A stretch of 64,000 nucleotides of DNA, from the NCBI GenBank assembly GCA_028872015.1, contig JAGWLO010000002.1:62001-126000 (forward strand), read 5' to 3'. The position numbers and the translations under genes were made by a program. Numbering within the stretch: the first letter of the stretch is position 1; every line of letters begins with the position of its first letter. The notes beneath the pieces are model-generated. The model saw nothing but the letters and a program-made list of their open reading frames with translations. It was not told where the DNA came from and ran no database searches. This DNA comes from Burkholderiales bacterium. GTDB taxonomy: Bacteria > Pseudomonadota > Gammaproteobacteria > Burkholderiales > Burkholderiaceae_C. Positions 1 through 64,000 of this stretch are shown piece after piece.

Positions 1-1548
1 CCCGACCCGCTGTTCGACGCCCTGGTCAACCGCTGGCTGCTGTACCAGACGGTGGCCTGCCGGCTGTGGGCCAGGGCCGCCTTCTACCAGGCCGGCGGGG
101 CCACCGGCTTTCGCGACCAGCTGCAGGACGCGATGGCGCTGGCCTGGGCCGAGCCGGCCCTGCTGCGGGCGCAGATCGTGCTGTGCGCCTCGCGCCAGTT
201 TGCCGAGGGTGACGTTCAACATTGGTGGCACGCGCCGCAGGGTGCCGGCGTGCGCACGCATTTCTGCGACGACCTGCTGTGGCTCCCGTATGCGCTGGCG
301 CACTACCTGCGGGCCACGGGCGACGGGGCGCTGCTGGAGCAGAGCGTGGCCTTCCTGGAAGGCGCGCCCATCCCGCCGGGCGCCGAGGACCGGTACGACA
401 CGCCCGCGGTGAGCCTGCAGCAGGCCTCGGTCTACGAGCACGCGGCGCGCGCGATCGACCACAGCCTGGCGGTGGGCGTGCACGGCCTGCCGCTGATGGG
501 CAGCGGCGACTGGAACGACGGCATGAACCGCGTCGGCATCGGCGGCCAGGGCGAATCGGTCTGGCTGGCCTGGTTCTTGTGCCGGCTGGTGGATGACTTC
601 GGGCCCGTGGCGCGGGGCCGTGGCGACGACGCGCGCGCCGAGCGCTGGGCCGCCGCGGCGCAGGGCTGGCGCGCCGCCCTGCAGGGGCCGGCCTGGGACG
701 GTGCCTGGTACAGGCGGGCCTACTTCGACAACGGCCAGGCGCTGGGCGCCAGCGCCAATGCCGAAGCCCGCATCGATCTCATCGCGCAGGCCTGGGCGGT
801 GCTGTCCGGGGTGGCGCCGCCCGATCGGCAGGCCCAGGCGCTGGCGGCCGTGCAGGGTGAGCTGGTGGATGCCTCGGCCGGCCTGCTGCGGCTGCTGACA
901 CCGCCCTTCGTGCGGGCCGAGCCCAGCCCCGGCTACATCCAGGCCTACCCGCCGGGTGTGCGCGAGAACGGGGGCCAGTACTCGCACGCCGGGGTCTGGG
1001 GCCTGATGGCGCAGCTCGCCTGGACCAAGGCCCAGCGCGGACCCGAGGCGACCGAGGCCGGCCTGGCGCGGGCCTGGCAATGGTTCCTGCACTTGAGCCC
1101 GGCGCACCGCGCAGCGCAGCCGCAGCAGGCTTCGGCCTACGAGATCGAGCCCTACGTGATGGCCGGCGACGTCTACAGCGCCGCGCCCTACGTCGGCCGC
1201 GGCGGCTGGAGCTGGTACACCGGCTCGGCGGCCTGGATGCACCGGGCCGCTATCGAGTCCATCCTGGGCCTGACGCTGGGTGCACGCCACTTGCGCGTCG
1301 ACCCCGGCCTGCCGCCGCACTGGCCGCGCGCCGAGCTGGCCTTGCGGCGCGACGGGCGCGTGCTGCGCTTCCTGCTTTTGCGCAGCCCGCCGGCGGCGGC
1401 GCTGCAGGCCGCCGCGCCGTGGTGCGCGGCGCAGAGGCCCCGCCTGCTGTTGCCGGGGGTGCCCCTGGCCTGGCCGGCGCTCGAGGGCGAATCCTGCTTC
1501 GTCGTGCCGCTGCTGGAAGCCGGCTCCGCCTGCGTGGCAACCCCCTAG
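1..1548 (+). CDS. GH94 glycan phosphorylase domain protein, C-terminal part (cyclic beta-1,2-glucan synthase type), 5' truncated by window
   Basis: The reading frame is open from base 1, so the start lies outside the window; 515 residues are visible. The segment looks like the C-terminal glycan phosphorylase (GH94) domain of NdvB/ChvB-type cyclic beta-1,2-glucan synthases. Visible marks are [18 protein letters not shown] near the left edge, the acidic catalytic motif [26 protein letters not shown], and [23 protein letters not shown]. In that family the domain trims the glucan chain to control ring size, and the product is a periplasmic osmoregulatory glucan. A free-standing cellobiose- or chitobiose-phosphorylase-like enzyme cannot be excluded, because the N-terminal glycosyltransferase part is not visible. 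The C-terminus runs into a low-conservation tail ending in a TAG stop. Confidence 0.8.
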
Positions 1549-1667
1549 AAGCTGCGCGGCGGCACGGCCTGCTGGAAACAACGGATGCGCGGCGCTCGCC
1601 GCGGCCGACACACTCGGCCGCACGGTTGCAGCCGGCGCCCCGCGCCTCCACACGACGATCCGAGACC

Positions 1668-3194
1668 ATGAACCCACACACACGCACGGCCCTGGCGGCC
1701 CTGTCCGCCCTGTCGACCTTCTCGGGCCTCACCGCCCTGCCGCTGGCGGCCCTGGCGGCACCCGCGGCCCCCACCTGCGCGGCGGTGCTGGCGCGGCTGG
1801 CCGGCCGGCTGGCCGACGCCACCTGCACCGTCAGCGCCGACCTCACGACGGCCAACCCGGCGACCACGCCGGCGGACAACTCGATCCCGTCGCTGCCGCC
1901 CGGCGCCTTCACGCCCACGACCGACCGCGCCGTGATCGCCCCCAGCGCGGCCAAGCGCACGCCGATCACGCGCGCCGTGCCGGGGCTGCAGATCGATGCC
2001 CGCATGGCCGACGACCCCACCGGGCAGGCGCGCTTCCTGCTGCGCCTGCCCCTGGACTGGAACGGCCGGTTGGTGGTGGCCGGCGCATCGGGCACGCGCA
2101 GCGAGTTCAACGGCGATTTCGCCTGGAGCGACTACGTGCTGCAGAAGGGCTATGCCTACGCGTCGCAGAACAAGGGCGTGCTCAACCTGCGCATCGCCTC
2201 GCTGTCCAGCGCCACGCCGCCCAATGGCCTGGCCTGCCGGCTCAACCCTGCGTCGGGCGTGTGGGTCAACTTCTACGACAACGACGATGGCCAGCCGTTC
2301 ACGCGCTGGCGCGACACCATGGTCAAGGCGGCGCGGCTGGCCGGCGACGGCGTGGTCGCGGCGTATGGCGCGCGGGCGCGCTACACCTATGCGGTCGGCA
2401 CCTCCAACGGCGGCTACCAGGTGCGGCGCGCGGTCGAATCGGCACCCGAGCTGTTCGACGGCGGCGTCGACTGGGAAGGCACCTACGTCGACGCGGCCGC
2501 GCCCAACCTGCTGACCGACCTGCCGGCCGGGGTGTTGAACTTCGGCGACTACGTCGCCTCGGGCCGCGACCCGAACAGCACCGCGGCGAAGAACATCGTC
2601 GCCGCCGGCTACCCGCCCGACATCGTGCGGTCGGCCACCAGCTCGCTGTGGACGAGCTACTGGGCCAGCTTCTGGGAGGTCACGCAATGCCAGTGGCAGA
2701 AGCGACTGGACCCCGCCTACGACACCTACGGCGCCGGCACGGCCGCCTACAACTACACCGCGCGCTTGTCGGCCAGCGCCGTCGGCAGCCAGCTGGCGGC
2801 CTTTGCCACCACCGGCCGCATCCAGCGGCCGCTGATCACGGTGGCCGGCACGATGGACGGGCTGCTCCCGATCGACCACCACGCCCGGGCCTATGCGCGG
2901 GCGGTGGCTGCCGCCCGGGCGCAGGACGACGACGAAGGCGACCGGCGCGGTCGCGACGACCGCCCCGCCTACCGCCTGTACGAGATCCAGAACGGCAACC
3001 ACATCGAGACCTACCAGGACCTCTTCCCCCAGCTCGAACTGATCGAGCCGCACGCGCAGCGGGCCTTCGATCTGCTGGTGGCGAATGTCGAGCTGCGCCA
3101 GCCGCTGCCGCCCAGCCAGTGCGTGCTGCGCCACGGTGCCATCGCCAACCCGGCAGTGCAGCCCGGGCATTGCGTGAATCTGTACGAGCCCTGA
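1668..3194 (+). CDS. Secreted alpha/beta hydrolase, tannase/feruloyl-esterase-like
   Basis: 508 residues with an N-terminal Sec signal peptide (hydrophobic Ala/Leu stretch up to about residue 30, ending LAALAAPAAP), so the enzyme is probably periplasmic or exported. The fold is suggested by a nucleophile-elbow motif GTSNGG with Ser at about residue 246, a downstream acid candidate in AGTMDGLLPIDHH and a His candidate in IQNGNHIETY, in the usual Ser-Asp-His order. Tannase/feruloyl esterase family members hydrolyse esters of phenolic acids, but the real substrate cannot be read here. The ATG at 1668 is chosen because the signal peptide starts directly there; the frame is open far upstream, but that part overlaps the previous gene. 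A short basic/acidic insert (residues about 420-435) looks like a surface loop. It stands alone and is followed by a tRNA on the other strand. Confidence 0.7.
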   Translation: MNPHTRTALAALSALSTFSGLTALPLAALAAPAAPTCAAVLARLAGRLADATCTVSADLTTANPATTPADNSIPSLPPGAFTPTTDRAVIAPSAAKRTPITRAVPGLQIDARMADDPTGQARFLLRLPLDWNGRLVVAGASGTRSEFNGDFAWSDYVLQKGYAYASQNKGVLNLRIASLSSATPPNGLACRLNPASGVWVNFYDNDDGQPFTRWRDTMVKAARLAGDGVVAAYGARARYTYAVGTSNGGYQVRRAVESAPELFDGGVDWEGTYVDAAAPNLLTDLPAGVLNFGDYVASGRDPNSTAAKNIVAAGYPPDIVRSATSSLWTSYWASFWEVTQCQWQKRLDPAYDTYGAGTAAYNYTARLSASAVGSQLAAFATTGRIQRPLITVAGTMDGLLPIDHHARAYARAVAAARAQDDDEGDRRGRDDRPAYRLYEIQNGNHIETYQDLFPQLELIEPHAQRAFDLLVANVELRQPLPPSQCVLRHGAIANPAVQPGHCVNLYEP

Positions 3195-3256
3195 CCGAAG
3201 ACCCCCGGGCCGCCTGGTCCAGCACGGGCGGCGACCGGTCTGGAGCAGCGGCCGGC

Positions 3257-3333
3257 TGGCCTGCCCGGAGGGACTCGAACCCCCGACCTGCGACTTAGAA
3301 GGTCGCTGCTCTATCCAGTTGAGCTACGGGCAG
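3257..3333 (-). tRNA. tRNA-Arg (anticodon UCU)
   Basis: Read on the minus strand this folds as a full cloverleaf. The acceptor stem CTGCCCG pairs perfectly with CGGGCAG. The anticodon stem GCGAC/GTCGC closes the loop CTTCTAA, giving anticodon UCU. The T arm GGGGG-TTCGAGT-CCCTC has one G-T pair. The discriminator is G and CCA is encoded in the genome. It decodes the rare AGA/AGG arginine codons. It begins with C rather than the usual G, which is compensated in the acceptor stem. Confidence 0.95.
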
Positions 3334-3414
3334 ATGCGGGCCCGATTGTCCACGTCCAGGCCGGGTGCGGACGGTGCGGGCACGCTGCCGCTGCAGGCGG
3401 ACTGCTGCGCCGCC

Positions 3415-4107
3415 TCAGCGCGGCTGGTACTGCGTCTTGCCGAACAGCACCTCGCGCGCCTTGTCGTCGGTGATGGGCCGGCGCTGCGCTGCCAGCACCT
3501 CCACGCCGCGCATGACCGCCGGCCGGGCCGCGATTTCGTCGAACCAGCCTTTGAGGTGCGGATGGTCGGCCCAGTCGATGCCCTGGTTCTTCCAGCTGCG
3601 CAGCCAGGGAAAGATGGCGATGTCGGCAATGGTGTATTCGTTGCCCGCGATGTACCGGGTCTTGGCCAGCTTCTTGTTCATCACGCCGTACAGGCGGCGG
3701 GCCTCGTTGGTGTAGCGGTCGACGGCGTAGGGGATCTTCTCGGGCGCGTAGATGCGAAAGTGGTGCGCCTGGCCCAGCATCGGACCGACGCCACCCATCT
3801 GGAACATCAGCCACTCGAGGGTGGACCAGCGGGCGCGCAGGTCGGCCGGCAGGAAGCGGCCGGTCTTGGACGCCAGGTAGAGCAGGATCGCCCCCGATTC
3901 GAACAGCGAGATCGGTGCGCCGTCGGGTCCGTCGGGGTCGACCAGGGCCGGGATCTTGTTGTTCGGGCTGATGGCCAGGAATGCAGGGTCGAACTGCTCG
4001 CCGGCACCGATGTCCACGCCGTGGGCGCGGTAGGGCAGGCCGCACTCCTCCAGCATGATGTGGACCTTGTGGCCGTTCGGCGTGGCCCACGAATACACTT
4101 CGATCAT
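3415..4107 (-). CDS. Glutathione S-transferase family protein (YfcG/YghU-like)
   Basis: 230 residues. The N-terminal thioredoxin-like half carries SWATPNGHKVHIMLEE, the cis-Pro motif NNKIPALVDPD and ISLFESGAILLYLA (glutathione gamma-glutamyl contacts). The C-terminal all-helical half carries EYTIADIAIFPWLRSW, the N-capping motif of GSTs. The TPNGHKV motif is typical of the YfcG/YghU disulfide-bond reductase branch rather than classical conjugating GSTs, so a glutathione-dependent reductase or peroxidase role is more likely. The start is the ATG at 4107, where the GST fold begins; the longer frame upstream gives a low-complexity basic extension and overlaps the divergent gene at 4167. The two genes share a 59-bp divergent promoter region. 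Confidence 0.88.
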   Translation of the reverse strand: MIEVYSWATPNGHKVHIMLEECGLPYRAHGVDIGAGEQFDPAFLAISPNNKIPALVDPDGPDGAPISLFESGAILLYLASKTGRFLPADLRARWSTLEWLMFQMGGVGPMLGQAHHFRIYAPEKIPYAVDRYTNEARRLYGVMNKKLAKTRYIAGNEYTIADIAIFPWLRSWKNQGIDWADHPHLKGWFDEIAARPAVMRGVEVLAAQRRPITDDKAREVLFGKTQYQPR

Positions 4108-4166
4108 CAATGGCTCCCATGCTGCCGGCCGCGATGGTGGCCAGCCCTTGCGGACGACTCTAATCC

Positions 4167-4895
4167 ATGCTCGAAGGCCTGAAGCGCTGGTTTGCCGGCG
4201 GCCCTGACGCACCGTCGCAGGACTGGGACGGCATCGCCCCGTGGGCGCGCCAGAAGCAGTACGCCTTCCGCGGCGTGCACAGCGAAGGCTTCGTGATCGA
4301 CGGCCGCCTCGGTCCCACGCCATGGCGCCTCGAATGGGGTCCGTCGCAGCGGCCCTACATCCCGGGCCGCGAGCTGCGCCTGCGCGCCGAGCTGGGCCTG
4401 GGTGCCGACCTGCAGGTCGTGGTGATGAACCGCGAGCTGCAGGAGTCGATGGAGAAGGCGGTGTTCGACCAGTACGTCGAAGGCGTGCAGACGCGCATCG
4501 ACAACCAGACGCCGCCCGAAATGCGCTGGCTGGTGATGTTCCCCAAGCTGGCCGGCACCGAGATGCCGCTGCTGCGCGAGCGCTTCGTCGCCCTGGCCAG
4601 CGTCAAGGGCTGGCTGATGCAGTGGCTGGAAGGCCCGCTGTCGCAGTCGCTGGCGGTGCTGCGGCTGGAGCCGGCCACGCCGTTCGTGCTGATGATCGGC
4701 CGCGGCCGGCTGATGCTGCGCACGGCGCTGCCCGATGCCGAGATCGAATCGCTGCAGGCCTGGCTGCGCCTGTTCGAGCTGGCGATGCGCGAAGCCCGCC
4801 GCGTGGCTGCCGCTCCTGGGGAGGCCGGCCCGCCGAGCAGCGCGCCCAGCCTGTGGCCAACCAGCGCGCTGCCCGGCGACGAACGCCACAAGTAG
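4167..4895 (+). CDS. Conserved hypothetical protein
   Basis: 242 residues, no signal peptide and no membrane segment. It looks soluble and cytoplasmic, with aromatic-rich segments (QDWDGIAPWARQKQYAFR, PTPWRLEWGPSQRPYIPGREL) and a Pro/Ala/Ser-rich C-terminal tail of about 35 residues that is probably disordered. No enzyme motif is recognisable. It resembles lone hypothetical proteins in Burkholderiales genomes, but I cannot assign a family. Codon usage matches the neighbours, so it is a real gene. It is divergent from the GST and convergent with the acyl-CoA dehydrogenase, with a gap of about 20 bp. Confidence 0.75.
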   Translation: MLEGLKRWFAGGPDAPSQDWDGIAPWARQKQYAFRGVHSEGFVIDGRLGPTPWRLEWGPSQRPYIPGRELRLRAELGLGADLQVVVMNRELQESMEKAVFDQYVEGVQTRIDNQTPPEMRWLVMFPKLAGTEMPLLRERFVALASVKGWLMQWLEGPLSQSLAVLRLEPATPFVLMIGRGRLMLRTALPDAEIESLQAWLRLFELAMREARRVAAAPGEAGPPSSAPSLWPTSALPGDERHK

Positions 4896-4917
4896 CCACC
4901 GCGGGGGCGGCCCGGTC

Positions 4918-6171
4918 TCAGGCGCGCGGTGCGATCTTGCCCAGCTCGAGCTTGGCGATGGCGTTGCGGTGCACCTCGTCGGGCCCGTCCGCGAACCGCA
5001 GGGTGCGTGCCAGGGTGTAGTAATAGGCCAGCGGCGTGTCCTGGCTCATGCCGGCGCCACCGTACACCTGCATCGCCCAGTCGATGACCTGGCAGGCCAT
5101 GGTCGGCGCCACCACCTTGATCATGGCGATCTCGGCCTTGGCGCTCTTGTTGCCCGCCATGTCCATCATCCATGCCGCCTTCAGCGTCAGCAGCCGGGCC
5201 TGGTCGATCATGCAGCGCGCCTCGGCGATGCGTTCCTGCGTCACGCCCTGCTGCGCGATCGTCTTGCCGAAGGCGACGCGGCGGGTGGCGCGCTCGCACA
5301 TCAGGCGCAGCGCGCGCTCGGCCAGGCCGATCAGTCGCATGCAGTGGTGGATGCGCCCGGGCCCGAGCCGGCCCTGCGCGATCTCGAAGCCGCGGCCCTC
5401 GCCGAGCAGGATGTTGGCGGCGGGCACGCGCACGTTCTTGAAGTCGACTTCCATGTGGCCGTGCGGTGCGTCGTCGTAGCCGAACACCGACAGCGGGCGC
5501 AGGATGGTGATGCCCGGCGTCTCGCGCGGCACCAGGATCATGCTCTGCTGCGAATGCCGCGGCGCCGTGGGGTCGGTCTTGCCCATGAAGATGAAGATCT
5601 GGCAGCGCGGGTCGCCGGCCCCGCTGGTCCACCACTTGCGGCCGTTGATGACGTAGTCGTCCCCGTCGCGCTTGATCTCGGCTTCGATGTTGGTGGCGTC
5701 GGACGAGGCTACTGCCGGCTCGGTCATCGCGAAGGCGCTGCGGATCTCGCCCGCCAGCAGGGGCTCGAGCCAGCGCTTCTTGTGCTCGGCCGAGCCGTAG
5801 CGGGCGATCGTCTCCATGTTGCCGGTGTCGGGGGCCGAGCAGTTGAAGATCTCGCTGCTCCAGGGCACCGCGCCCATGATCTCGGCCAGCGGCGCGTAGT
5901 CCTGGTTGCTCAGGCCGAAGTTGAACTCGGCCTCGCCTTTCGCATTCGCGCCCTCGGCGTGCGGTGGCAGGAACAGGTTCCACAGCCCGGCCGCGCGCGC
6001 CTTGGGCTTGAGCTTTTCGATCACCTGCAGCGGCGTCCAGCGCCGGCCGGCCTGGGTGTTGGCCTCGATCTCGGCCCACCACTGCGGCTCGGCGGGGTAG
6101 ACATGCTCGGCCATGAAGGCCGACAGGCGTGCCTGCAGCTCCTGGGTGCGGGGGGAGTAGCTGAAGTCCAT
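4918..6171 (-). CDS. Acyl-CoA dehydrogenase (ACAD10/11 and LvaC-like)
   Basis: 417 residues with the complete acyl-CoA dehydrogenase architecture: an N-terminal helical domain, a middle beta domain with [16 protein letters not shown] (FAD/substrate-binding signature) and [14 protein letters not shown], and a C-terminal helical domain with [29 protein letters not shown] and [14 protein letters not shown]. The ATG at 6171 is the natural start of the domain; the frame stays open upstream but that part is antisense to the next gene. It lies directly downstream of an APH-type kinase, the two-gene equivalent of the fused human ACAD11 and of the Pseudomonas levulinate pathway pair LvaA/LvaC. This suggests work on hydroxyacyl-CoA rather than plain beta-oxidation. 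The 86-bp gap to the kinase gene still allows one transcript. Confidence 0.88.
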
Positions 6172-6257
6172 CGTCGTGTCTCCGGGTGGTGTGCAGGGGT
6201 GCGTGTGCGGGGGTGCGCGTGCAGGGTGGGGCGCGGGATGCGGGGTGGCCCGGGGTG

Positions 6258-7346
6258 TCAGCCAGCGCGCTGCGCGTAGCGCCAGCCCAGCTCGGCCAGC
6301 GCGCGCGTGGCCGCTCCGCTGGCGCGCGCCTGGTCGCTGGATGCGGTGCCGTCGAGCACGCGCTTGGCGATGCCTTGCATGATCGAGGCCATGCGGAACA
6401 GGTTGTAGGCGAGGTAGAAGTTCCAGTCGGCGCGCAGCACGGCAGGGTCCAGCGGCACGCCGGCGGCGGCGCGCCGCTCGCAGTAGCGGCGCACGTAGGC
6501 GTCTTCGTCGGGGATGCCCAGCGCCGCGAGGTCGAGCCCGCCGATGCCCCTGAACACGCCTGGGGGGATGTGCCAGGCCATGCAGTGGTAGCTGAAGTCG
6601 GCCAGCGGATGGCCCAGCGTGGACAGCTCCCAGTCGAGCACCGCCACCACGCGCGGCTCGGTGGGGTGGAACATCAGGTTGTCGAGCCGGAAGTCGCCGT
6701 GCACGATGGCCGTCTGGGTGTCGTCGCGGGCCCCGGGGGGCATGTGCGCCGGCAGCCAGGCGATGAGCCGGTCCATCTCGGCGATGGGCTCGATCTCGGA
6801 GGCTCGGTACTGCTTGCCCCAGCGTCCGATCTGGCGCTCGAAGTAGTTGCCCGGGCGGCCGTAGCTGGCCATCGCCGGCGTCACCGCGGTGCTGTGCAGC
6901 GCGGCGATGACGCGGTTCATCTCGTCGTAGATGGCGCTGCGCTCGGCCGGCTGCAGGCCCGGCAGCGACTGGTCCCACAGCACCCGGCCGGCCACGTGCT
7001 CCATGACGTAGAAGGCACGGCCGATCACCGCCTCGTCGTCGCACAGCAGCAGCATCTGTGGCACCGGCACCGCGCTGCCGTGCAGGTACTGCATGACGCG
7101 GAACTCGCGCTCGATCGCGTGCGCCGAGGGCAGCAGCCGCGCCGCCGGGCCGGGCTTGGTGCGCATGACGTAGCACCGCGACGGCGTGACGAGCTTGTAC
7201 GTGGGGTTGGACTGGCCGCCCTTGAACTGCTCCACCGTCAGCGGGCCGGCGAAACCGGGCAACTCGCGCACCAGATGCGCCTGCAGCGTGGCGGTGTCGA
7301 AGGCGTGGCTGGCGGCCACGGGTTTGGTGCCGGTGTACTGTTCCAT
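6258..7346 (-). CDS. APH-family phosphotransferase (acyl-CoA-dehydrogenase-associated kinase)
   Basis: 362 residues with a protein-kinase-like aminoglycoside/choline phosphotransferase fold. Visible marks are the N-lobe Gly-rich start [12 protein letters not shown], the lysine-equivalent strand YVMRTKPGP, the catalytic Brenner motif [13 protein letters not shown] (Asp base and Asn metal ligand) and the metal-binding [16 protein letters not shown]. Relatives next to or fused with ACAD phosphorylate the 4-hydroxy group of hydroxyacyl-CoA so that it can be eliminated; no antibiotic-resistance role is implied. The start at 7346 is followed directly by the fold. It is transcribed just ahead of the acyl-CoA dehydrogenase, and the pair forms a likely catabolic operon. 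Confidence 0.87.
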
Positions 7347-7424
7347 GGTCCTATCTTGCGCCTGCGGGCACGGGTGCTGCCAGCCGGATCAGCCCGGCCC
7401 TGGCCGCGGGCGCGGAAGGCGCCG

Positions 7425-8129
7425 TCAACGCTCGGCGATGGCCAGCAGCTTGTCGCGCGACAGCACCACCAGCCGCGCGGGCTCCACGCGCACGGCGCCT
7501 TCGCGCTCGAAGCCCTTCAGCTCCTGGTTCACGCGCTGGCGCGAGGCGCCCAGCAGCTGCGCCAGGTCTTCCTGCGCCAGGGCCAGGCCGATGCGGATCT
7601 CTTCGCCCTGCGGGATGCCGTAGCTGCGCGCCAGCAGCAGCAGCTGCTTGGCCAGCCGCGCCTGCAGCGGCCGCGTGTTGAGGTCTTCGATCTGGTTGAA
7701 CATCAGCCGCAGGCGGCGGCAGTTCAGGCGCAGCAGCGCTTCGTAGAGCTCCACATGTTGCGCCAGCAGGTCCTTGAAGTCGTGCTTGCGCACCACCAGC
7801 AGCGTGGTCGCACCATGGGCATCGGCATCGTGGGTGCGCGGCAGGCCGTCGAAGAGCGCGATGTCGCCGAACCAGGTGCCGGGCTCGGCGTAGGTGAGCG
7901 TGACCTGCTTGCCCGACAGGCCCACCGAGCTGATGCGCACTGCGCCGCGCGCCACGCCGCACCATTCGGCGGCCGGTGTGCCGCGGCTGGCCAACGCGTT
8001 GCCGTCGGCCAGACGGCGTACCAGGGCCCGCGAGAGGATGGCGCTTCGCAACGCCGGAGAAAGCTTGCTGAACCACGCACCCGTTTCGATGTTTTGTCGC
8101 TCGTCGATTGTAAGAACCGGGGTATTCAT
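7425..8129 (-). CDS. Crp/Fnr family transcriptional regulator
   Basis: 234 residues. Residues about 20-130 form a cyclic-nucleotide-binding beta-roll (GTWFGDIALFDGLPRTHD is the cap segment). The C-terminal part is a Crp-type winged helix-turn-helix (LALAQEDLAQLLGASRQRVN followed by EREGAVRVE). There is no N-terminal cysteine cluster of the FNR type, so it is not an oxygen-sensing [4Fe-4S] FNR. The ligand is unknown. The ATG at 8129 is preferred over a longer frame because the upstream extension runs into the divergent gene's leader. The 80-bp divergent gap to the aldolase gene at 8210 makes that gene a possible target. Confidence 0.9.
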   Translation of the reverse strand: MNTPVLTIDERQNIETGAWFSKLSPALRSAILSRALVRRLADGNALASRGTPAAEWCGVARGAVRISSVGLSGKQVTLTYAEPGTWFGDIALFDGLPRTHDADAHGATTLLVVRKHDFKDLLAQHVELYEALLRLNCRRLRLMFNQIEDLNTRPLQARLAKQLLLLARSYGIPQGEEIRIGLALAQEDLAQLLGASRQRVNQELKGFEREGAVRVEPARLVVLSRDKLLAIAER

Positions 8130-8209
8130 GGCTTGTCCCTGAGGCGACAGCAGCGCCACGATCCGATTGTCTATCGTCGACCGCACCCCCCAGGCCCAGG
8201 AGACCCGCC

Positions 8210-8986
8210 ATGCCCGCACCCGCCCTGCAGATCGCCGACCGTCGCTACGAAGTGACCGAAGCCGAATGGAAGGTCCGCGTCGATCTCGCCGCCGCCTACC
8301 GGCTGGCCGCGCTGTTCGGCTGGGACGACCTGGTCTTCACCCACATCAGCGCCCGCGTGCCCGACCGCGAGGGCGAGTTCCTCATCAATCCCTACGGCCT
8401 GATGTTCGACGAGATCACGGCCTCGAGCCTGGTGAAGATCGACACCGAGGGCCGCAAGCTCGACGACTCGCCGTACCCGGTCAACCCGCCCGGCTTCGTC
8501 ATCCACAGCGCGGTGCACGCCGTGCGGCACGACGCGGCCTGTGTCATGCACCTGCACTCGATCAACGGCGTGGCGGTGGCGGCCCAGCGGGGCGGGCTGC
8601 TGCCGCTGTCGCAGCACTCGATCTTCGTGCTCGCGTCGCTGGGCTACCACGACTACGAGGGCGTCGCGGTGCGCGACGACGAGAAGCCGCGTCTGGTGGC
8701 CGATCTCGGCCGCAAGACCAACCTGATGCTGCGCAACCATGGCCTGCTGACGGTGGGTCCGACGGTGGCCGACGCCTTCCAGGCGATGTACATGTTCGAG
8801 ACCGCCTGCATGATCCAGGTGCGGGCGCAGGCCGGCGGCGGCCCGCTGGTGACGATCCCGCAGGAGATCATCGCCACGGCCGCCGAGCAGTCGCGCGCGG
8901 CCACGCGCGGGCAGGGCGCGCAGCAACTCGTCTGGCCGGGCCTGCTGCGCCGGCTGGATCGCCGGCTGCCGGGCTACGACACCTGA
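8210..8986 (+). CDS. Class II aldolase/adducin family protein
   Basis: 258 residues. The family marks are VFTHISARVPDREGEFLINPYG, a GLMFDEITASSLVKID segment and the HLH zinc-ligand pair (His114 and His116, in VMHLHSINGVAV), with a further C-terminal His ligand likely in LRNHGLLTVGPTVADAF. Members cleave aldols such as fuculose phosphate or decarboxylate related acids; this long, non-phosphate-binding branch is often left without a defined substrate. It stands alone and divergent from the Crp-like regulator. The ATG at 8210 follows a GGAGA Shine-Dalgarno-like sequence. Confidence 0.85.
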   Translation: MPAPALQIADRRYEVTEAEWKVRVDLAAAYRLAALFGWDDLVFTHISARVPDREGEFLINPYGLMFDEITASSLVKIDTEGRKLDDSPYPVNPPGFVIHSAVHAVRHDAACVMHLHSINGVAVAAQRGGLLPLSQHSIFVLASLGYHDYEGVAVRDDEKPRLVADLGRKTNLMLRNHGLLTVGPTVADAFQAMYMFETACMIQVRAQAGGGPLVTIPQEIIATAAEQSRAATRGQGAQQLVWPGLLRRLDRRLPGYDT

Positions 8987-9108
8987 ACGCGGGGGTGCCG
9001 GCCGGCGGCCGTGGCCTGCGGCACGAACCGCGCGCGCGGCGCGCTGGCGCCTCGAACGGCCATGCTAGAGTGGCCCGACCCCCTCCGCTAACGATCCAGC
9101 GTTCCTGA

Positions 9109-11151
9109 ATGCAGCTTCATCGGCCCTGGCTGGCGTTGGTTTTCGCATCCGCCTGCGCCTTCGCGGCCACCGCCGCATCGGCTGCCGCCATCGGGGCCAA
9201 CGGCGCCGACGTCACGCTCGGCCAGCCTCTGGATTACGCGGTCCAGGTGCGCCTGGCCCCAGGCGAAAGCATCAACCCCGGGTGTGTCGCGGCGCAGGTC
9301 ACCCTCGGCGAGCGGCAGGTGCCCGCTACGCAGGTGCGGACCGTGCTGCGCATGGAAGGCCCCGACGTGGCGCAGGTCCGGGTGCTGACGACGCGGCCGG
9401 TGGACGAGCCGGTCGTGGGCGTCGTCGTCCAGGCCGGCTGCAACAGCCCCCTCACGCGCCGGTTCGTGGTGCTGGCCGACCCCCCGCTCACACCGCCCGC
9501 GGCGGCGGTGCCGGCCTATGCGGCGGCGCCTCCGCCGGCCGAGACGACCGCGCCTGCCGGCATGCCCGTGCAGGCAGGACGTCCGGTGGCGTCTGTGGCG
9601 CCGCTCGCACCGTTGCCGCCCCAGCCCGGGTTGGCTGCGGCGGCGGTCACGGGCAAGGCGTCGGGCGCGCTTAAGCCCGAGCACACGCCGCCACGCCGTG
9701 CCCGCCGCGCCGAGCCGCTCCGCAAGCCGCATGTGGCCCAGCCGGTCGAGGTCGCGCGCGCCGCCCGCGGCGCGCGGCTCGAGCTCGACCCGGCCGAGCC
9801 GGTGCGCCCGCTGGCGCCGGCACCGATGGCCACGGCCGTGGCCATCGAGCAGGCCCTCGACGCGGTGGAAGCCGCGGCCAGCGCGGCGCGGGCCGCGGCG
9901 TGGGCGGCTTCCGCCTCGGCCGCGCGCATCGCCGAGCTGGAGAGTACGGTGGCGCGGCTGAAGGCCGAGGACCGCAGCCGCAGCGCGGATGCCGTGCAGG
10001 TGCGCCAGCGCCTGCTGCAGGCCGAGCGGGCCGGTCGCTGGACCTGGCCGCTGCTGGCCGCCACCGGCGCCCTCACGCTGCTGTCGGCCTGGCTGGGCTG
10101 GCAGCTGGCGGCCCTGCAGCAGGCACGCCGCGGCGAGTGGCGCGCTGCCGCCGCGCCGCGCGCGGACGATGCCGATGCCGATCCCGAGCCCGGCCCGGGT
10201 CGGCCGGCTACCGCGCCGATCCCGTTCGTCACCTCCGAGATGCGGCTGCCTGCGGTACCCGGCCCGCCCGGGACCCAGCGCCTGCCGCCGGCCTGGCCGC
10301 CCTCGACCAGCCCCGAGCTGCTGAACCCGCCCACGGTGGCGATGGACCCCGAGTCCCGGCTGCAGGCGGTGCAGACGGGTGCGGCGCTGGCCCCGCCGGC
10401 CGATGCCGCCGCGCAACGCACCGCGGTGCAGCCGCGGCCGGCCGAGACGGCGCCGCGCGACGTCTCGATCGAGGAGCTGATCGATCTCGAGCAGCAGGCC
10501 GAGTTCTTCGCCGTGCTGGGTCAGGACGAGGCCGCGATCGATCTGCTGATGGAGCACCTGCGGCACACCGGCGGCAGCAGCCCGCTGCCCTACCTGAAGC
10601 TGCTCGAGATCTACGGCCGGCGCGGCGACCGTGCCGACTACGAGCGCATGCGCTCGCGCTTCAACCACCGCTTCAACGCCTATGCGCCCGAGTGGGGCGT
10701 GGACCTGCAGGCCGGGCGTTCTCTGGCCGACTACCCGGGCGTGATCCCGCGGCTGGAGCAGGTGTGGCCGCGCCCGCTGGAGGCGATGGCGGAGCTCGAG
10801 GCGCTGCTGTTCCGCAAGTCGCGCGGCGATCTGTTCGAGCTGCCGGCGTACCGCGAGGTGCTGTTCCTGTACGCGATCGCGCGCGACCTGCTCGACCGCG
10901 AAGTGGGCGAAGGCGGTACGGTCGACCTGCTGCTGCCGCTGGCTGCGCGCCCGGCCTTCAACTGCACCGCGCCGGCCCCGTACCTCGAGCTCACGGGCGA
11001 CGAGGACGCGACAGTTTCGCGCCCCACCGAGCCCCCCGCCTCGGCCGGCGAACTCGACCTGGACCTGAGTGCCGCGGACGACCGCCAGGCCAGCATCTTC
11101 GACACCCTGGATCACAGCCGCGCCAGCGACGGGCCGCCCAGCCTGCGCTAG
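9109..11151 (+). CDS. FimV-like membrane protein
   Basis: 680 residues. A signal peptide (residues 1-25) precedes a beta-rich region with two Cys (to about residue 125). Then come Pro/Ala-rich linkers and an Ala-rich helical segment (residues about 240-300, probably coiled coil). A single membrane helix lies at about residues 310-335 (WTWPLLAATGALTLLSAWLG). After another Pro-rich stretch, the C-terminal cytoplasmic part begins with IEELIDLEQQAEFFAVLGQD and EAAIDLLMEHLRHTGG, typical of FimV-family TPR-like ends. The order (periplasmic domain, one TM, cytoplasmic TPR-like end) matches FimV/TspA proteins, which affect type IV pilus assembly and pole organisation. A LysM motif is not evident, so the family link rests mainly on the C-terminus. 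No pilus genes are nearby. Confidence 0.65.
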   Translation: MQLHRPWLALVFASACAFAATAASAAAIGANGADVTLGQPLDYAVQVRLAPGESINPGCVAAQVTLGERQVPATQVRTVLRMEGPDVAQVRVLTTRPVDEPVVGVVVQAGCNSPLTRRFVVLADPPLTPPAAAVPAYAAAPPPAETTAPAGMPVQAGRPVASVAPLAPLPPQPGLAAAAVTGKASGALKPEHTPPRRARRAEPLRKPHVAQPVEVARAARGARLELDPAEPVRPLAPAPMATAVAIEQALDAVEAAASAARAAAWAASASAARIAELESTVARLKAEDRSRSADAVQVRQRLLQAERAGRWTWPLLAATGALTLLSAWLGWQLAALQQARRGEWRAAAAPRADDADADPEPGPGRPATAPIPFVTSEMRLPAVPGPPGTQRLPPAWPPSTSPELLNPPTVAMDPESRLQAVQTGAALAPPADAAAQRTAVQPRPAETAPRDVSIEELIDLEQQAEFFAVLGQDEAAIDLLMEHLRHTGGSSPLPYLKLLEIYGRRGDRADYERMRSRFNHRFNAYAPEWGVDLQAGRSLADYPGVIPRLEQVWPRPLEAMAELEALLFRKSRGDLFELPAYREVLFLYAIARDLLDREVGEGGTVDLLLPLAARPAFNCTAPAPYLELTGDEDATVSRPTEPPASAGELDLDLSAADDRQASIFDTLDHSRASDGPPSLR

Positions 11152-12239
11152 TCGCAGGCGGCGGCAGGCGAGGAGACGCCCAGCAACGCATGCAGCCGCG
11201 GGCTGGTGGTGGTGTACTGCAGCGGCGTCGCCCGGTCTGGATGCAGGTGCCGGGCCACGCCATAGGCGGCCAGCGTGGCCTCGTGGAAGCCGCAGACGAT
11301 GAGCTTCTTCTTGCCCGGGTAGGTGTTGATGTCACCCACCGCGAAGATGCCGGGCGTGCCGGTCGCGTAGGTCTCGGTGTCGACCCGCAGCTGCCGGCGC
11401 TCCAGCGCCAGGCCCCAGTCGGCGATCGGCCCCAGGCGCGGGCTCAGGCCCAGTCCCACGAGCAACGTGTCCAGCGGCAGCGCCTGCGTGCCGCCGTCGG
11501 CGGTGGCGATGTCCAGCCGCACGAGGCGGCCCTGGTCTTCGGCACAGGCCACGGGCTGACCCGCCACGAAGTGCACGGCGCCTGTGGCGATGCAGGCCTG
11601 CAGGCGGGCCAGGCCGGCAGGGTCGGCGTCCAGCGTGTCGCGCCGGTGCACCAAGGTCACGCGGGCCGGCCGGGCGGCCGGCGCAGCCTCACCCAGCGCC
11701 AGCGCCCAGTCGAGCGCGATCTCGCCGCCGCCCACCACCACCACGTGCCGGCCGGCCAATGCGGCCGGCTCGTCCAGCGCATAGTGCAGCTGCGTGCCTT
11801 CGTGCCGGTCCAGGCCTTCGAGCTTCAGCGTGCGGGGCTGGAAGGCCCCCGCCCCGCCGGCGATGACCACGGCGCCGGCATCGAAGCGCGGACCACCGCG
11901 CGTGAGGACGGTCCAGCGGCCGTCGTCCTGCCGCTGCAGGCCGGTGACGAGCTGCCCCAGGTGCAGGCCTGCACCGAAGGGCCGGATCTGCTGCAGCAGC
12001 CGCTGCGTCAGCTCGTGCCCGCTGCATCGGGGCAGGGCGGGGATGTCGTAGAGCGGCTTGTCGGCGTACAGCGCCGCGCATTGACCGCCGGCGTGGGTCA
12101 GGACGTCGACGACCTGGGCGCGGATCTCGAGCAGCCCGAGCTGGAACACCTGGAACAGGCCCACCGGGCCGGCGCCGATGATCAGGGCGTCGGTGCGCAC
12201 CGGCTCGCCGGGGGGAGGCACCGGGGCCGCGGTGGTCAC
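11148..12239 (-). CDS. Ferredoxin--NADP reductase (thioredoxin-reductase-like type)
   Basis: 363 residues if started at the GTG at 12239. It has two nucleotide-binding domains: the FAD Rossmann motif DALIIGAGPVGLFQVF at the N-terminus and the NADPH motif HVVVVGGGEIALDWALAL in the middle. The end carries GTPGIFAVGDINTYPGKKKL, typical of the FNR family that lacks the thioredoxin-reductase CxxC. The frame extends to 12356, but that would overlap the ferredoxin gene; GTG 12239 leaves a gap of 7 bp and keeps the whole fold. It lies directly downstream of the ferredoxin gene, a likely redox pair passing electrons between NADPH and ferredoxin. It overlaps the last codon of the convergent FimV-like gene. 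Confidence 0.85.
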   Translation of the reverse strand: MTTAAPVPPPGEPVRTDALIIGAGPVGLFQVFQLGLLEIRAQVVDVLTHAGGQCAALYADKPLYDIPALPRCSGHELTQRLLQQIRPFGAGLHLGQLVTGLQRQDDGRWTVLTRGGPRFDAGAVVIAGGAGAFQPRTLKLEGLDRHEGTQLHYALDEPAALAGRHVVVVGGGEIALDWALALGEAAPAARPARVTLVHRRDTLDADPAGLARLQACIATGAVHFVAGQPVACAEDQGRLVRLDIATADGGTQALPLDTLLVGLGLSPRLGPIADWGLALERRQLRVDTETYATGTPGIFAVGDINTYPGKKKLIVCGFHEATLAAYGVARHLHPDRATPLQYTTTSPRLHALLGVSSPAAACD

Positions 12240-12246
12240 GGCGGGG

Positions 12247-12570
12247 TCAGCGCAGCAGCTGGTCGAGCTTGTCCTTGCGGTCCTTCCACGCCTCGGCATC
12301 GGGCAGCGCAGGCTTGCGCTTGGTGATGCTGGGCCAGCCGCGTGCGAGCTCGGCATTGAGCTTGATGAAGGCCAGCTGCTCGGAGGGCACGTCCTCCTCG
12401 GGCAGGATGGCGTTCACCGGGCACTCGGGGATGCAGACCGCGCAATCGATGCATTCGTCGGGGTCGATGACGAGCATGTTCGGCCCTTCGCGGAAGCAAT
12501 CGACGGGGCAGACGTCCACGCAATCGGTGTACTTGCAGCGGATGCAGGATTCGAGGACAACGTGGGTCAT
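12247..12570 (-). CDS. fdxA: 7Fe ferredoxin FdxA
   Basis: 107 residues. The N-terminal half carries the 3Fe-4S/4Fe-4S pattern [18 protein letters not shown] and the second set [13 protein letters not shown]. The remaining tail of about 50 residues ([19 protein letters not shown]) is typical of the Azotobacter FdI/FdxA group found next to mutS or ferredoxin reductases in proteobacteria. It is a small soluble electron carrier. The reductase gene follows within 7 bp on the same strand, so the two are probably cotranscribed. Confidence 0.95.
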
Positions 12571-12634
12571 GGATCGGCTCGGTGGTTTCGGGGCTCGCCG
12601 CAGCCAGGTCGACCACGGATGCCCAGGCCTGATT

Positions 12635-13414
12635 TTACGGGGCCGGCGCGCCGGCCCCGGCCGCAGCGTTCATGCCGGTGGCCGAACGACCGGCCGAACC
12701 GCCGAGCGGGACGCCCGCCACGGCGCGCGCGCCGGCGCCCACCGTGACCACGGTCGGCCGTCCGCTGTGAACCAGCACCGCCGCGGCCAGGTCGACGAGC
12801 CGGTGCTCGCTGGCCAGACCGTCGGGCCAGCCCGCGCGCGAGATCACGCTGGCCGGCGTGTCATCCGGCCAGCCCGCCCGGCGCAGCGCGCGTGCCAGCG
12901 CGCCGAGCTGGCGGCCGGCCATGTAGTACACCTCGGTGTCGGCGTGGCGCCGGCCTTGCAGGGCGCCGTCGCGCGTCATCGCGGTGCTCAGGCTCACGCT
13001 GCGGCCACTGCCACGGCGGGTGAGCGGGCGCTTCGTGTCCGCCGCCGCCGCCAGGGCCGCGGTGACGCCGGGCACCACTTCGCATTCGATGCCGGCCGCG
13101 GCCAGGGCCTGCAACTCTTCCTCGAGGCGGCCGAAGACGCTCGGGTCGCCGCCTTTCAAGCGCACGACCAGGCGGTGCTGCCGGGCCTGCGCCACCAGCA
13201 TCGCGTCGATCGTCGCCTGGCCGGTGCCGTCGCAGAAGCCGCGCTTGCCGACGTCGATCCAGCGCGCCTGCGGCGCCAGCTCGCGCAGCGCGGGGTCGGT
13301 GAGGGCGTCGAACAGCACCACCTCGGCCTCGGCGAGGCGGCGCGCTCCGCGCAGCGTGATCAGGTCGGCGGCGCCGGGCCCGGCACCGATGAAGACGACG
13401 CGGCCGGAAGTCAT
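12635..13414 (-). CDS. cobA: Uroporphyrinogen-III C-methyltransferase (SUMT)
   Basis: 259 residues. Family motifs are [20 protein letters not shown] (SAM-binding P-loop), [33 protein letters not shown] and VYYMAGRQL. The enzyme methylates uroporphyrinogen III twice to make precorrin-2, the first step to siroheme and cobalamin. It is the last gene of the sulfate-assimilation operon and overlaps cysN by ATGA, so its job here is most likely to supply siroheme to the sulfite reductase encoded at the head of the same operon. No CysG-type oxidase/ferrochelatase domain is fused. The C-terminal 25 residues are Ala/Gly/Pro-rich and probably disordered. Confidence 0.92.
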
Positions 13415-14754
13415 GCCGCTTCCCGTTCGGCCCGCACCAGCAGTGCGCCGCTGGTGCGGTGGCTGGCCGGGTCGACGACGATCAGCGCGCCGCCGATGCG
13501 GTCGTCGGCGTAGGGTGCCAGCGGCAGCGGGTGCTGCAGCTCGAACACGACCTCGCCGATCTCGTTGACGGCCAGCGTGTGTGCGTCCTCGGGCGCCAGC
13601 GTGTGGATGTCGAGCCGGTGCGTGATCTGGACCAGTCGCGCCTGCACCCAGCGGCTGCCGTGCCGTACCCAGTACTTGCGGCCGGGCGTCGCGGCCTCGG
13701 TGTCGAGCCAGGCCAGCGTGGCGGCGAAGCGCTGCCGCGGGCGCAGCGCGCCGGGGCTGGCGAGCCAGTCGCCGCGCGAGACGTCGAGCTGGCGGTCGAG
13801 CACGACGCCGGCCGACTGCCCCGCTACGCAGGCCGCGACGCCGCTGCCGGCCCGGCGCAGGGCCTGCACGCGGGCGCGCTCGCCGCTCGGGAAGACCTCC
13901 AGCTCGTCGCCGACCTGAACCCGTCCCTGCGCGATGCGGCCCCAGAACACGCGCGGCTGCTCGCCGACGCCCGGCGCGATCGAGGCGTCGCGCGCCACGT
14001 ACTGCACCGGCAGGCTGAGCGCCTCGGCGGTAGGCTCCTGCGCCGCGGGCAGGTCCTCGAGCAGCTGCAGCAGCGAGGGGCCGCGGTACCAGCTCGCGTC
14101 GAGCGGCTGCGTCACGTTGTCGCCGCGGAGCGCCGACACCGGCACGATGCCGGCGACCCCGATGCCGGCCTCGGTGGCGAAGCGCTCGAGCGCGCGCGAC
14201 ACGGCCGCAAATGCCGCCGCGGGGTCGGCCACGGCGTCGATCTTGTTGACCGCGAACACGATGCTGGGCACGCGCAGCAGCTGCGCCAGCACGGTGTGGC
14301 GCCGCGTCTGCGGCAGCAGCCGCAGCGGCTGCCGTGCCAGGTCGAGCTTGGTGATGTCGACCAGCACCACGACGGCGTCGCTGCCGGCCGCGGCGGTGAC
14401 CATGTTGCGCGTGTACTGCTCGTGGCCCGGGGCGTCGGCGATGATGAACTTGCGCGCCGGCGTCGCGAAGTACCGGTAGGCGACGTCGATCGTGATGCCC
14501 TGTTCGCGCTCGGCCTCCAGCCCGTCGGTGAGCAGGCTCAGGTCGAACGCCGGCGCGCCTGCGGCGCGGGGCGCACCGGCGGCGCGAGCGTGCAGGTGGT
14601 CGAGCTGGTCGGCCAGGATCGCGCGGCTGTCGTAGAGCAGGCGTCCGATCAGCGTGCTTTTGCCGTCGTCCACGCTGCCGGCGGTGAGGAAGCGCAGCGC
14701 GCGGCGCGGTGCCCGCGCGGGCCGCTCGTACACGGTCTGGGGCAGGGCGGACAT
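13411..14754 (-). CDS. cysN: Sulfate adenylyltransferase subunit 1 (GTPase) CysN
   Basis: 447 residues. It is an EF-Tu-like translation-factor GTPase with G1 GSVDDGKSTLIGRLL, switch II DAPGHEQYTRNM and G4 VNKID, followed by beta-barrel domains. It drives ATP sulfurylase (with CysD) to make APS from sulfate and ATP using GTP hydrolysis. The length shows CysN alone, without the fused CysC (APS kinase) domain of NodQ-type proteins. The ATG at 14754 overlaps the cysD stop as TGATG, and its own stop overlaps cobA, so it is translationally coupled on both sides. No APS kinase is nearby, consistent with direct reduction of APS by the neighbouring CysH. Confidence 0.95.
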   Translation of the reverse strand: MSALPQTVYERPARAPRRALRFLTAGSVDDGKSTLIGRLLYDSRAILADQLDHLHARAAGAPRAAGAPAFDLSLLTDGLEAEREQGITIDVAYRYFATPARKFIIADAPGHEQYTRNMVTAAAGSDAVVVLVDITKLDLARQPLRLLPQTRRHTVLAQLLRVPSIVFAVNKIDAVADPAAAFAAVSRALERFATEAGIGVAGIVPVSALRGDNVTQPLDASWYRGPSLLQLLEDLPAAQEPTAEALSLPVQYVARDASIAPGVGEQPRVFWGRIAQGRVQVGDELEVFPSGERARVQALRRAGSGVAACVAGQSAGVVLDRQLDVSRGDWLASPGALRPRQRFAATLAWLDTEAATPGRKYWVRHGSRWVQARLVQITHRLDIHTLAPEDAHTLAVNEIGEVVFELQHPLPLAPYADDRIGGALIVVDPASHRTSGALLVRAEREAA

Positions 14755-15722
14755 CAGAAGTAGCCTTCCTTCTTGCGCCGCTCCATCGCGGCATCGGAAC
14801 TGCGGTCGTCCAGGCGCGTGGCGCCGCGCTCGCTGACGGTGACCGTCAGCGTCTCGGCCACGACCTCGATGGCGTCGGTGGCTTCGCTCTCGACCGGGCA
14901 GGTGCAGGTCATGTCGCCGACGGTGCGGAATCGCACGTCCACCGTCTCGACCCGCTCGCCGGCCTGTGGCGGCGTGACCGCGGTCACCGGCACCAGCAGG
15001 CCTTTGCGGCGCACCACCTCGCGCGGGTGGCTGTAGTACAGGTCGGGCAGCGGGATGCGCTCGCGGGCGATGTAGAGCCAGACGTCGAGCTCGGTCCAGT
15101 TGCTGATCGGGAAGGCGCGGAAATGCTCGCCCGGGCGCAGACGGGTGTTGAACAAGGTCCACAGCTCCGGTCGCTGCTCTTTCGGCTGCCACTGGCCGAA
15201 GCTGTCGCGGTGGCTGAAGATGCGCTCCTTCGCGCGCGCCTTCTCCTCGTCGCGGCGGGCGCCACCGATCAGGCCGTCGAAGCGGTGGGCTTCGATCGTC
15301 TCCAGCAGCGCCACGGTCTGGTGGCCGTTGCGCGATTCGAGGGGATGCGCCAGGCGCACGGTGCCGCGGCGGATCGAGTCCTCGACGCTGCCCACGACCA
15401 GGCGCTCGCCCATCTCGGCCACGCGGCGGTCGCGGAACTCGATCACCTCGGGGAAGTTGTGGCCGGTGTCGACGTGCAGCAGCGGGAAGGGCAGCCGGCC
15501 GCGGAAATCGTCGCCGCCCGCCGCGTCGGCACGGTGCTTGAAGGCCTTCTCGGCCAGCCGCAGCACGACGCAGGAATCCTTGCCGCCCGAGAACAGCAGC
15601 GCCGGCCGCTCGAAGCTGGCGGCGACCTCGCGCAGGATGAAGATGGCTTCTTCTTCCAGCCCGTCGAGATGCTGGTGGTCGAGGCCAGGGAGCAGGTGCT
15701 CCAGGTGAGCGGGCGCGTTCAT
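14754..15722 (-). CDS. cysD: Sulfate adenylyltransferase subunit 2 CysD
   Basis: 322 residues. The PP-loop ATP-pyrophosphatase motif is LLFSGGKDSCVVLRLAEKA. Other family marks are LLHVDTGHNFPEVIEFRD, GGARRDEEKARAKERIFS and PISNWTELDVWLYI. It forms the catalytic half of ATP sulfurylase with CysN. The start at 15722 (MNAPAH) overlaps the cysH stop as ATGA; the longer frame upstream lies entirely in cysH and is unlikely. Its order directly before cysN is the usual one. Confidence 0.96.
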   Translation of the reverse strand: MNAPAHLEHLLPGLDHQHLDGLEEEAIFILREVAASFERPALLFSGGKDSCVVLRLAEKAFKHRADAAGGDDFRGRLPFPLLHVDTGHNFPEVIEFRDRRVAEMGERLVVGSVEDSIRRGTVRLAHPLESRNGHQTVALLETIEAHRFDGLIGGARRDEEKARAKERIFSHRDSFGQWQPKEQRPELWTLFNTRLRPGEHFRAFPISNWTELDVWLYIARERIPLPDLYYSHPREVVRRKGLLVPVTAVTPPQAGERVETVDVRFRTVGDMTCTCPVESEATDAIEVVAETLTVTVSERGATRLDDRSSDAAMERRKKEGYF

Positions 15723-16498
15723 GCGGCGGTCTCGGTTTCGGTGGCAGGGCTGGCTTCGAAGCGGGTGCGCAGCGCGGACGCAAGCGGCGCGGCGTGCAGG
15801 CCGCATTCCTTGGCGTGTTCGCTTTCCCACCACCAGCGGCCGGCGCGGAAGTCCTCGCCCAGCGCGACGGCCCGGGTGCAGGGCTCGCAGCCGATGCTCG
15901 GGTAGAAGGCGTCGTGCAGCGGGTTGTAGGGCACCCCATGGCTGGCGATGTAGTGCCAGACGTCGGCCTGGCTCCAGTCGGCCAGCGGGCTGAACTTGGT
16001 GCGGCCCTGGCCGTCGGGCTCGCTGAAGGGCACCTCGGCGCGGGCGCCCGATTGCTCGCGGCGCAGGCCAGTGATCCAGGCGGTGCGGCCTTGCATCGCA
16101 CGCGCCAGCGGTTCGAGCTTGCGCAGGGCGCAGCAGGCCTTGCGCAGCTCGATGCTCTGGCGCATCGCCAGCTCGCCGTGGCGGGCGACGAACTGGACGA
16201 CCTGTTCGGCCTGCGGCCGCCAGCGCTCGATCGACAGGCCGTAATGCGCTTCCGTTCGGGTGATCAGGGCCAGCGTCTCGGCGTGCAGCTGGCCGGTCTC
16301 GAGCGTTGCCAATGCGATCGGCAACTGGTGTCGCGCGATGAGGTCGGCGATCACCATGTCTTCGGCGCCCAGGCTGGTGGTGAAGACCAGACGAGCCGGG
16401 TGCGCGGCCACGGCCGTCTGCAGCACGGCCAGGGCATGCTCCACACGCTCGTCGAAGCCCGGCTTGGCACGGGCGTAGAGCCCGATGGCCCCGCTCAT
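15719..16498 (-). CDS. cysH: Assimilatory adenylyl-sulfate (APS) reductase CysH
   Basis: 259 residues of the PP-loop reductase family: FTTSLGAEDMVIADLI, the catalytic segment RKACCALRKLEPL, WITGLRREQSGARA, and the C-terminal cysteines GCEPCTR and KECGLH. The paired CC plus CxxC is the [4Fe-4S] ligand pattern of APS reductases; enterobacterial PAPS reductases lack it. The enzyme reduces APS to sulfite and AMP using thioredoxin or glutathione. This agrees with the absence of an APS kinase gene in the operon. It overlaps both neighbours by 4 bp (ATGA). Confidence 0.95.
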   Translation of the reverse strand: MSGAIGLYARAKPGFDERVEHALAVLQTAVAAHPARLVFTTSLGAEDMVIADLIARHQLPIALATLETGQLHAETLALITRTEAHYGLSIERWRPQAEQVVQFVARHGELAMRQSIELRKACCALRKLEPLARAMQGRTAWITGLRREQSGARAEVPFSEPDGQGRTKFSPLADWSQADVWHYIASHGVPYNPLHDAFYPSIGCEPCTRAVALGEDFRAGRWWWESEHAKECGLHAAPLASALRTRFEASPATETETAA

Positions 16499-16869
16499 GG
16501 CCTCACCCCCGCGGCCGACCGCCGCTCGGGCGGCACGGTCTGGTAATGGTGGTCGAACCAGCCGAGCGCGCGCTGGGCGGTCTCGATCTTCTGGTCGGCG
16601 CGGAGTTGCACGGCGTCGAAGCCGCAGCGGCGCAGCAGCGGCAGCATGTCGGCCAGCACCTCGCCGCGGGCGATGAGCTCGCCGGCGTAGCGCAGGCGGC
16701 CGCGCAGCAGCACGGCCTGCGAATAGGCGCGGCCGTCGGTCCACTTCGGAAACTCCAGCACCACGGAGGCGTGGCGCCGGATCTCGTCGCCGCGCGCCAG
16801 CACGTCGGTGCTGTTGTCGAGTGCCAGCGCGTCGGCCGGCCAGGCCAGGTCGGAGGGCAGGAATCGCAT
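16495..16869 (-). CDS. DUF934 protein of the sulfate-assimilation operon
   Basis: 124 residues, soluble. It carries VVLEFPKWTDGRAYSQA, LRGRLRYAGELIARGEVL and CGFDAVQLRADQ, the pattern of DUF934 proteins. These small proteins almost always sit between sulfite reductase and cysH in beta- and gammaproteobacteria; the biochemical role is not established, and an auxiliary part in sulfite reduction is assumed from context. The gap to the sulfite reductase gene is 12 bp and the stop overlaps cysH by ATGA. Confidence 0.9.
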   Translation of the reverse strand: MRFLPSDLAWPADALALDNSTDVLARGDEIRRHASVVLEFPKWTDGRAYSQAVLLRGRLRYAGELIARGEVLADMLPLLRRCGFDAVQLRADQKIETAQRALGWFDHHYQTVPPERRSAAGVRP

Positions 16870-16881
16870 CGGGTTCTCCGG

Positions 16882-18597
16882 TCAGGTGGCGAGCGCCGTG
16901 GACCGTCGCACGGCGTCGGCGGCATGGCGGAAGGGCAGCGGGCCCAGGCGGCGCGCGGCGTCGATGAAGCGTTCGCCGGCGTGGCGCTCGCGCAGGTAGG
17001 TGCCGATCACGGCCTCGATCACGTCGGGCACCTCGTCGGCGGCGAAGGACGGGCCGATGACCTTGCCCGGCGTGGCGGCGCCGCTGAGCGTGCTGCCGTC
17101 GGCGCCGGCCACCGTGACCTGGTACCACTCGCTGCCGTCCTTGTCGACGCCGAGGATGCCGATGTGGCCGCTGTGGTGGTGGCCGCAGCTGTTGATGCAG
17201 CCACTGATGTGCAGGTCGATGTCGCCGATGTCGTGCAGTTCGTCGAGATCGTCGAAACGCTCGGTGATGGCGGCGGCGATCGGCAGCGAGCGCGCGTTGG
17301 CGAGCGCGCAGAGATCCCCGCCGGGGCAGGCGATCATGTCGGTGAGCAGGCCGATGTTCGGCGTCGCGAAGCCGTCCTCGCGAGCCGCGAGCCACAGCGC
17401 GCGCAACTCGCTCTCGTGCACCCAGGGCAGCAGCAGGTTCTGGTCGTGGCTGACGCGCAGCTCGCCCCGGCTGAATCGCTCGGCCAGGTCGGCCGCGGCG
17501 TCCATCTGGTCGGCGGTGACGTCGCCCGGCGGCAGGCCGGCGCGCTTCAGCGACAAGGTCACGGCGCGCAGGCCGGGCAGGCGATGCGGCTGCACGTTGC
17601 GCTCGAGCCAGCGCGCATAGGCCGGCGGCGTGACCGCCGTGGTTGCCGGCGTGGCGGATGCCCCCTCGGGACCTGCCGGGTCGCGGAAGCAGGCAGCCAC
17701 GCGGGCCAGCTCGGCCTCGGGGATCAGTGGCGTCGAGGGCTCGGCGAGCAGGGCGCGGAACTCGCTCTCGACGGCGTCGAAGAAGCGCTGGCCCTCGGCC
17801 TTGACCAGGATCTTGATGCGCGACTTGTACAGGTTGTCGCGCCGGCCGTAGAGGTTGTAGACGCGCACCACGGCCTCGATGAAGACCAGGATCTGCTGCC
17901 AGGGCACGAATTCGCTGGCGACCGAGGCGATCACCGGCGTGCGCCCCATCCCGCCGCCGACCGCGACGCGGAAGCCGACCTCGCCGGCGTCGTTGCGCTG
18001 CAGCTTCAGACCGATGTCGTGCCAGTCGGTGGCGGCGCGGTCTTCGGCCGCCCCGGTCACGGCGATCTTGAACTTGCGCGGCAGGAAGGCGAATTCGGGA
18101 TGCAGCGTGCTCCACTGGCGCAGGATCTCGCAGTACGGGCGCGGGTCGACCACTTCGTCGGGAGCGATGCCGGCCAGCACGTCGGTGGTGATGTTGCGGA
18201 TGCAGTTGCCGCTGGTCTGGATGCCGTGCATGTCGACCGCGGCCAGCAGATCCATCACTTCTGCCGATCGCGCCAACGGGATCCAGTTGAACTGCAGGTT
18301 CTGGCGCGTGCTGAAGTGGCCGAAGCCACCGCGCTCGGATGGCCGACCGGCGTCCCGCAGGTCGTGCTCGCGGGCGATGCGGGCCAGCTGCCGCAGCTGG
18401 CGGCTGCTCAGCTCGCCATAAGGCACCGCCACCCGCAGCATCGGCGCGTGGCGCTGCACGTACCAGCCGTTCTGCAGCCGCAACGGGCGGAAGTCGTCGT
18501 CGGGCAGCTCGCCGGCCAGGTGGCGCTCGAGCTGGTCGCGGTACTGGGCCGCGCGGGCGCGGACGAACTGGCGGTCGAACTCGGTGTAGCGGTACAT
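16882..18597 (-). CDS. cysI: Nitrite/sulfite reductase, siroheme and [4Fe-4S] (CysI-type)
   Basis: 571 residues. It has the two ferredoxin-like/siroheme repeats of the sulfite reductase hemoprotein family. The cofactor cysteines are in the second half, CPGGDLCALANAR and SGCINSCGHHHSGHIG, which hold the bridged siroheme-[4Fe-4S] centre. The first half carries HFSTRQNLQFNWIPL and GNCIRNITTD. It reduces sulfite to sulfide with six electrons. The length and ferredoxin-type layout, without a CysJ flavoprotein nearby, suggest ferredoxin or another small donor. It heads the operon DUF934-cysH-cysD-cysN-cobA. Nitrite reduction is an alternative, but the context favours sulfite. Confidence 0.92.
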   Translation of the reverse strand: MYRYTEFDRQFVRARAAQYRDQLERHLAGELPDDDFRPLRLQNGWYVQRHAPMLRVAVPYGELSSRQLRQLARIAREHDLRDAGRPSERGGFGHFSTRQNLQFNWIPLARSAEVMDLLAAVDMHGIQTSGNCIRNITTDVLAGIAPDEVVDPRPYCEILRQWSTLHPEFAFLPRKFKIAVTGAAEDRAATDWHDIGLKLQRNDAGEVGFRVAVGGGMGRTPVIASVASEFVPWQQILVFIEAVVRVYNLYGRRDNLYKSRIKILVKAEGQRFFDAVESEFRALLAEPSTPLIPEAELARVAACFRDPAGPEGASATPATTAVTPPAYARWLERNVQPHRLPGLRAVTLSLKRAGLPPGDVTADQMDAAADLAERFSRGELRVSHDQNLLLPWVHESELRALWLAAREDGFATPNIGLLTDMIACPGGDLCALANARSLPIAAAITERFDDLDELHDIGDIDLHISGCINSCGHHHSGHIGILGVDKDGSEWYQVTVAGADGSTLSGAATPGKVIGPSFAADEVPDVIEAVIGTYLRERHAGERFIDAARRLGPLPFRHAADAVRRSTALAT

Positions 18598-18768
18598 CGT
18601 CTGGGGTTCCCGGAAGGCATCGCCGGCGGGTGGCGGTCGGCCTCTACGCCGATGTGAGATCGCGACTCTAGGAAACCCTCATATGGCGAGGAACTACAAA
18701 ATAGTCCGATACATATTTCTTCGAAGTCTGAAGAGTCGGCCTGAACCGCATTCCTAGAATCCCGGCCC
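18598..18768. promoter_or_regulatory. Divergent control region of the cys operon and the patatin gene
   Basis: 171 bp without a gene. The middle (about 18680-18725) is much more AT-rich than its surroundings and holds an inverted repeat ACTA-N5-TAGT at 18693-18705, of the T-N11-A kind bound by LysR-type regulators. CysB/Cbl-type LysR proteins control cys operons in many proteobacteria, so this is a reasonable site for such a regulator, by inference only. A second short palindrome, ATTC-CTA-GAAT (18750-18760), lies 8 bp before the patatin start and contains a TAGAAT -10-like hexamer. No clear -35 boxes were found. Confidence 0.45.
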
Positions 18769-19725
18769 ATGGGCTCGATCTGGCGTGGCTGGCGTTTCGT
18801 GGTGCAGGCTCGCCCGTGGTTGGGAGCCGGGCTGGCCGTGGCCCTGGCGGCCTGCCAGAGCACGCCGCCCAGGGCACCGTTGCCTGGTGCCGCGCCACCG
18901 CCCTTGGTGATCGCGCCCGAGCCCGCGCCCCAGCCCAGGCCGGTGCCGCGGCTGCCGCGCATCGGCCTGGCCCTGGGCGGCGGGGCAGCGCGCGGGTTCG
19001 CGCACATCGGCGTGATCGAGGTGCTGGAAGAGGCCGGCATCCGGCCCGACCTGGTCGTGGGCACCTCGGCCGGCAGCCTGATCGCCGCCCTGTTTGCCGA
19101 CGGCCGTACGGGGGCCCAGATGGCGGAACTGGCCCGCACCATGGACGAAGGCACGCTCACGGACTGGGCCTTTCCCACCCGCGGCCTGATCCGAGGCCAG
19201 GCGTTGGCGCGTTACGTGCGCTCTCAGGTGTCGGTGCGCAACATCGAGCAGACGCGGCTGCCGCTGGGCATCGTGGCGGCCGATCTCGACAGCGGCGAGC
19301 CGGTGCTGTTCCGCCGCGGCGACATCGGCACTGCGGTGCGGGCCAGCAGCGCCGTGCCGGCGGTGTTCGAGCCGGTGCGCATCGGCACCCATGAATACGT
19401 GGACGGCGGCCTGGTGGCACCAGTGCCGGTGCACTTTGCGCGCCAGATGGGGGCCGAGTTCGTGATCGCGGTGGACATCTCGTCGCCCCCTGCAGGCAAC
19501 CCCACCAGCGATGTGATGGACATGTTGCTGCAGACCTTTGCCATCATGGGCCAGACCATCAACGGCTTCGAGCTGCACGACGCCGACGTGGTGGTGCGGC
19601 CCGCCATGGCAGGCCTGTCCAGCGCCGATTTCACGGCCCGCCTGCGCGCGATCCGCGCCGGCCGAGAGGCGGCCCTGCGCGCGCTACCGGCGCTGAAAGC
19701 CAGGCTGGCGGCGGCCATGCGCTAG
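18769..19725 (+). CDS. Patatin-like phospholipase, predicted lipoprotein
   Basis: 318 residues. The N-terminus is a lipoprotein signal peptide with lipobox LAAC (Cys29), followed by a Pro-rich linker, so the protein is probably membrane-anchored in the cell envelope. The patatin domain has the oxyanion motif LALGGGAARGFAHIGV, the nucleophile motif VGTSAGSL and the catalytic Asp in DGGLVAPVPV, so the Ser-Asp dyad is intact. Relatives (RssA/YlbK-like) are thought to hydrolyse phospholipids or lysophospholipids. It reads away from the cys operon and converges on the phasin gene, with a terminator between them. Confidence 0.88.
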   Translation: MGSIWRGWRFVVQARPWLGAGLAVALAACQSTPPRAPLPGAAPPPLVIAPEPAPQPRPVPRLPRIGLALGGGAARGFAHIGVIEVLEEAGIRPDLVVGTSAGSLIAALFADGRTGAQMAELARTMDEGTLTDWAFPTRGLIRGQALARYVRSQVSVRNIEQTRLPLGIVAADLDSGEPVLFRRGDIGTAVRASSAVPAVFEPVRIGTHEYVDGGLVAPVPVHFARQMGAEFVIAVDISSPPAGNPTSDVMDMLLQTFAIMGQTINGFELHDADVVVRPAMAGLSSADFTARLRAIRAGREAALRALPALKARLAAAMR

Positions 19726-19744
19726 GGCATGCGACCAAAGAAAA

Positions 19745-19768
19745 CGGCCCGGTCGAGCGACCGGGCCG
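19745..19768 (-). terminator. Rho-independent terminator downstream of the phasin gene
   Basis: An 11-bp perfect stem CGGCCCGGTCG/CGACCGGGCCG with a 2-base spacer, followed on the minus strand by TTTTCTTT. This is a clear intrinsic terminator for leftward transcription, about 108 bp beyond the phasin stop codon. On the plus strand the hairpin is followed by purines, so it would act weakly, if at all, for the patatin gene. Confidence 0.85.
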
Positions 19769-19875
19769 AAGGAAAGGACAACCTTCCACACAAGAGTCCC
19801 GAGGTCAGAACCCCGGGCTACAGGTAGAGCAGGCGCTGCCGGAAAAGTTCAATCCGGCCGCAGGCCGGCGGCGGA

Positions 19876-20430
19876 TCAGGCCGCCTTCTTGCCCTTGCCC
19901 GCGGTTTGCGTGGCCTTGACGGCAGTGTTGGTCATGGCCGTGAAGTTGGCTTCGGCCACGTCGGTGGCTTGCTTGGCCGCCTTCTGCGCGCTCTCGAAGG
20001 CGTTGTTGGCGGCGGCCACGGCCGACTTCACCAGCGCAACCGCGCTTTCGGTGCCGGCGGGGGCGTTCTTCACGGCGCTGTCCACCAGGGCCAGCACGGT
20101 CTTCTGACCTTCGGCCAGGGTCGCTTCGGCGGACTTCGTGAACTCGCCGTTCGTGCCGGCGATGATCTCGTACAGATGCCGGCTGTAGGCCGCCGCCTTC
20201 TCGGCCGCGGGCTGCAGCAGGCTGGCGTGCAGGCTCAGCAGCTCCTGCGCGTCCTTCACCGACAGGCTGGCCTGCGCCGTTTCGGCCGCTTCGGCCAGCG
20301 TGGTCTTGGCGACCTGCATGTTCAACTCGACCAGCTTCTCCACGCCTTCGAAGGCCTTGTGGGTGAGGCCGAAGAGGGTTTCGACATGGGCCTTGTGGGC
20401 GGCGATCATCTGTTCAGCGGTATAGGTCAT
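19876..20430 (-). CDS. phaP: Phasin (polyhydroxyalkanoate granule protein)
   Basis: 184 residues, almost entirely amphipathic helix and Ala-rich, with the phasin_2 start [20 protein letters not shown] and repeated [10 protein letters not shown]-like heptads. It ends in a Lys-rich tail (GKGKKAA). Phasins coat polyhydroxybutyrate granules and are very abundant when polymer is stored. The start is the ATG at 20430, where the domain begins, preceded by an AGGAGCA-type ribosome site; a longer frame upstream crosses the promoter and is not coding. It has its own promoter and terminator and is divergent from a deacetylase-like gene. Confidence 0.93.
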
Positions 20431-20498
20431 GAGGATGCTCCTGAGGGTGACACGGGACGGGTCGGATGGAATCGAATTGCCGCGCCTTGGGAACTCAT

Positions 20499-20570
20499 TT
20501 GCTGCGCTGCAACATGGACGCAAGTATAGACATGCCCAGGCGGGATGCAAGCGTTTTTGCTGCGATGCAC
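20499..20570 (-). promoter_or_regulatory. phaP promoter flanked by two TGC-rich direct repeats (candidate PhaR operator)
   Basis: On the minus strand a -35 box TTGCAT (20545-20550) and a -10 box TATACT (20523-20528) are separated by 16 bp, a good sigma-70 promoter pointing to phaP. Two near-identical repeats lie on either side: TTGCTGCGCTGCA at 20499 and TTGCTGCGATGCA at 20557 (one mismatch in 13). One falls near the transcription start and the other just upstream of the -35 box. PhaR repressors of other PHA producers bind TGC-rich sites in exactly these positions of phaP promoters, so PhaR control is the natural inference. phaR itself is not in the window. Confidence 0.6.
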
Positions 20571-20616
20571 CATTCAACGCCGTCCTTTAGGGGCCACTAC
20601 CTAGAATCCGCCCGCC

Positions 20617-21594
20617 ATGCAGGTCTTCCATGCCGATCAGTTCCTGCTTCCGCTGCCGCCCGGACACAGCTTTCCGATGTCGAAGTACCCGCTGCTGCGC
20701 GAGGCGGCCAAGACCACCTTGCCGGGGCTGCGTTTGTGCGAGGCGATGCCGGCCACCGATGGCGAGCTGGCGCTGGCGCACGAGCCGGCCTGGATCGGCG
20801 CCGTCGCCGAGGGCACGCTGAGCGCCGCACAGCAGCGCGAGATCGGCTTTCCGTGGTCGCCGCGCATGGTCGAGCGCGCGCGGCGCTCGGTGGGCGCCAC
20901 GATCGGCGCGGCGCGTGCGGCGTTGCTGCAGGGCGAGGGCGTGGCCGCCAACCTGGCCGGAGGCACGCACCATGCGTACGCCCACAAGGGCTCGGGCTAC
21001 TGCATCTTCAACGATGTCGCGGTGGCGGCGCGCTTGATGCAGGCCGAATGGCACCGCCGGCCGCAGCGGCCGCGTCGCCTGTTGCGGGTGCTGGTGATCG
21101 ACCTGGATGTGCACCAGGGCAACGGCACGGCCGCCATCTTTCGCGACGACCCGAGCGTGTTCACGTTGTCGCTGCACGGGGCGAAGAACTTCCCGTTCCG
21201 CAAGGAAGCCGGTGACCTGGACGTCGAGTTGCCCGATGGCTGCACCGACGCCGCCTACCTGCAGGCGCTCGACGCCGCGCTCGATCACGCCTGGGCCCGG
21301 CACGGCGACGGCGCGCCCGGGCTGGCGTTCTACCTGGCCGGCGCCGACCCGCACGAGAACGACCGGTTGGGCCGGCTCAAGCTCAGCGCCGAAGGCCTGG
21401 CCGAGCGCGACCGGCGCGTATTCGCGGCGCTGCGCGCGCGCGGCATACCGGTGGCGCTGTCGATGGCCGGCGGCTATGGGCGCGACCTGGCCGTCACGGT
21501 CGAGATCCATCGCCGGACCCTGGTGGAAGCCCTGGCCTGCTGGCAGGCCTGGCCGCGCCGGCACGCCGGTCCTTCGATGGAACAATCGGGTTGA
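20617..21594 (+). CDS. Histone-deacetylase-family protein (arginase/deacetylase fold)
   Basis: 325 residues. Zinc amidohydrolase marks of the HDAC superfamily are all present: the His pair and Tyr-containing loop in AGGTHHAYAHKGSGYCIFND, zinc ligands in LVIDLDVHQGNGTA and LAGADPHENDRLGRL, and the late Gly-rich MAGGYGRD. Bacterial members remove acetyl groups from acetylpolyamines, lysines or small amides; the true substrate is unknown. Its stop overlaps the next gene as TGATG, so the thioesterase is translationally coupled. A TAGAAT -10-like hexamer lies 9 bp before the ATG, giving a very short leader. Confidence 0.88.
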   Translation: MQVFHADQFLLPLPPGHSFPMSKYPLLREAAKTTLPGLRLCEAMPATDGELALAHEPAWIGAVAEGTLSAAQQREIGFPWSPRMVERARRSVGATIGAARAALLQGEGVAANLAGGTHHAYAHKGSGYCIFNDVAVAARLMQAEWHRRPQRPRRLLRVLVIDLDVHQGNGTAAIFRDDPSVFTLSLHGAKNFPFRKEAGDLDVELPDGCTDAAYLQALDAALDHAWARHGDGAPGLAFYLAGADPHENDRLGRLKLSAEGLAERDRRVFAALRARGIPVALSMAGGYGRDLAVTVEIHRRTLVEALACWQAWPRRHAGPSMEQSG

Positions 21595-22067
21595 TGTCTC
21601 GTCCTGAAGCGCCTCTCCCCGCAGCACGGCCGCAGCCGCAGCCCCGCAGCCGGTTCGCGCGTTTCCAGAGCATCGTCACCCGCTGGGGTGACAACGACAT
21701 CTACGGCCATGTCAACAACGTTGTCCACTACAGCTTCTTCGACACCGCGGTCAACCGCCATCTGATCGAGGCCGGGGCGCTGGACATCCACGCCGGCAGC
21801 GTGATCGGGCTGGTGGTGCAGACGGAGTGCCACTACTTCGAATCGATCGCCTTTCCGCAGACCGTGCATGCCGGCCTGCGGGTGGCGCACCGCGGGCGCT
21901 CGAGCGTGCGCTACGAGGTAGGGTTGTTCGCCGACGCGGCCCCGCTCACGGCGGCGCTGGGCACGCTGGTTCACGTCTACGTCGACCGCGTCACGCGTCG
22001 GCCGGTGCCGCTGCCGGCAGCGTTGCAGGCGGCGCTGGCGCCCTTGGACGTGGCGGACTCGGCTTGA
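21594..22067 (+). CDS. Acyl-CoA thioesterase, 4-hydroxybenzoyl-CoA thioesterase (hotdog) family
   Basis: 157 residues, a single hotdog domain with TRWGDNDIYGHVNNVVHYSF, where the Asp is the catalytic residue of the 4HBT branch and GHVNN is the family signature. A Pro/Arg-rich leader of about 20 residues precedes it. It likely hydrolyses short or aromatic acyl-CoA esters in the cytoplasm. The ATG at 21594 overlaps the deacetylase stop by one base; a TTG one codon upstream is less likely. YbgC-like Tol-Pal partners are not adjacent. Confidence 0.85.
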   Translation: MSRPEAPLPAARPQPQPRSRFARFQSIVTRWGDNDIYGHVNNVVHYSFFDTAVNRHLIEAGALDIHAGSVIGLVVQTECHYFESIAFPQTVHAGLRVAHRGRSSVRYEVGLFADAAPLTAALGTLVHVYVDRVTRRPVPLPAALQAALAPLDVADSA

Positions 22068-22112
22068 GTCTGCAGTTTCAGTTCGCGCTTTGACCTTCCG
22101 CCGGAGCCCTGC

Positions 22113-22811
22113 ATGCCGCCGTCCGCCGACACCCACGCCGCCATCGATGCCGCGATCACCTCGCGCCGCTCGATCCGCGCCTTCCTGCCCACGCCGGTAC
22201 CGCGCGCCACCCTCGAGGCCGTGCTGGCCGTCGCCGCGCGCGCACCGTCGGGCACCAACACCCAGCCCTGGCAGGTGCATGTGCTGACCGGTGCAGCCAA
22301 GCAGGGCTTGTCGGCCGAGATCCGTGCCGCGTACGACGATCCGGTGCAGCGCGCCGCGCACCAGGAGCCCTACGCCTACTACCCCACCGAGTGGCGCAGC
22401 CCCTACATCGACCGCCGGCGCAAGGTGGGCTGGGACCTGTACACGCTGCTCGGCATCGGCCGCGCCGACAAGGCCGCCATGCACGCGCAGCATGGCCGCA
22501 ACTACGATTTCTTCGGCGCGCCGGTGGGCCTGATCTTCACCATCGACCGCGTGCTGCAGCAGGGCAGCTGGCTCGACTACGGCATGTTCCTGCAGAGCGT
22601 GATGGTGGCCGCGCGCGGGCGCGGGCTGGACAGTTGCCCGCAGGCCGCGTTCACGCAATTCCACCGCATCATCGCGCGGCGCCTGGGACTGACCGATGAG
22701 CAGACCGTGGTCTGCGGCATGTCGCTGGGCTATGCCGACCCCGACGCCACCGTCAACCGCCTGGTGACCGAGCGCGAGCCGGTGGCCGGGTTCACGCGCT
22801 TTTACGAATGA
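22113..22811 (+). CDS. Nitroreductase family FMN enzyme
   Basis: 232 residues. The FMN/NAD(P)H-binding marks are SRRSIRAFLPTPVPRATLEA and RAPSGTNTQPWQVHVLTGAA at the N-terminus, a central GAPVGLIFTIDR and the C-terminal CGMSLGYADPDATVN. The enzyme is expected to be a flavin-dependent oxidoreductase of nitro-aromatics, quinones or similar compounds; the physiological substrate is unknown. The stop overlaps the antiporter start as ATGA, and it lies 46 bp after the thioesterase on the same strand. Confidence 0.88.
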   Translation: MPPSADTHAAIDAAITSRRSIRAFLPTPVPRATLEAVLAVAARAPSGTNTQPWQVHVLTGAAKQGLSAEIRAAYDDPVQRAAHQEPYAYYPTEWRSPYIDRRRKVGWDLYTLLGIGRADKAAMHAQHGRNYDFFGAPVGLIFTIDRVLQQGSWLDYGMFLQSVMVAARGRGLDSCPQAAFTQFHRIIARRLGLTDEQTVVCGMSLGYADPDATVNRLVTEREPVAGFTRFYE

Positions 22812-24214
22812 GGTGGCTGCGGCCGCTGCTGCCGGCAGCCACGCTGGCGCTGCCCGCCCTGGCGCAGGCGGCCGAGATCGACGGCAGCCGGCTTTCGGCC
22901 TGGTGGGGCCTGCCGTTTGCCGGCCTGCTGCTGTCGATCGCGATCCTGCCGCTGGCGGCACCCGCGTTGTGGCACCGGCACTTCGGCAAGATCACGGCCG
23001 GCTGGACGCTGGCCTTCCTACTGCCCTATGCCGCCGGCCACGGCATCGGCGCGGCGGGCGCGGCGCTGGCGCACACGGTGCTTTCGGAATACATCCCGTT
23101 CATCGCGCTGCTGGTGGCGCTGTTCACCGCGGCCGGCGGCATCTACGTGCGCGGCAACCTGCACGGCAGCCCCGGCACCAACGTCGCGATCATGGCCGTG
23201 GCCTCGGTGCTGGCCAGCGTGATGGGCACCACCGGCGCCTCGATGCTGGCGATCCGGCCGCTGCTGCGGGCCAACGACAACCGGCGGCACCAGGCTCATG
23301 TGGTGGTCTTCTTCATCTTCACCGTCAGCAACGTGGCAGGCTCGCTCACGCCGCTGGGCGATCCGCCGCTGTTCCTGGGCTTCCTCAAGGGCGTCGACTT
23401 CTTCTGGACGCCGCGCCACCTGTTCCCCGAGACGCTGTTCACGCTGGCCGTGCTGCTGACATTGTTCTACGCCCTCGACCGCTACTGGTACCGGCGCGAG
23501 GGCGTGCTGCCGCGCGACCCCACGCCCGACTCCGGCCGCATCGGCCTCGACGGCGCCATCAACCTGCTGCCGCTGGCCGCCGTGGTGGGCCTGGTGCTGA
23601 TGAGCGGGCTGTGGAAGCCGGGCATCACGTTCGAGCTCTGGGGCACGTCGCTCGCGCTGCCGCAGGTGCTGCGCGACGCGGCGCTGGTGCTGGTGACGCT
23701 GGCCTCGCTGGCCCTCACGCCGGCCGGCGTGCGGGCCCGGAACCAGTTCTCGTGGGCGCCGATGCAGGAGGTGGCCAAGCTCTTCGTCGGCATCTTCGTC
23801 ACCATGGTGCCCGTGCTGGCGATGCTGAAGGCCGGCGAGCAGGGGGCGTTCGGGGCGGTGGCGCAAGCGGTCACCGCCGCCGACGGCCAGCCCCTGCCCT
23901 GGGCCTACTTCTGGCTCAGCGGGCTGCTCAGCTCGTTCCTGGACAACGCGCCCACCTACCTCGTGTTCTTCAACCTCGCCGGCGGCGATCCGGTGGCCCT
24001 GATGGGCCCGCACGCGGCCACCCTCGCGGCCATCTCGGCGGGGTCGGTGTTCATGGGCGCAAACAGCTACATCGGCAACGCGCCCAACTTCATGGTCAAG
24101 GCCATCGCCGAGAGCCGCGGCGTGCGCATGCCCAGCTTCTTCGGCTACCTGCTGTGGAGCGGCGCCATCCTGCTGCCGCTGTTCGGCGTGCTCACGCTCG
24201 TCTGGTTCCGCTGA
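22808..24214 (+). CDS. Sodium:proton antiporter of the NhaD/ArsB (ion transporter) superfamily
   Basis: 468 residues with about 11-12 hydrophobic segments. A signal-like first helix (LPAATLALPALAQA) is followed by WWGLPFAGLLLSIAILPL. Family marks are FTVSNVAGSLTPLGDPPLFL, FLDNAPTYLVFFNLAGGDP and SVFMGANSYIGNAPNFMVKA, each repeated-half elements with conserved Asn/Asp in the pore. Homologues are annotated as Na+/H+ antiporters or citrate-like transporters; the ion is inferred from family only. The start overlaps the nitroreductase stop (ATGA) and the stop overlaps a possible downstream start (TGATG). Confidence 0.85.
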   Translation: MRWLRPLLPAATLALPALAQAAEIDGSRLSAWWGLPFAGLLLSIAILPLAAPALWHRHFGKITAGWTLAFLLPYAAGHGIGAAGAALAHTVLSEYIPFIALLVALFTAAGGIYVRGNLHGSPGTNVAIMAVASVLASVMGTTGASMLAIRPLLRANDNRRHQAHVVVFFIFTVSNVAGSLTPLGDPPLFLGFLKGVDFFWTPRHLFPETLFTLAVLLTLFYALDRYWYRREGVLPRDPTPDSGRIGLDGAINLLPLAAVVGLVLMSGLWKPGITFELWGTSLALPQVLRDAALVLVTLASLALTPAGVRARNQFSWAPMQEVAKLFVGIFVTMVPVLAMLKAGEQGAFGAVAQAVTAADGQPLPWAYFWLSGLLSSFLDNAPTYLVFFNLAGGDPVALMGPHAATLAAISAGSVFMGANSYIGNAPNFMVKAIAESRGVRMPSFFGYLLWSGAILLPLFGVLTLVWFR

Positions 24215-24228
24215 TGAAAGACCCCGCC

Positions 24229-25218
24229 ATGTCCAAGCCTGCCGTCCTCGTCAGCCGCGACCTGTTCCCCGAAGTGGTGGCCCGGCTGCGCCAGCACTTC
24301 GAGGTCGACGACAACCCGGCCGACGAGGTGCTCGCCGGCGAGGCGTTGCGCCTGCGCCTGCAGCACCGGCAGGGCCTGCTGGCCGCGGGTGGCGAACGCA
24401 TCTCGGCCGAGCTGCTGGCGGCCTGCCCGGCGTTGCGCGTGGTGGCCAACATGGCCGTGGGCTACAACAACATCGACGTGCCCGCCTGCACCGCGCGCGG
24501 GGTGCTGGTCACCAACACGCCCGACGTGCTCACCGAGACGACGGCCGATTTCGGCTTCGCGCTGATGATGGCCACGGCACGGCGGATGGCCGAGGCCGAG
24601 CGCTTCCTGCGCGCCGGCCTGTGGACGAAGTGGCGCTACGACCTGCTCACGGGCAGCGACGTGCATGGCGCCACGTTGGGCATCCTGGGCATGGGGCGCA
24701 TCGGGCAGGCCATCGCGCGCCGCGGCGCGGCCGGCTTCGGCATGCGCGTTGTCTACCACAACCGCAGCCGTTTGCCGCCCGCCACCGAGGCCGCGCTCGG
24801 CGCGCAGTGGGTGGGCAAGGCCGAGCTGCTCGCGCAATCCGACCACCTGGTGCTGGTGCTGCCGTACTCGGCCGCCAGCCACCACGCCATCGGCGCCGCC
24901 GAGCTGGCGCAGATGAAGCCGGGCGCCACGCTCACCAACATCGCACGCGGCGGCATCGTCGACGACGCGGCGTTGGCGGCGGCCTTGCGCGCCGGGCGCA
25001 TCGCCGCGGCCGGGCTCGACGTGTTCGAGGGCGAGCCGGCCGTGCACCCCGAGCTGCTGGCGCTGCCCAACGTGGTGCTCACGCCTCACATCGCCAGCGC
25101 CAGCCTGCGCACGCGGCGCGCGATGGCCGACCTGGCGGCCGACAACCTGATCGCCGCCCTCACCGGCGGCGCGCCCCCGACGCCGGTCAACGCCGAGCTG
25201 CTGGGGCCGCGCGGCTGA
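24229..25218 (+). CDS. 2-hydroxyacid dehydrogenase (glyoxylate/hydroxypyruvate reductase, GhrB-like)
   Basis: 329 residues with a complete D-2-hydroxyacid dehydrogenase layout. The N-terminal catalytic half carries VVANMAVGYNNIDV. The NAD(P) motif is LGILGMGRIGQAIA. The catalytic Arg is in NIARGGIVDD, the Glu in LDVFEGEPAVH and the His in VVLTPHIASAS. It probably reduces glyoxylate or hydroxypyruvate to glycolate or D-glycerate. The ATG at 24229 (MSKPAVLVSRDLFP) fits family starts; an ATG at 24214, overlapping the antiporter stop as TGATG, would add five residues and may be used by coupled translation. Confidence 0.9.
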   Translation: MSKPAVLVSRDLFPEVVARLRQHFEVDDNPADEVLAGEALRLRLQHRQGLLAAGGERISAELLAACPALRVVANMAVGYNNIDVPACTARGVLVTNTPDVLTETTADFGFALMMATARRMAEAERFLRAGLWTKWRYDLLTGSDVHGATLGILGMGRIGQAIARRGAAGFGMRVVYHNRSRLPPATEAALGAQWVGKAELLAQSDHLVLVLPYSAASHHAIGAAELAQMKPGATLTNIARGGIVDDAALAAALRAGRIAAAGLDVFEGEPAVHPELLALPNVVLTPHIASASLRTRRAMADLAADNLIAALTGGAPPTPVNAELLGPRG

Positions 25219-25220
25219 GG

Positions 25221-25242
25221 CGGGCCCGGAGCGCCGGGCCCG
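25221..25242. terminator. Hairpin between convergent genes (possible bidirectional terminator)
   Basis: A 9-bp perfect GC stem CGGGCCCGG/CCGGGCCCG with an AGCG loop, directly after the dehydrogenase stop and ahead of the convergent molybdenum-enzyme gene's 3' end. There is no T run on either side, so efficient intrinsic termination is uncertain. Confidence 0.4.
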
Positions 25243-25265
25243 GTTCGAGGCGGTGGTCTGGCGGA

Positions 25266-27443
25266 TTACGCCTTGCGCAGCGCCGCGGTGTCGATCGGCA
25301 GCGTGCGCAGGCGCCGGCCGGTGGCGGCGTAGACGGCGTTCAGCACCGCCGGGGCCAGGGGCGGCGTGCCGGGCTCGCCGATGCCGCCCGGCGCTTCGGT
25401 GCTGGCCATCACGTGCACCTCGATCCGGGGCACCTCGTTCATGCGCAGCACGGGGTAGGTGTTGAAGTTGCCCTGCTCGACGCGGCCCTGCGCGAAGCTG
25501 ATGCGGCCGTACAGCGCGGCACTCAGGCCGAAGACGATCGCGCTCTCGATCTGGCGCCGCACGATCTCGGGGTTGACCGTCTGGCCGCAGTCCACCACGG
25601 CCACCACGCGGTGCACGCGCGGCGTGCCGTCGGCGGCGACCGACACCTCCGCCACCTCGGCGACATAACTGCCGAAGCTGTCGGCCACCGCGATGCCGCG
25701 CGCCACGCCCGCCGGCAGCGGCCGGCCCCAGCCGGCTTCGGCCGCCACGCGCTCGAGCACCGCCTTGTGGCGCGGCGACTTGCCCAGCAGCGCGCGCCGG
25801 TACTCGAACGGGTCCTGCCGGGCCGCCGCCGCCAGCTCGTCGATGAAGCTCTCGATGAAGAAGGCGTTCTGCGAATGCCCCACCGAGCGCCAGAACCACA
25901 CCTGTGGCCCCGGCTCGGCACGGCCGTAGGCGATGCGCTGGTTGGGGATGTCGTAGGGATGGTCGGCCAGGCCTTCGACGGCCATCGAGTCGACGCCGCT
26001 GGCGGGGATCTTCAGGAAACCCGAGGCCTCCATGATCGAGGGCGAGCCCACGCCGGCGCGCAGCACCGTGGGCCGGCCCTGGGCATCCGTCGCGGCTTCG
26101 AAGCGCACCACCGAGGCCGGCCTGTAGTAGCCGGCGGCCATGTCGTCCTCGCGCGTGTAGATGAGCTTCACCGGCCTGCCGCTGAGCTTGCTCAGCAGCG
26201 TGGCGTCGATGGTGAAGTCGGGCGCGAAGCGGCGGCCGAAGCCGCCGCCCAGCATCAGCGTGTGGACCTTTACCCGGGCCGGTGCCACCTGCGCGACCTG
26301 GCCCAGGATGCCCTGCGCCGGACCCTGGCTTTGGGTGCCGGCCCAGATCTCGACCTCGTCGCCGCGGACCCACGCGGTGCAGTTCATCGGCTCCATGCAG
26401 GCGTGCGCCAGGTACGGCACCTCGTAGCGCGCCTGCAGCGTGGCGCTGGCGTTGGCGGCCGCGTCGCGCACGTTGCCTTCGTCGCGCGCCACGGCGGCGG
26501 CATTGCCGGCTGCCTCGTCCAGCAAGGTGCTCACGCCGGCGCTGGACAGCTGGGCGGCAGGGCCCAGGTCCCATTCCACCTGCAGCGCATCGCGCCCCTT
26601 CTTGGCCGCCCAGTAGCCGTCGGCCAGCACCGCCACGCCCGAGGGGACGGTGAGCACCTGGCGCACGCCCTTGACGGCGCGGGCCGCGGCTTCGTCCAGG
26701 CGCGCGGGCTTGGCACCCTTTGCCGGCGCACGGGCCATCACCGCCACCAGCATGCCCGGCACCTGGGCGTCGATGCCGAAGCGCGCGCTGCCGTTGACCT
26801 TGGATGGCGTGTCCAGCCTGTGCAGCGGCTGCCCCAGCAGCTTGAAGGCGGCCGGGTCCTTCAGCGTCGGCTTGGCCGGCACGGGCTGGCGCGCGGCCGC
26901 GACGACGAGCGAGCCGTAGCTGGCCCGACGGCCGCCGGGGCCGAGCACGAAGCTGCGCTCGGTGCGCAGCTGCGCCGCCTCGACCTTCCACTGTGCGGCG
27001 GCGGCGGCCACCAGCATCGCGCGCGCGGCGGCGCCGGCCTCGCGCATCGGCGTCCAGTTGCCGCGCACGGTGGCCGATCCGCCGGTGGCCTGCGTGCCGA
27101 ATACCGGGTTTGCATAGGCCTGGTCCGCGGGCGCCTGCTCCACGCCGACGAGTTGCCAGTCGGCATCGAGCTCCTCGGCCAGCAGCATCGGGATCGCCGT
27201 CAGCACGCCCTGGCCCATCTCGGACGCGCCGCACACCACGGTGACGCGGTTGTCGGGCGCGATGCGCAGGAACGCGTTGACCGGCACCGGGGCGGCTGCC
27301 GCCGCCTTGATGGCCGCGCGGCCACTGCCCGGCAGCACGAAGCCGATGACGAGGGCGCCACCGGCCTGCAGCAGGGCACGCCGGGACGTCAGTGCGGCGG
27401 TGGCTTGCTCCGGCGCGAGCCGGTCTTGTGCGGTGGTGTCCAT
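25266..27443 (-). CDS. Molybdopterin-binding subunit of xanthine-oxidase-family hydroxylase (IorB-like)
   Basis: 725 residues. The N-terminus carries a Tat-type leader with SRRALLQAGGALVIGFVL, so the protein is probably exported folded. Molybdenum cofactor-binding segments typical of isoquinoline 1-oxidoreductase beta subunits are present: GASEMGQGVLTAIPMLLAEE, GGGFGRRFAPDFTID, TREDDMAAGYYRP and the C-terminal PGGIGEPGTPPLAPAVLNAV with the active-site Glu. It acts with the small 2Fe-2S subunit encoded directly upstream (1-bp gap). There is no FAD subunit, so electrons likely pass to a cytochrome or membrane carrier. The substrate is an N-heteroaromatic or aldehyde by family, otherwise unknown. 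Confidence 0.88.
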   Translation of the reverse strand: MDTTAQDRLAPEQATAALTSRRALLQAGGALVIGFVLPGSGRAAIKAAAAAPVPVNAFLRIAPDNRVTVVCGASEMGQGVLTAIPMLLAEELDADWQLVGVEQAPADQAYANPVFGTQATGGSATVRGNWTPMREAGAAARAMLVAAAAAQWKVEAAQLRTERSFVLGPGGRRASYGSLVVAAARQPVPAKPTLKDPAAFKLLGQPLHRLDTPSKVNGSARFGIDAQVPGMLVAVMARAPAKGAKPARLDEAAARAVKGVRQVLTVPSGVAVLADGYWAAKKGRDALQVEWDLGPAAQLSSAGVSTLLDEAAGNAAAVARDEGNVRDAAANASATLQARYEVPYLAHACMEPMNCTAWVRGDEVEIWAGTQSQGPAQGILGQVAQVAPARVKVHTLMLGGGFGRRFAPDFTIDATLLSKLSGRPVKLIYTREDDMAAGYYRPASVVRFEAATDAQGRPTVLRAGVGSPSIMEASGFLKIPASGVDSMAVEGLADHPYDIPNQRIAYGRAEPGPQVWFWRSVGHSQNAFFIESFIDELAAAARQDPFEYRRALLGKSPRHKAVLERVAAEAGWGRPLPAGVARGIAVADSFGSYVAEVAEVSVAADGTPRVHRVVAVVDCGQTVNPEIVRRQIESAIVFGLSAALYGRISFAQGRVEQGNFNTYPVLRMNEVPRIEVHVMASTEAPGGIGEPGTPPLAPAVLNAVYAATGRRLRTLPIDTAALRKA

Positions 27444-27444
27444 T

Positions 27445-27912
27445 TCAGGCCTTGGTTTGCAGCGCGGTCGCGGCGTCATGGATGGCGGCGCGGATCTGGT
27501 TGTAGGTGCCGCAGCGGCACAGGTTGCCGCTCATGGCGGCATCGATGTCGGCATCGCTGGGCGTCTTGTTCGTGGCCAGCAGCGCACAGGCGCTCATGAT
27601 CTGGCCCGACTGGCAGTAGCCGCATTGCGGCACGTCGCGCGCGGTCCAGGCCCCCTGCACGGCCCGGCCGGTGGGCGTGGCCGCCATGGCCTCGATCGTG
27701 TGCACATGCTTGCCGGCGGCCACCGACAGCGGCGTCATGCACGAGCGCACGGGCTGGCCGTCCAGATGCACGGTGCAGGCGCCGCACAGCGCCATGCCGC
27801 AGCCGAACTTGGTGCCGGTGAGCTGCAGGTTCTCGCGCACGGCCCACAGCAGCGGCATGTCGGGCTCGGCGTCCAGCGTCACGGGCTTGCCGTTGACGGT
27901 CAGTTTGATCAT
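27445..27912 (-). CDS. 2Fe-2S iron-sulfur subunit of the molybdenum hydroxylase (IorA-like)
   Basis: 155 residues with two [2Fe-2S] domains. The plant-ferredoxin-like N-terminal one is [20 protein letters not shown] with a later RSCMTPL Cys. The four-helix C-terminal one carries [10 protein letters not shown] and [10 protein letters not shown]. It carries electrons from the molybdenum centre of the next gene's product. The ATG at 27912 begins the fold directly. The two-gene set matches isoquinoline 1-oxidoreductase-type enzymes. Confidence 0.92.
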
Positions 27913-28080
27913 CGGTTCTCTCCTGGCGGTTCAGTGCCGCCATGCGCGGCGGTCAGGCGCCAAGCCTACTGCGGCGGCCTCGGCCGCGTCTGCGTGGGGG
28001 AACCCCCAAAGGGGCCCGGGTCGGGGCGCTGCGGTCCGGCGCGGCTCGGTGCGGTGCGGTCTGGCTGAGACAATATCCTG

Positions 28081-29400
28081 ATGCCTTTGCCGATGTCGAT
28101 CGCCCTGCTGGCCCTGCTGGCGCTGAACCTGCTCTTGCTGCTGTGGCTGCTGCTGCGCCGCGCCGACGAGGCGCCGCTACGTCGCCTCGAGGACGGTCTG
28201 CGCGGCGAGCTGGGCCGCCAGGCGCAGGCCGCGCGCGCCGATCTGGGCGGCTTCCAGCAGCTGCTGCTGGCCCAGGGCGGCGAGGTGGCCCGCACGCAGA
28301 ACGAGCAGATCGATTCCTTCCGCACCCAGCTGGCCGCGACCCAGACCCAGACCGAGGCCGCGCTGCGCCGCTTCAGCGAGACGCTGGCCGAGCAGCTGCA
28401 GCGCCTGTCGGAGGCGAACGAGCGCCGCCTGCTGGCCCTGCAGGAGGGCAACGAGAAGAAGCTGGACCAGATGCGCGCCACGGTTGACGAGAAGCTGCAG
28501 GCGACGCTCGAGCAGCGCCTGGGGGCCAGCTTCAAGCAGGTGGCCGAACGGCTGGAGCAGGTGCACAAGGGCCTGGGCGAGATGCAGTCGCTGGCGCGTG
28601 ACGTGGGCTCGCTGAACCGGGTGCTGACCAACGTCAAGACCCGCGGCGTGTTCGGCGAAGTGCAGCTCGCGGCGCTGCTCGAGCAGGTGTTCACGCCCGA
28701 GCAGTACGCGACCCATGTGGCCACCGTGCCGGGCAGCAACGAGCGGGTCGAGTTCGCGATCCGCCTGCCCGGCCGGGGCGCGACCCAGGGGGCCGGCAGC
28801 GACGCGCCGCTGTGGCTGCCGATCGACGCCAAGTTCCCGCGCGAGGACTACGAGCGCCTGCTCGATGCCGCCGAACGCGCCGATGCGCCGGCAGCCGAGG
28901 TGGCCGGCCGGGCGATCGAGCAGCGGCTGCGGCAGGAGGCGCGCAGCATCCGCGAGAAGTACGTGGCGCCGCCGCACACCACCGACTTCGCCATCCTGTT
29001 CGTGCCCACCGAAGGCCTGTACGCCGAGGCTCTGCGCCGGCCCGGCCTGGCCGAGGCCCTGCAGCGCGAGCACAAGGTGATGCTGGCCGGTCCGACCACC
29101 TTGCTGGCCCTGCTGAACAGCCTGCAGATGGGCTTCCGCACGCTGGTGCTGGAGAAGCGCTCGGCCGAGGTGTGGGAGGTGCTGGGTGCGGTGAAGACCG
29201 AGTTCGCCAAGTTCGGCGAGGTGCTGGCACGCACGCGCAAGAAGCTCGAGGAAGCCAGCAACACCATCGACCTGGCCGAGACGAGGACGCGCGCGATGGC
29301 GCGCCAGCTGCGCAGCGTGGAGGCCTTGCCCGAAGTCCGTAGCGCGCAGCTGCTGCCGGGGCTGGCCGCCGACGCGCGCGACGTCGGCGAACCCGACTGA
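28081..29400 (+). CDS. rmuC: DNA recombination protein RmuC
   Basis: 439 residues. An N-terminal membrane anchor (residues about 5-26, Leu-rich) is followed by a long coiled coil (about residues 40-165). The RmuC core carries LNRVLTNVKTRGVFGEVQL, WLPIDAKFPREDYERLL and FAILFVPTEGLYAEAL, a restriction-endonuclease-like fold. E. coli RmuC limits inversions at short inverted repeats; the biochemical role is poorly defined. The gene stands alone, convergent with a redox protein gene 4 bp away. Confidence 0.93.
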   Translation: MPLPMSIALLALLALNLLLLLWLLLRRADEAPLRRLEDGLRGELGRQAQAARADLGGFQQLLLAQGGEVARTQNEQIDSFRTQLAATQTQTEAALRRFSETLAEQLQRLSEANERRLLALQEGNEKKLDQMRATVDEKLQATLEQRLGASFKQVAERLEQVHKGLGEMQSLARDVGSLNRVLTNVKTRGVFGEVQLAALLEQVFTPEQYATHVATVPGSNERVEFAIRLPGRGATQGAGSDAPLWLPIDAKFPREDYERLLDAAERADAPAAEVAGRAIEQRLRQEARSIREKYVAPPHTTDFAILFVPTEGLYAEALRRPGLAEALQREHKVMLAGPTTLLALLNSLQMGFRTLVLEKRSAEVWEVLGAVKTEFAKFGEVLARTRKKLEEASNTIDLAETRTRAMARQLRSVEALPEVRSAQLLPGLAADARDVGEPD

Positions 29401-29404
29401 GGCG

Positions 29405-30058
29405 CTAGAAGCGCACGCCGCCGGAGGCCGGCAGGTCGGGCGCGGCAGGGGGTGCGGGGGGCGAGGCCGGCGGTTGTGGCACGGGTGCCGGGGCCAGGGC
29501 GCTGCGCTCGACCAGTGGCTGCGGCGCCGGCGGCGCCCAGCCCGCCGGCAGCTGAGACCGCCGCGGGTAGCCGGCGGCGTCGAGGTAGGCGTTCCACTCC
29601 TCGGGCGCGTAGCCGCGCACCGGCTGCGGGCCGATCGACAACGCCGGCACCGTGCTGGCGCCGACCACGCGCTGCAGCGCCTGGGCGTCGTCGGTGCTGC
29701 CGATGCGCTTTTCGCTGAAAGGCACGCCGCGCTGCAGCAGCAGCTGGCGCGCCTGGTTGCACGGCGGGCAATCGAGCGCGGTGTACAGCGTGACCGGGTA
29801 GCGCCGCGCCACCTGCTGCAGCGCGTAGGGCAGGGCGGCGGGGGCCGACGCCGCCTGCGGGCCGGCGTCCTCGCCGTGGCCCAGCTGGATGACGCGCGCG
29901 CTGGCGTCGGCCGGCGGGCGGTCGGTGTACGTCACGCTGCCGTCGGGCTTGACCACCTTGTACTGGGCCCAGGCGGGCGTCGCCAGTGCGGCCACCGCCA
30001 GCAGGGCGGCCAGGCGCGCAGCGGCGGCAGGGGCGGACAGTGGCGACAGCTTGTTCAT
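29405..30058 (-). CDS. Exported DUF4124 plus glutaredoxin-like protein
   Basis: 217 residues. A signal peptide (residues 1-31, ending TPAWA) is followed by a DUF4124 segment (YKVVKPDGSVTYTDRPP) and a glutaredoxin/thioredoxin-like domain with the redox motif DCPPCNQARQLL and a later cis-Pro region VVGASTVPALSIG. A Pro-rich tail follows. It is expected to work in the periplasm as a thiol-disulfide protein; partner proteins are not evident. DUF4124 is common on envelope proteins of Burkholderiales and Pseudomonas. Confidence 0.82.
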   Translation of the reverse strand: MNKLSPLSAPAAAARLAALLAVAALATPAWAQYKVVKPDGSVTYTDRPPADASARVIQLGHGEDAGPQAASAPAALPYALQQVARRYPVTLYTALDCPPCNQARQLLLQRGVPFSEKRIGSTDDAQALQRVVGASTVPALSIGPQPVRGYAPEEWNAYLDAAGYPRRSQLPAGWAPPAPQPLVERSALAPAPVPQPPASPPAPPAAPDLPASGGVRF

Positions 30059-30119
30059 GGGAGGCCTTGCGCGACAGCGGGACGGGGGTGGCGCAATCTA
30101 GCCGAGGCCGGCCGGCGGC

Positions 30120-30980
30120 TCAAGCCGGCGGCCCGGCCTGGGCCGCCGCGGCCTGCAGGGTGTTGGCCAGCAGCATGGTGATCGTCATCGGTCCGACGCC
30201 GCCCGGCACGGGCGTGATCCAGCCCGCCACCTCGCGCACGGCGGCGAAATCGACGTCGCCGCAGAGCCGGCCGGCGTCGTTGCGGTTCATGCCGACGTCA
30301 ATGACGATCGCGCCGGGCTTGACCATGTCGGCCCGCAACGTGTCGCGTCGGCCCACCGCGGCCACCACCACGTCGGCCTCGCGCGTGTACCGGCCCAGGT
30401 CGGGGGTGGCGCTGTGGCACACCGTGACCGTGGCGTGGGCCTGCAGCAGCAGCAGCGCCATCGGCTTGCCCACCGTGTTGCTGCGGCCGAGCACCACCGC
30501 ATGCTTGCCGCGCAGCGCCTGCCCCGTGCTCTCGATGAGCTTCATGCAGCCGTAGGGCGTGGCCGGGCGCAGGCCGGGCAGGCCGGCCATCAGCGCGCCG
30601 GCCGAGTGGACCGAGAAGCCGTCGACGTCCTTGGCCGTGGCGATGGCGGCGATCACCTTGTGCGGGTCGATGTGCGCGGGCAGTGGCATCTGCACCAGGA
30701 TGCCGTGGATCGCGGGGTCGGCGTTCAGCGCTGCGATGCGGGCCAGCAGCGCAGCCTCGCTCAGCGCCCCGTCGTAGGTCTCCAGCACCGAGTGCAGGCC
30801 GTGGGCCTGGCAGGCCTTGACCTTGTTGCGCACGTAGACCGCGCTGGCCGGATCGTCGCCGACCAGGATGACGGCCAGGCCCGGGCGGCGGCCGGCGGCG
30901 GCCAGGGCCTCGGCCCGGGCCCCGATGTCGGCCCGCAACCGTGCCGACAAGGCGGTGCCATCGATGATCTGCGCGCTCAC
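30120..30980 (-). CDS. folD: Methylenetetrahydrofolate dehydrogenase/cyclohydrolase FolD
   Basis: 286 residues from the GTG at 30980. Motifs are [10 protein letters not shown] (catalytic Lys), [25 protein letters not shown], the NADP loop [12 protein letters not shown] and the C-terminal signature [13 protein letters not shown]. It interconverts 5,10-methylene- and 10-formyl-tetrahydrofolate for one-carbon metabolism. No ATG lies near the conserved start, and GTG 30980 gives the usual MSAQIIDG-like N-terminus. It follows the two-component genes on the same strand after a gap of about 70 bp. Confidence 0.94.
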
Positions 30981-31047
30981 GGGGGTCGCCTCATGCAGTG
31001 CGTTGCGCAGCGTGCCCTGGGGCGCGCCTGAAATCGGCAGCCGACCG

Positions 31048-31671
31048 TCAGGCCCGGGTCTGCGCACCGAGCGCGATCTTCAGCAGATCGGCCACGGTGT
31101 TGGCGTTGAGCTTTTCCATGATGTTGGCGCGGTGCGCTTCCACCGTCTTGATGCTGATGCCCAGGTCGTCGGCGATCTGCTTGTTCAGGCGTCCGGCGAC
31201 GATGCGCTCCAGCACTTGCGCTTCGCGCGTGGTCAGCCGCGACAGCAGGGCGTCGCGACTGGCCTGCTCCTGGTGGTGGCTGAACGCGTTGCGCGCCTGG
31301 TCGAGCATGCGCTCGACCAGGCCCAGCAGTTCCTCTTCCTTGAAGGGCTTCTCGATGAAGTCCATCGCGCCTTTCTTCATGGTCGTCACCGCCATCGGCA
31401 CGTCGCCGTGGCCGGTGATGAACACCACCGGCAGCGGGCTCTTGCGCTCGAGCAGGCGGTCCTGCAGTTCGAGCCCGCTCATGCCGTCCATGCGGATGTC
31501 GGCGATGAGGCAGGCCACCTCGCGCGGGTCGAAGCGGGCGAGGAACGACTCCGAGGAATCGAAGCACTTGACCCGGTAGTCCTTGCCCTCCAGCAGCCAC
31601 TGCAGCGAATCGCGCACAGCCTCGTCGTCGTCGACGACGTAGACGGTGCCCTTCTTGGGGATCAGGCTCAT
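31048..31671 (-). CDS. Response regulator, FixJ/NarL type
   Basis: 207 residues. The receiver domain has the acidic pair in [14 protein letters not shown], the phospho-acceptor Asp in [13 protein letters not shown], the Thr in [12 protein letters not shown] and the Lys in [10 protein letters not shown]. The output domain is a LuxR-type helix-turn-helix ([20 protein letters not shown] followed by [16 protein letters not shown]). It overlaps the histidine kinase stop by ATGA, so the two form a coupled sensor-regulator pair. It belongs to the FixJ/TtrR/DctR-like group of transcription activators. Confidence 0.94.
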
Positions 31672-34265
31672 TCGGTGGCGGTGGCGGAGGACGCCTCGGA
31701 GTTCGTGGAGGGGGTGGCCTCGGAAGGCTCGGCCGCGAGGCCGGGCCGCAGGGTCGACTCCACCGGCAAGGTGAACGAAAAACGGCAACCCACGACCTGG
31801 TTTGCATTGTAGAGGTTCTGTGCCCGCATCCGGCCGCGGTGGCTCTCGACGATGGTGCGGCACAGGCTCAGGCCGATGCCCAGGCCCTCGGGCTTGGTCG
31901 AGAAGAAAGCCTCGTACAGGCGCGCGATCACCTCGTCCTTCAGGCCCGGGCCCATGTCGGTGACGCTGAACTCGATCACGCCGCCTTCCTCGGGGGTGTG
32001 GCGTGGCACCACGCGCAGTTCGATGTGGCGGCGCTGCAGTGGCAGCTGCGCGCCGTCGATCGCCTCGGCCGCGTTCTTGATGAGGTTGAGCACCACCTGC
32101 TCGACCAGGATCGGGTCGACCATGATCGTGGGCAGCCGCTGCGCGACGTAGGTGTGGATCGCCACGTTGCGGCGCCGCAGCTCGATGCCGGCCAGGTCGA
32201 CCGCCGCCTCGACGATGGGCCGCGCCTGCGCCGGCTGGCGCTGCGGCTCGCTGCGCTTCACGAAGTCGCGGATGCGGCGGATGATCTGGCCCGCGCGCTC
32301 GGCCTGGCGCGCGGTCTTCTGCAATGCCGCCACCAGGTCGTGCTTGGTGATCGACTCGGCCGTGACCCGGCTGACCATGCCGTTGCAGTAGTTCGTGATG
32401 GCCGTCAGCGGCTGGTTCAGCTCGTGCGCCACCGAGGAGGCCATCTCGCCCATCGTCACCAGCCGGCTCGTGACCTGGGCCTTCTCGGCCTGCGCTGCGG
32501 CCTGCTCCTCGGCGCGCAGCCGGCCGGTGATATCGGTGGCGATCAGCATCTGCGCCAGCCGCCCGTCGGTCCACTGCAGGTAGCGCGCCCGCACGTCGAA
32601 CCACTTCTGCAGGGGCTCGATGAAGACCTCGCGCGGGTTCGCCCCGGTCTCGGTCAGCTCCTGCGTGGGCAGGCCCGACAGTGGGTCGACCTCGTCGCCG
32701 TGGTCGGCCGCGAACGGCGTGCCCACCACGCTGCCGGCCATCTGCTGGTGGCCGCGCGCATCGCCCCCGAACCAGAGCCGGTACGAGCGGTTGGCGAACA
32801 GCAATTCGCCCTGCTGCACCGACAGCACCGAGACCGAGGCGTCCAGACCCTCCAGCACGGTCGTGAAACGCTCGTGCGAGGCCGAGAGCTGGTCGCGGAT
32901 GCGCTTGGCCTCGGTGATGTTGGTCATGCTGGTCATCCAGCCCGTCTGCTGGCCCCTGGGGTCGATCAGCGGGCTGACGTACATGCGGGCATCGAAGCCC
33001 GTGCCGTCCTTGCGCCGCACCTTCACCTCGATGCCGTTGCTGGGGCTGCGGCCCTGCAGCTCCATGCGCAGCAGCCGCGTGTTCTCCTCGATGCGGTCGG
33101 GCGGCCAGTGCGGGTAGGGCGGCAGCCGGCCCACGAGCTCGCCGCTGCTGTAGCCCGTCATCTGGCAGAACGCGGCGTTGACGTAGCTGATGCGCCCCTC
33201 CATATCCATCGCGCGCATGCCGGTGGGCATGCTGTTCTCCATCGCGCGGCGGAAATTGGTCTCCTGGATCAGCGCGCCCTGGATCTGGGCCCGGCGGCGC
33301 ATGTGGCGCCAGGTGCCCAGCAGCATCCACACCGTCAGCGCCGACAGCGCCACCACCATCCAGAACAGGGTGTTGCCGATGAGGCCGATCGAGGTGCGCC
33401 AGCCCTGGCCGCGCAGCACCAGGCCGTTGTGCGACGGGGTCAGCGGTGCCTCGCTGTAGATGAGCGGCGCGCGCCGCGCGGCCTGGCCGGGCATGGCGGT
33501 GAAGGTGGCGGCCACCACCTTGCCCGTGGCCTGGTCGAGCACCGCGATCATGTGCCGCTGCGCCACTTCGGCCGGCACGTAGTGGCGCAGCAGCGACTCG
33601 ATGGAGTACTCCACGATGACCGCGCCGCGGAAGGCGTTGTGGTCGATGATGGGCACCTGCAGCTGGAAGACATTGCCGCCGGTGTCGTCGTTGAACACAC
33701 CCGAATAGCCCGGAGAACGGCTGTCGCGCACGGCCCGGAAGGCCGCTTCCGAGGGGCTCGCCCGGCCACGCGCGGGCAGGCTGGCCGGCGGCGTGTCGCC
33801 GGCGGCATCGGGCTGGTACAGCGCCGCCCAGTGGCTGGCCAGCAGCTCGCGCTGCGCGTTGACCCAGCTGATGTGCGTGATCTCGGGCCGCTCGTGTGCC
33901 ATTGCCGTGGCCTGCACCAAGAACTGCTGCGGCGAGCTTTCGCGCGAGACCAGCTCGCGCACCAGGCGGATGGCGGCCTCCTGGTTCTGGATCAGGCGCA
34001 GCCCGATCTGCTGCTGCGTGATCTCGGTGTCGCGCCGCACCGATTCGGTCTCACGCTCGATTTCCTCGTTGCGCAGGTACCAGAAGGCCGAAATGATCGC
34101 GGCCAGGAACAGCAGCACCGACAGCAGCGGGGCCAGCGTGGCCAGGCGGTCCTGGCGCGCTGGCGACTGGCGCCGCCACCAGCGCCCGAACAGCCGCCGG
34201 GGCCAGGGCACGGCCCCTCGCGGCCCGCCTTCGGCGAGCGGCGGCAAGGGCGGTGGCGACGGCAT
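31668..34265 (-). CDS. Membrane PAS sensor histidine kinase
   Basis: 865 residues. TM1 (LATLAPLLSVLLFLAAIISA) and TM2 (NTLFWMVVALSALTVWMLLG) enclose a periplasmic sensor region of about 230 residues. Two PAS domains follow (first with GRISYVNAAFCQMTGYSSGE). Then come the HisKA H-box MGEMASSVAHELNQPLTAIT and an ATPase domain with VVLNLIKNAAEAIDG, FSVTDMGPGLKD and GLGIGLSLCRTIVESH. No heme-binding FixL motif is evident. The ATG at 34265 is preferred; a GTG at 34289 is possible. It is divergent from aceE, sharing 139 bp, and coupled to the regulator downstream. Regulation of pyruvate dehydrogenase is a contextual guess. Confidence 0.93.
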   Translation of the reverse strand: MPSPPPLPPLAEGGPRGAVPWPRRLFGRWWRRQSPARQDRLATLAPLLSVLLFLAAIISAFWYLRNEEIERETESVRRDTEITQQQIGLRLIQNQEAAIRLVRELVSRESSPQQFLVQATAMAHERPEITHISWVNAQRELLASHWAALYQPDAAGDTPPASLPARGRASPSEAAFRAVRDSRSPGYSGVFNDDTGGNVFQLQVPIIDHNAFRGAVIVEYSIESLLRHYVPAEVAQRHMIAVLDQATGKVVAATFTAMPGQAARRAPLIYSEAPLTPSHNGLVLRGQGWRTSIGLIGNTLFWMVVALSALTVWMLLGTWRHMRRRAQIQGALIQETNFRRAMENSMPTGMRAMDMEGRISYVNAAFCQMTGYSSGELVGRLPPYPHWPPDRIEENTRLLRMELQGRSPSNGIEVKVRRKDGTGFDARMYVSPLIDPRGQQTGWMTSMTNITEAKRIRDQLSASHERFTTVLEGLDASVSVLSVQQGELLFANRSYRLWFGGDARGHQQMAGSVVGTPFAADHGDEVDPLSGLPTQELTETGANPREVFIEPLQKWFDVRARYLQWTDGRLAQMLIATDITGRLRAEEQAAAQAEKAQVTSRLVTMGEMASSVAHELNQPLTAITNYCNGMVSRVTAESITKHDLVAALQKTARQAERAGQIIRRIRDFVKRSEPQRQPAQARPIVEAAVDLAGIELRRRNVAIHTYVAQRLPTIMVDPILVEQVVLNLIKNAAEAIDGAQLPLQRRHIELRVVPRHTPEEGGVIEFSVTDMGPGLKDEVIARLYEAFFSTKPEGLGIGLSLCRTIVESHRGRMRAQNLYNANQVVGCRFSFTLPVESTLRPGLAAEPSEATPSTNSEASSATATE

Positions 34266-34404
34266 GCGGGCGATTATCCCGGTGCTCACGGGATCTCAGG
34301 ATTGCGTTTGATCTCATATAGTGAGATGCAAAAGCACTATTTGAAATTTGAGCAACTTGTGCGACACTCCCGCCGCATCGCAAAACAGACAACAGGAGAC
34401 GCTC
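34266..34404. promoter_or_regulatory. Divergent promoter region of aceE and the histidine kinase, with inverted repeat
   Basis: 139 bp, visibly AT-rich between 34300 and 34390. It carries a perfect inverted repeat ATCTCA-N5-TGAGAT at 34311-34327 and a further half-site ATCTCA at 34293-34298, 18 bp upstream. This is a plausible operator for a dimeric regulator of the pyruvate dehydrogenase operon or of the kinase pair. A TATAGT hexamer (34317-34322) lies inside the repeat, so binding would probably block transcription. The ribosome site AGGAG lies 8 bp before the aceE ATG. Confidence 0.5.
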
Positions 34405-37119
34405 ATGGCCGCGCAGCCGCAGACCATCGCCTCGTCCGGCGCCCCGCAGGACACCGACGCCCAGGAGACCCGCGAATGGCTCGATGCGCTGGCCGCCGTG
34501 ATCGGGGCCCAGGGCGCCGAGCGTGCGCATTTCCTGCTGGAGCAGTTGCTGGCGCACGCGCGCGAGCACAGCATCGACCTGCCGTTCTCGGCCAATACCG
34601 GGTACGTCAACTCGATCGAGCCCGACCAGGAAGAACGCAGCCCCGGCAACCTCGAGCTCGAAGGCCGCCTGCGCGCCTACATGCGCTGGAACGCGATGGC
34701 GCTGGTGGTCAAGGCGAACCGCCTGCATCCCGCCGACGGCGGTGACCTCGGCGGCCACATCAGCAGCTTCGCCAGCCTGGCGCACATGTTCGCCGCCGGC
34801 TTCAACCACTTCTGGCACGCCGAAAGCCCGGGCCACGGCGGCGACCTGCTCTACATCCAGGGCCATAGCAGCCCCGGCATCTACGCCCGCGCCTACCTCG
34901 AGGGCCGGATCACCGAGACGCAAATGCTGAACTTCCGCCAGGAAGTGGGCGGGCAGGGCCTGAGCAGCTACCCGCATCCCAAGCTGATGCCCGAGTTCTG
35001 GCAGTTCCCCACCGTCAGCATGGGCCTGGGCCCGCTGATGGCGATCTACCAGGCGCGCTTCCTGAAGTACCTGCACGCGCGCGGCATTGCCGATACCGCC
35101 AACCGCAAGGTGTGGGTGTTCTGCGGCGACGGCGAGATGGACGAGCCCGAGAGCCTGGGCGCCATCGGCCTGGCCGCGCGCGAGAAGCTCGACAACCTGA
35201 TCTTCGTCGTCAACTGCAACCTGCAGCGCCTGGACGGCCCGGTACGCGGCAACGGCAAGATCATCCAGGAGCTGGAAGGCGAGTTCCGGGGTTCCGGCTG
35301 GAACGTGATCAAGCTGATCTGGGGCAGCAACTGGGACCCGCTGCTGGCCCGCGACAAGGACGGGGCCCTGCGCAAGATCATGCTCGACTGCCTGGACGGC
35401 GACTACCAGGCCTTCAAGGCCAACGACGGTGCGTTCGTCCGCAAGAACTTCTTCGGCCGCGACCCGCGCACGCTGGAGCTGGTGGCCAAGATGAGCGACC
35501 AGGACGTCTGGAACCTGCGTCGCGGCGGCCACGACGCGCAGAAGGTCTACGCCGCCTTCCACAAGGCGAACAACTCGAGCGGCCAGCCGACCGTGCTGCT
35601 GGTCAAGACCGTCAAGGGCTGGGGCATGGGCAGTGCCGGCGAGGGCAAGAACACCGCGCACCAGGCCAAGAAGCTGTCGGACGAGGACATCAAGTTCTTC
35701 CGCGACCGCTTCAACATCCCGATCCCCGACAGCGAGCTGTCGAAGATTCCTTTCTACAAGCCGGCCGACGACACGCCGGAGATGAAGTACCTGCACGAGC
35801 GCCGCGCCGCGCTGGGCGGCTACCTGCCCAAGCGCCGCACCAAGGCCGACGAGCATTTCACCGTGCCCTCGCTGGAGACCTTCAAGGCCGTGCTCGAACC
35901 CACCGCCGAGGGCCGCGAGATCAGCACCACGCAGGCGTACGTCCGCTTCCTGACGCAGCTGCTGCGCGACCAGGCGCTGGGCCCGCGCGTCGTGCCGATC
36001 CTGGTCGACGAGGCGCGCACCTTCGGCATGGAAGGCCTGTTCCGCCAGATCGGCATCTACAACCCGGAAGGGCAGAAGTACACCCCGGTCGACAAGGACC
36101 AGGTGATGTACTACCGCGAGGCGCAGAACGGCCAGATCCTGCAGGAAGGCATCAACGAGGCCGGCGGCATGGCGAGTTGGATCGCCGCGGCCACCAGCTA
36201 CAGCACCAACAACCGCATCATGGTGCCGTTCTACATCTACTACTCGATGTTCGGCTTCCAGCGCGTCGGCGACCTGGCCTGGGCTGCCGGCGACATGCAG
36301 GCGCGTGGCTTCCTGCTGGGTGGCACCAGCGGCCGCACCACGCTCAACGGCGAGGGCCTGCAGCACGAGGACGGCCACAGCCACATCCTGGCCGGCACGA
36401 TTCCCAACTGCATCAGCTACGACCCCAGCTTCGCGCACGAGGTCGGCGTGATCCTCCACCACGGCCTGAAGCGCATGGTGGAGCAGCAGGACAACGTGTA
36501 CTTCTACCTCACGCTGCTGAACGAGAACTACCCGATGCCCGGCCTGAAGGCCGGCACCGAGGAGCAGATCATCAAGGGCATGTATCTGCTCGAGGACGCG
36601 CAGCCCGGCAAGAAGACGCCCAGCGTCAACCTGCTGGGCAGCGGCACCATCCTGCGAGAGAGCCAGGCGGCGAAGCAGCTGCTCGAGGCCGACTGGGGCG
36701 TGGCCGCCAAGGTCTGGAGCTGCCCCAGCTTCAACGAGCTGGCGCGCGACGGCCAGGACGCCGAGCGCTGGAACCTGCTGCACCCCACGGCCGAACCGCG
36801 CCTGCCCTTCGTCGCGCAGCAACTGGGCGGCCATGCCGGGCCGGTGATCGCCTCGACCGACTACATGAAGAACTACGCCGAGCAGATCCGCGGCTTCATG
36901 CCCAAGGGCCGCAGCTACAAGGTGCTGGGCACCGACGGCTTCGGGCGCAGCGACTTCCGCAGCAAGCTGCGCGAACACTTCGAGGTCAACCGCCACTACA
37001 TCGTGGTCGCGGCGCTGAAGGCGCTGGCCGACGAGGGCGCGCTGCCGGCCACCCAGGTGGCCGGGGCGATCCAGAAATACGGCATCGCTGCCGACAAGGT
37101 CAACCCGCTCTACGCCTGA
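34405..37119 (+). CDS. aceE: Pyruvate dehydrogenase E1 component, homodimeric type
   Basis: 904 residues, the usual length for AceE. Thiamine diphosphate binding is shown by FCGDGEMDEPESLGAIGLA followed by FVVNCNLQRLDGPV. Other marks are YIQGHSSPGIYARAYLEGR, GGTSGRTTLNGEGLQHEDGH and the C-terminal VLGTDGFGRSD. It decarboxylates pyruvate and transfers the acetyl group to the lipoyl domain of E2. The ATG at 34405 follows a clear AGGAG site and is preferred over the upstream TTG frame. aceF and lpd follow, in operon order, after 42 bp. Confidence 0.97.
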   Translation: MAAQPQTIASSGAPQDTDAQETREWLDALAAVIGAQGAERAHFLLEQLLAHAREHSIDLPFSANTGYVNSIEPDQEERSPGNLELEGRLRAYMRWNAMALVVKANRLHPADGGDLGGHISSFASLAHMFAAGFNHFWHAESPGHGGDLLYIQGHSSPGIYARAYLEGRITETQMLNFRQEVGGQGLSSYPHPKLMPEFWQFPTVSMGLGPLMAIYQARFLKYLHARGIADTANRKVWVFCGDGEMDEPESLGAIGLAAREKLDNLIFVVNCNLQRLDGPVRGNGKIIQELEGEFRGSGWNVIKLIWGSNWDPLLARDKDGALRKIMLDCLDGDYQAFKANDGAFVRKNFFGRDPRTLELVAKMSDQDVWNLRRGGHDAQKVYAAFHKANNSSGQPTVLLVKTVKGWGMGSAGEGKNTAHQAKKLSDEDIKFFRDRFNIPIPDSELSKIPFYKPADDTPEMKYLHERRAALGGYLPKRRTKADEHFTVPSLETFKAVLEPTAEGREISTTQAYVRFLTQLLRDQALGPRVVPILVDEARTFGMEGLFRQIGIYNPEGQKYTPVDKDQVMYYREAQNGQILQEGINEAGGMASWIAAATSYSTNNRIMVPFYIYYSMFGFQRVGDLAWAAGDMQARGFLLGGTSGRTTLNGEGLQHEDGHSHILAGTIPNCISYDPSFAHEVGVILHHGLKRMVEQQDNVYFYLTLLNENYPMPGLKAGTEEQIIKGMYLLEDAQPGKKTPSVNLLGSGTILRESQAAKQLLEADWGVAAKVWSCPSFNELARDGQDAERWNLLHPTAEPRLPFVAQQLGGHAGPVIASTDYMKNYAEQIRGFMPKGRSYKVLGTDGFGRSDFRSKLREHFEVNRHYIVVAALKALADEGALPATQVAGAIQKYGIAADKVNPLYA

Positions 37120-37161
37120 CCGCGTCCAGCCTCGTCAACAACAAGCAAACGGAGACAGGCC

Positions 37162-38517
37162 ATGGCGTTGGTCGAAGTGAAGGTGCCCGACATCGGTGAC
37201 TTCAAGGATGTGGAGATCATCGAGTTGCTGGTCAAACCCGGCGACACGGTGGTGGCCGAGCAGTCGCTGCTGACGGTGGAGAGCGACAAGGCGTCGATGG
37301 AGATCCCGTCGTCGCAGGCGGGCGTGGTGCAGGAGCTGAAGGTCAAGCTCGGCGACAAGGTGAGCCAGGGCAGCCTGGTGCTGCTGCTGGACGCTGCCAC
37401 GGCGGCCCCCGCGGCCGGCACGCCTGCGAAGGCCCCGGCCCCTGCCGCCGCGGCGTCGGCAGCTGCGCCCGCATCGCCGACCGTCGACGCCGCCGAAGCC
37501 CCCAGGGACGCCGCGGCCCCGGCGGCCGCGAAGGCGCCTGGCGTGCCGGTGCCGGTGCCGGTGCCGGGACCGGGCCTGCCGCACGCCTCGCCCTCGATCC
37601 GGCGCCTGGCGCGTGAGCTCGGCGTGCCGCTGGCCGAGGTTTCGGGCAGCGGCCCCAAGGGCCGCATCACCCAGGCCGACCTGCAGGGCTACGTCAAGGG
37701 TGTCATGGCCGGCGCGACGCAGACCGCCGCGCAGGCCGCCACGCAGAAGGCGCAGGCACCGGCGGCCGCCACCGGCGGTGCCTTCCCGGGGCTGCTGCCC
37801 TGGCCGCAGGTCGACTTCGCCAGGTTCGGCCCCATCGAGCGCAAGGACCTCAGCCGCATCAAGAAGATCAGCGGCGCCAATCTGCACCGCAATTGGGTGC
37901 TGATCCCGCACGTCACCAACAACGACGAGGCCGACATCACCGCGCTCGAAGCCTTCCGCCTGCAGCTCAACCACGAGAACGAGAAGCTCGGCATCAAGGT
38001 CACGATGCTGGCCTTCGTCATCAAGGCCGTGGTCTCGGCATTGAAGAAGTTCCCCGACTTCAACGCCAGCCTGGACGGCGACGCGCTCGTCTACAAGCAG
38101 TACTTCCACATCGGTTTCGCCGCCGACACGCCCAACGGCCTGGTGGTGCCGGTGCTCAAGGACGCCGACCAGAAGGGCCTGCTGCAGATCAGCCAGGAGA
38201 TGAGCGAGCTGGCCAAGAAGGCGCGCGACGGCAAGCTGGGACCGGCCGACATGACCGGAGGCTGCTTCTCGATCAGCTCGCTGGGCGGCATCGGCGGCAC
38301 GCACTTCACGCCCATCATCAACGCCCCCGAGGTGGCGATCCTGGGTCTGTCGCGCAGCGCCATGAAGCCGGTCTGGGACGGCCAGGCCTTCCGGCCGCAG
38401 CTGACGCTGCCGCTGTCGCTGTCGTATGACCACCGGGTCATCGACGGCGCGCTGGCGGCACGCTTCAACGCCTACCTGGCTTCCGTGCTGGCGGATTTCC
38501 GCCGCGTGCTGCTGTAA
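37162..38517 (+). CDS. aceF: Dihydrolipoamide acetyltransferase (PDH E2)
   Basis: 451 residues. There is one N-terminal lipoyl domain with the modified Lys in VESDKASMEIPSS, then an Ala/Pro linker, the E1/E3-binding domain HASPSIRRLARELGVPLAEV, a second linker and the catalytic core with the active-site His in YDHRVIDGALAARF. Only one lipoyl domain is present (E. coli has three), but the neighbouring E3 carries another, so the complex still has two per E2-E3 set. It transfers acetyl to CoA and forms the structural core of the complex. Confidence 0.96.
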   Translation: MALVEVKVPDIGDFKDVEIIELLVKPGDTVVAEQSLLTVESDKASMEIPSSQAGVVQELKVKLGDKVSQGSLVLLLDAATAAPAAGTPAKAPAPAAAASAAAPASPTVDAAEAPRDAAAPAAAKAPGVPVPVPVPGPGLPHASPSIRRLARELGVPLAEVSGSGPKGRITQADLQGYVKGVMAGATQTAAQAATQKAQAPAAATGGAFPGLLPWPQVDFARFGPIERKDLSRIKKISGANLHRNWVLIPHVTNNDEADITALEAFRLQLNHENEKLGIKVTMLAFVIKAVVSALKKFPDFNASLDGDALVYKQYFHIGFAADTPNGLVVPVLKDADQKGLLQISQEMSELAKKARDGKLGPADMTGGCFSISSLGGIGGTHFTPIINAPEVAILGLSRSAMKPVWDGQAFRPQLTLPLSLSYDHRVIDGALAARFNAYLASVLADFRRVLL

Positions 38518-38527
38518 GGGGTCGGCA

Positions 38528-40300
38528 ATGGCACTCATCGACATCCGGGTTCCCGACATCGGCGACTTCAAGGAAGTGGCCGTCATCGAGGTGCTGGTCA
38601 AGCCCGGCGACAGCATCCAGGCCGAGCAGAGCCTGGTCACGGTGGAGAGCGACAAGGCGTCGATGGAGATTCCGTCCTCGGCGGCCGGCGTGGTGCAGGC
38701 GCTGAAGGTGGCCGTGGGCGACAAGGTCGCCGAGGGCTCGGTGCTGCTGTCGCTGGAGGTGGTCGATGCAGCGGCCCCTGCCGCGGCCGCTGCAGGGGCC
38801 GCCGCCGCGGTGCCAGCTGCCGCAGCAACGGTCGCAGCCACCCCTGCGCCCGCGCCTGCGGCAGCCAGCTACGCGGGCGGGGCCGATCTGGAGTGCGATC
38901 TGCTCGTGCTGGGCGCCGGGCCGGGCGGCTATTCGGCGGCGTTCCGGGCGGCCGATCTCGGCCTGAAGACGGTGCTGGTCGAGCGCTACGCGACGCTGGG
39001 CGGCGTGTGCCTGAACGTGGGCTGCATCCCGAGCAAGGCGCTGCTGCACGTGGCCGCGGTGATGGACGAGGCGAGCCACTTCGCCGAGCTCGGCGTCACC
39101 TTCGGCAAGCCCGCGGTCGACCTGGGCCGGTTGCTCGCGCACAAGAACAAGGTGGTGGGCAAGCTCACCGGCGGACTGGCCGCGATGGCCAAGATGCGCA
39201 AGGTGACGGTGGTCACCGGCCTGGGCCAGTTCGCTGATCCGCACCACCTCGCCGTCGCCCAGAACGACGGCAAGCAGCTGGTCATCCGCTACAAGCAGGC
39301 CATCATCGCGGCGGGCTCCGAAGCGGTGAAGCTGCCCTTCCTACCCAAGGACGACCCGCGCGTCGTCACCAGCACCGGCGCGCTGGAGCTGCGCCAGAAG
39401 CCCGAGCGCATGCTCGTGATCGGCGGCGGCATCATCGGTCTGGAGATGGGCACCGTCTACTCGACGCTGGGCGCGCGGCTCGACGTGGTCGAGATGCTCG
39501 ACGGCCTGATGCAGGGCGCCGACCGCGACCTCGTCAAGGTGTGGCAAAAGTTGAATGCGCCGCGCTTCGACAGGCTGATGCTGAAGACCAGGACCGTGGG
39601 CGCCGAGGCCACCGCCGAAGGCATCCGCGTGCAGTTCGAGGGGCTGGACGGCAGCAAGAGCGCAGGCGTCTATGACCTCGTGCTGCAGGCCGTGGGCCGG
39701 GTGCCGAACGGCCTGCGCATCGGGGCCGACAAGGCCGGCGTGGCGGTGGGCGAGCGCGGCTTCATCGCCGTCGACCGGCAGATGCGCACCAACGTGCCGC
39801 ACATCTTCGCCATCGGGGACATCGTCGGCCAGCCCATGCTGGCCCACAAGGCGGTGCACGAGGCCCATGTGGCGGCCGAGGTGGCCGCGGGCGACGACAA
39901 GGCCGCGTTCGATGCGCGCGTGATCCCGAGCGTGGCCTACACCGACCCCGAGGTGGCCTGGGTCGGCCTGACCGAGGACGAGGCCCGGGCCCGCGGCATC
40001 GCCGTCAAGAAGGGCCTCTTCCCGTGGACGGCCTCGGGCCGTGCGATCGCCAACGGCCGTGACGAGGGTTTCACCAAGCTGCTGTTCGATGCCGGCGACC
40101 ACCGCATCCTGGGCGGCGGCATCGTCGGCACCCATGCCGGCGACATGATCGGCGAGATCGCGCTGGCCATCGAGATGGGTGCCGACGAGGTCGACATCGG
40201 CAAGACCATCCACCCGCACCCGACCCTGGGCGAGAGCATCGGCATGGCGGCCGAGGTGGCGCACGGCTCGTGCACCGACCTGCCGCCGCAGAAGCGCTGA
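38528..40300 (+). CDS. lpdA: Dihydrolipoyl dehydrogenase with N-terminal lipoyl domain (PDH E3)
   Basis: 590 residues. Residues 1-80 are a lipoyl domain almost identical in its core to that of AceF (VESDKASMEIPSS). An Ala/Pro-rich linker follows, then a full flavoprotein disulfide reductase: FAD motif LLVLGAGPGGYSAAFRAADL, redox-active CLNVGC, NAD motif MLVIGGGIIGLEMGTVYSTL, FAIGDIVGQPMLAHKA and the C-terminal catalytic HPHPTLGES. It reoxidises dihydrolipoyl groups with NAD+. The ATG at 38528 lies 10 bp after aceF; the open frame upstream is inside aceF. Lipoyl-E3 fusions are usual in Burkholderiales PDH operons. Confidence 0.96.
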   Translation: MALIDIRVPDIGDFKEVAVIEVLVKPGDSIQAEQSLVTVESDKASMEIPSSAAGVVQALKVAVGDKVAEGSVLLSLEVVDAAAPAAAAAGAAAAVPAAAATVAATPAPAPAAASYAGGADLECDLLVLGAGPGGYSAAFRAADLGLKTVLVERYATLGGVCLNVGCIPSKALLHVAAVMDEASHFAELGVTFGKPAVDLGRLLAHKNKVVGKLTGGLAAMAKMRKVTVVTGLGQFADPHHLAVAQNDGKQLVIRYKQAIIAAGSEAVKLPFLPKDDPRVVTSTGALELRQKPERMLVIGGGIIGLEMGTVYSTLGARLDVVEMLDGLMQGADRDLVKVWQKLNAPRFDRLMLKTRTVGAEATAEGIRVQFEGLDGSKSAGVYDLVLQAVGRVPNGLRIGADKAGVAVGERGFIAVDRQMRTNVPHIFAIGDIVGQPMLAHKAVHEAHVAAEVAAGDDKAAFDARVIPSVAYTDPEVAWVGLTEDEARARGIAVKKGLFPWTASGRAIANGRDEGFTKLLFDAGDHRILGGGIVGTHAGDMIGEIALAIEMGADEVDIGKTIHPHPTLGESIGMAAEVAHGSCTDLPPQKR

Positions 40301-40325
40301 GACGGCGTCGGCGCGGCGGCCGGGC

Positions 40326-41816
40326 TCAGGCGCGCCCGTACAGGCGCGACAGCTCGGCCAGCCGTCCCGCGTGCCAGGGCTGCACCTGGCTCCACTGGAA
40401 GCGCCAGCCCCACCAGCCGCTGGCCTGACCGGGGTAGTTCATGCGGCAGCTGGTGGGCAGCGAAAGCAGGTCCTGCATCGGGTGCACCGCGGTGTCGGCC
40501 ACGCTGGCCAGTGCGGTGCGGATCAGCGTCCACGACATGTCGTGGCCGTCGGTGGCCAGGTAGCCGCGAGCGAAGTGGCGCTCGTGCTCGGTGGCCGTGG
40601 CCCACCAGCCTGCCGTGGTGTCGTTGTCGTGGGTGCCGGCGTAGACCACGGTGTCGGGCTCGTAGTTGTGCGGCAGGAAGCGATCGGTGGCGTCGCCGGC
40701 AAACGCAAACTGCAGGATGCGCATGCCGGGGAAGGCGAACTGCTTGCGCAGCGCCTCGACGTCGGGCGTGATGACGCCCAGGTCCTCGGCGATGATGGGC
40801 ACCGGCCCGAGTGCCCTGGCGATGGCCTCGAACAGCGCCTCGCCCGGGCCCGGCACCCAGCGGCCCTGCACCGCGGTGGGCTCGCCGGCCGGAATCTCCC
40901 AGTGCGCGGCGAAGCCGCGAAAGTGGTCGATGCGCACGATGTCCACCAGCTCGAAAGTGCGACGCACGCGCTCCACCCACCAGGCATAGCCGTCCTTGGC
41001 GTGCTCGCTCCAGCGGTACAGCGGGTTGCCCCAGCGCTGCCCGGTGGCACTGAAGAAGTCGGGCGGCACGCCGGCCACCACCGTGGGCCGGCCGTCGGGG
41101 CCGAGCTCGAACAGGTGCTGGTGGGCCCAGACCTCGGCGCTGAGGTAGGCGATGAAGATCGGCGTGTCGCCGATGATCCGCACGCCCTTGCCCCGGGCGT
41201 AACTGCGCAGCGCGCCCCATTGGCGGAAGAAGGCCCATTGGCAGAAGGACCAGAAGGCCACGCGCGAGGCATGCTGCGCGCGCGCGGCCGCCAGCGCGGC
41301 CGGCTGGCGCGCGGCGAGCGCCGGGTCCCAGTCGCACCAGTCGCGCCAGGCGTTGGCTTCGCACAAGGCCATGAAGAGCGCGTAGTCGTCCAGCCACGAG
41401 GCCTGCGCCTGTGCGAAGGCCGCGAACGCGGCGCGCTGCTCGGGCGTGGCGTGGTGCGCATAGCGTTCGGCGGCGCGGGCCAGCCGCGCCATCCGGAACG
41501 GCACCATGGCCGCGAAGTCGACCTGCTCGGCGCGCAGGCCCGGCGCGGGCACCAGGTCGGCCGGGTCCAGCCAGCCCTGCTGCTGCAGCTCGGCCAGATC
41601 GATCAGCAGCACGTTGCCGGCGAAGGCCGAGTTGCTCATGTAGGGCGAGTTGCCGGGCCCGATGCCGGCCAGCGGCAGGATCTGCCACAGCTTCTGCCCG
41701 GCGCTGGCGAGCCAGTCGACGAAGTGGTAGGCCTCGCGGCCGAGGTCGCCCGAGCCGTGCGGGCCGGGCAGCGAGGTCGGGTGCAGCAGCACGCCGCTGG
41801 CGCGGGGGAATCTCAT
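40326..41816 (-). CDS. malQ: 4-alpha-glucanotransferase (amylomaltase, GH77)
   Basis: 496 residues, the short bacterial/plant disproportionating-enzyme form. It starts with RASGVLLHPTSLPGPHGSGD and has NSPYMSNSAFAGN, GDTPIFIAYLSAEVW, the nucleophile Asp in VRIDHFRGFAAHWEIPAG, the acid Glu in PIIAEDLGVI and the third Asp in GTHDNDTTAGWW. It moves maltodextrin segments between chains, complementing debranching of glycogen. The ATG at 41816 overlaps the glgX stop as ATGA. It is the last gene of the leftward glycogen-degradation block. Confidence 0.95.
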   Translation of the reverse strand: MRFPRASGVLLHPTSLPGPHGSGDLGREAYHFVDWLASAGQKLWQILPLAGIGPGNSPYMSNSAFAGNVLLIDLAELQQQGWLDPADLVPAPGLRAEQVDFAAMVPFRMARLARAAERYAHHATPEQRAAFAAFAQAQASWLDDYALFMALCEANAWRDWCDWDPALAARQPAALAAARAQHASRVAFWSFCQWAFFRQWGALRSYARGKGVRIIGDTPIFIAYLSAEVWAHQHLFELGPDGRPTVVAGVPPDFFSATGQRWGNPLYRWSEHAKDGYAWWVERVRRTFELVDIVRIDHFRGFAAHWEIPAGEPTAVQGRWVPGPGEALFEAIARALGPVPIIAEDLGVITPDVEALRKQFAFPGMRILQFAFAGDATDRFLPHNYEPDTVVYAGTHDNDTTAGWWATATEHERHFARGYLATDGHDMSWTLIRTALASVADTAVHPMQDLLSLPTSCRMNYPGQASGWWGWRFQWSQVQPWHAGRLAELSRLYGRA

Positions 41817-43972
41817 GCGGGCGATCCTGGCAGGGGGGCGGTGGGCGCGGCATCTCGCAGCAGCACGATGCTGCGCGCCGACAGCGGGTAGTGGTCGGGG
41901 TCGCCGGCGGTGGCTTGCTGCCAGTGGCAGCGTCCGTCGGCGTTGGCGGTGTCGAGCTCGGCCACCCAGCAGCCGGGTGGCAAACGGAAGGTGGCGTCCC
42001 TGTCGCGCCCGTTGATCAGCAGCAGAAGCGCCTGGCCGGTGCGACCTGGTGTGCCGATCCAGGCGCCCAGGATGCGCGAGGTGCGGTTGTTCCAATGCTC
42101 GGGCGTCATGGGCTCGCCGGTGCGGCGCAGCCAGCTCAGGTCGTGGCGGCCGCGGGCATCAGGCAGGCCGCTGTACCAGCGCGGGGCCAGCGGCAGCAGG
42201 CGCCGGCGCAGGGCCAGCAGGTGGGCGGTGAAGCCGATCAGCGCCTGGTCGGCCCGTGCCCAGTCGATCCAGGTGGTGGGGTTGTCCTGGCAATAGGGGT
42301 TGTTGTTGCCGCCCTGGCTGTGGCCGAGCTCGTCGCCCGCGGCCAGCATGGGCGTGCCTTGGGCCAGCAGCACGGTGGCGAGCAAGGCGCGCTGCAGGCG
42401 CTGGCGGCGGTCGTTCACGGTCGGGTCGGTGGTCGGGCCTTCCCAGCCGCAGTTCCAGCTCAGGTTGTGGCCGTGGCCGTCGCGGTTGTCCTCGCCGTTG
42501 GCCTCGTTGTGGCGCATGTCGTAGCTGACCAGGTCGGCGAGCGTGTAGCCATCGTGCGAGACGACGTAGTTCACCGATTCCAGCGGCGAGCGGCGCCGCG
42601 CCTGGAACAAGTCCGACGAGCCTGCCAGCCGCAGCGCGAACTCGCCGCGCGTGCAATCGCCGCCGAGCCAGAATGCCCGCGCGGTGTCCCGGAAGCGGTC
42701 GTTCCACTCCAGCCAGCCGCGCGGAAACTGGCCCACCTGGTAGCCGCCGGGCCCGATGTCCCAGGGCTCGGCAATGAGCTTCACGCGCTGCAGCACCGGG
42801 TCTTGCAGCAAGGCCTTGAAGAACGGCGCCGCGCCGTCGAAAGCCGGCGCCTGGCCCGCCCCGCCGCGGCCCAGCACCGGCGCCAGGTCGAAGCGGAAGC
42901 CGTCGACGTGCATCTCCTGCACCCAGTGGCGCAGCGAGTCCATCACCATCTGCAGCGCGCGCGGGTGGCTGATGTCCAGCGTGTTGCCGCAGCCGCTCCA
43001 GTTCTCGTAGCGGTCTCGGCGGTCGGGCGGCAGCCGGTACCAGCTGGCGTTGTCCAGGCCGCGCCAGCTCAGCGTGGGGCCGCGCTCGTCGCCTTCGGGC
43101 GTGTGGTTGTAGACCACGTCGAGCAGCACCTCGAGCCCGGCCGCGTGCAGCCGCTGCACCATGCGCCGGAACTCGGCCCGCGGCTCGGCCGTGGCGGCGT
43201 AGCGCGGGTCGGGACAGAAGAAGCCGATGGTGTTGTAGCCCCAGTAGTTCACCAGGCCCAGGTCGCGCAGCCGCGGCTCGTCCAGGATCTGCTGCACCGG
43301 CAGCAGGCTCACGGCCGTGATGCCCAGGCGCTTGAAGTGCGCGATCGCCGCGTCCGAGCCCAGGCCGGCGTAGGTGCCACGCTCGGCCTCGGGCACGCCG
43401 GGCAGCTGCCGGCTGAAGCCGCGCACGTGGGTCTCGTAGATCACGCTGTCGGCCAGCGGCGTGGCAGGTGCGCGGTCGCCCTGCCAATCGAAGGGGTCGT
43501 CGACCACGCGTGCCTTCAGCGCCTGGCGGGCGTTGTCGCGCGGGTCGAGGTGCTGCGGGTGCTCGCGGTCGGCGCCGTTGTGCGGGCCGCGCCAGTCGAA
43601 GCCGCCGGGCGGCGTGACGATCTCGCGCGCCCAGGGGTCGAGCAGCAGCTTGGCCGGGTTGAAGCGGTGGCCGCGGTCGGGCCGCCAGGGGCCGTGGGCG
43701 CGCAGGCCGTAGACGAGCCCGGCGCCGGCGCCGGGCAGCCACCCGTGCCAGACATCGCCGCTGTGCGCGGGCAGCGGCAGCCGCGCGATCTCGACCGTGC
43801 CGCCGGCGTCGAACAGGCACAGGTCGATCTGCGTTGCATGGGCCGAGAAGACGGCGAAGTTCACGCCGGCGCCGTCGACCGTCGCCCCCAGCGGCCAGGG
43901 CCGACCCGGCTCGAGCGCCCCGAAGCCCTGTGCCGCCGCAGCGGACTGCGCGTTGCCGCTCAGGCGGTCCAT
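41813..43972 (-). CDS. glgX: Glycogen debranching enzyme GlgX (GH13_11)
   Basis: 719 residues. An N-terminal CBM48-like beta domain ([19 protein letters not shown]) is followed by the GH13 barrel with [36 protein letters not shown], the nucleophile Asp in [14 protein letters not shown], the acid Glu in [14 protein letters not shown] and the third Asp in [16 protein letters not shown]-terminal beta domain closes the protein. It removes short limit-dextrin branches after GlgP. The start at 43972 lies inside the end of glgB (13-bp overlap) and its stop overlaps malQ. Confidence 0.95.
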
Positions 43973-46134
43973 TCGAAGAACACCGTGGCCAGGGGCGGCA
44001 CGTCGAGCAGGATCGAATGCGCCCGGCCATGCGCAGGCAGGGCGTCGGTGCTGGCCGCCCCCAGCGGCGTGCCGACATTGCTGCCGCCGTAGAAGCGAGA
44101 GTCGGTGTTCAGCCGCTCGTGCCAGCGGCCGGCGGCCGGCACGCCGAGGCGAAAGCCTGCGTGCACCACGGGCGCGAAATTGCACAGCACCAGCATCATC
44201 TGGCCGCCGCGGCCCTTGCGCACGAAGCTGAGCAGGCTGCGCGCGGCATCGCCATGGTCGATCCACTCGAAGCCGGCGGCGTCGCAGTCCTGGCCGTACA
44301 GCGCCGGGCTGGCGCGGTACAGGCGGTTGAGATCGCGCACCAGCCGCTGCACGCCGGCATGCTCGGCCTGCTGCAGCAGGTGCCAGTCGATGCTGGCGTC
44401 GAAGGCCCACTCGCGTTCCTGGGCGAACTCGCAGCCCATGAACAGCAGCTTCTTGCCCGGGTGGCCCCACATGTAGCCGTAGTAGGCGCGCAGGTTGGCC
44501 AGCTGCTGCCAGCGGTCGCCCGGCATCTTGGCCAGCATCGAGCCCTTGCCGTGCACGACCTCGTCGTGCGAGATCGGCAGCATGAAGTTCTCGTTGAAGG
44601 CGTAGACCAGGCCGAAGGTCATCTCGCTGTGGTGCCAGGCGCGGTGGATGGGGTCGCGCGCCATGTACTGCAGCGTGTCGTGCATCCAACCCATGTTCCA
44701 CTTGAAGTGGAAGCCCAGGCCGCCGGCATAGGTGGGGCGCGAGACCGCGGGGTAGGCGGTCGACTCCTCGGCCAGCGTCATCGCCTGGGGGCGCTCGGCA
44801 CCGACGACTTCGTTCACCCGCTTGACGAAGGCGATGGCCTCCAGGTTCTCGCGCCCGCCCTGGGCGTTGGGGATCCACTCGCCGGCCTTGCGGCTGTAGT
44901 CGCGGTACAGCATCGAGGCCACCGCATCGACGCGCAGGCCGTCGACGCCGAAGCGCTCGAGCCAGTACAGCGCGTTGCCGACGAGGAAGTTGCGCACCTC
45001 GGTGCGGCCGAAGTTGTAGATGAGGGTGTTCCAGTCGTTGTGGAAGCCCTCGCGCGGGTCGGCGTACTCGTACAGATGGGTGCCGTCGAACTGCGCCAGC
45101 CCCCAGGCGTCGGTGGGAAAGTGCGCGGGCACCCAGTCCAGGATCACGCCCACGCCGGCCTCGTGCGCGCGGGCGACGAAGCGGCGCAGCCCCGCCGGGT
45201 CGCCATAGCGCGCCGTGGGCGCGAACAGGCCCAGCGTCTGGTAACCCCAGGAGCCGTCGAACGGGTGCTCGCTCACCGGCAGCAGCTCGAGGTGGGTGAA
45301 CCCCATGTCTTGGGCGTAGGGCACCAGCGTGGCGGCGAGCTCGTCCCAGTCGAGCCAGCGGTTGCCCTCCTCGGGCTTGCGTCGCCAGCTGCCCAGGTGC
45401 ACTTCGTAGACGGTGATCGGCGCGTCCAGGGCATTGGCCGCGGCGCGCTCACTGCTGGGGGGCACGGTGGCGGGCAGGTCGGCCACGATGCTGGCCGTGG
45501 CGGGCCGCAGCTCGGCCCGCCGCGCGTAGGGGTCGGCCTTCTGCGGCAGCAGCCGGCCGTCGCGGTCGAGCAGTTCGAACTTGTAGCGCGCGCCGTGGCC
45601 CACGCCGGGCAGGAACAACTCCCACACGCCGCACTCGCGGCGCAGGCGCATCGGGTGGCGCCTGCCGTCCCAGAAATTGAAGTCGCCGACGACACTGACC
45701 CGCGAGGCGTTCGGCGCCCAGACCGCAAAGCCGGTGCCGGCCACGCCGTCCATGTCGCGCGGCACGGCGCCCAGGATCTCGAACGGCCGCAGGTGCGAGC
45801 CTTCGCCCAGCAGCCAGGCGTCGAGCTCGCCCAGCAGCGGACCGAAGCGGTAGGGGTCTTCGATCAGCGATTCGGTGCCGCCGGACCAGCGCACCCGCAG
45901 CTGGTAGTGCGGCGCGTGGGCGGGCAGGCGCACCGGCCCTTCGAAGAGACCCTCGGGCTGCTGCATCGCCAACGGCCAGGCCTGCGCGCCGGCCACCACC
46001 TGCACCCCCACGGCGCCAGGCAGGAAGGCGCAGACCGTGGTCTGGCCATCGGGCCGGCGATGCGGGCCGAGGACCGAGAAGGGGTCGGCGTGGCGGCCGC
46101 TGAGCAGGGCCCGGCTGGCTTCGGCGCTGGGCAT
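43960..46134 (-). CDS. glgB: 1,4-alpha-glucan branching enzyme GlgB (GH13_9)
   Basis: 724 residues. The N-terminal double CBM48 region includes [20 protein letters not shown] and [20 protein letters not shown]. Catalytic residues of the GH13 barrel are the nucleophile in [20 protein letters not shown], the acid in [17 protein letters not shown] and the third Asp in [18 protein letters not shown]-terminal all-beta domain ends FFEWTA. It makes alpha-1,6 branches in glycogen. The ATG at 46134 lies 10 bp after the glgP stop; the longer frame upstream is inside glgP. Confidence 0.96.
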
Positions 46135-46144
46135 GCGGGCGGGG

Positions 46145-48625
46145 TCAGGCCTGGGCTGCCAGGCCCCACACCTCGCGCGCGTACTCGCTGATCGTGCGGT
46201 CGGAGGAGAACCAGCCCATGCCGGCCACGTTGGCGATAGCCTTGCGCGCCCAGGCCTGCGGGTCCCGATAGAGGGCGTCGACCCGCGCCTGGGTGGCAAC
46301 GTAGCTGTCGAAGTCGGCCAGCAACATGTAAGGGTCGCCGCCCCACAGCAGCGCATCGACCAGCGCGCGGTAGCGGCCGGGCTCGTCCTCGCTGAACTGG
46401 CCACCGCCGATCGCATCGAGCACCGCCCGGATGCGCGGCTGGCCCTCGTACAGCCGCAGCGGCTGGTAGCCCGCGCTGCGGCTGGCCTGCACCTGGGCCG
46501 TCGACAGGCCGAAGATGAAGATGTTGTCGTCGCCCACCTGCTGGCGGATCTCGATGTTGGCGCCGTCGTCCGTGCCGATCGTGAGCGCTCCGTTCAGCGC
46601 CAGCTTCATGTTGCCGGTGCCGCTGGCTTCGGTGCCGGCGGTGGAGATCTGCTCGGACAGGTCGGCCCCGGGCATGACGACCTCGGCCACCGAGACGCCG
46701 TAGTTCGGCACGAACACCAGCTTCAGGCGGCCGTGCAGCCGGGCGTCGTTGTTGATGACCTGGCCCACGTCGTGGATGAGCCGGATCACGTTCTTCGCCG
46801 CCACGTAGCTCGATGCCGCCTTGCCGGCGAAGACGACCGTGCGCGGCACCCATCCTTGGCCGTCGGGGCCATCCGGGTCGGCCAGCATCGCCTGGTAGCG
46901 CGCCACGACCTGCAGCACGTTGAGCAGTTGGCGCTTGTATTCGTGGATGCGCTTGACCTGGACGTCGAACAGGCTGGCCGGATCGACCACCCAGCCGGTG
47001 CTGGCGCGGATGTGCTCGGCCAGACGCGCCTTGTTGGCCTGCTTGACGGCCAGGAAGGCGCTGCGGAAATCGCTGCGGTCGGCATGCGGCGCCAGGCGTT
47101 TCAACTGCCCCAGATCGAGCCGCCAGCCGCTGCCGATGGTGGCGTCGATCAGCGAGGCCAGGCTCGGGTTGGCTTGCGCCAGCCAACGCCGCGGCGTCAC
47201 GCCGTTGGTCATGTTGGTGAAGCGCTCGGGCCACAGGCTGGCGAAGTCGGCGAAGATGGTCTGCACCAGCAGGTCGGAGTGCAGCGCCGAGACACCGTTG
47301 ATCTTGTGACTGCCGACGATGGACAGGTGGGCCATGCGCACCCGCCGTTCGCCCGTCTCGTCGATCAGCGAGAGCCGGCGCAGGTACTCGTTGTCGCCCG
47401 GCCGGTGCGCGGCGGCCATGGCCAGGAACTCGGCATTGATGCGGAAGATGATCTCCAGGTGCCGCGGCAGCACCTGCTGCAGCAAGGCCACGGGCCAGGT
47501 CTCCAGCGCCTCGGGCATCAGCGTGTGGTTGGTGTAGCTGAACACCTGCTTCGTCATCGCCCAGGCCGCCGGCCAGCCGAAGCCGTGCTCGTCCACCAGC
47601 AGCCGCATCAGCTCGGCCACGCCGATGGCGGGGTGGGTGTCGTTGAGGTGGATGGCCACCTTGTCGGGCAGGTTGGCCAGGCTGCCGTGCTCTTGCAGGT
47701 GGCGCGCCAGGATGTCCTGGATCGACGCGCTGGTGAAGAAGTACTCCTGGCGCAGCCGCAGCTCGCGGCCGGCCGGCGTGCTGTCGTTGGGGTACAGCAC
47801 CCACGAGATGTTCTCGTACTCGTTCTTGAACTCGGCCGCGCGCGCGTAGTCGCCCGAGTTGAAGGCGTGCAGGTCGATCTGCGCCGGTGCCACCGCCTTC
47901 CACAGGCGCAGCGTGCTCACGCGCTGCGTGCCGTGGCCCGGGATGACCATGTCGTAGGCCTTGGCGTTGACCTCGCCGGCGTGGCGCCAGGTAGGTCGGT
48001 TGTGCGTACTCGAGCCGGGGTCGGCAGCAGGCTCGACCCAGCCGCCGAAACGCACCGGGTAGTGCACGCCGCTGCGCGGGAACTCCCAGGGCGTGCCGTC
48101 CTCGAGCCAGGGGTCGGGGTACTCGAACTGCCGGCCGCCCTGGATCGCCTGCTTGAACATGCCGAACTCGTAGCGGATGCCGTAGCCGAACGAGGGCAGC
48201 CCGAGGGTGGCCATCGAATCGAGGAAGCACGCTGCCAGCCGGCCCAGGCCGCCGTTGCCCAGCGCGGCATCGGGCTCCTGGGCCACCAGGTCTTCCAGCG
48301 CGCCGGCGTGGGCGCGCGCGGCGTTGCCCATCTCGCCCTTGATCTCCAGCGCCGCCAGGGCGTTGGACAGGGTGCGGCCGATCAGGAACTCCATGGAGAG
48401 GTAGTACACCCGGCGCGCCTTGGCGGCGCGGTCCGCCGCCTGCGCGGCGACCCAGCGTTGGGACAACCGCTCTCTGGCCACCTGCGCCACCGCGAGCATC
48501 ATCTCGGTCGGGCTGGCCGCGCGCGGCTCGACCCCGACGGTGGACAGCAGATGGCTCTCGACCGATGCGGCGCACGCGTCCGCAATCGTGCCGGGATCGG
48601 CGGTGGAGGTGGTGCTAGGCTGCAT
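46145..48625 (-). CDS. glgP: Glycogen/starch/alpha-glucan phosphorylase GlgP
   Basis: 826 residues. The N-terminal domain has [37 protein letters not shown] and [12 protein letters not shown]. The C-terminal domain has [13 protein letters not shown] and the PLP-binding Lys in [20 protein letters not shown]. It releases glucose 1-phosphate from glycogen. The ATG at 48625 ([12 protein letters not shown]) is preferred; a further 29 residues upstream are possible but look like basic non-coding sequence. It heads the leftward block glgP-glgB-glgX-malQ. Confidence 0.96.
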
Positions 48626-48932
48626 GCGAACGGGCGGCGGTGCTGCTCGGGCAGCAGGCGCGAGGTGACGGGGTTGCCGGTGAGTTTCACTGAATCGGCG
48701 GGGCGCCGTCAATGGCTGGGACTGGTCTTCTATGTAGTTCGCCTACACAACGGTCTTCGCTCAGATGCTGCTCATCTGCCATTCTGAAAAAATATCTGAA
48801 TTGCGATAACAGTTTATACTGCATATTGAATGTAACACATCAACTATTGACCAACGAGAAGATCGCCTTTCTGGCGAAATCGAATCTCCAACGGATGTAA
48901 TTTTGTTGCATCAACGCCAACAGGAACGCAGC
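48626..48932. promoter_or_regulatory. AT-rich divergent control region between glgP and glgC
   Basis: 307 bp without a gene. The first half (to about 48770) has the usual high GC. Bases about 48775-48905 are strikingly AT-rich, with TATACT at 48815-48820 and TTGCGA at 48801-48806 followed 17 bp later by TATTGA, weak sigma-70-like elements for glgC. No clear inverted-repeat operator or riboswitch was recognised. The ribosome site AGGAA lies 7 bp before the glgC ATG. The region probably sets the balance between degradation (left) and synthesis (right). Confidence 0.5.
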
Positions 48933-50198
48933 ATGAAGTCGATCGATGTGGCCCAGGGCCTGGACCTCCCCAGGCGCTCCGTGGCCCTGGTTCTGGCCGG
49001 TGGGCGCGGCAGCCGCTTGAAGAACCTGACCGACACGCGGGCCAAGCCGGCGGTGTATTTCGGCGGCAAGTTCCGCATCGTCGACTTCGCGCTGTCGAAC
49101 TGCATGAACTCGGGCATCCGGCGCATCGGCGTGATCACCCAGTACAAGAGCCACAGCCTGCTGCGCCACCTGCAGCGAGGCTGGGCGTTCCTGAAGAGCG
49201 AGATGAACGAGTTCGTCGACCTGCTGCCGGCGCAGCAGCGGGTGGACGAGGACAGCTGGTACCGCGGCACCGCCGACGCCGTCTACCAGAACCAGGACAT
49301 CGTGGCCGCGTACCGCGCCGACTACGTGGTGGTGCTGGCCGGCGACCATGTCTACAAGCAGAACTACGCCCTCATGCTGGCCGACCACGTGGCCCAGGGG
49401 GGGGAGTGCACGGTGGGCTGCATCGAGGTGGCGCAGGCCGAAGCCACGGCGTTCGGCGTGATGGCCGTGGACCGGCAGCGCCGCATCGTCGACTTCGTCG
49501 AGAAGCCAGCGCTGCCGCCCGAGATTCCGGGCCGGCCGGGGCGCTCGCTGGCCAGCATGGGCATCTACATCTTCAACGCCCGGGCGCTGTTCCGCGAGCT
49601 CGAGCGCGACATGGCCGACCCTGAATCCAGCCACGACTTCGGCAAGGACATCATCCCGAAGATGGTGCGCCAGGGCGTGGCGGTGGCGCACCCGTTCGAG
49701 CTCAGCTGCGTGGGCGGCAAGCCCGGCCATGCACCGTACTGGCGCGACGTCGGCACGATCGACGCCTACTGGGACGCCAACATCGACCTCACCGCCACCG
49801 ACCCACTGCTGAACCTGTACGACACCAACTGGCCGATCTGGACCTACCAGCCGCAGCTGCCGCCGGCCAAGTTCGTGCACAACGAGCCCGACCGTCGCGG
49901 CATGGCCATCGAGTCGCTGGCCTCGGGCGGCTGCATCGTCTCGGGCTCGGTGTTCCGCTCGGTGCTGTTCTCGCTGGTGCGGGTGCACTCGTACTCGTCC
50001 GTGAACTGGAGCGTGCTGTTGCCGGGGGTGCAGATCGGCCGCCATGCCCGGATCACGCGGGCTGTGATCGACCGCGATTGCGTCATCCCCGACCACCTCG
50101 TCGTCGGCGAGGACCCCGAGGCCGACGCCCGACGCTTCTACCGCACCGAGTCCGGCATCACGTTGATCACGCGGGACATGCTGCGGCGGCTGGCGTGA
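48933..50198 (+). CDS. glgC: Glucose-1-phosphate adenylyltransferase (ADP-glucose pyrophosphorylase)
   Basis: 421 residues. The nucleotidyltransferase start is [20 protein letters not shown], with [33 protein letters not shown] and the substrate-binding [20 protein letters not shown] followed by SMGIYIF. The C-terminal left-handed beta-helix includes the allosteric region. It makes ADP-glucose, the committed step of bacterial glycogen synthesis, and is the usual control point. The ATG at 48933 is preferred over a TTG 10 codons upstream because of the AGGAA ribosome site. glgA follows after 14 bp. Confidence 0.97.
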
Positions 50199-50212
50199 CG
50201 GCGCCGCGAGCG

Positions 50213-51667
50213 ATGCGGGTCCTGCACGTCGCGGCCGAGGTCTTCCCGCTGGTCAAGACCGGCGGCCTGGCCGACGTGGTCGCGGCCCTGCCGGTGGCGC
50301 TGGCCGAGCAGGGCGCCGACGTGCGCCTGCTGCTGCCGGGTCTGCCGGCCGTCATGGAAGGCGTGCAGGGCGCGCGCACGGTGGTCGATGTCGGCGCCTG
50401 TTTCGGAGCCCTGCGGGTGCGCCTGCTGCTGGCCCGGCTGCCGGGCAGCAAGCTGCCCGTCTACGTGATCGACGCTCCCTACCTGTACCGCCGCGGCGGC
50501 AGCCCCTACCAGGACGGCGCCGGCGAGGAGTGGCCCGACAACCTGCAGCGATTCGCGCTGCTGGGCTGGCTGGCGGCCCACCTGGCGGCCGAGGATGCCG
50601 ACCCGCAATGGGCGCCCGACATCGTCCATGCCCACGACTGGCACGCCGCGATGGCCTGCGCCTACGTCGCCGAGCATGGACCGACCCGCGCGGCCACCGT
50701 GTTCACGGTCCACAACCTGGCCTTCCAGGGTCTGTTCCCGATGCACGACTGGCCCCTGCTCGGCCTGGCGTCGCGGCTGATGTCGCCGTCGGGCCTGGAG
50801 TTCCACGGCCAGTTCAGCTTCATGAAGGCCGGGCTGCAGTTCGCCCACCACGTGACCACGGTCAGCCCGACCTATGCGCACGAGATCGCGACGCACGAGT
50901 TCGGCTGCGGCCTCGACGGCGTGATCCGCAGCCGTGCCGGCAGCGTCAGCGGCATCCTCAATGGCATCGATGACGCGATCTGGAACCCTGCCACCGATCC
51001 CGCCATCGCCCAGCGTTACGACGCTGAGCGGCTGGCCGGCAAGCGCGCCTGCCGCCAGGCGCTGCAGGCCGAGCTGGGCCTGCAGCCCGATCCGCAGGCG
51101 CTGCTGCTGTCGGTGGTGAGCCGGCTCACCGCGCAGAAGGGCCTGGACCTGGTGCTGGCCGCATTGCCCGCGCTGGTGAGGGCGGGCGTGCAGCTCGTGG
51201 TGCAGGGCACCGGCGAGCCTGCGCTCGAAGCGGCGTTCGCGATGGCGCAGCAGGCGCATCCTGGACGCGTGCACGTGCACATCGGCTACGACGAGGCCCG
51301 GGCCCACCGCCTGATCGCCGGCGCCGACGGCATCGTCGTGCCCTCGCGCTTCGAGCCCTGCGGGCTGACGCAGATGTACGGGCTGCGCTACGGCACGCTG
51401 CCGCTGGTGCGGCGCGTGGGCGGCCTGGCCGACACCGTGGTCGACGCCAGCGACGAAGCGGTCACGCGCGGCCAGGCGACCGGCTTCGTCTTCGATGCGG
51501 CCACGCCGGCAGCGCTGGAGCGCTGCGCCCGGCGCGCGCTGGAGCTTCATGCCGATGCCCGCCGCTGGGCGGCAGTGCAGGCCACGGCGATGGCGCAGGA
51601 GTTGTCCTGGACGGGGTCGGCACGGCAGTATCTGACGCTGTATCAGCGCCTGGCACAGGCCCACTGA
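50213..51667 (+). CDS. glgA: Glycogen synthase (ADP-glucose)
   Basis: 484 residues of the GT5 family. The N-terminus [20 protein letters not shown] contains the KTGGL ADP-glucose-binding motif. Other marks are [46 protein letters not shown] and the C-terminal catalytic [20 protein letters not shown]. It extends the alpha-1,4-glucan. The ATG at 50213 is taken; a GTG at 50195 overlapping the glgC stop as GTGA would add six residues and could give coupled translation. Confidence 0.95.
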
Positions 51668-51924
51668 CAGTCCTGCCGGTCGCACGCCGCTGACAGCTGG
51701 ACGCACCTCCCATTCGGCCTGCGGGCAAACACCCGTCATTGCCTGTTGCTGGCTCGTCATCGAACTGTCAGCATCGGCGGGCCAACGGCAATTCCGGGAG
51801 CACCGCGGAGCAGTTACGGCGGTCTGGCACCGGCCTGTCTTGCTTGTTGCGACGCGCTCGCTGCCGAAGGCAAGACGACCGCACGAGCGCCACAAGCGCA
51901 AGACCAACCACCCAAGGACTTCGA
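51668..51924 (+). other. Intergenic leader before a secreted protein gene
   Basis: 257 bp without a supported gene. The frame is open across much of it, but composition is lower in GC and no start with ribosome site is seen before 51925. A 7-bp inverted repeat GTCTTGC (51837-51843) / GCAAGAC (51870-51876) could form a hairpin in the leader. I see no recognisable promoter or terminator. Confidence 0.3.
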
Positions 51925-53562
51925 ATGCTGATTCGATCGACTCAATGTCCTCGAGCCGAGCAGGCGGCACAACCCAAGCTGCTCTTGCTCTCATCCTTCC
52001 TCGGTACCGCACTGGCCCTCGCGCTCGTGCCGGCCATGGCTCAGCCATCGGGCCCTGGGGCCGTGGAGGTCAGCCCTGCTGTCGCCCGCGCGGTCTCGCA
52101 GCCGCTGCGCGAAATGCCGGTCGCCCGACCGGGCATCGAGATGAAGCGAGAGCGCCCGATTCTGGCGGTGCCGCTGGCCCCGGGCCGCGAACAGGCGGAT
52201 CCGGTGGTGCAGTTGCAGGCGGGCCCGGCGGTCAGGACGACCCTGGGTCTCAACTTCGCGGGCGTGGGCTACGGAGACTACGGATTCACGCCCAATGCGG
52301 CCCCGCCCGATACCAACGGCGCCGTCGGCGCCACCCAGTATGTGCAGTGGGTGAATGAGTCGCTGGCGGTGTTCGACAAGTCCAGCGGCGCGATAGTGAA
52401 GGGCCCGGTCGCCGGCAACACGCTGTTCGCCAACTTGGGCGGCGCCTGCGCCAGCAACAACGACGGCGACCCGATCGTGCAGTACGACAAAGCCGCCAAT
52501 CGCTGGGTGCTGACGCAGTTCTCGGTCTCGACCACCCCCTACCTGCAATGCGTTGCGGTGTCGCAGACCTCGGACGCCACCGGGGCCTACAACCTGTACG
52601 CCTTCAGCTACGGCACGACGCAGTTCCCCGACTACCCGAAGCTGGGCGTCTGGGGCGATGCGTACTACATCACCTACAACATCTTCAACAACGGCCAGAC
52701 TTTCGGCGGCGCCAAGCTCTGCGCTTTCGATCGCGCCAAGATGCTGGCGGGAGCAGCCGCCACGCAGCAGTGCTTCCAGCTGAGCACCAGCTATGGCGGT
52801 GTGCTGCCGGTCGATCTGGATGGAGCCACGGCGCCACCCGCCGGCGCTCCGGCACCCTTCATCAACTTCGGTACCAACTCGCTGAATCTGTGGCGTTTCC
52901 ACACCGACTGGACGACCCCGGCGAACAGCACCCTCAGCGGACCGCTGAATGTCGCCGTGGCGGCCTTCACGCCCGCCTGCAGCGGCGGCACCTGCATCGC
53001 CCAGCCCGGCACCTCGAACCAGCTCGATTCGCTGGCTGACCGGCTGATGTACCGCTTCGCCTATCGCAACGGCACCACGGCCTCGGCCGCTGAAACGGCG
53101 GTGGTGAACCACTCGGTGAAGGTCAGCGGCAACAAGCGCAGCCAGGTGGCGGGCGTACGCTGGTACCAGCTGGGCAACCTCACCAGCGGGTCCCCCACCG
53201 TGCTGCAGCAGGGCACCTTCGCACCCGACGGCAACTCCCGCTGGATGGGCAGTATCGCCATGGACAAGGCGGGCAACATCGCGCTGGGCTACACCGTCTC
53301 AAGCGGCAGCGTGTACCCGAGCATGGCCATCACCGGGCGCGCGCCCACCGACGCCCCGGGCACGATGCAGGCCGAGAGCGTGCTGCTTGGCGGCACGGGC
53401 TCGCAGACCGGCAATCTGCACCGTTGGGGCGACTACAGCGCGATGACCGTGGACCCGGTCGACAACTGCACCTTCTACTTCACGACCGAGTACCTCAAGG
53501 CGTCGGGCTCGTTCAACTGGAGCACGCGTATCGCCTCGTTCAAGCTGCCTGGCTGCATCTAG
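51925..53562 (+). CDS. Secreted hypothetical protein
   Basis: 545 residues. A long signal peptide (basic start, then LLLLSSFLGTALALALVPAM) precedes the mature part. From about residue 110 the sequence is rich in Tyr, Trp, Asn, Gly and Thr (GVGYGDYGFTPNAAPPDTNG, AVGATQYVQWVNESLAVFDK), with paired cysteines late in the chain (ACSGGTC, DNC, GC at the end). The alternation of short aromatic strands suggests a beta-propeller or beta-rich exoprotein. I do not recognise a catalytic motif. It follows glgA but has its own leader, and a hairpin lies after it. Its codon use is less GC-biased than its neighbours. Confidence 0.7.
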   Translation: MLIRSTQCPRAEQAAQPKLLLLSSFLGTALALALVPAMAQPSGPGAVEVSPAVARAVSQPLREMPVARPGIEMKRERPILAVPLAPGREQADPVVQLQAGPAVRTTLGLNFAGVGYGDYGFTPNAAPPDTNGAVGATQYVQWVNESLAVFDKSSGAIVKGPVAGNTLFANLGGACASNNDGDPIVQYDKAANRWVLTQFSVSTTPYLQCVAVSQTSDATGAYNLYAFSYGTTQFPDYPKLGVWGDAYYITYNIFNNGQTFGGAKLCAFDRAKMLAGAAATQQCFQLSTSYGGVLPVDLDGATAPPAGAPAPFINFGTNSLNLWRFHTDWTTPANSTLSGPLNVAVAAFTPACSGGTCIAQPGTSNQLDSLADRLMYRFAYRNGTTASAAETAVVNHSVKVSGNKRSQVAGVRWYQLGNLTSGSPTVLQQGTFAPDGNSRWMGSIAMDKAGNIALGYTVSSGSVYPSMAITGRAPTDAPGTMQAESVLLGGTGSQTGNLHRWGDYSAMTVDPVDNCTFYFTTEYLKASGSFNWSTRIASFKLPGCI

Positions 53563-53577
53563 GCCTAAGGACATGCG

Positions 53578-53599
53578 AAGTGGCCCTGCGGGGCCACTT
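53578..53599 (+). terminator. Terminator-like hairpin after the secreted protein gene
   Basis: A perfect 9-bp stem AAGTGGCCC/GGGCCACTT with loop TGCG, 15 bp after the TAG stop. The following bases (GTCCATTG) hold only a few T, so termination may be weak or aided. It marks the last chromosomal feature before the integrated element. Confidence 0.6.
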
Positions 53600-53663
53600 G
53601 TCCATTGTGGGTCCGAGATAGCGGGGGAGGGCCGTCAAGCCGTATCGCCGGCGCAGGCCGGAG

Positions 53664-53694
53664 CGTACAAACAGGCCAAGCGGCGGAAGGGGCG
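53664..53694. repeat. Distal attachment repeat (att) of the integrative element
   Basis: CGTACAAA, three bases, then GCCAAGCGGCGGAAGGGGCG (53675-53694). The 20-base block is identical to 57691-57710 next to tRNA-Ser, and the 8-base block is identical too; only two of 31 positions differ. Bases 53684-53694 copy the last 11 bases of the tRNA gene region on the minus strand. Confidence 0.9.
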
Positions 53695-53746
53695 TCGTAC
53701 AAACACGACACTTTACCTAGGTGAATGCTCGATTCTGCCCCTCGGT

Positions 53747-53767
53747 TTGTACGGTCGCTTGTACGGT
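53747..53767 (+). repeat. Paired TTGTACGGT motifs near the distal att (candidate arm-type sites)
   Basis: Two exact TTGTACGGT copies start at 53747 and 53759, 12 bp apart. The same motif recurs with the same 12-bp spacing at the integrase end (57541 and 57553). Related inverted copies occur at 53662-53670 and 53694-53702. The placement resembles arm-type integrase or excisionase sites. Confidence 0.6.
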
Positions 53768-53849
53768 TTCGGGTGCCCGTGCAAGCAGGATTCGAACAGG
53801 GCCGCCCCTGGGTCGAGCGCAATAGTCCCGGCGTCGCCGCACGCGGCCA

Positions 53850-54617
53850 TCAGTCCGCCGATCCCTGACGCCTGGACAGCTCGACGCGCCACGCCTTGAC
53901 GATCCGCCGGGGCAGATAGGTGTACTTAAGCACCTCGTCGAGGATCTCCGGGCGCAAGTAGAGCGGCGAATTGCCGCCCTCGATATATCCGTGCAGCTTC
54001 ACCGTCTTGCGCCGCGACAGGCCGAAGTAGAGGTTCTGCCAGACCAGGGCCTTCCGTGCAGGGTGCTCGCGATCATCGATGACTCGCTCAAGCCACCCGT
54101 CCGTGACGCACGTGTCCTTGGGTGAGTTCTCTGCGGCGTGAGCGATCCGGGCAAGCATTGGCTCTGGCAGGTTCCGCGGACCGTCGCGGGGATCCACTTC
54201 CCAGTCGAGGATTTGGCAGTACCTCCGGAGCTCAGAGACTGCAAGGTCCAGCCGCGCAACTTCGAAGGGCTCATTCGCGTAGGACACCTCGAAGTAGCGG
54301 AACTCGGCCCCAGACTCCAGCCGCTCGATGAGGCGCTGCGCGCCGCCGGAGAGAGCGATCTTGAATTTCCCCGCCGCAGCGAGTAGGTCGAGGGCGCCCG
54401 AGACTTCGTGGCCCAACCGCTGGGCCGGTATCCGGTTCAGGAGGAGTATTCCCTTGGCGTACTTCTCGAGGCAATGCAGCGCCGACCACTGGAACTGAGG
54501 AACGAGCCTCGCCCGATAGGCTAAGCGCGCATGGATGTAGTCTCGGTCCGCAGTGTCGCGAAAGGATCGGATCGCGAAGTCGTTGAGCAGCAGCCTGACG
54601 GAGTTGGTCTCTGACAT
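53850..54617 (-). CDS. HEPN-like domain protein of unknown function
   Basis: 255 residues, no signal peptide or TM. The N-terminal 100 residues follow the HEPN pattern: FRDTADRDYIHARLAYRARL, then FQWSALHCLEKYAKGILLLN, and a GHEVSGALDLL segment in place of the usual HDL helix. HEPN proteins are often RNases or partners in toxin-antitoxin and defence modules. A clear internal Rx4-6H active site is not certain; a candidate RKTVKLH (R-x5-H) lies near the C-terminus. The rest has no recognisable family. It is the last cargo gene of the island, in a more AT-rich stretch with atypical codon use, which fits recent transfer. Confidence 0.6.
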   Translation of the reverse strand: MSETNSVRLLLNDFAIRSFRDTADRDYIHARLAYRARLVPQFQWSALHCLEKYAKGILLLNRIPAQRLGHEVSGALDLLAAAGKFKIALSGGAQRLIERLESGAEFRYFEVSYANEPFEVARLDLAVSELRRYCQILDWEVDPRDGPRNLPEPMLARIAHAAENSPKDTCVTDGWLERVIDDREHPARKALVWQNLYFGLSRRKTVKLHGYIEGGNSPLYLRPEILDEVLKYTYLPRRIVKAWRVELSRRQGSAD

Positions 54618-54635
54618 TCCGCGAAGGCCGGCCTT

Positions 54636-54950
54636 TCAGTGCAGCCCCAGCACGAAGCGCACGAGGCTCACGACCACCATGATCGCGACGATCCACCCCA
54701 GCGCGCGCCAGCCGCTCCCGGCGCGCTTTGGCGCCTCCCCCGGGCTGGGCTGGTGCCCAGGCTTGCCCAGCTGCTCGGTGTAGCTCACGCCAGTGCCGGG
54801 CACGCCGACCGTGGCGCGCGGGCCGCGCGGGCCGCCGACGTTGACCGTGGCGCCATGCGGGCCGATCGATGTCGACACGCCGGACTTGCTCAGGTTCAGC
54901 CGGATGCCTGGCGCCAGGCGGATGCTTCGACGGATGCGGAAAAAGCCCAT
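54636..54950 (-). CDS. DUF4236 domain protein with C-terminal membrane helix
   Basis: 104 residues. The N-terminal 55 residues match the DUF4236 pattern: FRIRRSIRLAPGIRLNLSKS, GVSTSIGPHGATVNVGGPRG and TVGVPGTGVSYTE. A Pro/Gly linker leads to one hydrophobic segment (ALGWIVAIMVVVSLVRFVLG), so it is likely anchored in the inner membrane by its C-terminus. DUF4236 proteins are frequent on plasmids, phages and islands; the function is unknown. It sits 18 bp upstream of the HEPN-like gene on the same strand. Confidence 0.8.
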   Translation of the reverse strand: MGFFRIRRSIRLAPGIRLNLSKSGVSTSIGPHGATVNVGGPRGPRATVGVPGTGVSYTEQLGKPGHQPSPGEAPKRAGSGWRALGWIVAIMVVVSLVRFVLGLH

Positions 54951-54976
54951 GGCGGCCTCCTGAGCGGAAGACCGAA

Positions 54977-55303
54977 CTATGCCGCGATCCGCTGCTCGAG
55001 TCGACGGGCCAGGGCCAGGTGATCGGCGTCGACGCGCGGCTCGGTCAGTGTGTCGTCAGCACGCAGCGCGGCGACGGCCTGCGAAAACAGCCGCCTGAAC
55101 TCGCGGCTGGTGCCTGCCGTGCGCTGGTCGGCGGGCAGGCTCGCCAGTACGTCCAGCCGATCGCGCGCCGCGGCGGGCACAAGCCGGGCCCAGGCTTCGG
55201 ACGCAGCCTCGCGCGAGTCGGCGAGGTACAGGCCACGCCGGGCCAGCTCGCGCAGAGCCAGGGCGCGGCGGGCTTCAGCGGGCAGCAGCTCGAAGGTCTT
55301 CAT
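54977..55303 (-). CDS. Small hypothetical protein of the integrative element
   Basis: 108 residues, strongly helical and Arg/Ala-rich (RRALALRELARRGLYLADSR, FRRLFSQAVAALRADD). No family is recognised. The ATG at 55303 lies 29 bp before the end of the upstream phage-like frame, an overlap typical of compact phage gene blocks. It may be a phage packaging or regulatory protein by context only. Confidence 0.5.
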   Translation of the reverse strand: MKTFELLPAEARRALALRELARRGLYLADSREAASEAWARLVPAAARDRLDVLASLPADQRTAGTSREFRRLFSQAVAALRADDTLTEPRVDADHLALARRLEQRIAA

Positions 55304-55589
55304 CGCTCACGTCTCCCAAGGTCAACTCTATCGCGCTCAGGCGCGGATGCACGAACGGCGCGGCGGCCTTCGCGGCGTCCAGGCGCATGGGCGCCGGCAT
55401 CTTCGAGTTCCGCATCACCTTCAGCATGTGCTCGAGCGGCGTGATGCCAGCTTCGGCCGCGCGCTGCGCCAGCTCGGCCGTCTTCGAGTTCTTCGAGCCC
55501 GATACCTCGGGCCGGGGTTCTATGCCGCGGCGGCCACCGGCAGGCGCTTGATGCCGGCGAACCGCTCGGGCTGTTGTCGCGCGTCCCAC
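55275..55589 (-). CDS. Phage-like GSKN-KTA protein, possibly 5' truncated
   Basis: Up to 104 residues. From SGSKNSKTAELAQRAAEAGI through TPLEHMLKVMRNSKMPAPMR to AAKAAAPFVHPRLSAIEL the sequence resembles small phage proteins that begin with a GRPKGSKN-type start and are found near terminase genes. Here the expected start is missing: the only ATG in frame (55589) lies 70 bp inside higA in another frame and adds a basic, unrelated leader. The gene may be a remnant whose 5' end was lost when it was joined to the higA 3' end, or it may use a non-canonical start. Confidence 0.45.
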   Translation of the reverse strand: MGRATTARAVRRHQAPAGGRRGIEPRPEVSGSKNSKTAELAQRAAEAGITPLEHMLKVMRNSKMPAPMRLDAAKAAAPFVHPRLSAIELTLGDVSDEDLRAAAR

Positions 55590-55834
55590 AGATCGACGGC
55601 CTCCTGCATCCGGACCCAGCTCTCGGCGCTGGTGCCGAGCAGCTTCTCCAGGCGCACAGCCATTTCAGGCGACAGGGCGCGGTGCTCATGCAGCAGCTGC
55701 GACACGGTGAGCCGGCTCACGCCGAGCTGCTCGGCCAGCTTGCCCTGCGAGATCGCCACGCTGGGCAGCACGTCCTCCCGCAGGATTGCACCCGGGTGGG
55801 TCGGGCGCCGGTTCGGGTTCCGTAGGGTCTTCAT
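55520..55834 (-). CDS. higA: HigA-family antitoxin (XRE type)
   Basis: 104 residues. The helix-turn-helix pattern is THPGAILREDVLPSVAISQG, LAEQLGVSRLTVSQLLHEHR, ALSPEMAVRLEKLLGTSAES, then WVRMQEAVDLW, the usual HigA/VapI addiction-module form. It should bind HigB and repress the operon. The ATG at 55834 is taken; a TTG two codons upstream (55840) is possible. The toxin gene precedes it by 10 bp, the reverse-order arrangement typical of hig modules. Confidence 0.92.
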   Translation of the reverse strand: MKTLRNPNRRPTHPGAILREDVLPSVAISQGKLAEQLGVSRLTVSQLLHEHRALSPEMAVRLEKLLGTSAESWVRMQEAVDLWDARQQPERFAGIKRLPVAAAA

Positions 55835-55844
55835 CGTCAATGCC

Positions 55845-56123
55845 TCAGTGGTAGTCCTCGAGATTCACGTCGACCGCATCCTCGCCGTCGAAGCGGAACG
55901 TCAGGCGCCAATTGCCAGACACACTCGCTGCGTATTCGCCGGCGCGCTCGCCCTTCAGCGGGTGGAAGCGATAGCCCGGCAGATCCATGTCGCCGGGCGT
56001 CACGCTGGCGTCGAGCCGGTCGAGCATGCGCTCCAGCCGGGCGCCGAACTGGGCCGGGATGCCGCGGTGGTCGCCCTTGGTGAAGAAGCGCTCCAGGCCC
56101 TTGTGCTTGAACGTCCGGATCAT
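55845..56123 (-). CDS. higB: HigB-family toxin (RelE/ParE-like mRNA interferase)
   Basis: 92 residues. It starts MIRTFKHKGLERFFTKGDHR, with ARLERMLDRLDASVTPGDMD, LPGYRFHPLKGERAGEYAAS and VSGNWRLTFRFDGEDAVDVN, a complete HigB-1-type toxin of the RelE fold. Such toxins cut mRNA on the ribosome. It lies first in the higBA operon, 63 bp downstream of the integrase gene on the same strand. A palindromic operator candidate precedes it. It probably stabilises the element. Confidence 0.93.
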   Translation of the reverse strand: MIRTFKHKGLERFFTKGDHRGIPAQFGARLERMLDRLDASVTPGDMDLPGYRFHPLKGERAGEYAASVSGNWRLTFRFDGEDAVDVNLEDYH

Positions 56124-56151
56124 GGTCGATGTGCTATCCGATAGATTGCAG

Positions 56152-56170
56152 TGTAATTTATAGGATTACA
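56152..56170. promoter_or_regulatory. Inverted repeat upstream of higBA (candidate operator)
   Basis: TGTAAT-N7-ATTACA is a perfect 6-bp inverted repeat, flanked by the near-symmetrical TGCAG and CTGCA. It lies 28 bp before the higB ATG in an AT-rich stretch. On the minus strand TTGCAG and TACACT are 17 bp apart across it, a workable promoter that HigA binding would block. This matches autoregulation of hig operons. Confidence 0.6.
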
Positions 56171-56186
56171 GTCTGCAAGGCGAAAA

Positions 56187-57518
56187 TCACGCCTTCTTGA
56201 ACTCGCCCACGTTGTCGCCGGCACCATCGCGCAGCCGATCGAGCAGGTCGGCGAAGGCCTGCATCATCTTGCGGCGCTCCTCGAGGTACTGGCCGCGCGA
56301 ATAGGCCGCCTCGGTCTGGTCCTTCACCGCATGCGCGAGCTGCGCCTCGATCGCGGCCGGGCGGAAGGTGGACTGCTCGCGCATGAGCGTGGAGAAGATC
56401 GACCGGAAGCCGTGCACGCTCTGGCGGTCTTCGTAGCCGAGCCGGCGCAGGGCCATCGACAGCGTCATGTCGCTCACCGGGCGCTCGCCGCCGCGGCCGG
56501 GCACCACGAAGTCGTTGTCGGCGGCCAGCTTCTTGAGCTCGCGCAGCGTGGCGACTGCCTGGGTCGACAGCGGCACGACGTGCGCGCGCCGGGCCTTCAT
56601 CCGTTCGGCCGGGATGTCCCACGTCGGCTCATCGCCGTCGAGCGTGAACTCGCCCCAGGTGGCGCCGCGCAGCTCGCCGGACCGGACGGCGGTGTAGGCG
56701 ATGAGCTGCAGCGCCAGCCGTGTGGACGCACTCGGGCAGGAGGCCACGTCGCGCAGCATGGCGCCGATCGCCTTGGGCAGGAGCAGGGCGGGGTGGTGCT
56801 CCTTCGGCCGCGACTTGGCAACCTGCTTCTTCGCGCTCACGAACTCGCGCTTGCAGGCCGGCACCGGGTTGGTCTCGCACAGCTCGCGCAGGTTGGCGTA
56901 CGCGAAGACGGCGCCGATGCGCTGGAAGACCCGCGAGGCGGTCTCGACCAGCGGCGGCAGCTGCTCGCCGGTCTCCGGATCCTTGCGGTGCAGCATCGGG
57001 CCGAGCACGTTGTCGAGGATGTGCGCCGGCCTGATCGCCGACAGTTCCATGGCGCCGATGGCGGGAAAGGCGTGCTGCTCGAGCGTGGCCAGGAGCTGGG
57101 CGGCGTGCTTCGTGGTGAGACGGCGCTCTTCGGCCTCGTGCCAGGCGCGCGCCGCGGCTTCGAAGGTCGACACCTTGGCGCGCTCGGCTGCGGCCGCTGC
57201 CTGGGCCTGCGCTTCCCGGTCGGCGCGCTTGCGGTCGGCTTGGGTCTGGCCGGTGCTGCGGGCGGCGACGCGCTCCTGCTCGGCCTTCTCGCGGGCCTTC
57301 TTGAGGCCGACCTCGGGATAGCCACCCAGGCCGACGCGGCGCTCCTTGCCGTCGATGAAGATCCGCAGGATCCACGACTTCGCCGCCGGCGTGAGGGAGA
57401 GCACCAGCCCGTTGCCATCGGGGTGCACGTCGGCCACCGGCTTGCCGCTGCCGGACATGCGACCGGACCACTTCAGGGCGGCGACTTGTTTGTCGCTCAG
57501 GCGCTTCGCTACTGCCAT
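56187..57518 (-). CDS. Tyrosine-type site-specific integrase (P4-like, DUF4102 N-terminus)
   Basis: 443 residues. The N-terminal DUF4102/arm-binding domain has KRLSDKQVAALKW, WILRIFIDGKERRVGLGGYP. A core-binding domain follows. The catalytic domain shows the first Arg in YTAVRSGELRGATWGEF, HGFRSIFSTLMRE (His and second Arg), AQLAHAVKDQTEAAYSRGQY (His and the nucleophile Tyr). The start ATG 57518 has a strong CGGAGG ribosome site; the frame also opens with a TTG at 57539. It lies 182 bp from the tRNA-Ser 3' end and is the recombinase of the element. Confidence 0.96.
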   Translation of the reverse strand: MAVAKRLSDKQVAALKWSGRMSGSGKPVADVHPDGNGLVLSLTPAAKSWILRIFIDGKERRVGLGGYPEVGLKKAREKAEQERVAARSTGQTQADRKRADREAQAQAAAAAERAKVSTFEAAARAWHEAEERRLTTKHAAQLLATLEQHAFPAIGAMELSAIRPAHILDNVLGPMLHRKDPETGEQLPPLVETASRVFQRIGAVFAYANLRELCETNPVPACKREFVSAKKQVAKSRPKEHHPALLLPKAIGAMLRDVASCPSASTRLALQLIAYTAVRSGELRGATWGEFTLDGDEPTWDIPAERMKARRAHVVPLSTQAVATLRELKKLAADNDFVVPGRGGERPVSDMTLSMALRRLGYEDRQSVHGFRSIFSTLMREQSTFRPAAIEAQLAHAVKDQTEAAYSRGQYLEERRKMMQAFADLLDRLRDGAGDNVGEFKKA

Positions 57519-57526
57519 TTCGGGCC

Positions 57527-57561
57527 TCCGTACAACCAACTTGTACGGTGAAATGTACGGT
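57527..57561. promoter_or_regulatory. TTGTACGG inverted and direct repeats upstream of the integrase
   Basis: CCGTACAA-CCAAC-TTGTACGG (57528-57548) is a perfect 8-bp inverted repeat starting 9 bp before the integrase ATG, and a further TGTACGGT follows at 57554. Another inverted copy, ACCGTACAA, lies at 57678-57686 by the att site. They could bind the integrase or a directionality factor and so also control its expression. Confidence 0.6.
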
Positions 57562-57679
57562 CCGGGGTCCGGAAGTCAACGCCTCGCAGCGGAAGCCGGC
57601 GGAACTGGCGGGCGGTGTTTATGTCTATTTTCCCTTGCGAATCATGCACTTACTGATTCCGCAGGGTTCCGGCCGGGAC
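57562..57679. other. Non-coding end of the integrative element
   Basis: 118 bp between the integrase upstream repeats and the att copy, with an AT-rich patch at 57615-57660. I see no gene here. It may hold the integrase promoter and further protein-binding sites. Confidence 0.35.
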
Positions 57680-57710
57680 CGTACAAATATGCCAAGCGGC
57701 GGAAGGGGCG
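57680..57710. repeat. tRNA-proximal attachment repeat (att) of the integrative element
   Basis: CGTACAAA, three bases, then GCCAAGCGGCGGAAGGGGCG (57691-57710), the partner of the distal repeat. Bases 57700-57710 are the discriminator, 3' acceptor strand and first T-stem bases of tRNA-Ser(GGA). Recombination within this block leaves an intact tRNA gene. Confidence 0.9.
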
Positions 57711-57787
57711 GGATTCGAACCCGCGGGGGGCTGTTAACCCCCACACGCTTTCCAGGCGTGCGACTTAAACCGCTCATCCACCCTTCC
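57700..57787 (-). tRNA. tRNA-Ser (anticodon GGA)
   Basis: Minus-strand fold: acceptor GGAAGGG/CCCTTCC perfect, anticodon stem CACGC/GCGTG closing CTGGAAA (anticodon GGA), a long variable arm with GGGGG...CCCCC, and T arm GCGGG-TTCGAAT-CCCGC. The discriminator is G. CCA is not encoded (the next bases are CCG). It reads UCC/UCU serine codons and is the integration target of the neighbouring element. Confidence 0.96.
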
Positions 57788-57803
57788 GTGGGCGGGCGCG
57801 ATT

Positions 57804-58184
57804 CTAGCTGGCGGCACTCGGGGCCAGGGCGTGCTGGCGCAGCCAGTCGAGCAGCACGAACTCCAGCGCCCGGGCGTGCGTGGACTCCAGCACCACGGGC
57901 GGCGCACAGCCGGCCTCGTAGGCCTCGCGCCAGCGCAACGCGCAGACGCACCAGCGGTCGCCCGGCTTCAGGCCCGCGAAGCGTTGCTGCGGCCGCGGCG
58001 TGATGAGGTCGTTGCCGCGCTCCATCTGGAAGTTCAGGAATTCGACCGTGACCTTGGCGCACACGACATGGCTGCCCCGGTCGTTGGCATCGGTCTGGCA
58101 GCAGCCGTCGCGCAGCCAGCCGGTCAGCGGGTCGAACGAGCACGCCACCAGCGGCGTACCCAGTACGTTCAGTGCCAGGGTCAC
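57804..58184 (-). CDS. DUF2237 family protein
   Basis: 126 residues. Family marks are NVLGTPLVACSFDPLTGWLR, DGCCQTDANDRGSHVVCAKV, FLNFQMERGNDLITPRPQQR and FAGLKPGDRWCVCALRWREA. These small Cys-containing proteins are widespread in bacteria; the role is unknown. The ATG at 58184 overlaps the SPFH gene's stop as ATGA, so the two are coupled. It lies just beyond the tRNA-Ser gene on the same strand. Confidence 0.9.
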   Translation of the reverse strand: MTLALNVLGTPLVACSFDPLTGWLRDGCCQTDANDRGSHVVCAKVTVEFLNFQMERGNDLITPRPQQRFAGLKPGDRWCVCALRWREAYEAGCAPPVVLESTHARALEFVLLDWLRQHALAPSAAS

Positions 58185-59095
58185 GGCCCGACCTTGCCGC
58201 CCTTGAACAGGGCCATCGCGGTGCCCACCAGCGCGGCCACCTCGCCCATGTGGCCCGGCACGATCATGGTGTTGTTGGTCTTGGCCAGCTGGCCGTAGGC
58301 CTCGACCGCGCGCTCGGCCACCTTGAGCTGCACCGCCTGCTCGCCGCCGGGCTGCTGGATGGCGGCGGCGATCTTGCGGATGGCGTCCGCCGTCGCCTCG
58401 GCCACCGCGGTGATGGCGGCCGCCTCGCCCTGCGCCTTGTTGATCTCGGCCTGCTTGGCGCCCTCGCTGCGTGCGATGTAGGCTTCGCGCTCGCCCGTGG
58501 CGATGTTGATCTGCTCCTGGCGCCGGCCCTCGCTGGCCGCGATCAGCGCCCGCTTCTCGCGCTCGGCCGTGATCTGCGCCTGCATGCTGTGCAGGATGGC
58601 CGCCGGCGGCGTCAGGTCCTTGATCTCGTAGCGCAGCACCTTCACGCCCCAGTTCAGGGCGGCCTCGTCCAGCGCTTCCACCACGCCGGCGTTGATGTGG
58701 GCCCGCTCCTCGAAGGTCTTGTCCAGTTCCATCTTGCCGATCACGCTGCGCAGCGTGGTCTGCGCCAGCTGCGTGATGGCCACGATGTAGTTGCTGCTGC
58801 CGTAGCTGGCGCGCATGGGGTCGGTGATCTGGAAGTACAGGATGCCGTCCACCTGCAGCTGCGTGTTGTCCTTGGTGATGCAGACCTGGCTGGGCACGTC
58901 CAGCGGCACCTCCTTCAGCGAGTGCTTGTAGGCCACACGCTCGACGAAGGGGATCACGAATTTCAGCCCCGGCGTCAGCGTGCGGTCGTACTTGCCCAGC
59001 CGCTCGACGACCCAGGCATGCTGCTGCGGCACGATCTTGTAGGTCTGGGCGATGAAGATGACGACGATGACGGCCAGAACGATGGCGATTTCCAT
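58181..59095 (-). CDS. SPFH/band 7 (stomatin-like, QmcA-type) membrane protein
   Basis: 304 residues. One N-terminal membrane helix (IAIVLAVIVVIFIAQ) precedes the SPFH domain with VPQQHAWVVERLGKYDRTLT, PGLKFVIPFVERVAYKHSLK and LDVPSQVCITKDNTQLQVDG. A long Ala/Glu-rich coiled coil (ITAEREKRALIAASEGRRQE) follows. Such proteins form ring-shaped oligomers in membrane microdomains and often pair with NfeD proteins; the NfeD gene lies 16 bp upstream here. The start at 59095 begins directly with the membrane helix. Confidence 0.93.
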   Translation of the reverse strand: MEIAIVLAVIVVIFIAQTYKIVPQQHAWVVERLGKYDRTLTPGLKFVIPFVERVAYKHSLKEVPLDVPSQVCITKDNTQLQVDGILYFQITDPMRASYGSSNYIVAITQLAQTTLRSVIGKMELDKTFEERAHINAGVVEALDEAALNWGVKVLRYEIKDLTPPAAILHSMQAQITAEREKRALIAASEGRRQEQINIATGEREAYIARSEGAKQAEINKAQGEAAAITAVAEATADAIRKIAAAIQQPGGEQAVQLKVAERAVEAYGQLAKTNNTMIVPGHMGEVAALVGTAMALFKGGKVGP

Positions 59096-59111
59096 GAGTG
59101 CCTCGGTTGTC

Positions 59112-59576
59112 TTATGAGTCGGTGGCGGGCGCCACCTGCAGCTCGCTGCCCTGCACGGCAACGATGACGTGCTCGCCCGGAGCCGGCGCGCCCGGCCCGG
59201 CGTAGCGCACCGACCAGGCCGCGCCGCGGTAGGGCACGCGGGCCGAGCCGTCGGCATTCCAGGCCGGCACGTGCACGGTCTGGCCGATGTCCAGGTTGAC
59301 GTCGCGGTTGCTCTGCGCGGGCGCCGAGCGCGGGCTGCGCAGGCGCGTGTAGTGCCAGGCCGCCGTGGCACCGCCGCCGGCGATGGCTGCCACCCCGATC
59401 TGCAGGCTCAGCGACAAGCCCAGGTGGGCCGCGATGGCGCCGGCGGCGGCGCCCAGCGCCACCATCAACAGGTAGAAGGTGCCGCTGGCCAGCTCGGCGG
59501 CGACCAACACGCCGGTCACCAGCCACCATGCGGTGGATGCACTCGAGTCCAACGCCGCCTCCTCGTCGATCCCCAC
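59112..59576 (-). CDS. NfeD-like membrane protein
   Basis: 154 residues. Two or three hydrophobic segments (WWLVTGVLVAAELASGTFYL, LMVALGAAAGAIAAHLGLSL, LQIGVAAIAGGGATAAW) are followed by a soluble OB-fold-like domain of about 65 residues (IGQTVHVPAWNADGSARVPY) typical of short NfeD proteins. It is the partner of the downstream SPFH protein, working in membrane quality control by family analogy. The N-terminal 15 residues are acidic and probably exposed. Confidence 0.88.
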   Translation of the reverse strand: MGIDEEAALDSSASTAWWLVTGVLVAAELASGTFYLLMVALGAAAGAIAAHLGLSLSLQIGVAAIAGGGATAAWHYTRLRSPRSAPAQSNRDVNLDIGQTVHVPAWNADGSARVPYRGAAWSVRYAGPGAPAPGEHVIVAVQGSELQVAPATDS

Positions 59577-59661
59577 GGGACGCGGCTGAGTGTAGCCACA
59601 CCTCCGCGGCCGGCGCGCGACCTACACTTCGGCCACTTTTGCCCCAGCCCAGGCCGCGCCG

Positions 59662-61923
59662 ATGCTTCGCTTTCGATTTCCCATCGTCATCATCGACGAG
59701 GACTTCCGCTCCGAGAACACCTCGGGTTTCGGCATCCGCGCGCTCGCCCAGGCGATCGAGAAGGAGGGCTTCGAGATCCTCGGCGCCACCAGTTACGGCG
59801 ACCTGAGCCAGTTCGCGCAGCAGCAAAGCCGCGCCAGTGCCTTCATCCTGAGCATCGACGACGAGGAATTCACGCCCGGCCCCGAGCTCGATCCGGCGGT
59901 GCTGAACCTGCGCAAGTTCATCGAGGAGATCCGCTTCAAGAACGCCGACATCCCGATCTACATCTACGGCGAGACGCGCACCAGCCAGCACATCCCGAAC
60001 GACATCCTGCGCGAGCTGCACGGCTTCATCCACATGTTCGAGGACACGCCGGAATTCGTCGCCCGGCACATCATCCGGGAAGCCCAGAGCTACCTCGACG
60101 GCCTGGCGCCGCCGTTCTTCAAGGCCCTGATGGGCTACGCGCAGGACGGCTCGTACAGCTGGCACTGCCCGGGGCATTCGGGTGGCGTGGCGTTCCTGAA
60201 GAGCCCGGTGGGCCAGATGTTCCACCAGTTCTTCGGCGAGAACATGCTGCGCGCCGACGTCTGCAACGCGGTCGAGGAGCTCGGCCAGCTGCTCGACCAC
60301 ACCGGTCCGGTGGCGGCCAGCGAACGCAACGCGGCGCGCATCTTCAACGCCGACCACTGCTTCTTCGTCACCAACGGCACCAGCACCAGCAACAAGATGG
60401 TTTGGCACCACACGGTCGCCCCCGACGACGTGGTGGTGGTCGACCGCAACTGCCACAAGAGCATCCTGCACGCCATCATCATGACGGGCGCGGTGCCGGT
60501 GTTCCTGACGCCCACGCGCAACCACTACGGCATCATCGGCCCGATCCCCGAGAGCGAGTTCTCGCCCGACGCCATCAAGCGCAAGATCGCCGCCAACCCG
60601 CTGCTGACGGGGGTGGATGCGCAGAGCGTGAAGCCGCGCATCCTGACGCTGACGCAGAGCACCTACGACGGCGTGCTCTACAACACCGAAACCATCAAGC
60701 ACGCGCTCGACGGCTACGTCGACACGCTGCACTTCGACGAGGCCTGGCTGCCGCACGCCGCCTTCCATCGCTTCTACGGCAGCTTCCACTCGATGGGCAA
60801 GAAGCGGCCGCGGCCGCGCGACCAGCTCGTGTTCGCCACCCAGAGCACGCACAAGCTGCTGGCGGGCCTGAGCCAGGCGAGCCAGGTGCTGGTGCAGGAC
60901 GCCACCGAGCGCAAGCTCGACCGGCACCTCTTCAACGAGGCCTACCTGATGCACACCAGCACCAGCCCCCAGTACGCGATCATCGCCAGCTGCGACGTGG
61001 CCGCGGCCATGATGGAAGCCCCCGGCGGCCCGGCGCTGGTGGAAGAGAGCATCCTCGAATCGCTGGACTTCCGGCGCGCGATGCGCAAGGTCGAGGCCGA
61101 GTACGGCGCCGACTGGTGGTTCAAGGTCTGGGGCCCCGACCTGCTGGCGCCCGAAGGCGTGGGCGAGAGCGCGGACTGGGTGCTGCGGGCCGACAACAAC
61201 TGGCACGGCTTCGGCGACCTGGCCGAGGGCTTCAACCTGCTCGACCCGATCAAGTGCACCATCATCACGCCGGGGCTGGACCTGTCGGGCCGCTTCGCCG
61301 ACAGCGGCATCCCGGCCAGCATCGTCACCAAGTTCCTGGCCGAGCACGGCGTGGTGGTCGAGAAGACGGGCCTGTACTCGTTCTTCATCATGTTCACGAT
61401 CGGCATCACCAAGGGCCGCTGGAACACGCTGCTGACGGCGCTGCAGCAGTTCAAGGACGACTACGACAAGAACGCGCCGATGTGGCGCATCCTGCCCGAG
61501 TTCTGCGCCGTCCACCCGCGCTACGAGCGCATGGGCCTGCGCGACCTGTGCCAGGCCATCCACGGCATGTACGCCAAGGGCGACATCGCCCGCCTCACCA
61601 CCGAGATGTACCTGTCCGACCTGCAGCCGGCGATGAAGCCCAGCGATGCCTTCGCCCACATCGCGCGCCGCAGCACCGAGCGGGTGGCGATCGACGCGCT
61701 GGAAGGGCGCATCACCACGGCGCTGCTGACACCCTATCCGCCGGGCATCCCGCTGCTGATCCCGGGCGAGCGCTTCAACCGCAAGATCGTCGATTTCCTG
61801 CGCTTCACGCGCGCCTTCAACGCCGCCTTCCCGGGCTTCGACACCGACGTGCATGGCCTGGTCGAGTCCGACGCCGAAGGCGTGGCGCGTACCTACTACG
61901 TCGACTGCGTCCAGGAAGCCTGA
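59662..61923 (+). CDS. Arg/Lys/Orn decarboxylase (PLP-dependent, fold I)
   Basis: 753 residues, the full-length biodegradative decarboxylase form. An N-terminal response-regulator-like wing domain (FPIVIIDEDFRSENTSGFGI) precedes the PLP core with SWHCPGHSGGVAFLKSPVG, VTNGTSTSNKMVWHHTVA, LHFDEAWLPHAAFHRFYG and the PLP Lys in FATQSTHKLLAGLSQ. A C-terminal domain ends near YYVDCVQEA. Substrate (Arg, Lys or Orn) is not certain from sequence reading; products are agmatine, cadaverine or putrescine. It acts in polyamine supply or acid resistance. No antiporter partner (such as AdiC or CadB) is adjacent, favouring a biosynthetic role. Confidence 0.9.
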   Translation: MLRFRFPIVIIDEDFRSENTSGFGIRALAQAIEKEGFEILGATSYGDLSQFAQQQSRASAFILSIDDEEFTPGPELDPAVLNLRKFIEEIRFKNADIPIYIYGETRTSQHIPNDILRELHGFIHMFEDTPEFVARHIIREAQSYLDGLAPPFFKALMGYAQDGSYSWHCPGHSGGVAFLKSPVGQMFHQFFGENMLRADVCNAVEELGQLLDHTGPVAASERNAARIFNADHCFFVTNGTSTSNKMVWHHTVAPDDVVVVDRNCHKSILHAIIMTGAVPVFLTPTRNHYGIIGPIPESEFSPDAIKRKIAANPLLTGVDAQSVKPRILTLTQSTYDGVLYNTETIKHALDGYVDTLHFDEAWLPHAAFHRFYGSFHSMGKKRPRPRDQLVFATQSTHKLLAGLSQASQVLVQDATERKLDRHLFNEAYLMHTSTSPQYAIIASCDVAAAMMEAPGGPALVEESILESLDFRRAMRKVEAEYGADWWFKVWGPDLLAPEGVGESADWVLRADNNWHGFGDLAEGFNLLDPIKCTIITPGLDLSGRFADSGIPASIVTKFLAEHGVVVEKTGLYSFFIMFTIGITKGRWNTLLTALQQFKDDYDKNAPMWRILPEFCAVHPRYERMGLRDLCQAIHGMYAKGDIARLTTEMYLSDLQPAMKPSDAFAHIARRSTERVAIDALEGRITTALLTPYPPGIPLLIPGERFNRKIVDFLRFTRAFNAAFPGFDTDVHGLVESDAEGVARTYYVDCVQEA

Positions 61924-61946
61924 ACCGCGCGCGGGCCCGCGCCCGC

Positions 61947-62732
61947 TTACTCGTCGAGCGCCAGCCCCATCATCTTGCTGAAGCCGCCGTCGACGTAGGT
62001 GATCTCGGCGCTGATCCCGCTGGCCAGGTCCGACAGCAGAAACGCGGCCACGTTGCCGACGTCGGCGATGGTGATGTTGCGGCCGATGGCGGAGTTTTCG
62101 GCCGCGGCCTCGATCATCTTGCCGATGCCCTTGATGCCCGAGGCGGCCAGCGTCTTGATCGGCCCGGCCGAGATGCCGTTCACGCGCACGCCCTTGCGGC
62201 CCAGGCTGGCCGCCAGGTACCGCACGCTCGCCTCCAGCGAGGCCTTGGCCAGACCCATCGTGTTGTAGTTGGGCATGGCGCGCTCGGCACCCAGGTAGCT
62301 CAGCGTCAGCAGCGACGAGTTCGGCCGCAGGTAGGGCAGGGCGGCCTTGGCCAGCGCCGGGAAACTGTAGGCCGAGATGTCGTGAGCGATGCGGAAGTTC
62401 TCGCGCGTGAGGCCGTCGAGAAAGTCGCCCGCGATCGCCTCGCGCGGTGCATAGCCGATCGCATGCACCAGGCCGTCGAACTGGCCCCAGGCGGCGCCCA
62501 ACTGCTCGACGAGGCGGGCGATCTGGGCATCGTCGCCAACGTCGCACTCGAAAACCAGGCTGGAGCCGAACTCCTGCGCGTACTCGGTGATGCGGTCGCG
62601 GAATCGATCGCCCACGTAGCTGAAGGCGAGCTCGGCCCCCTGGGCGCGGCAGGCCCGGGCGATGCCGTAGGCGATCGACCGGTTGGACAGCACGCCGGTG
62701 ATCAGAAAGCGCTTGCCGGCAAGAAAGCTCAT
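61947..62732 (-). CDS. fabI: Enoyl-[acyl-carrier-protein] reductase (NADH) FabI
   Basis: 261 residues of the divergent short-chain dehydrogenase type: KRFLITGVLSNRSIAYGIAR (NADH site), VHAIGYAPREAIAGDFLDGL and the active-site region LSYLGAERAMPNYNTMGLAK with the Y-x6-K pair. The end NVAAFLLSDLASGISAEITY is family-typical. It reduces enoyl-ACP in the last step of each fatty-acid elongation cycle. It is convergent with the decarboxylase gene and divergent from the rimP operon, with a shared upstream region of about 110 bp to the rimP transcription start. Confidence 0.97.
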   Translation of the reverse strand: MSFLAGKRFLITGVLSNRSIAYGIARACRAQGAELAFSYVGDRFRDRITEYAQEFGSSLVFECDVGDDAQIARLVEQLGAAWGQFDGLVHAIGYAPREAIAGDFLDGLTRENFRIAHDISAYSFPALAKAALPYLRPNSSLLTLSYLGAERAMPNYNTMGLAKASLEASVRYLAASLGRKGVRVNGISAGPIKTLAASGIKGIGKMIEAAAENSAIGRNITIADVGNVAAFLLSDLASGISAEITYVDGGFSKMMGLALDE

Positions 62733-62812
62733 GGCGACTCCGTGGGTCTCGCGATCGGGGGCGGCATTCTGGCACGCAGCCCGCCCCCGGGGCCTGCCGG
62801 CAACGGGCCGGC

Positions 62813-62841
62813 TTGCCCGTGCAAAAAGGCCGGTCTATAAT
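62813..62841 (+). promoter_or_regulatory. Promoter of the rimP-nusA operon
   Basis: A -35 box TTGCCC (62813-62818) and a perfect -10 box TATAAT (62836-62841) with 17-bp spacing, the best sigma-70 promoter in the window. Transcription should begin near 62848. The TTG inside the -35 box cannot be the rimP start. Confidence 0.8.
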
Positions 62842-62866
62842 CCGCGCTTTCCCGGGGTGTGCTGCG

Positions 62867-62895
62867 TGGGCGGAATCTTCCAGCCCATTTTTTTT
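62867..62895 (+). terminator. Terminator-like hairpin in the rimP leader (candidate attenuator)
   Basis: TGGGCGGA-ATCT-TCC-A-GCCCA forms an 8-bp stem with one bulged A, followed directly by eight T. It lies about 20 bp after the expected transcription start of the rimP-nusA operon, so it would stop transcription before rimP unless prevented. Further hairpins follow in the leader (GTCCTG 62956-62961 with CAGGAC 62998-63003 enclosing GGCTCG/CGAGCC). rimP leaders with attenuators are known in gammaproteobacteria. Confidence 0.6.
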
Positions 62896-63019
62896 GCTCG
62901 ATCGACTCTTGTGTGGCTTGCGGACGGACTTGTCCTCCGCACGCCACCGGCGCCGGTCCTGGCGGCTCGCCCCGGAGCATGGGTCGAGCCACCGGATCAG
63001 GACGCAGGGGACCAAGGGT

Positions 63020-63757
63020 TTGGGTCAGACATCGGGCAACCACGCCAGGCAGGGCGCAGTCAAGGCGGCTGGGCGCAGCCGTGCGCAAGGCGGCACCCAA
63101 GGCCGTGCGGCTGCGCCGCGTCGTCCGCCGGCCCGCAGCGCCGAGCCGGCGGCGCCGGTCGACCTGGCCGCCCGCGTGGGCTGGCGCGAGGCGATCTCGG
63201 CCACGGTGGGCGGCCTGGGCTACCAGCTCGTGGATGTGGAGCGGGCCGGGCGCGGGCTGCTGCGCATCACGATCGACCGCGTGCCCGGCCGGGCTTACGC
63301 CAGCCGCGGCGCCGAGGGCGCAGCGCCGGACACGGGCGAATTCGTCACCGTCGAGGATTGCGAGCAGGTCACGCGCCAGCTGCAGTACGCGCTGGAGGTC
63401 GAGGGCCTGGACTACGCGCGGCTCGAGGTGTCCTCGCCGGGGCTGGACCGGCCGCTGCGCACCGAAGCCGATCTCCAGCGCTTCTCGGGCCAGGCCGTCC
63501 ACGTGGCGCTGAAGGTGCCGTTCCAGGGCCGCAAGGTCTGGCAGGGCGTGCTCGGCGCAGCACCCGAAGGCGGCTGGCAGCTCGTGTTCGACGACGGCAA
63601 GGCCGAGCAGGTGTTCGGATTCAGGCTCGAGGAGGTGCGCGAGGCACGCCTCGTGCCGGTGCTGGATTTCAAGGGCCGCAAGTCGGGTGCGCAAGCCCCG
63701 CGCGGCGGTCAGGCAGGCGCGGCGCAAGCCGCCGCGCCGGGCGTCGAAGGAGGCTAG
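63020..63757 (+). CDS. rimP: Ribosome maturation factor RimP
   Basis: 245 residues from the TTG at 63020, or 193 from the GTG at 63176. The conserved core starts at the latter: [20 protein letters not shown], then [40 protein letters not shown] and [20 protein letters not shown], followed by a C-terminal SH3-like domain. RimP helps 30S subunit assembly. The TTG has a GGGG ribosome site 9 bp upstream and GC-rich codon bias runs through the Arg/Ala-rich extension, so a longer start is plausible; GTG 63176 lacks a ribosome site. nusA follows after 7 bp. Confidence 0.9.
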
Positions 63758-63764
63758 GGAAGCG

Positions 63765-64000
63765 ATGAATCGCGAAATGTTGATGCTGGTGGATGCCATC
63801 TCGCGCGAGAAGACGGTCGACCGCGACGTCGTCTTCGGCGCCGTCGAGGCCGCGCTGGCACAGGCCACGAAGAAGCTCAATGGCGGCGAGGTCGACATCC
63901 GCGTCGCGGTCGACCGCGAGACGGGCGACTACGAGACCTTCCGTCGCTGGCTGGTGGTGCCCGACAGCGCCGGCCTGCAGAACCCCGACGCCGAAGAACT
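63765..64000 (+). CDS. nusA: Transcription termination/antitermination factor NusA, N-terminal part
   Basis: Only the first 78 residues are in the window; the gene runs off the right edge. The start [20 protein letters not shown] and [19 protein letters not shown] are the classical NusA N-terminal domain that binds RNA polymerase. NusA modulates pausing, termination and antitermination, and can control its own operon. The ATG at 63765 follows an AGGGA ribosome site, 7 bp after rimP. Confidence 0.95.

Follow-up and report, generated by a model that had tools for sequence, protein, structure and literature searches.

A promoter-proximal terminator-like hairpin ahead of rimP-nusA in a Burkholderiales bacterium: a probable NusA feedback attenuator

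NusA is a central factor of transcription termination and pausing. Control of its operon has been described in other bacteria. For E. coli, control of the operon by NusA itself has been reported (primary study Bylund 2011), and in B. subtilis NusA is autoregulated through NusA-stimulated termination in its leader (2025 review PMC12288461, on Mondal 2016). RNA-seq of S. agalactiae revealed termination of rimP-operon transcription 31 nt past its start, and NusA feedback was proposed (PMC4448216). A general rimP-leader was described as a GGGc(...)gCCC hairpin without antiterminator, with NusA as the best effector candidate (Naville and Gautheret 2010, PMC2965389). A preliminary description of the locus studied here had attributed rimP leaders to gammaproteobacteria; they are described there but are not restricted to them, as the general version is present in the majority of species (PMC2965389). 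Among the papers listed from the open-licence literature, which was our scope (subscription papers fell mostly outside it), no study of a betaproteobacterial rimP or nusA leader was evident. Here we analyse the leader of rimP-nusA in a Burkholderiales bacterium, within a window of 64,000 nucleotides that comprises the whole stretch of DNA analysed.

Promoter, hairpin and genes of the locus

The features of the locus are collected in Table 1. A promoter scan over 2 kb returned one site where 0.1 was expected. The near-consensus promoter of the preliminary description was confirmed with 10 of 12 consensus positions and a 17-nt spacer, but the gap of about 20 bp given there between promoter and hairpin depends on the point of reference: it is ~19 nt from a guessed transcription start and 25 nt from the -10 element. 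As RNA, the hairpin is composed of TGGGC-GGA-AUCU-UCC-A-GCCCA, and the T8 tract follows directly after its closing A. The isolated hairpin has a folding energy of -10.8 kcal/mol and also forms when the whole 191-nt leader is folded to minimum energy (z -2.2; 4 of 200 shuffles were equally good). A simple terminator scan did not report it, and a one-base bulge in the stem (the bulged A) is the most likely reason. The coordinates of hairpin and T8 were confirmed on the sequence, and the arrangement is more than chance: T8 is the sole run of at least seven T on either strand of the 64-kb window, the pattern GGGC-N(3-22)-GCCC followed by a T run occurs a single time on both strands together, and the hairpin is found at all 30 loci of the genus examined below.

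Table 1. Coordinates of the rimP-nusA leader and its neighbours in the window
Feature	Position	Strand	Basis or remark
Orn/Lys/Arg decarboxylase gene	59662-61923	+	upstream neighbour
Enoyl-ACP reductase gene, fabI-like	61947-62732	-	upstream neighbour, divergent from rimP
Sigma-70-type promoter TTGCCC-17-TATAAT	62813-62841	+	consensus match 10/12
-35 element TTGCCC	62813-62818	+	sequence check
-10 element TATAAT	62836-62841	+	17-nt spacer to -35
Initial transcribed stretch, begins UUUCC	62848-62866	+	predicted start near 62848
Terminator-like hairpin TGGGC-GGAATCTTCC-A-GCCCA (= TGGGCGGAATCTTCCAGCCCA)	62867-62887	+	fold, conservation
GGGC of the general rimP-leader motif	62868-62871	+	
GCCC of the general rimP-leader motif	62883-62886	+	
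U8 tract (T8)	62888-62895	+	3' end of short RNA expected near 62895
Downstream box GCTCGATCG	62896-62904	+	partly conserved in genus; GCTC in 18/30
Strong hairpin in readthrough leader	62913-62947	+	window fold; sequence not conserved (alignment)
Second conserved element GGTCCTGGCGGCTCGCCCCGGAGCATGGG...	62955-62995	+	subclade only; possible hairpin, without covariation
AGGGG, possible rimP ribosome-binding site	63006-63010	+	putative
rimP	63020-63757	+	TTG start 63020 likely; frame open further upstream
nusA, 5' part	63765-64000	+	NusA_N E 8.8e-18; gene cut by window end

The rimP product matches the Pfam families RimP_N (E 3.7e-10) and DUF150_C, the C-terminal domain (E 6.3e-10). Beyond the window end, nusA is presumably followed by infB. 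The TTG start of rimP (63020-63022) is probable; in-frame TTG candidates lie near the same place at many genus loci, and the annotated start of E. coli rimP is a TTG (L113:2505-2507). A rare start codon may add a second layer of control.

Between the terminator and rimP, two strong folds are predicted, at 62913-62947 and at 62956-63003, and conserved letters are found in the second of these alone, where a subclade-specific sequence, GGTCTTGGCGGCTCGCCCGG...GGCATGGG, occupies positions 62955-62995. Its 16-base core was present with up to two mismatches in 14 of 110 leaders compared with 0 of 110 mononucleotide shuffles, and with up to three mismatches in 17 leaders compared with one shuffle (one of the 110 holds no sequence, and near-duplicates shared by the two collections of the set were removed in part). 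As a conserved RNA structure, the second hairpin was rejected: in a covariation test on 13 of the 15 extracted rows (L007 and L019 omitted), pairing amounted to 65.4% compared with 64.7% in shuffles, and sliding the alignment by one column did equally well. The second long hairpin set of the preliminary description (62956-63003) folds well in the window, but it lacks support from covariation and is conserved in a subclade only. It was kept as a conserved sequence element rather than as a supported structure, and is unlikely to be a general component of the attenuator. From T8 to the RimP match there are just 57-103 nt at four genus loci (L024, L026, L028 and L030).

Conservation in the genus, the order and the class

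RimP was found in 57 of the 61 genomes searched, the same-genus genomes G009 and G014 being without a match. The genus set consisted of 30 loci, our own and 29 from Rubrivivax-like relatives; five further same-genus genomes with a RimP match lie outside it. Promoter, hairpin, T tract and rimP follow one another in this order at all 30 loci, and TGGGC..GCCC with a T tract precedes rimP at each of them. T8 is exact at 28 loci, whereas L004 and L028 carry TTTTTTAT (T6-A-T). Folding energies of the hairpins range from -9.4 to -13.3 kcal/mol (mean -11.1). The short RNAs predicted to end at the T tract would measure 44-82 nt, and their minimum-energy fold holds the terminator stem in 29 of 30 cases; in the exception, L016, the best fold has the 5' stretch, not the hairpin arm, as the partner of the 3' arm.

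The best promoter-like pair matches at least 9 of 12 consensus positions at 29 of the 30 loci (L019 is lower), the -10 element reads TATAAT at 23, TATACT at five and TACAAT at two, and the -35 element starts with TTG at 28. From the -10 element to GGGC there are 23-31 nt at 26 loci, 39 nt in L017 and 53-58 nt in L005, L006 and L007. An additional stable hairpin lies between promoter and terminator in these last three, with a predicted short RNA of 78-82 nt.

Two further analyses used 54 distinct leaders that had passed a -10 filter, drawn from the 30 genus loci and 80 named-record loci. A TTC stretch at nt 4-12 past the -10 element was seen in 53 of them (62848-62852 in the window), as either a TTTCCCGG-type or a TTCGCTGA-type, and might influence start-site choice or slippage. 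An antiterminator was sought as pairing of the 5' stretch with the 5' arm of the hairpin and was rejected in this form, as shuffling the 5' stretch did not worsen its folding with the GGGC arm (mean z 0.07; 0 of 54 leaders at the 5% level). With the 3' arm not yet transcribed, 19 of 30 genus folds show the GGGC arm paired upstream, again no better than shuffles.

Alignment A3 and the hairpin model R1 derived from 25 of the 30 genus rows; those left out were L005-L007, which have a longer apical part and were misaligned, L023, which is shorter by one base, and L025, a near-copy of L023. None of eight stem pairs had changed on both sides in these 25 rows. There is no covariation to count because the stem letters hardly vary, and conservation within the genus alone therefore cannot separate RNA structure from sequence recognition.

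In its own genome the element is specific: R1 gave one match with E 7.6e-15, and the next had E 2.9. An exact-pattern scan of genome contigs yielded at least 119 stretches, and a RimP match starts no more than 700 nt downstream on the same strand in 116 of the 119 pattern matches listed. The remaining three loci end 294, 0 and 4 bases past the motif, before any rimP. Many of the listed records are titled Rubrivivax, Roseateles, Pelomonas, Paucibacter, Ideonella, Aquabacterium or Rhizobacter, and others are Burkholderiales or other metagenome-assembled genomes. Records L160 and L196 of Rubrivivax gelatinosus, a phototroph used in the laboratory, carry the element. Since some records are the same genomes as genus loci, the counts of 30/30 and 116/119 are not independent. 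As a background, the pattern occurred 109 times in 99 of 112 loci (622,360 bases, both strands), ten of which had two occurrences; the second ones include the same palindrome read on the reverse strand and GC-rich matches here and there. Most of the loci were chosen for rimP or the hairpin, which biases this rate, and the single match in the window is the cleaner measure. As a general finder, R1 was rejected. Across 300 genomes of the order it matched 88 at E≤0.1, and outside the family it was unspecific (RimP by tblastn at 1e-3 was present at 17 of 30 loci and missing at 13). The order-wide claim is therefore based on upstream regions anchored at rimP.

For this purpose we took the region upstream of rimP from 20 order-level genomes, one per family, out of 22 that had a RimP match (G047 and G052 were left out). 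GGGC...GCCC with a T run precedes rimP in all 20 regions, which represent 20 other families. Two letters outside the search pattern are also kept, a T before GGGC in 20/20 and an A after GCCC in 17/20. The next inward (apical) pair is standard in 16 of the 20 hairpins, with all four Watson-Crick types, compared with 8.6 expected; shuffling one side reached 16 in one of 20,000 trials. This covariation supports a function of the element as a hairpin. A lack of conservation in relatives, named in the preliminary description as a refuting outcome, was not seen: the hairpin is present in 30/30 genus loci and in the 20/20 order regions examined. In ten of the 20 order leaders (L063-L082), G or A and then TTTGT come after the T run, a box absent from the 30 genus loci.

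In the class, 178 of 187 genomes matched RimP_N, and the 30 best-scoring loci of this search, which are not a random sample, were inspected. The GGGC..GCCC-T motif precedes rimP at 21 of them. E. coli K-12 has the sequence GGGCTTTAGGCCC-T7 immediately before rimP. As the pattern is missing from nine (L088, L090, L091, L094, L097, L099, L100, L104 and L111), the motif is not universal. At several of these nine loci, other hairpins with T runs were seen by eye before rimP, often with a C-rich 5' arm.

Proposed NusA feedback and alternative readings

Promoter, hairpin and U tract, with their conservation, their place before rimP-nusA and the lack of a visible antiterminator, can be read from the sequences themselves. 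Where an intrinsic terminator stands this early and no RNA switch accompanies it, a protein acting on termination is suggested, and NusA, itself encoded by the operon, is the obvious candidate. We consider it probable that the leader is a promoter-proximal attenuator of rimP-nusA, in which NusA strengthens an intrinsic terminator and thereby exerts negative feedback. RNA polymerase would start near 62848, and within ~40 nt the GC-rich hairpin and the U8 tract would have been made. At U8, transcription would either terminate, leaving an RNA of ~48 nt, or read through into rimP and nusA. NusA bound to the polymerase would stabilise the hairpin and raise termination, so that plentiful NusA would mean less transcription of its own operon; by analogy with other bacteria, NusA would be the sensor. 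Attenuation of the operon, which the preliminary description had predicted, is the best-supported reading of the hairpin, the U tract and their conservation before rimP, although termination itself is deduced from these features.

Alternatively, the hairpin could terminate a fixed share of transcripts whatever the NusA level, as a constitutive volume control of a strong promoter. A strong hairpin with U8 could act factor-free, and neither an antiterminator nor any other sensor element is visible. However, the operon encodes NusA, and self-control by NusA has been reported in E. coli and B. subtilis; we regard a fixed share as unlikely.

The invariant GGGC and GCCC letters exceed the needs of a generic intrinsic terminator, a point against the preferred reading. 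Loops differ in letters and length among the 20 families, but this stem base does not, and it may be a sequence-specific recognition site for the RNA-binding domains of NusA or for RimP inside the terminator, and control would be read by a protein instead of depending on hairpin strength alone. We hold this to be distinctly unlikely. In a related reading, a specific protein (RimP, the NusA RNA-binding domain or another) might bind the invariant letters and set the balance of termination and readthrough in a true protein-sensing switch. Consistent with such a switch, the outer T (20/20 families) and A (17/20) around the searched GGGC/GCCC are fixed or nearly so while the loop varies, and within the genus even the apical GGA..TCC is almost invariant; the same argument is found in the 2010 paper (PMC2965389). 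On the other hand, a GGGC beside the U tract may be no more than the hairpin base that terminates best, and we judge a switch of this kind very unlikely.

The ~48-nt product might also act in trans as a small RNA, with readthrough into rimP as a secondary matter, given that it has its own promoter and terminator, no evident gene in between and a strongly conserved hairpin. Yet conservation is centred on the terminator while the 5' stretch, the would-be pairing region, varies between lineages, and every listed pattern match with enough sequence precedes rimP, which makes a small RNA extremely improbable.

That the hairpin ends an upstream transcript is scarcely credible: in many gammaproteobacteria a tRNA-Met gene lies ahead of the hairpin or of the site where it would be (before rimP in 15 of 30 class loci), but here the upstream gene is divergent, the promoter lies directly upstream of the hairpin, and the 1.5 kb upstream showed no tRNA gene at any of the 30 genus loci (1.2 kb in L023), nor did the 20 order regions (370-1001 bases each). 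With a divergent gene upstream and no tRNA, the hairpin is therefore unlikely to be a terminator of either, and nothing else appears to be there for it to terminate.

Comparison with described leaders

At gathering level, Rfam families gave no match in the window leader, and a search of 62700-63250 with E up to 5 returned a sole weak match, AsdA, on the minus strand and outside the hairpin (E 0.5). The Rfam family RF01770 did not match in the window, nor in the own genome at E≤1; across 41 genomes no match passed the cut-off and 12 genomes had weaker ones, while the positive control, E. coli, scored 102 bits. The class locus L109 reached 40.3 bits at a cut-off of 47. A Burkholderia small RNA, Bp1_162 (RF02420), gave a weak match to the rimP leader of genome G043 (L063:265-317), best on the opposite strand, with 30 bits at a cut-off of 50; the accessible part of PMC3521395 does not name the genes adjoining this small RNA.

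The 3' half of RF01770 is a hairpin of the same kind (in E. coli GGGCUUUAGGCCC-U7). In addition, RF01770 has an upstream hairpin with the inverse letters, CCCCGA..UCGGGG, and a U tract, which is typical of gammaproteobacteria. The window leader fits the general rimP-leader attenuator of 2010 and not RF01770. It shares four features with the former, namely the place before rimP-nusA, the GGGc(...)gCCC hairpin, a direct U tract and no visible antiterminator, and the 124 nt from the U tract to the likely TTG start lie inside the published range of 4-130 nt (PMC2965389). In contrast to the general version (Fig. 2b of that paper), the promoter here stops 25 nt short of the hairpin, and the genus shows an almost invariant apical GGA..UCC. 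By its letters and its place, the leader is a betaproteobacterial example of an already described control element.

The S. agalactiae leader also has a predicted intrinsic terminator near the start, and its short and long transcripts share that start (PMC4448216). S. agalactiae is a Firmicute, and termination was seen there by RNA-seq, whereas the window leader is known from sequence alone. The attenuator of the B. subtilis nusA operon, in contrast, has been studied experimentally and has a longer leader of 180 nt (PMC2965389).

What this lineage adds is the bare architecture, a promoter, 20-odd nt, a terminator and rimP, with nothing else visible that would explain the terminator. Gammaproteobacterial leaders are often mixed up with a tRNA gene and tandem hairpins, whereas here the same hairpin stands by itself directly behind one promoter. 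This suggests an old origin of the feedback, and it offers a pared-down system in which to learn whether NusA responds to the strength of a hairpin or to its sequence.
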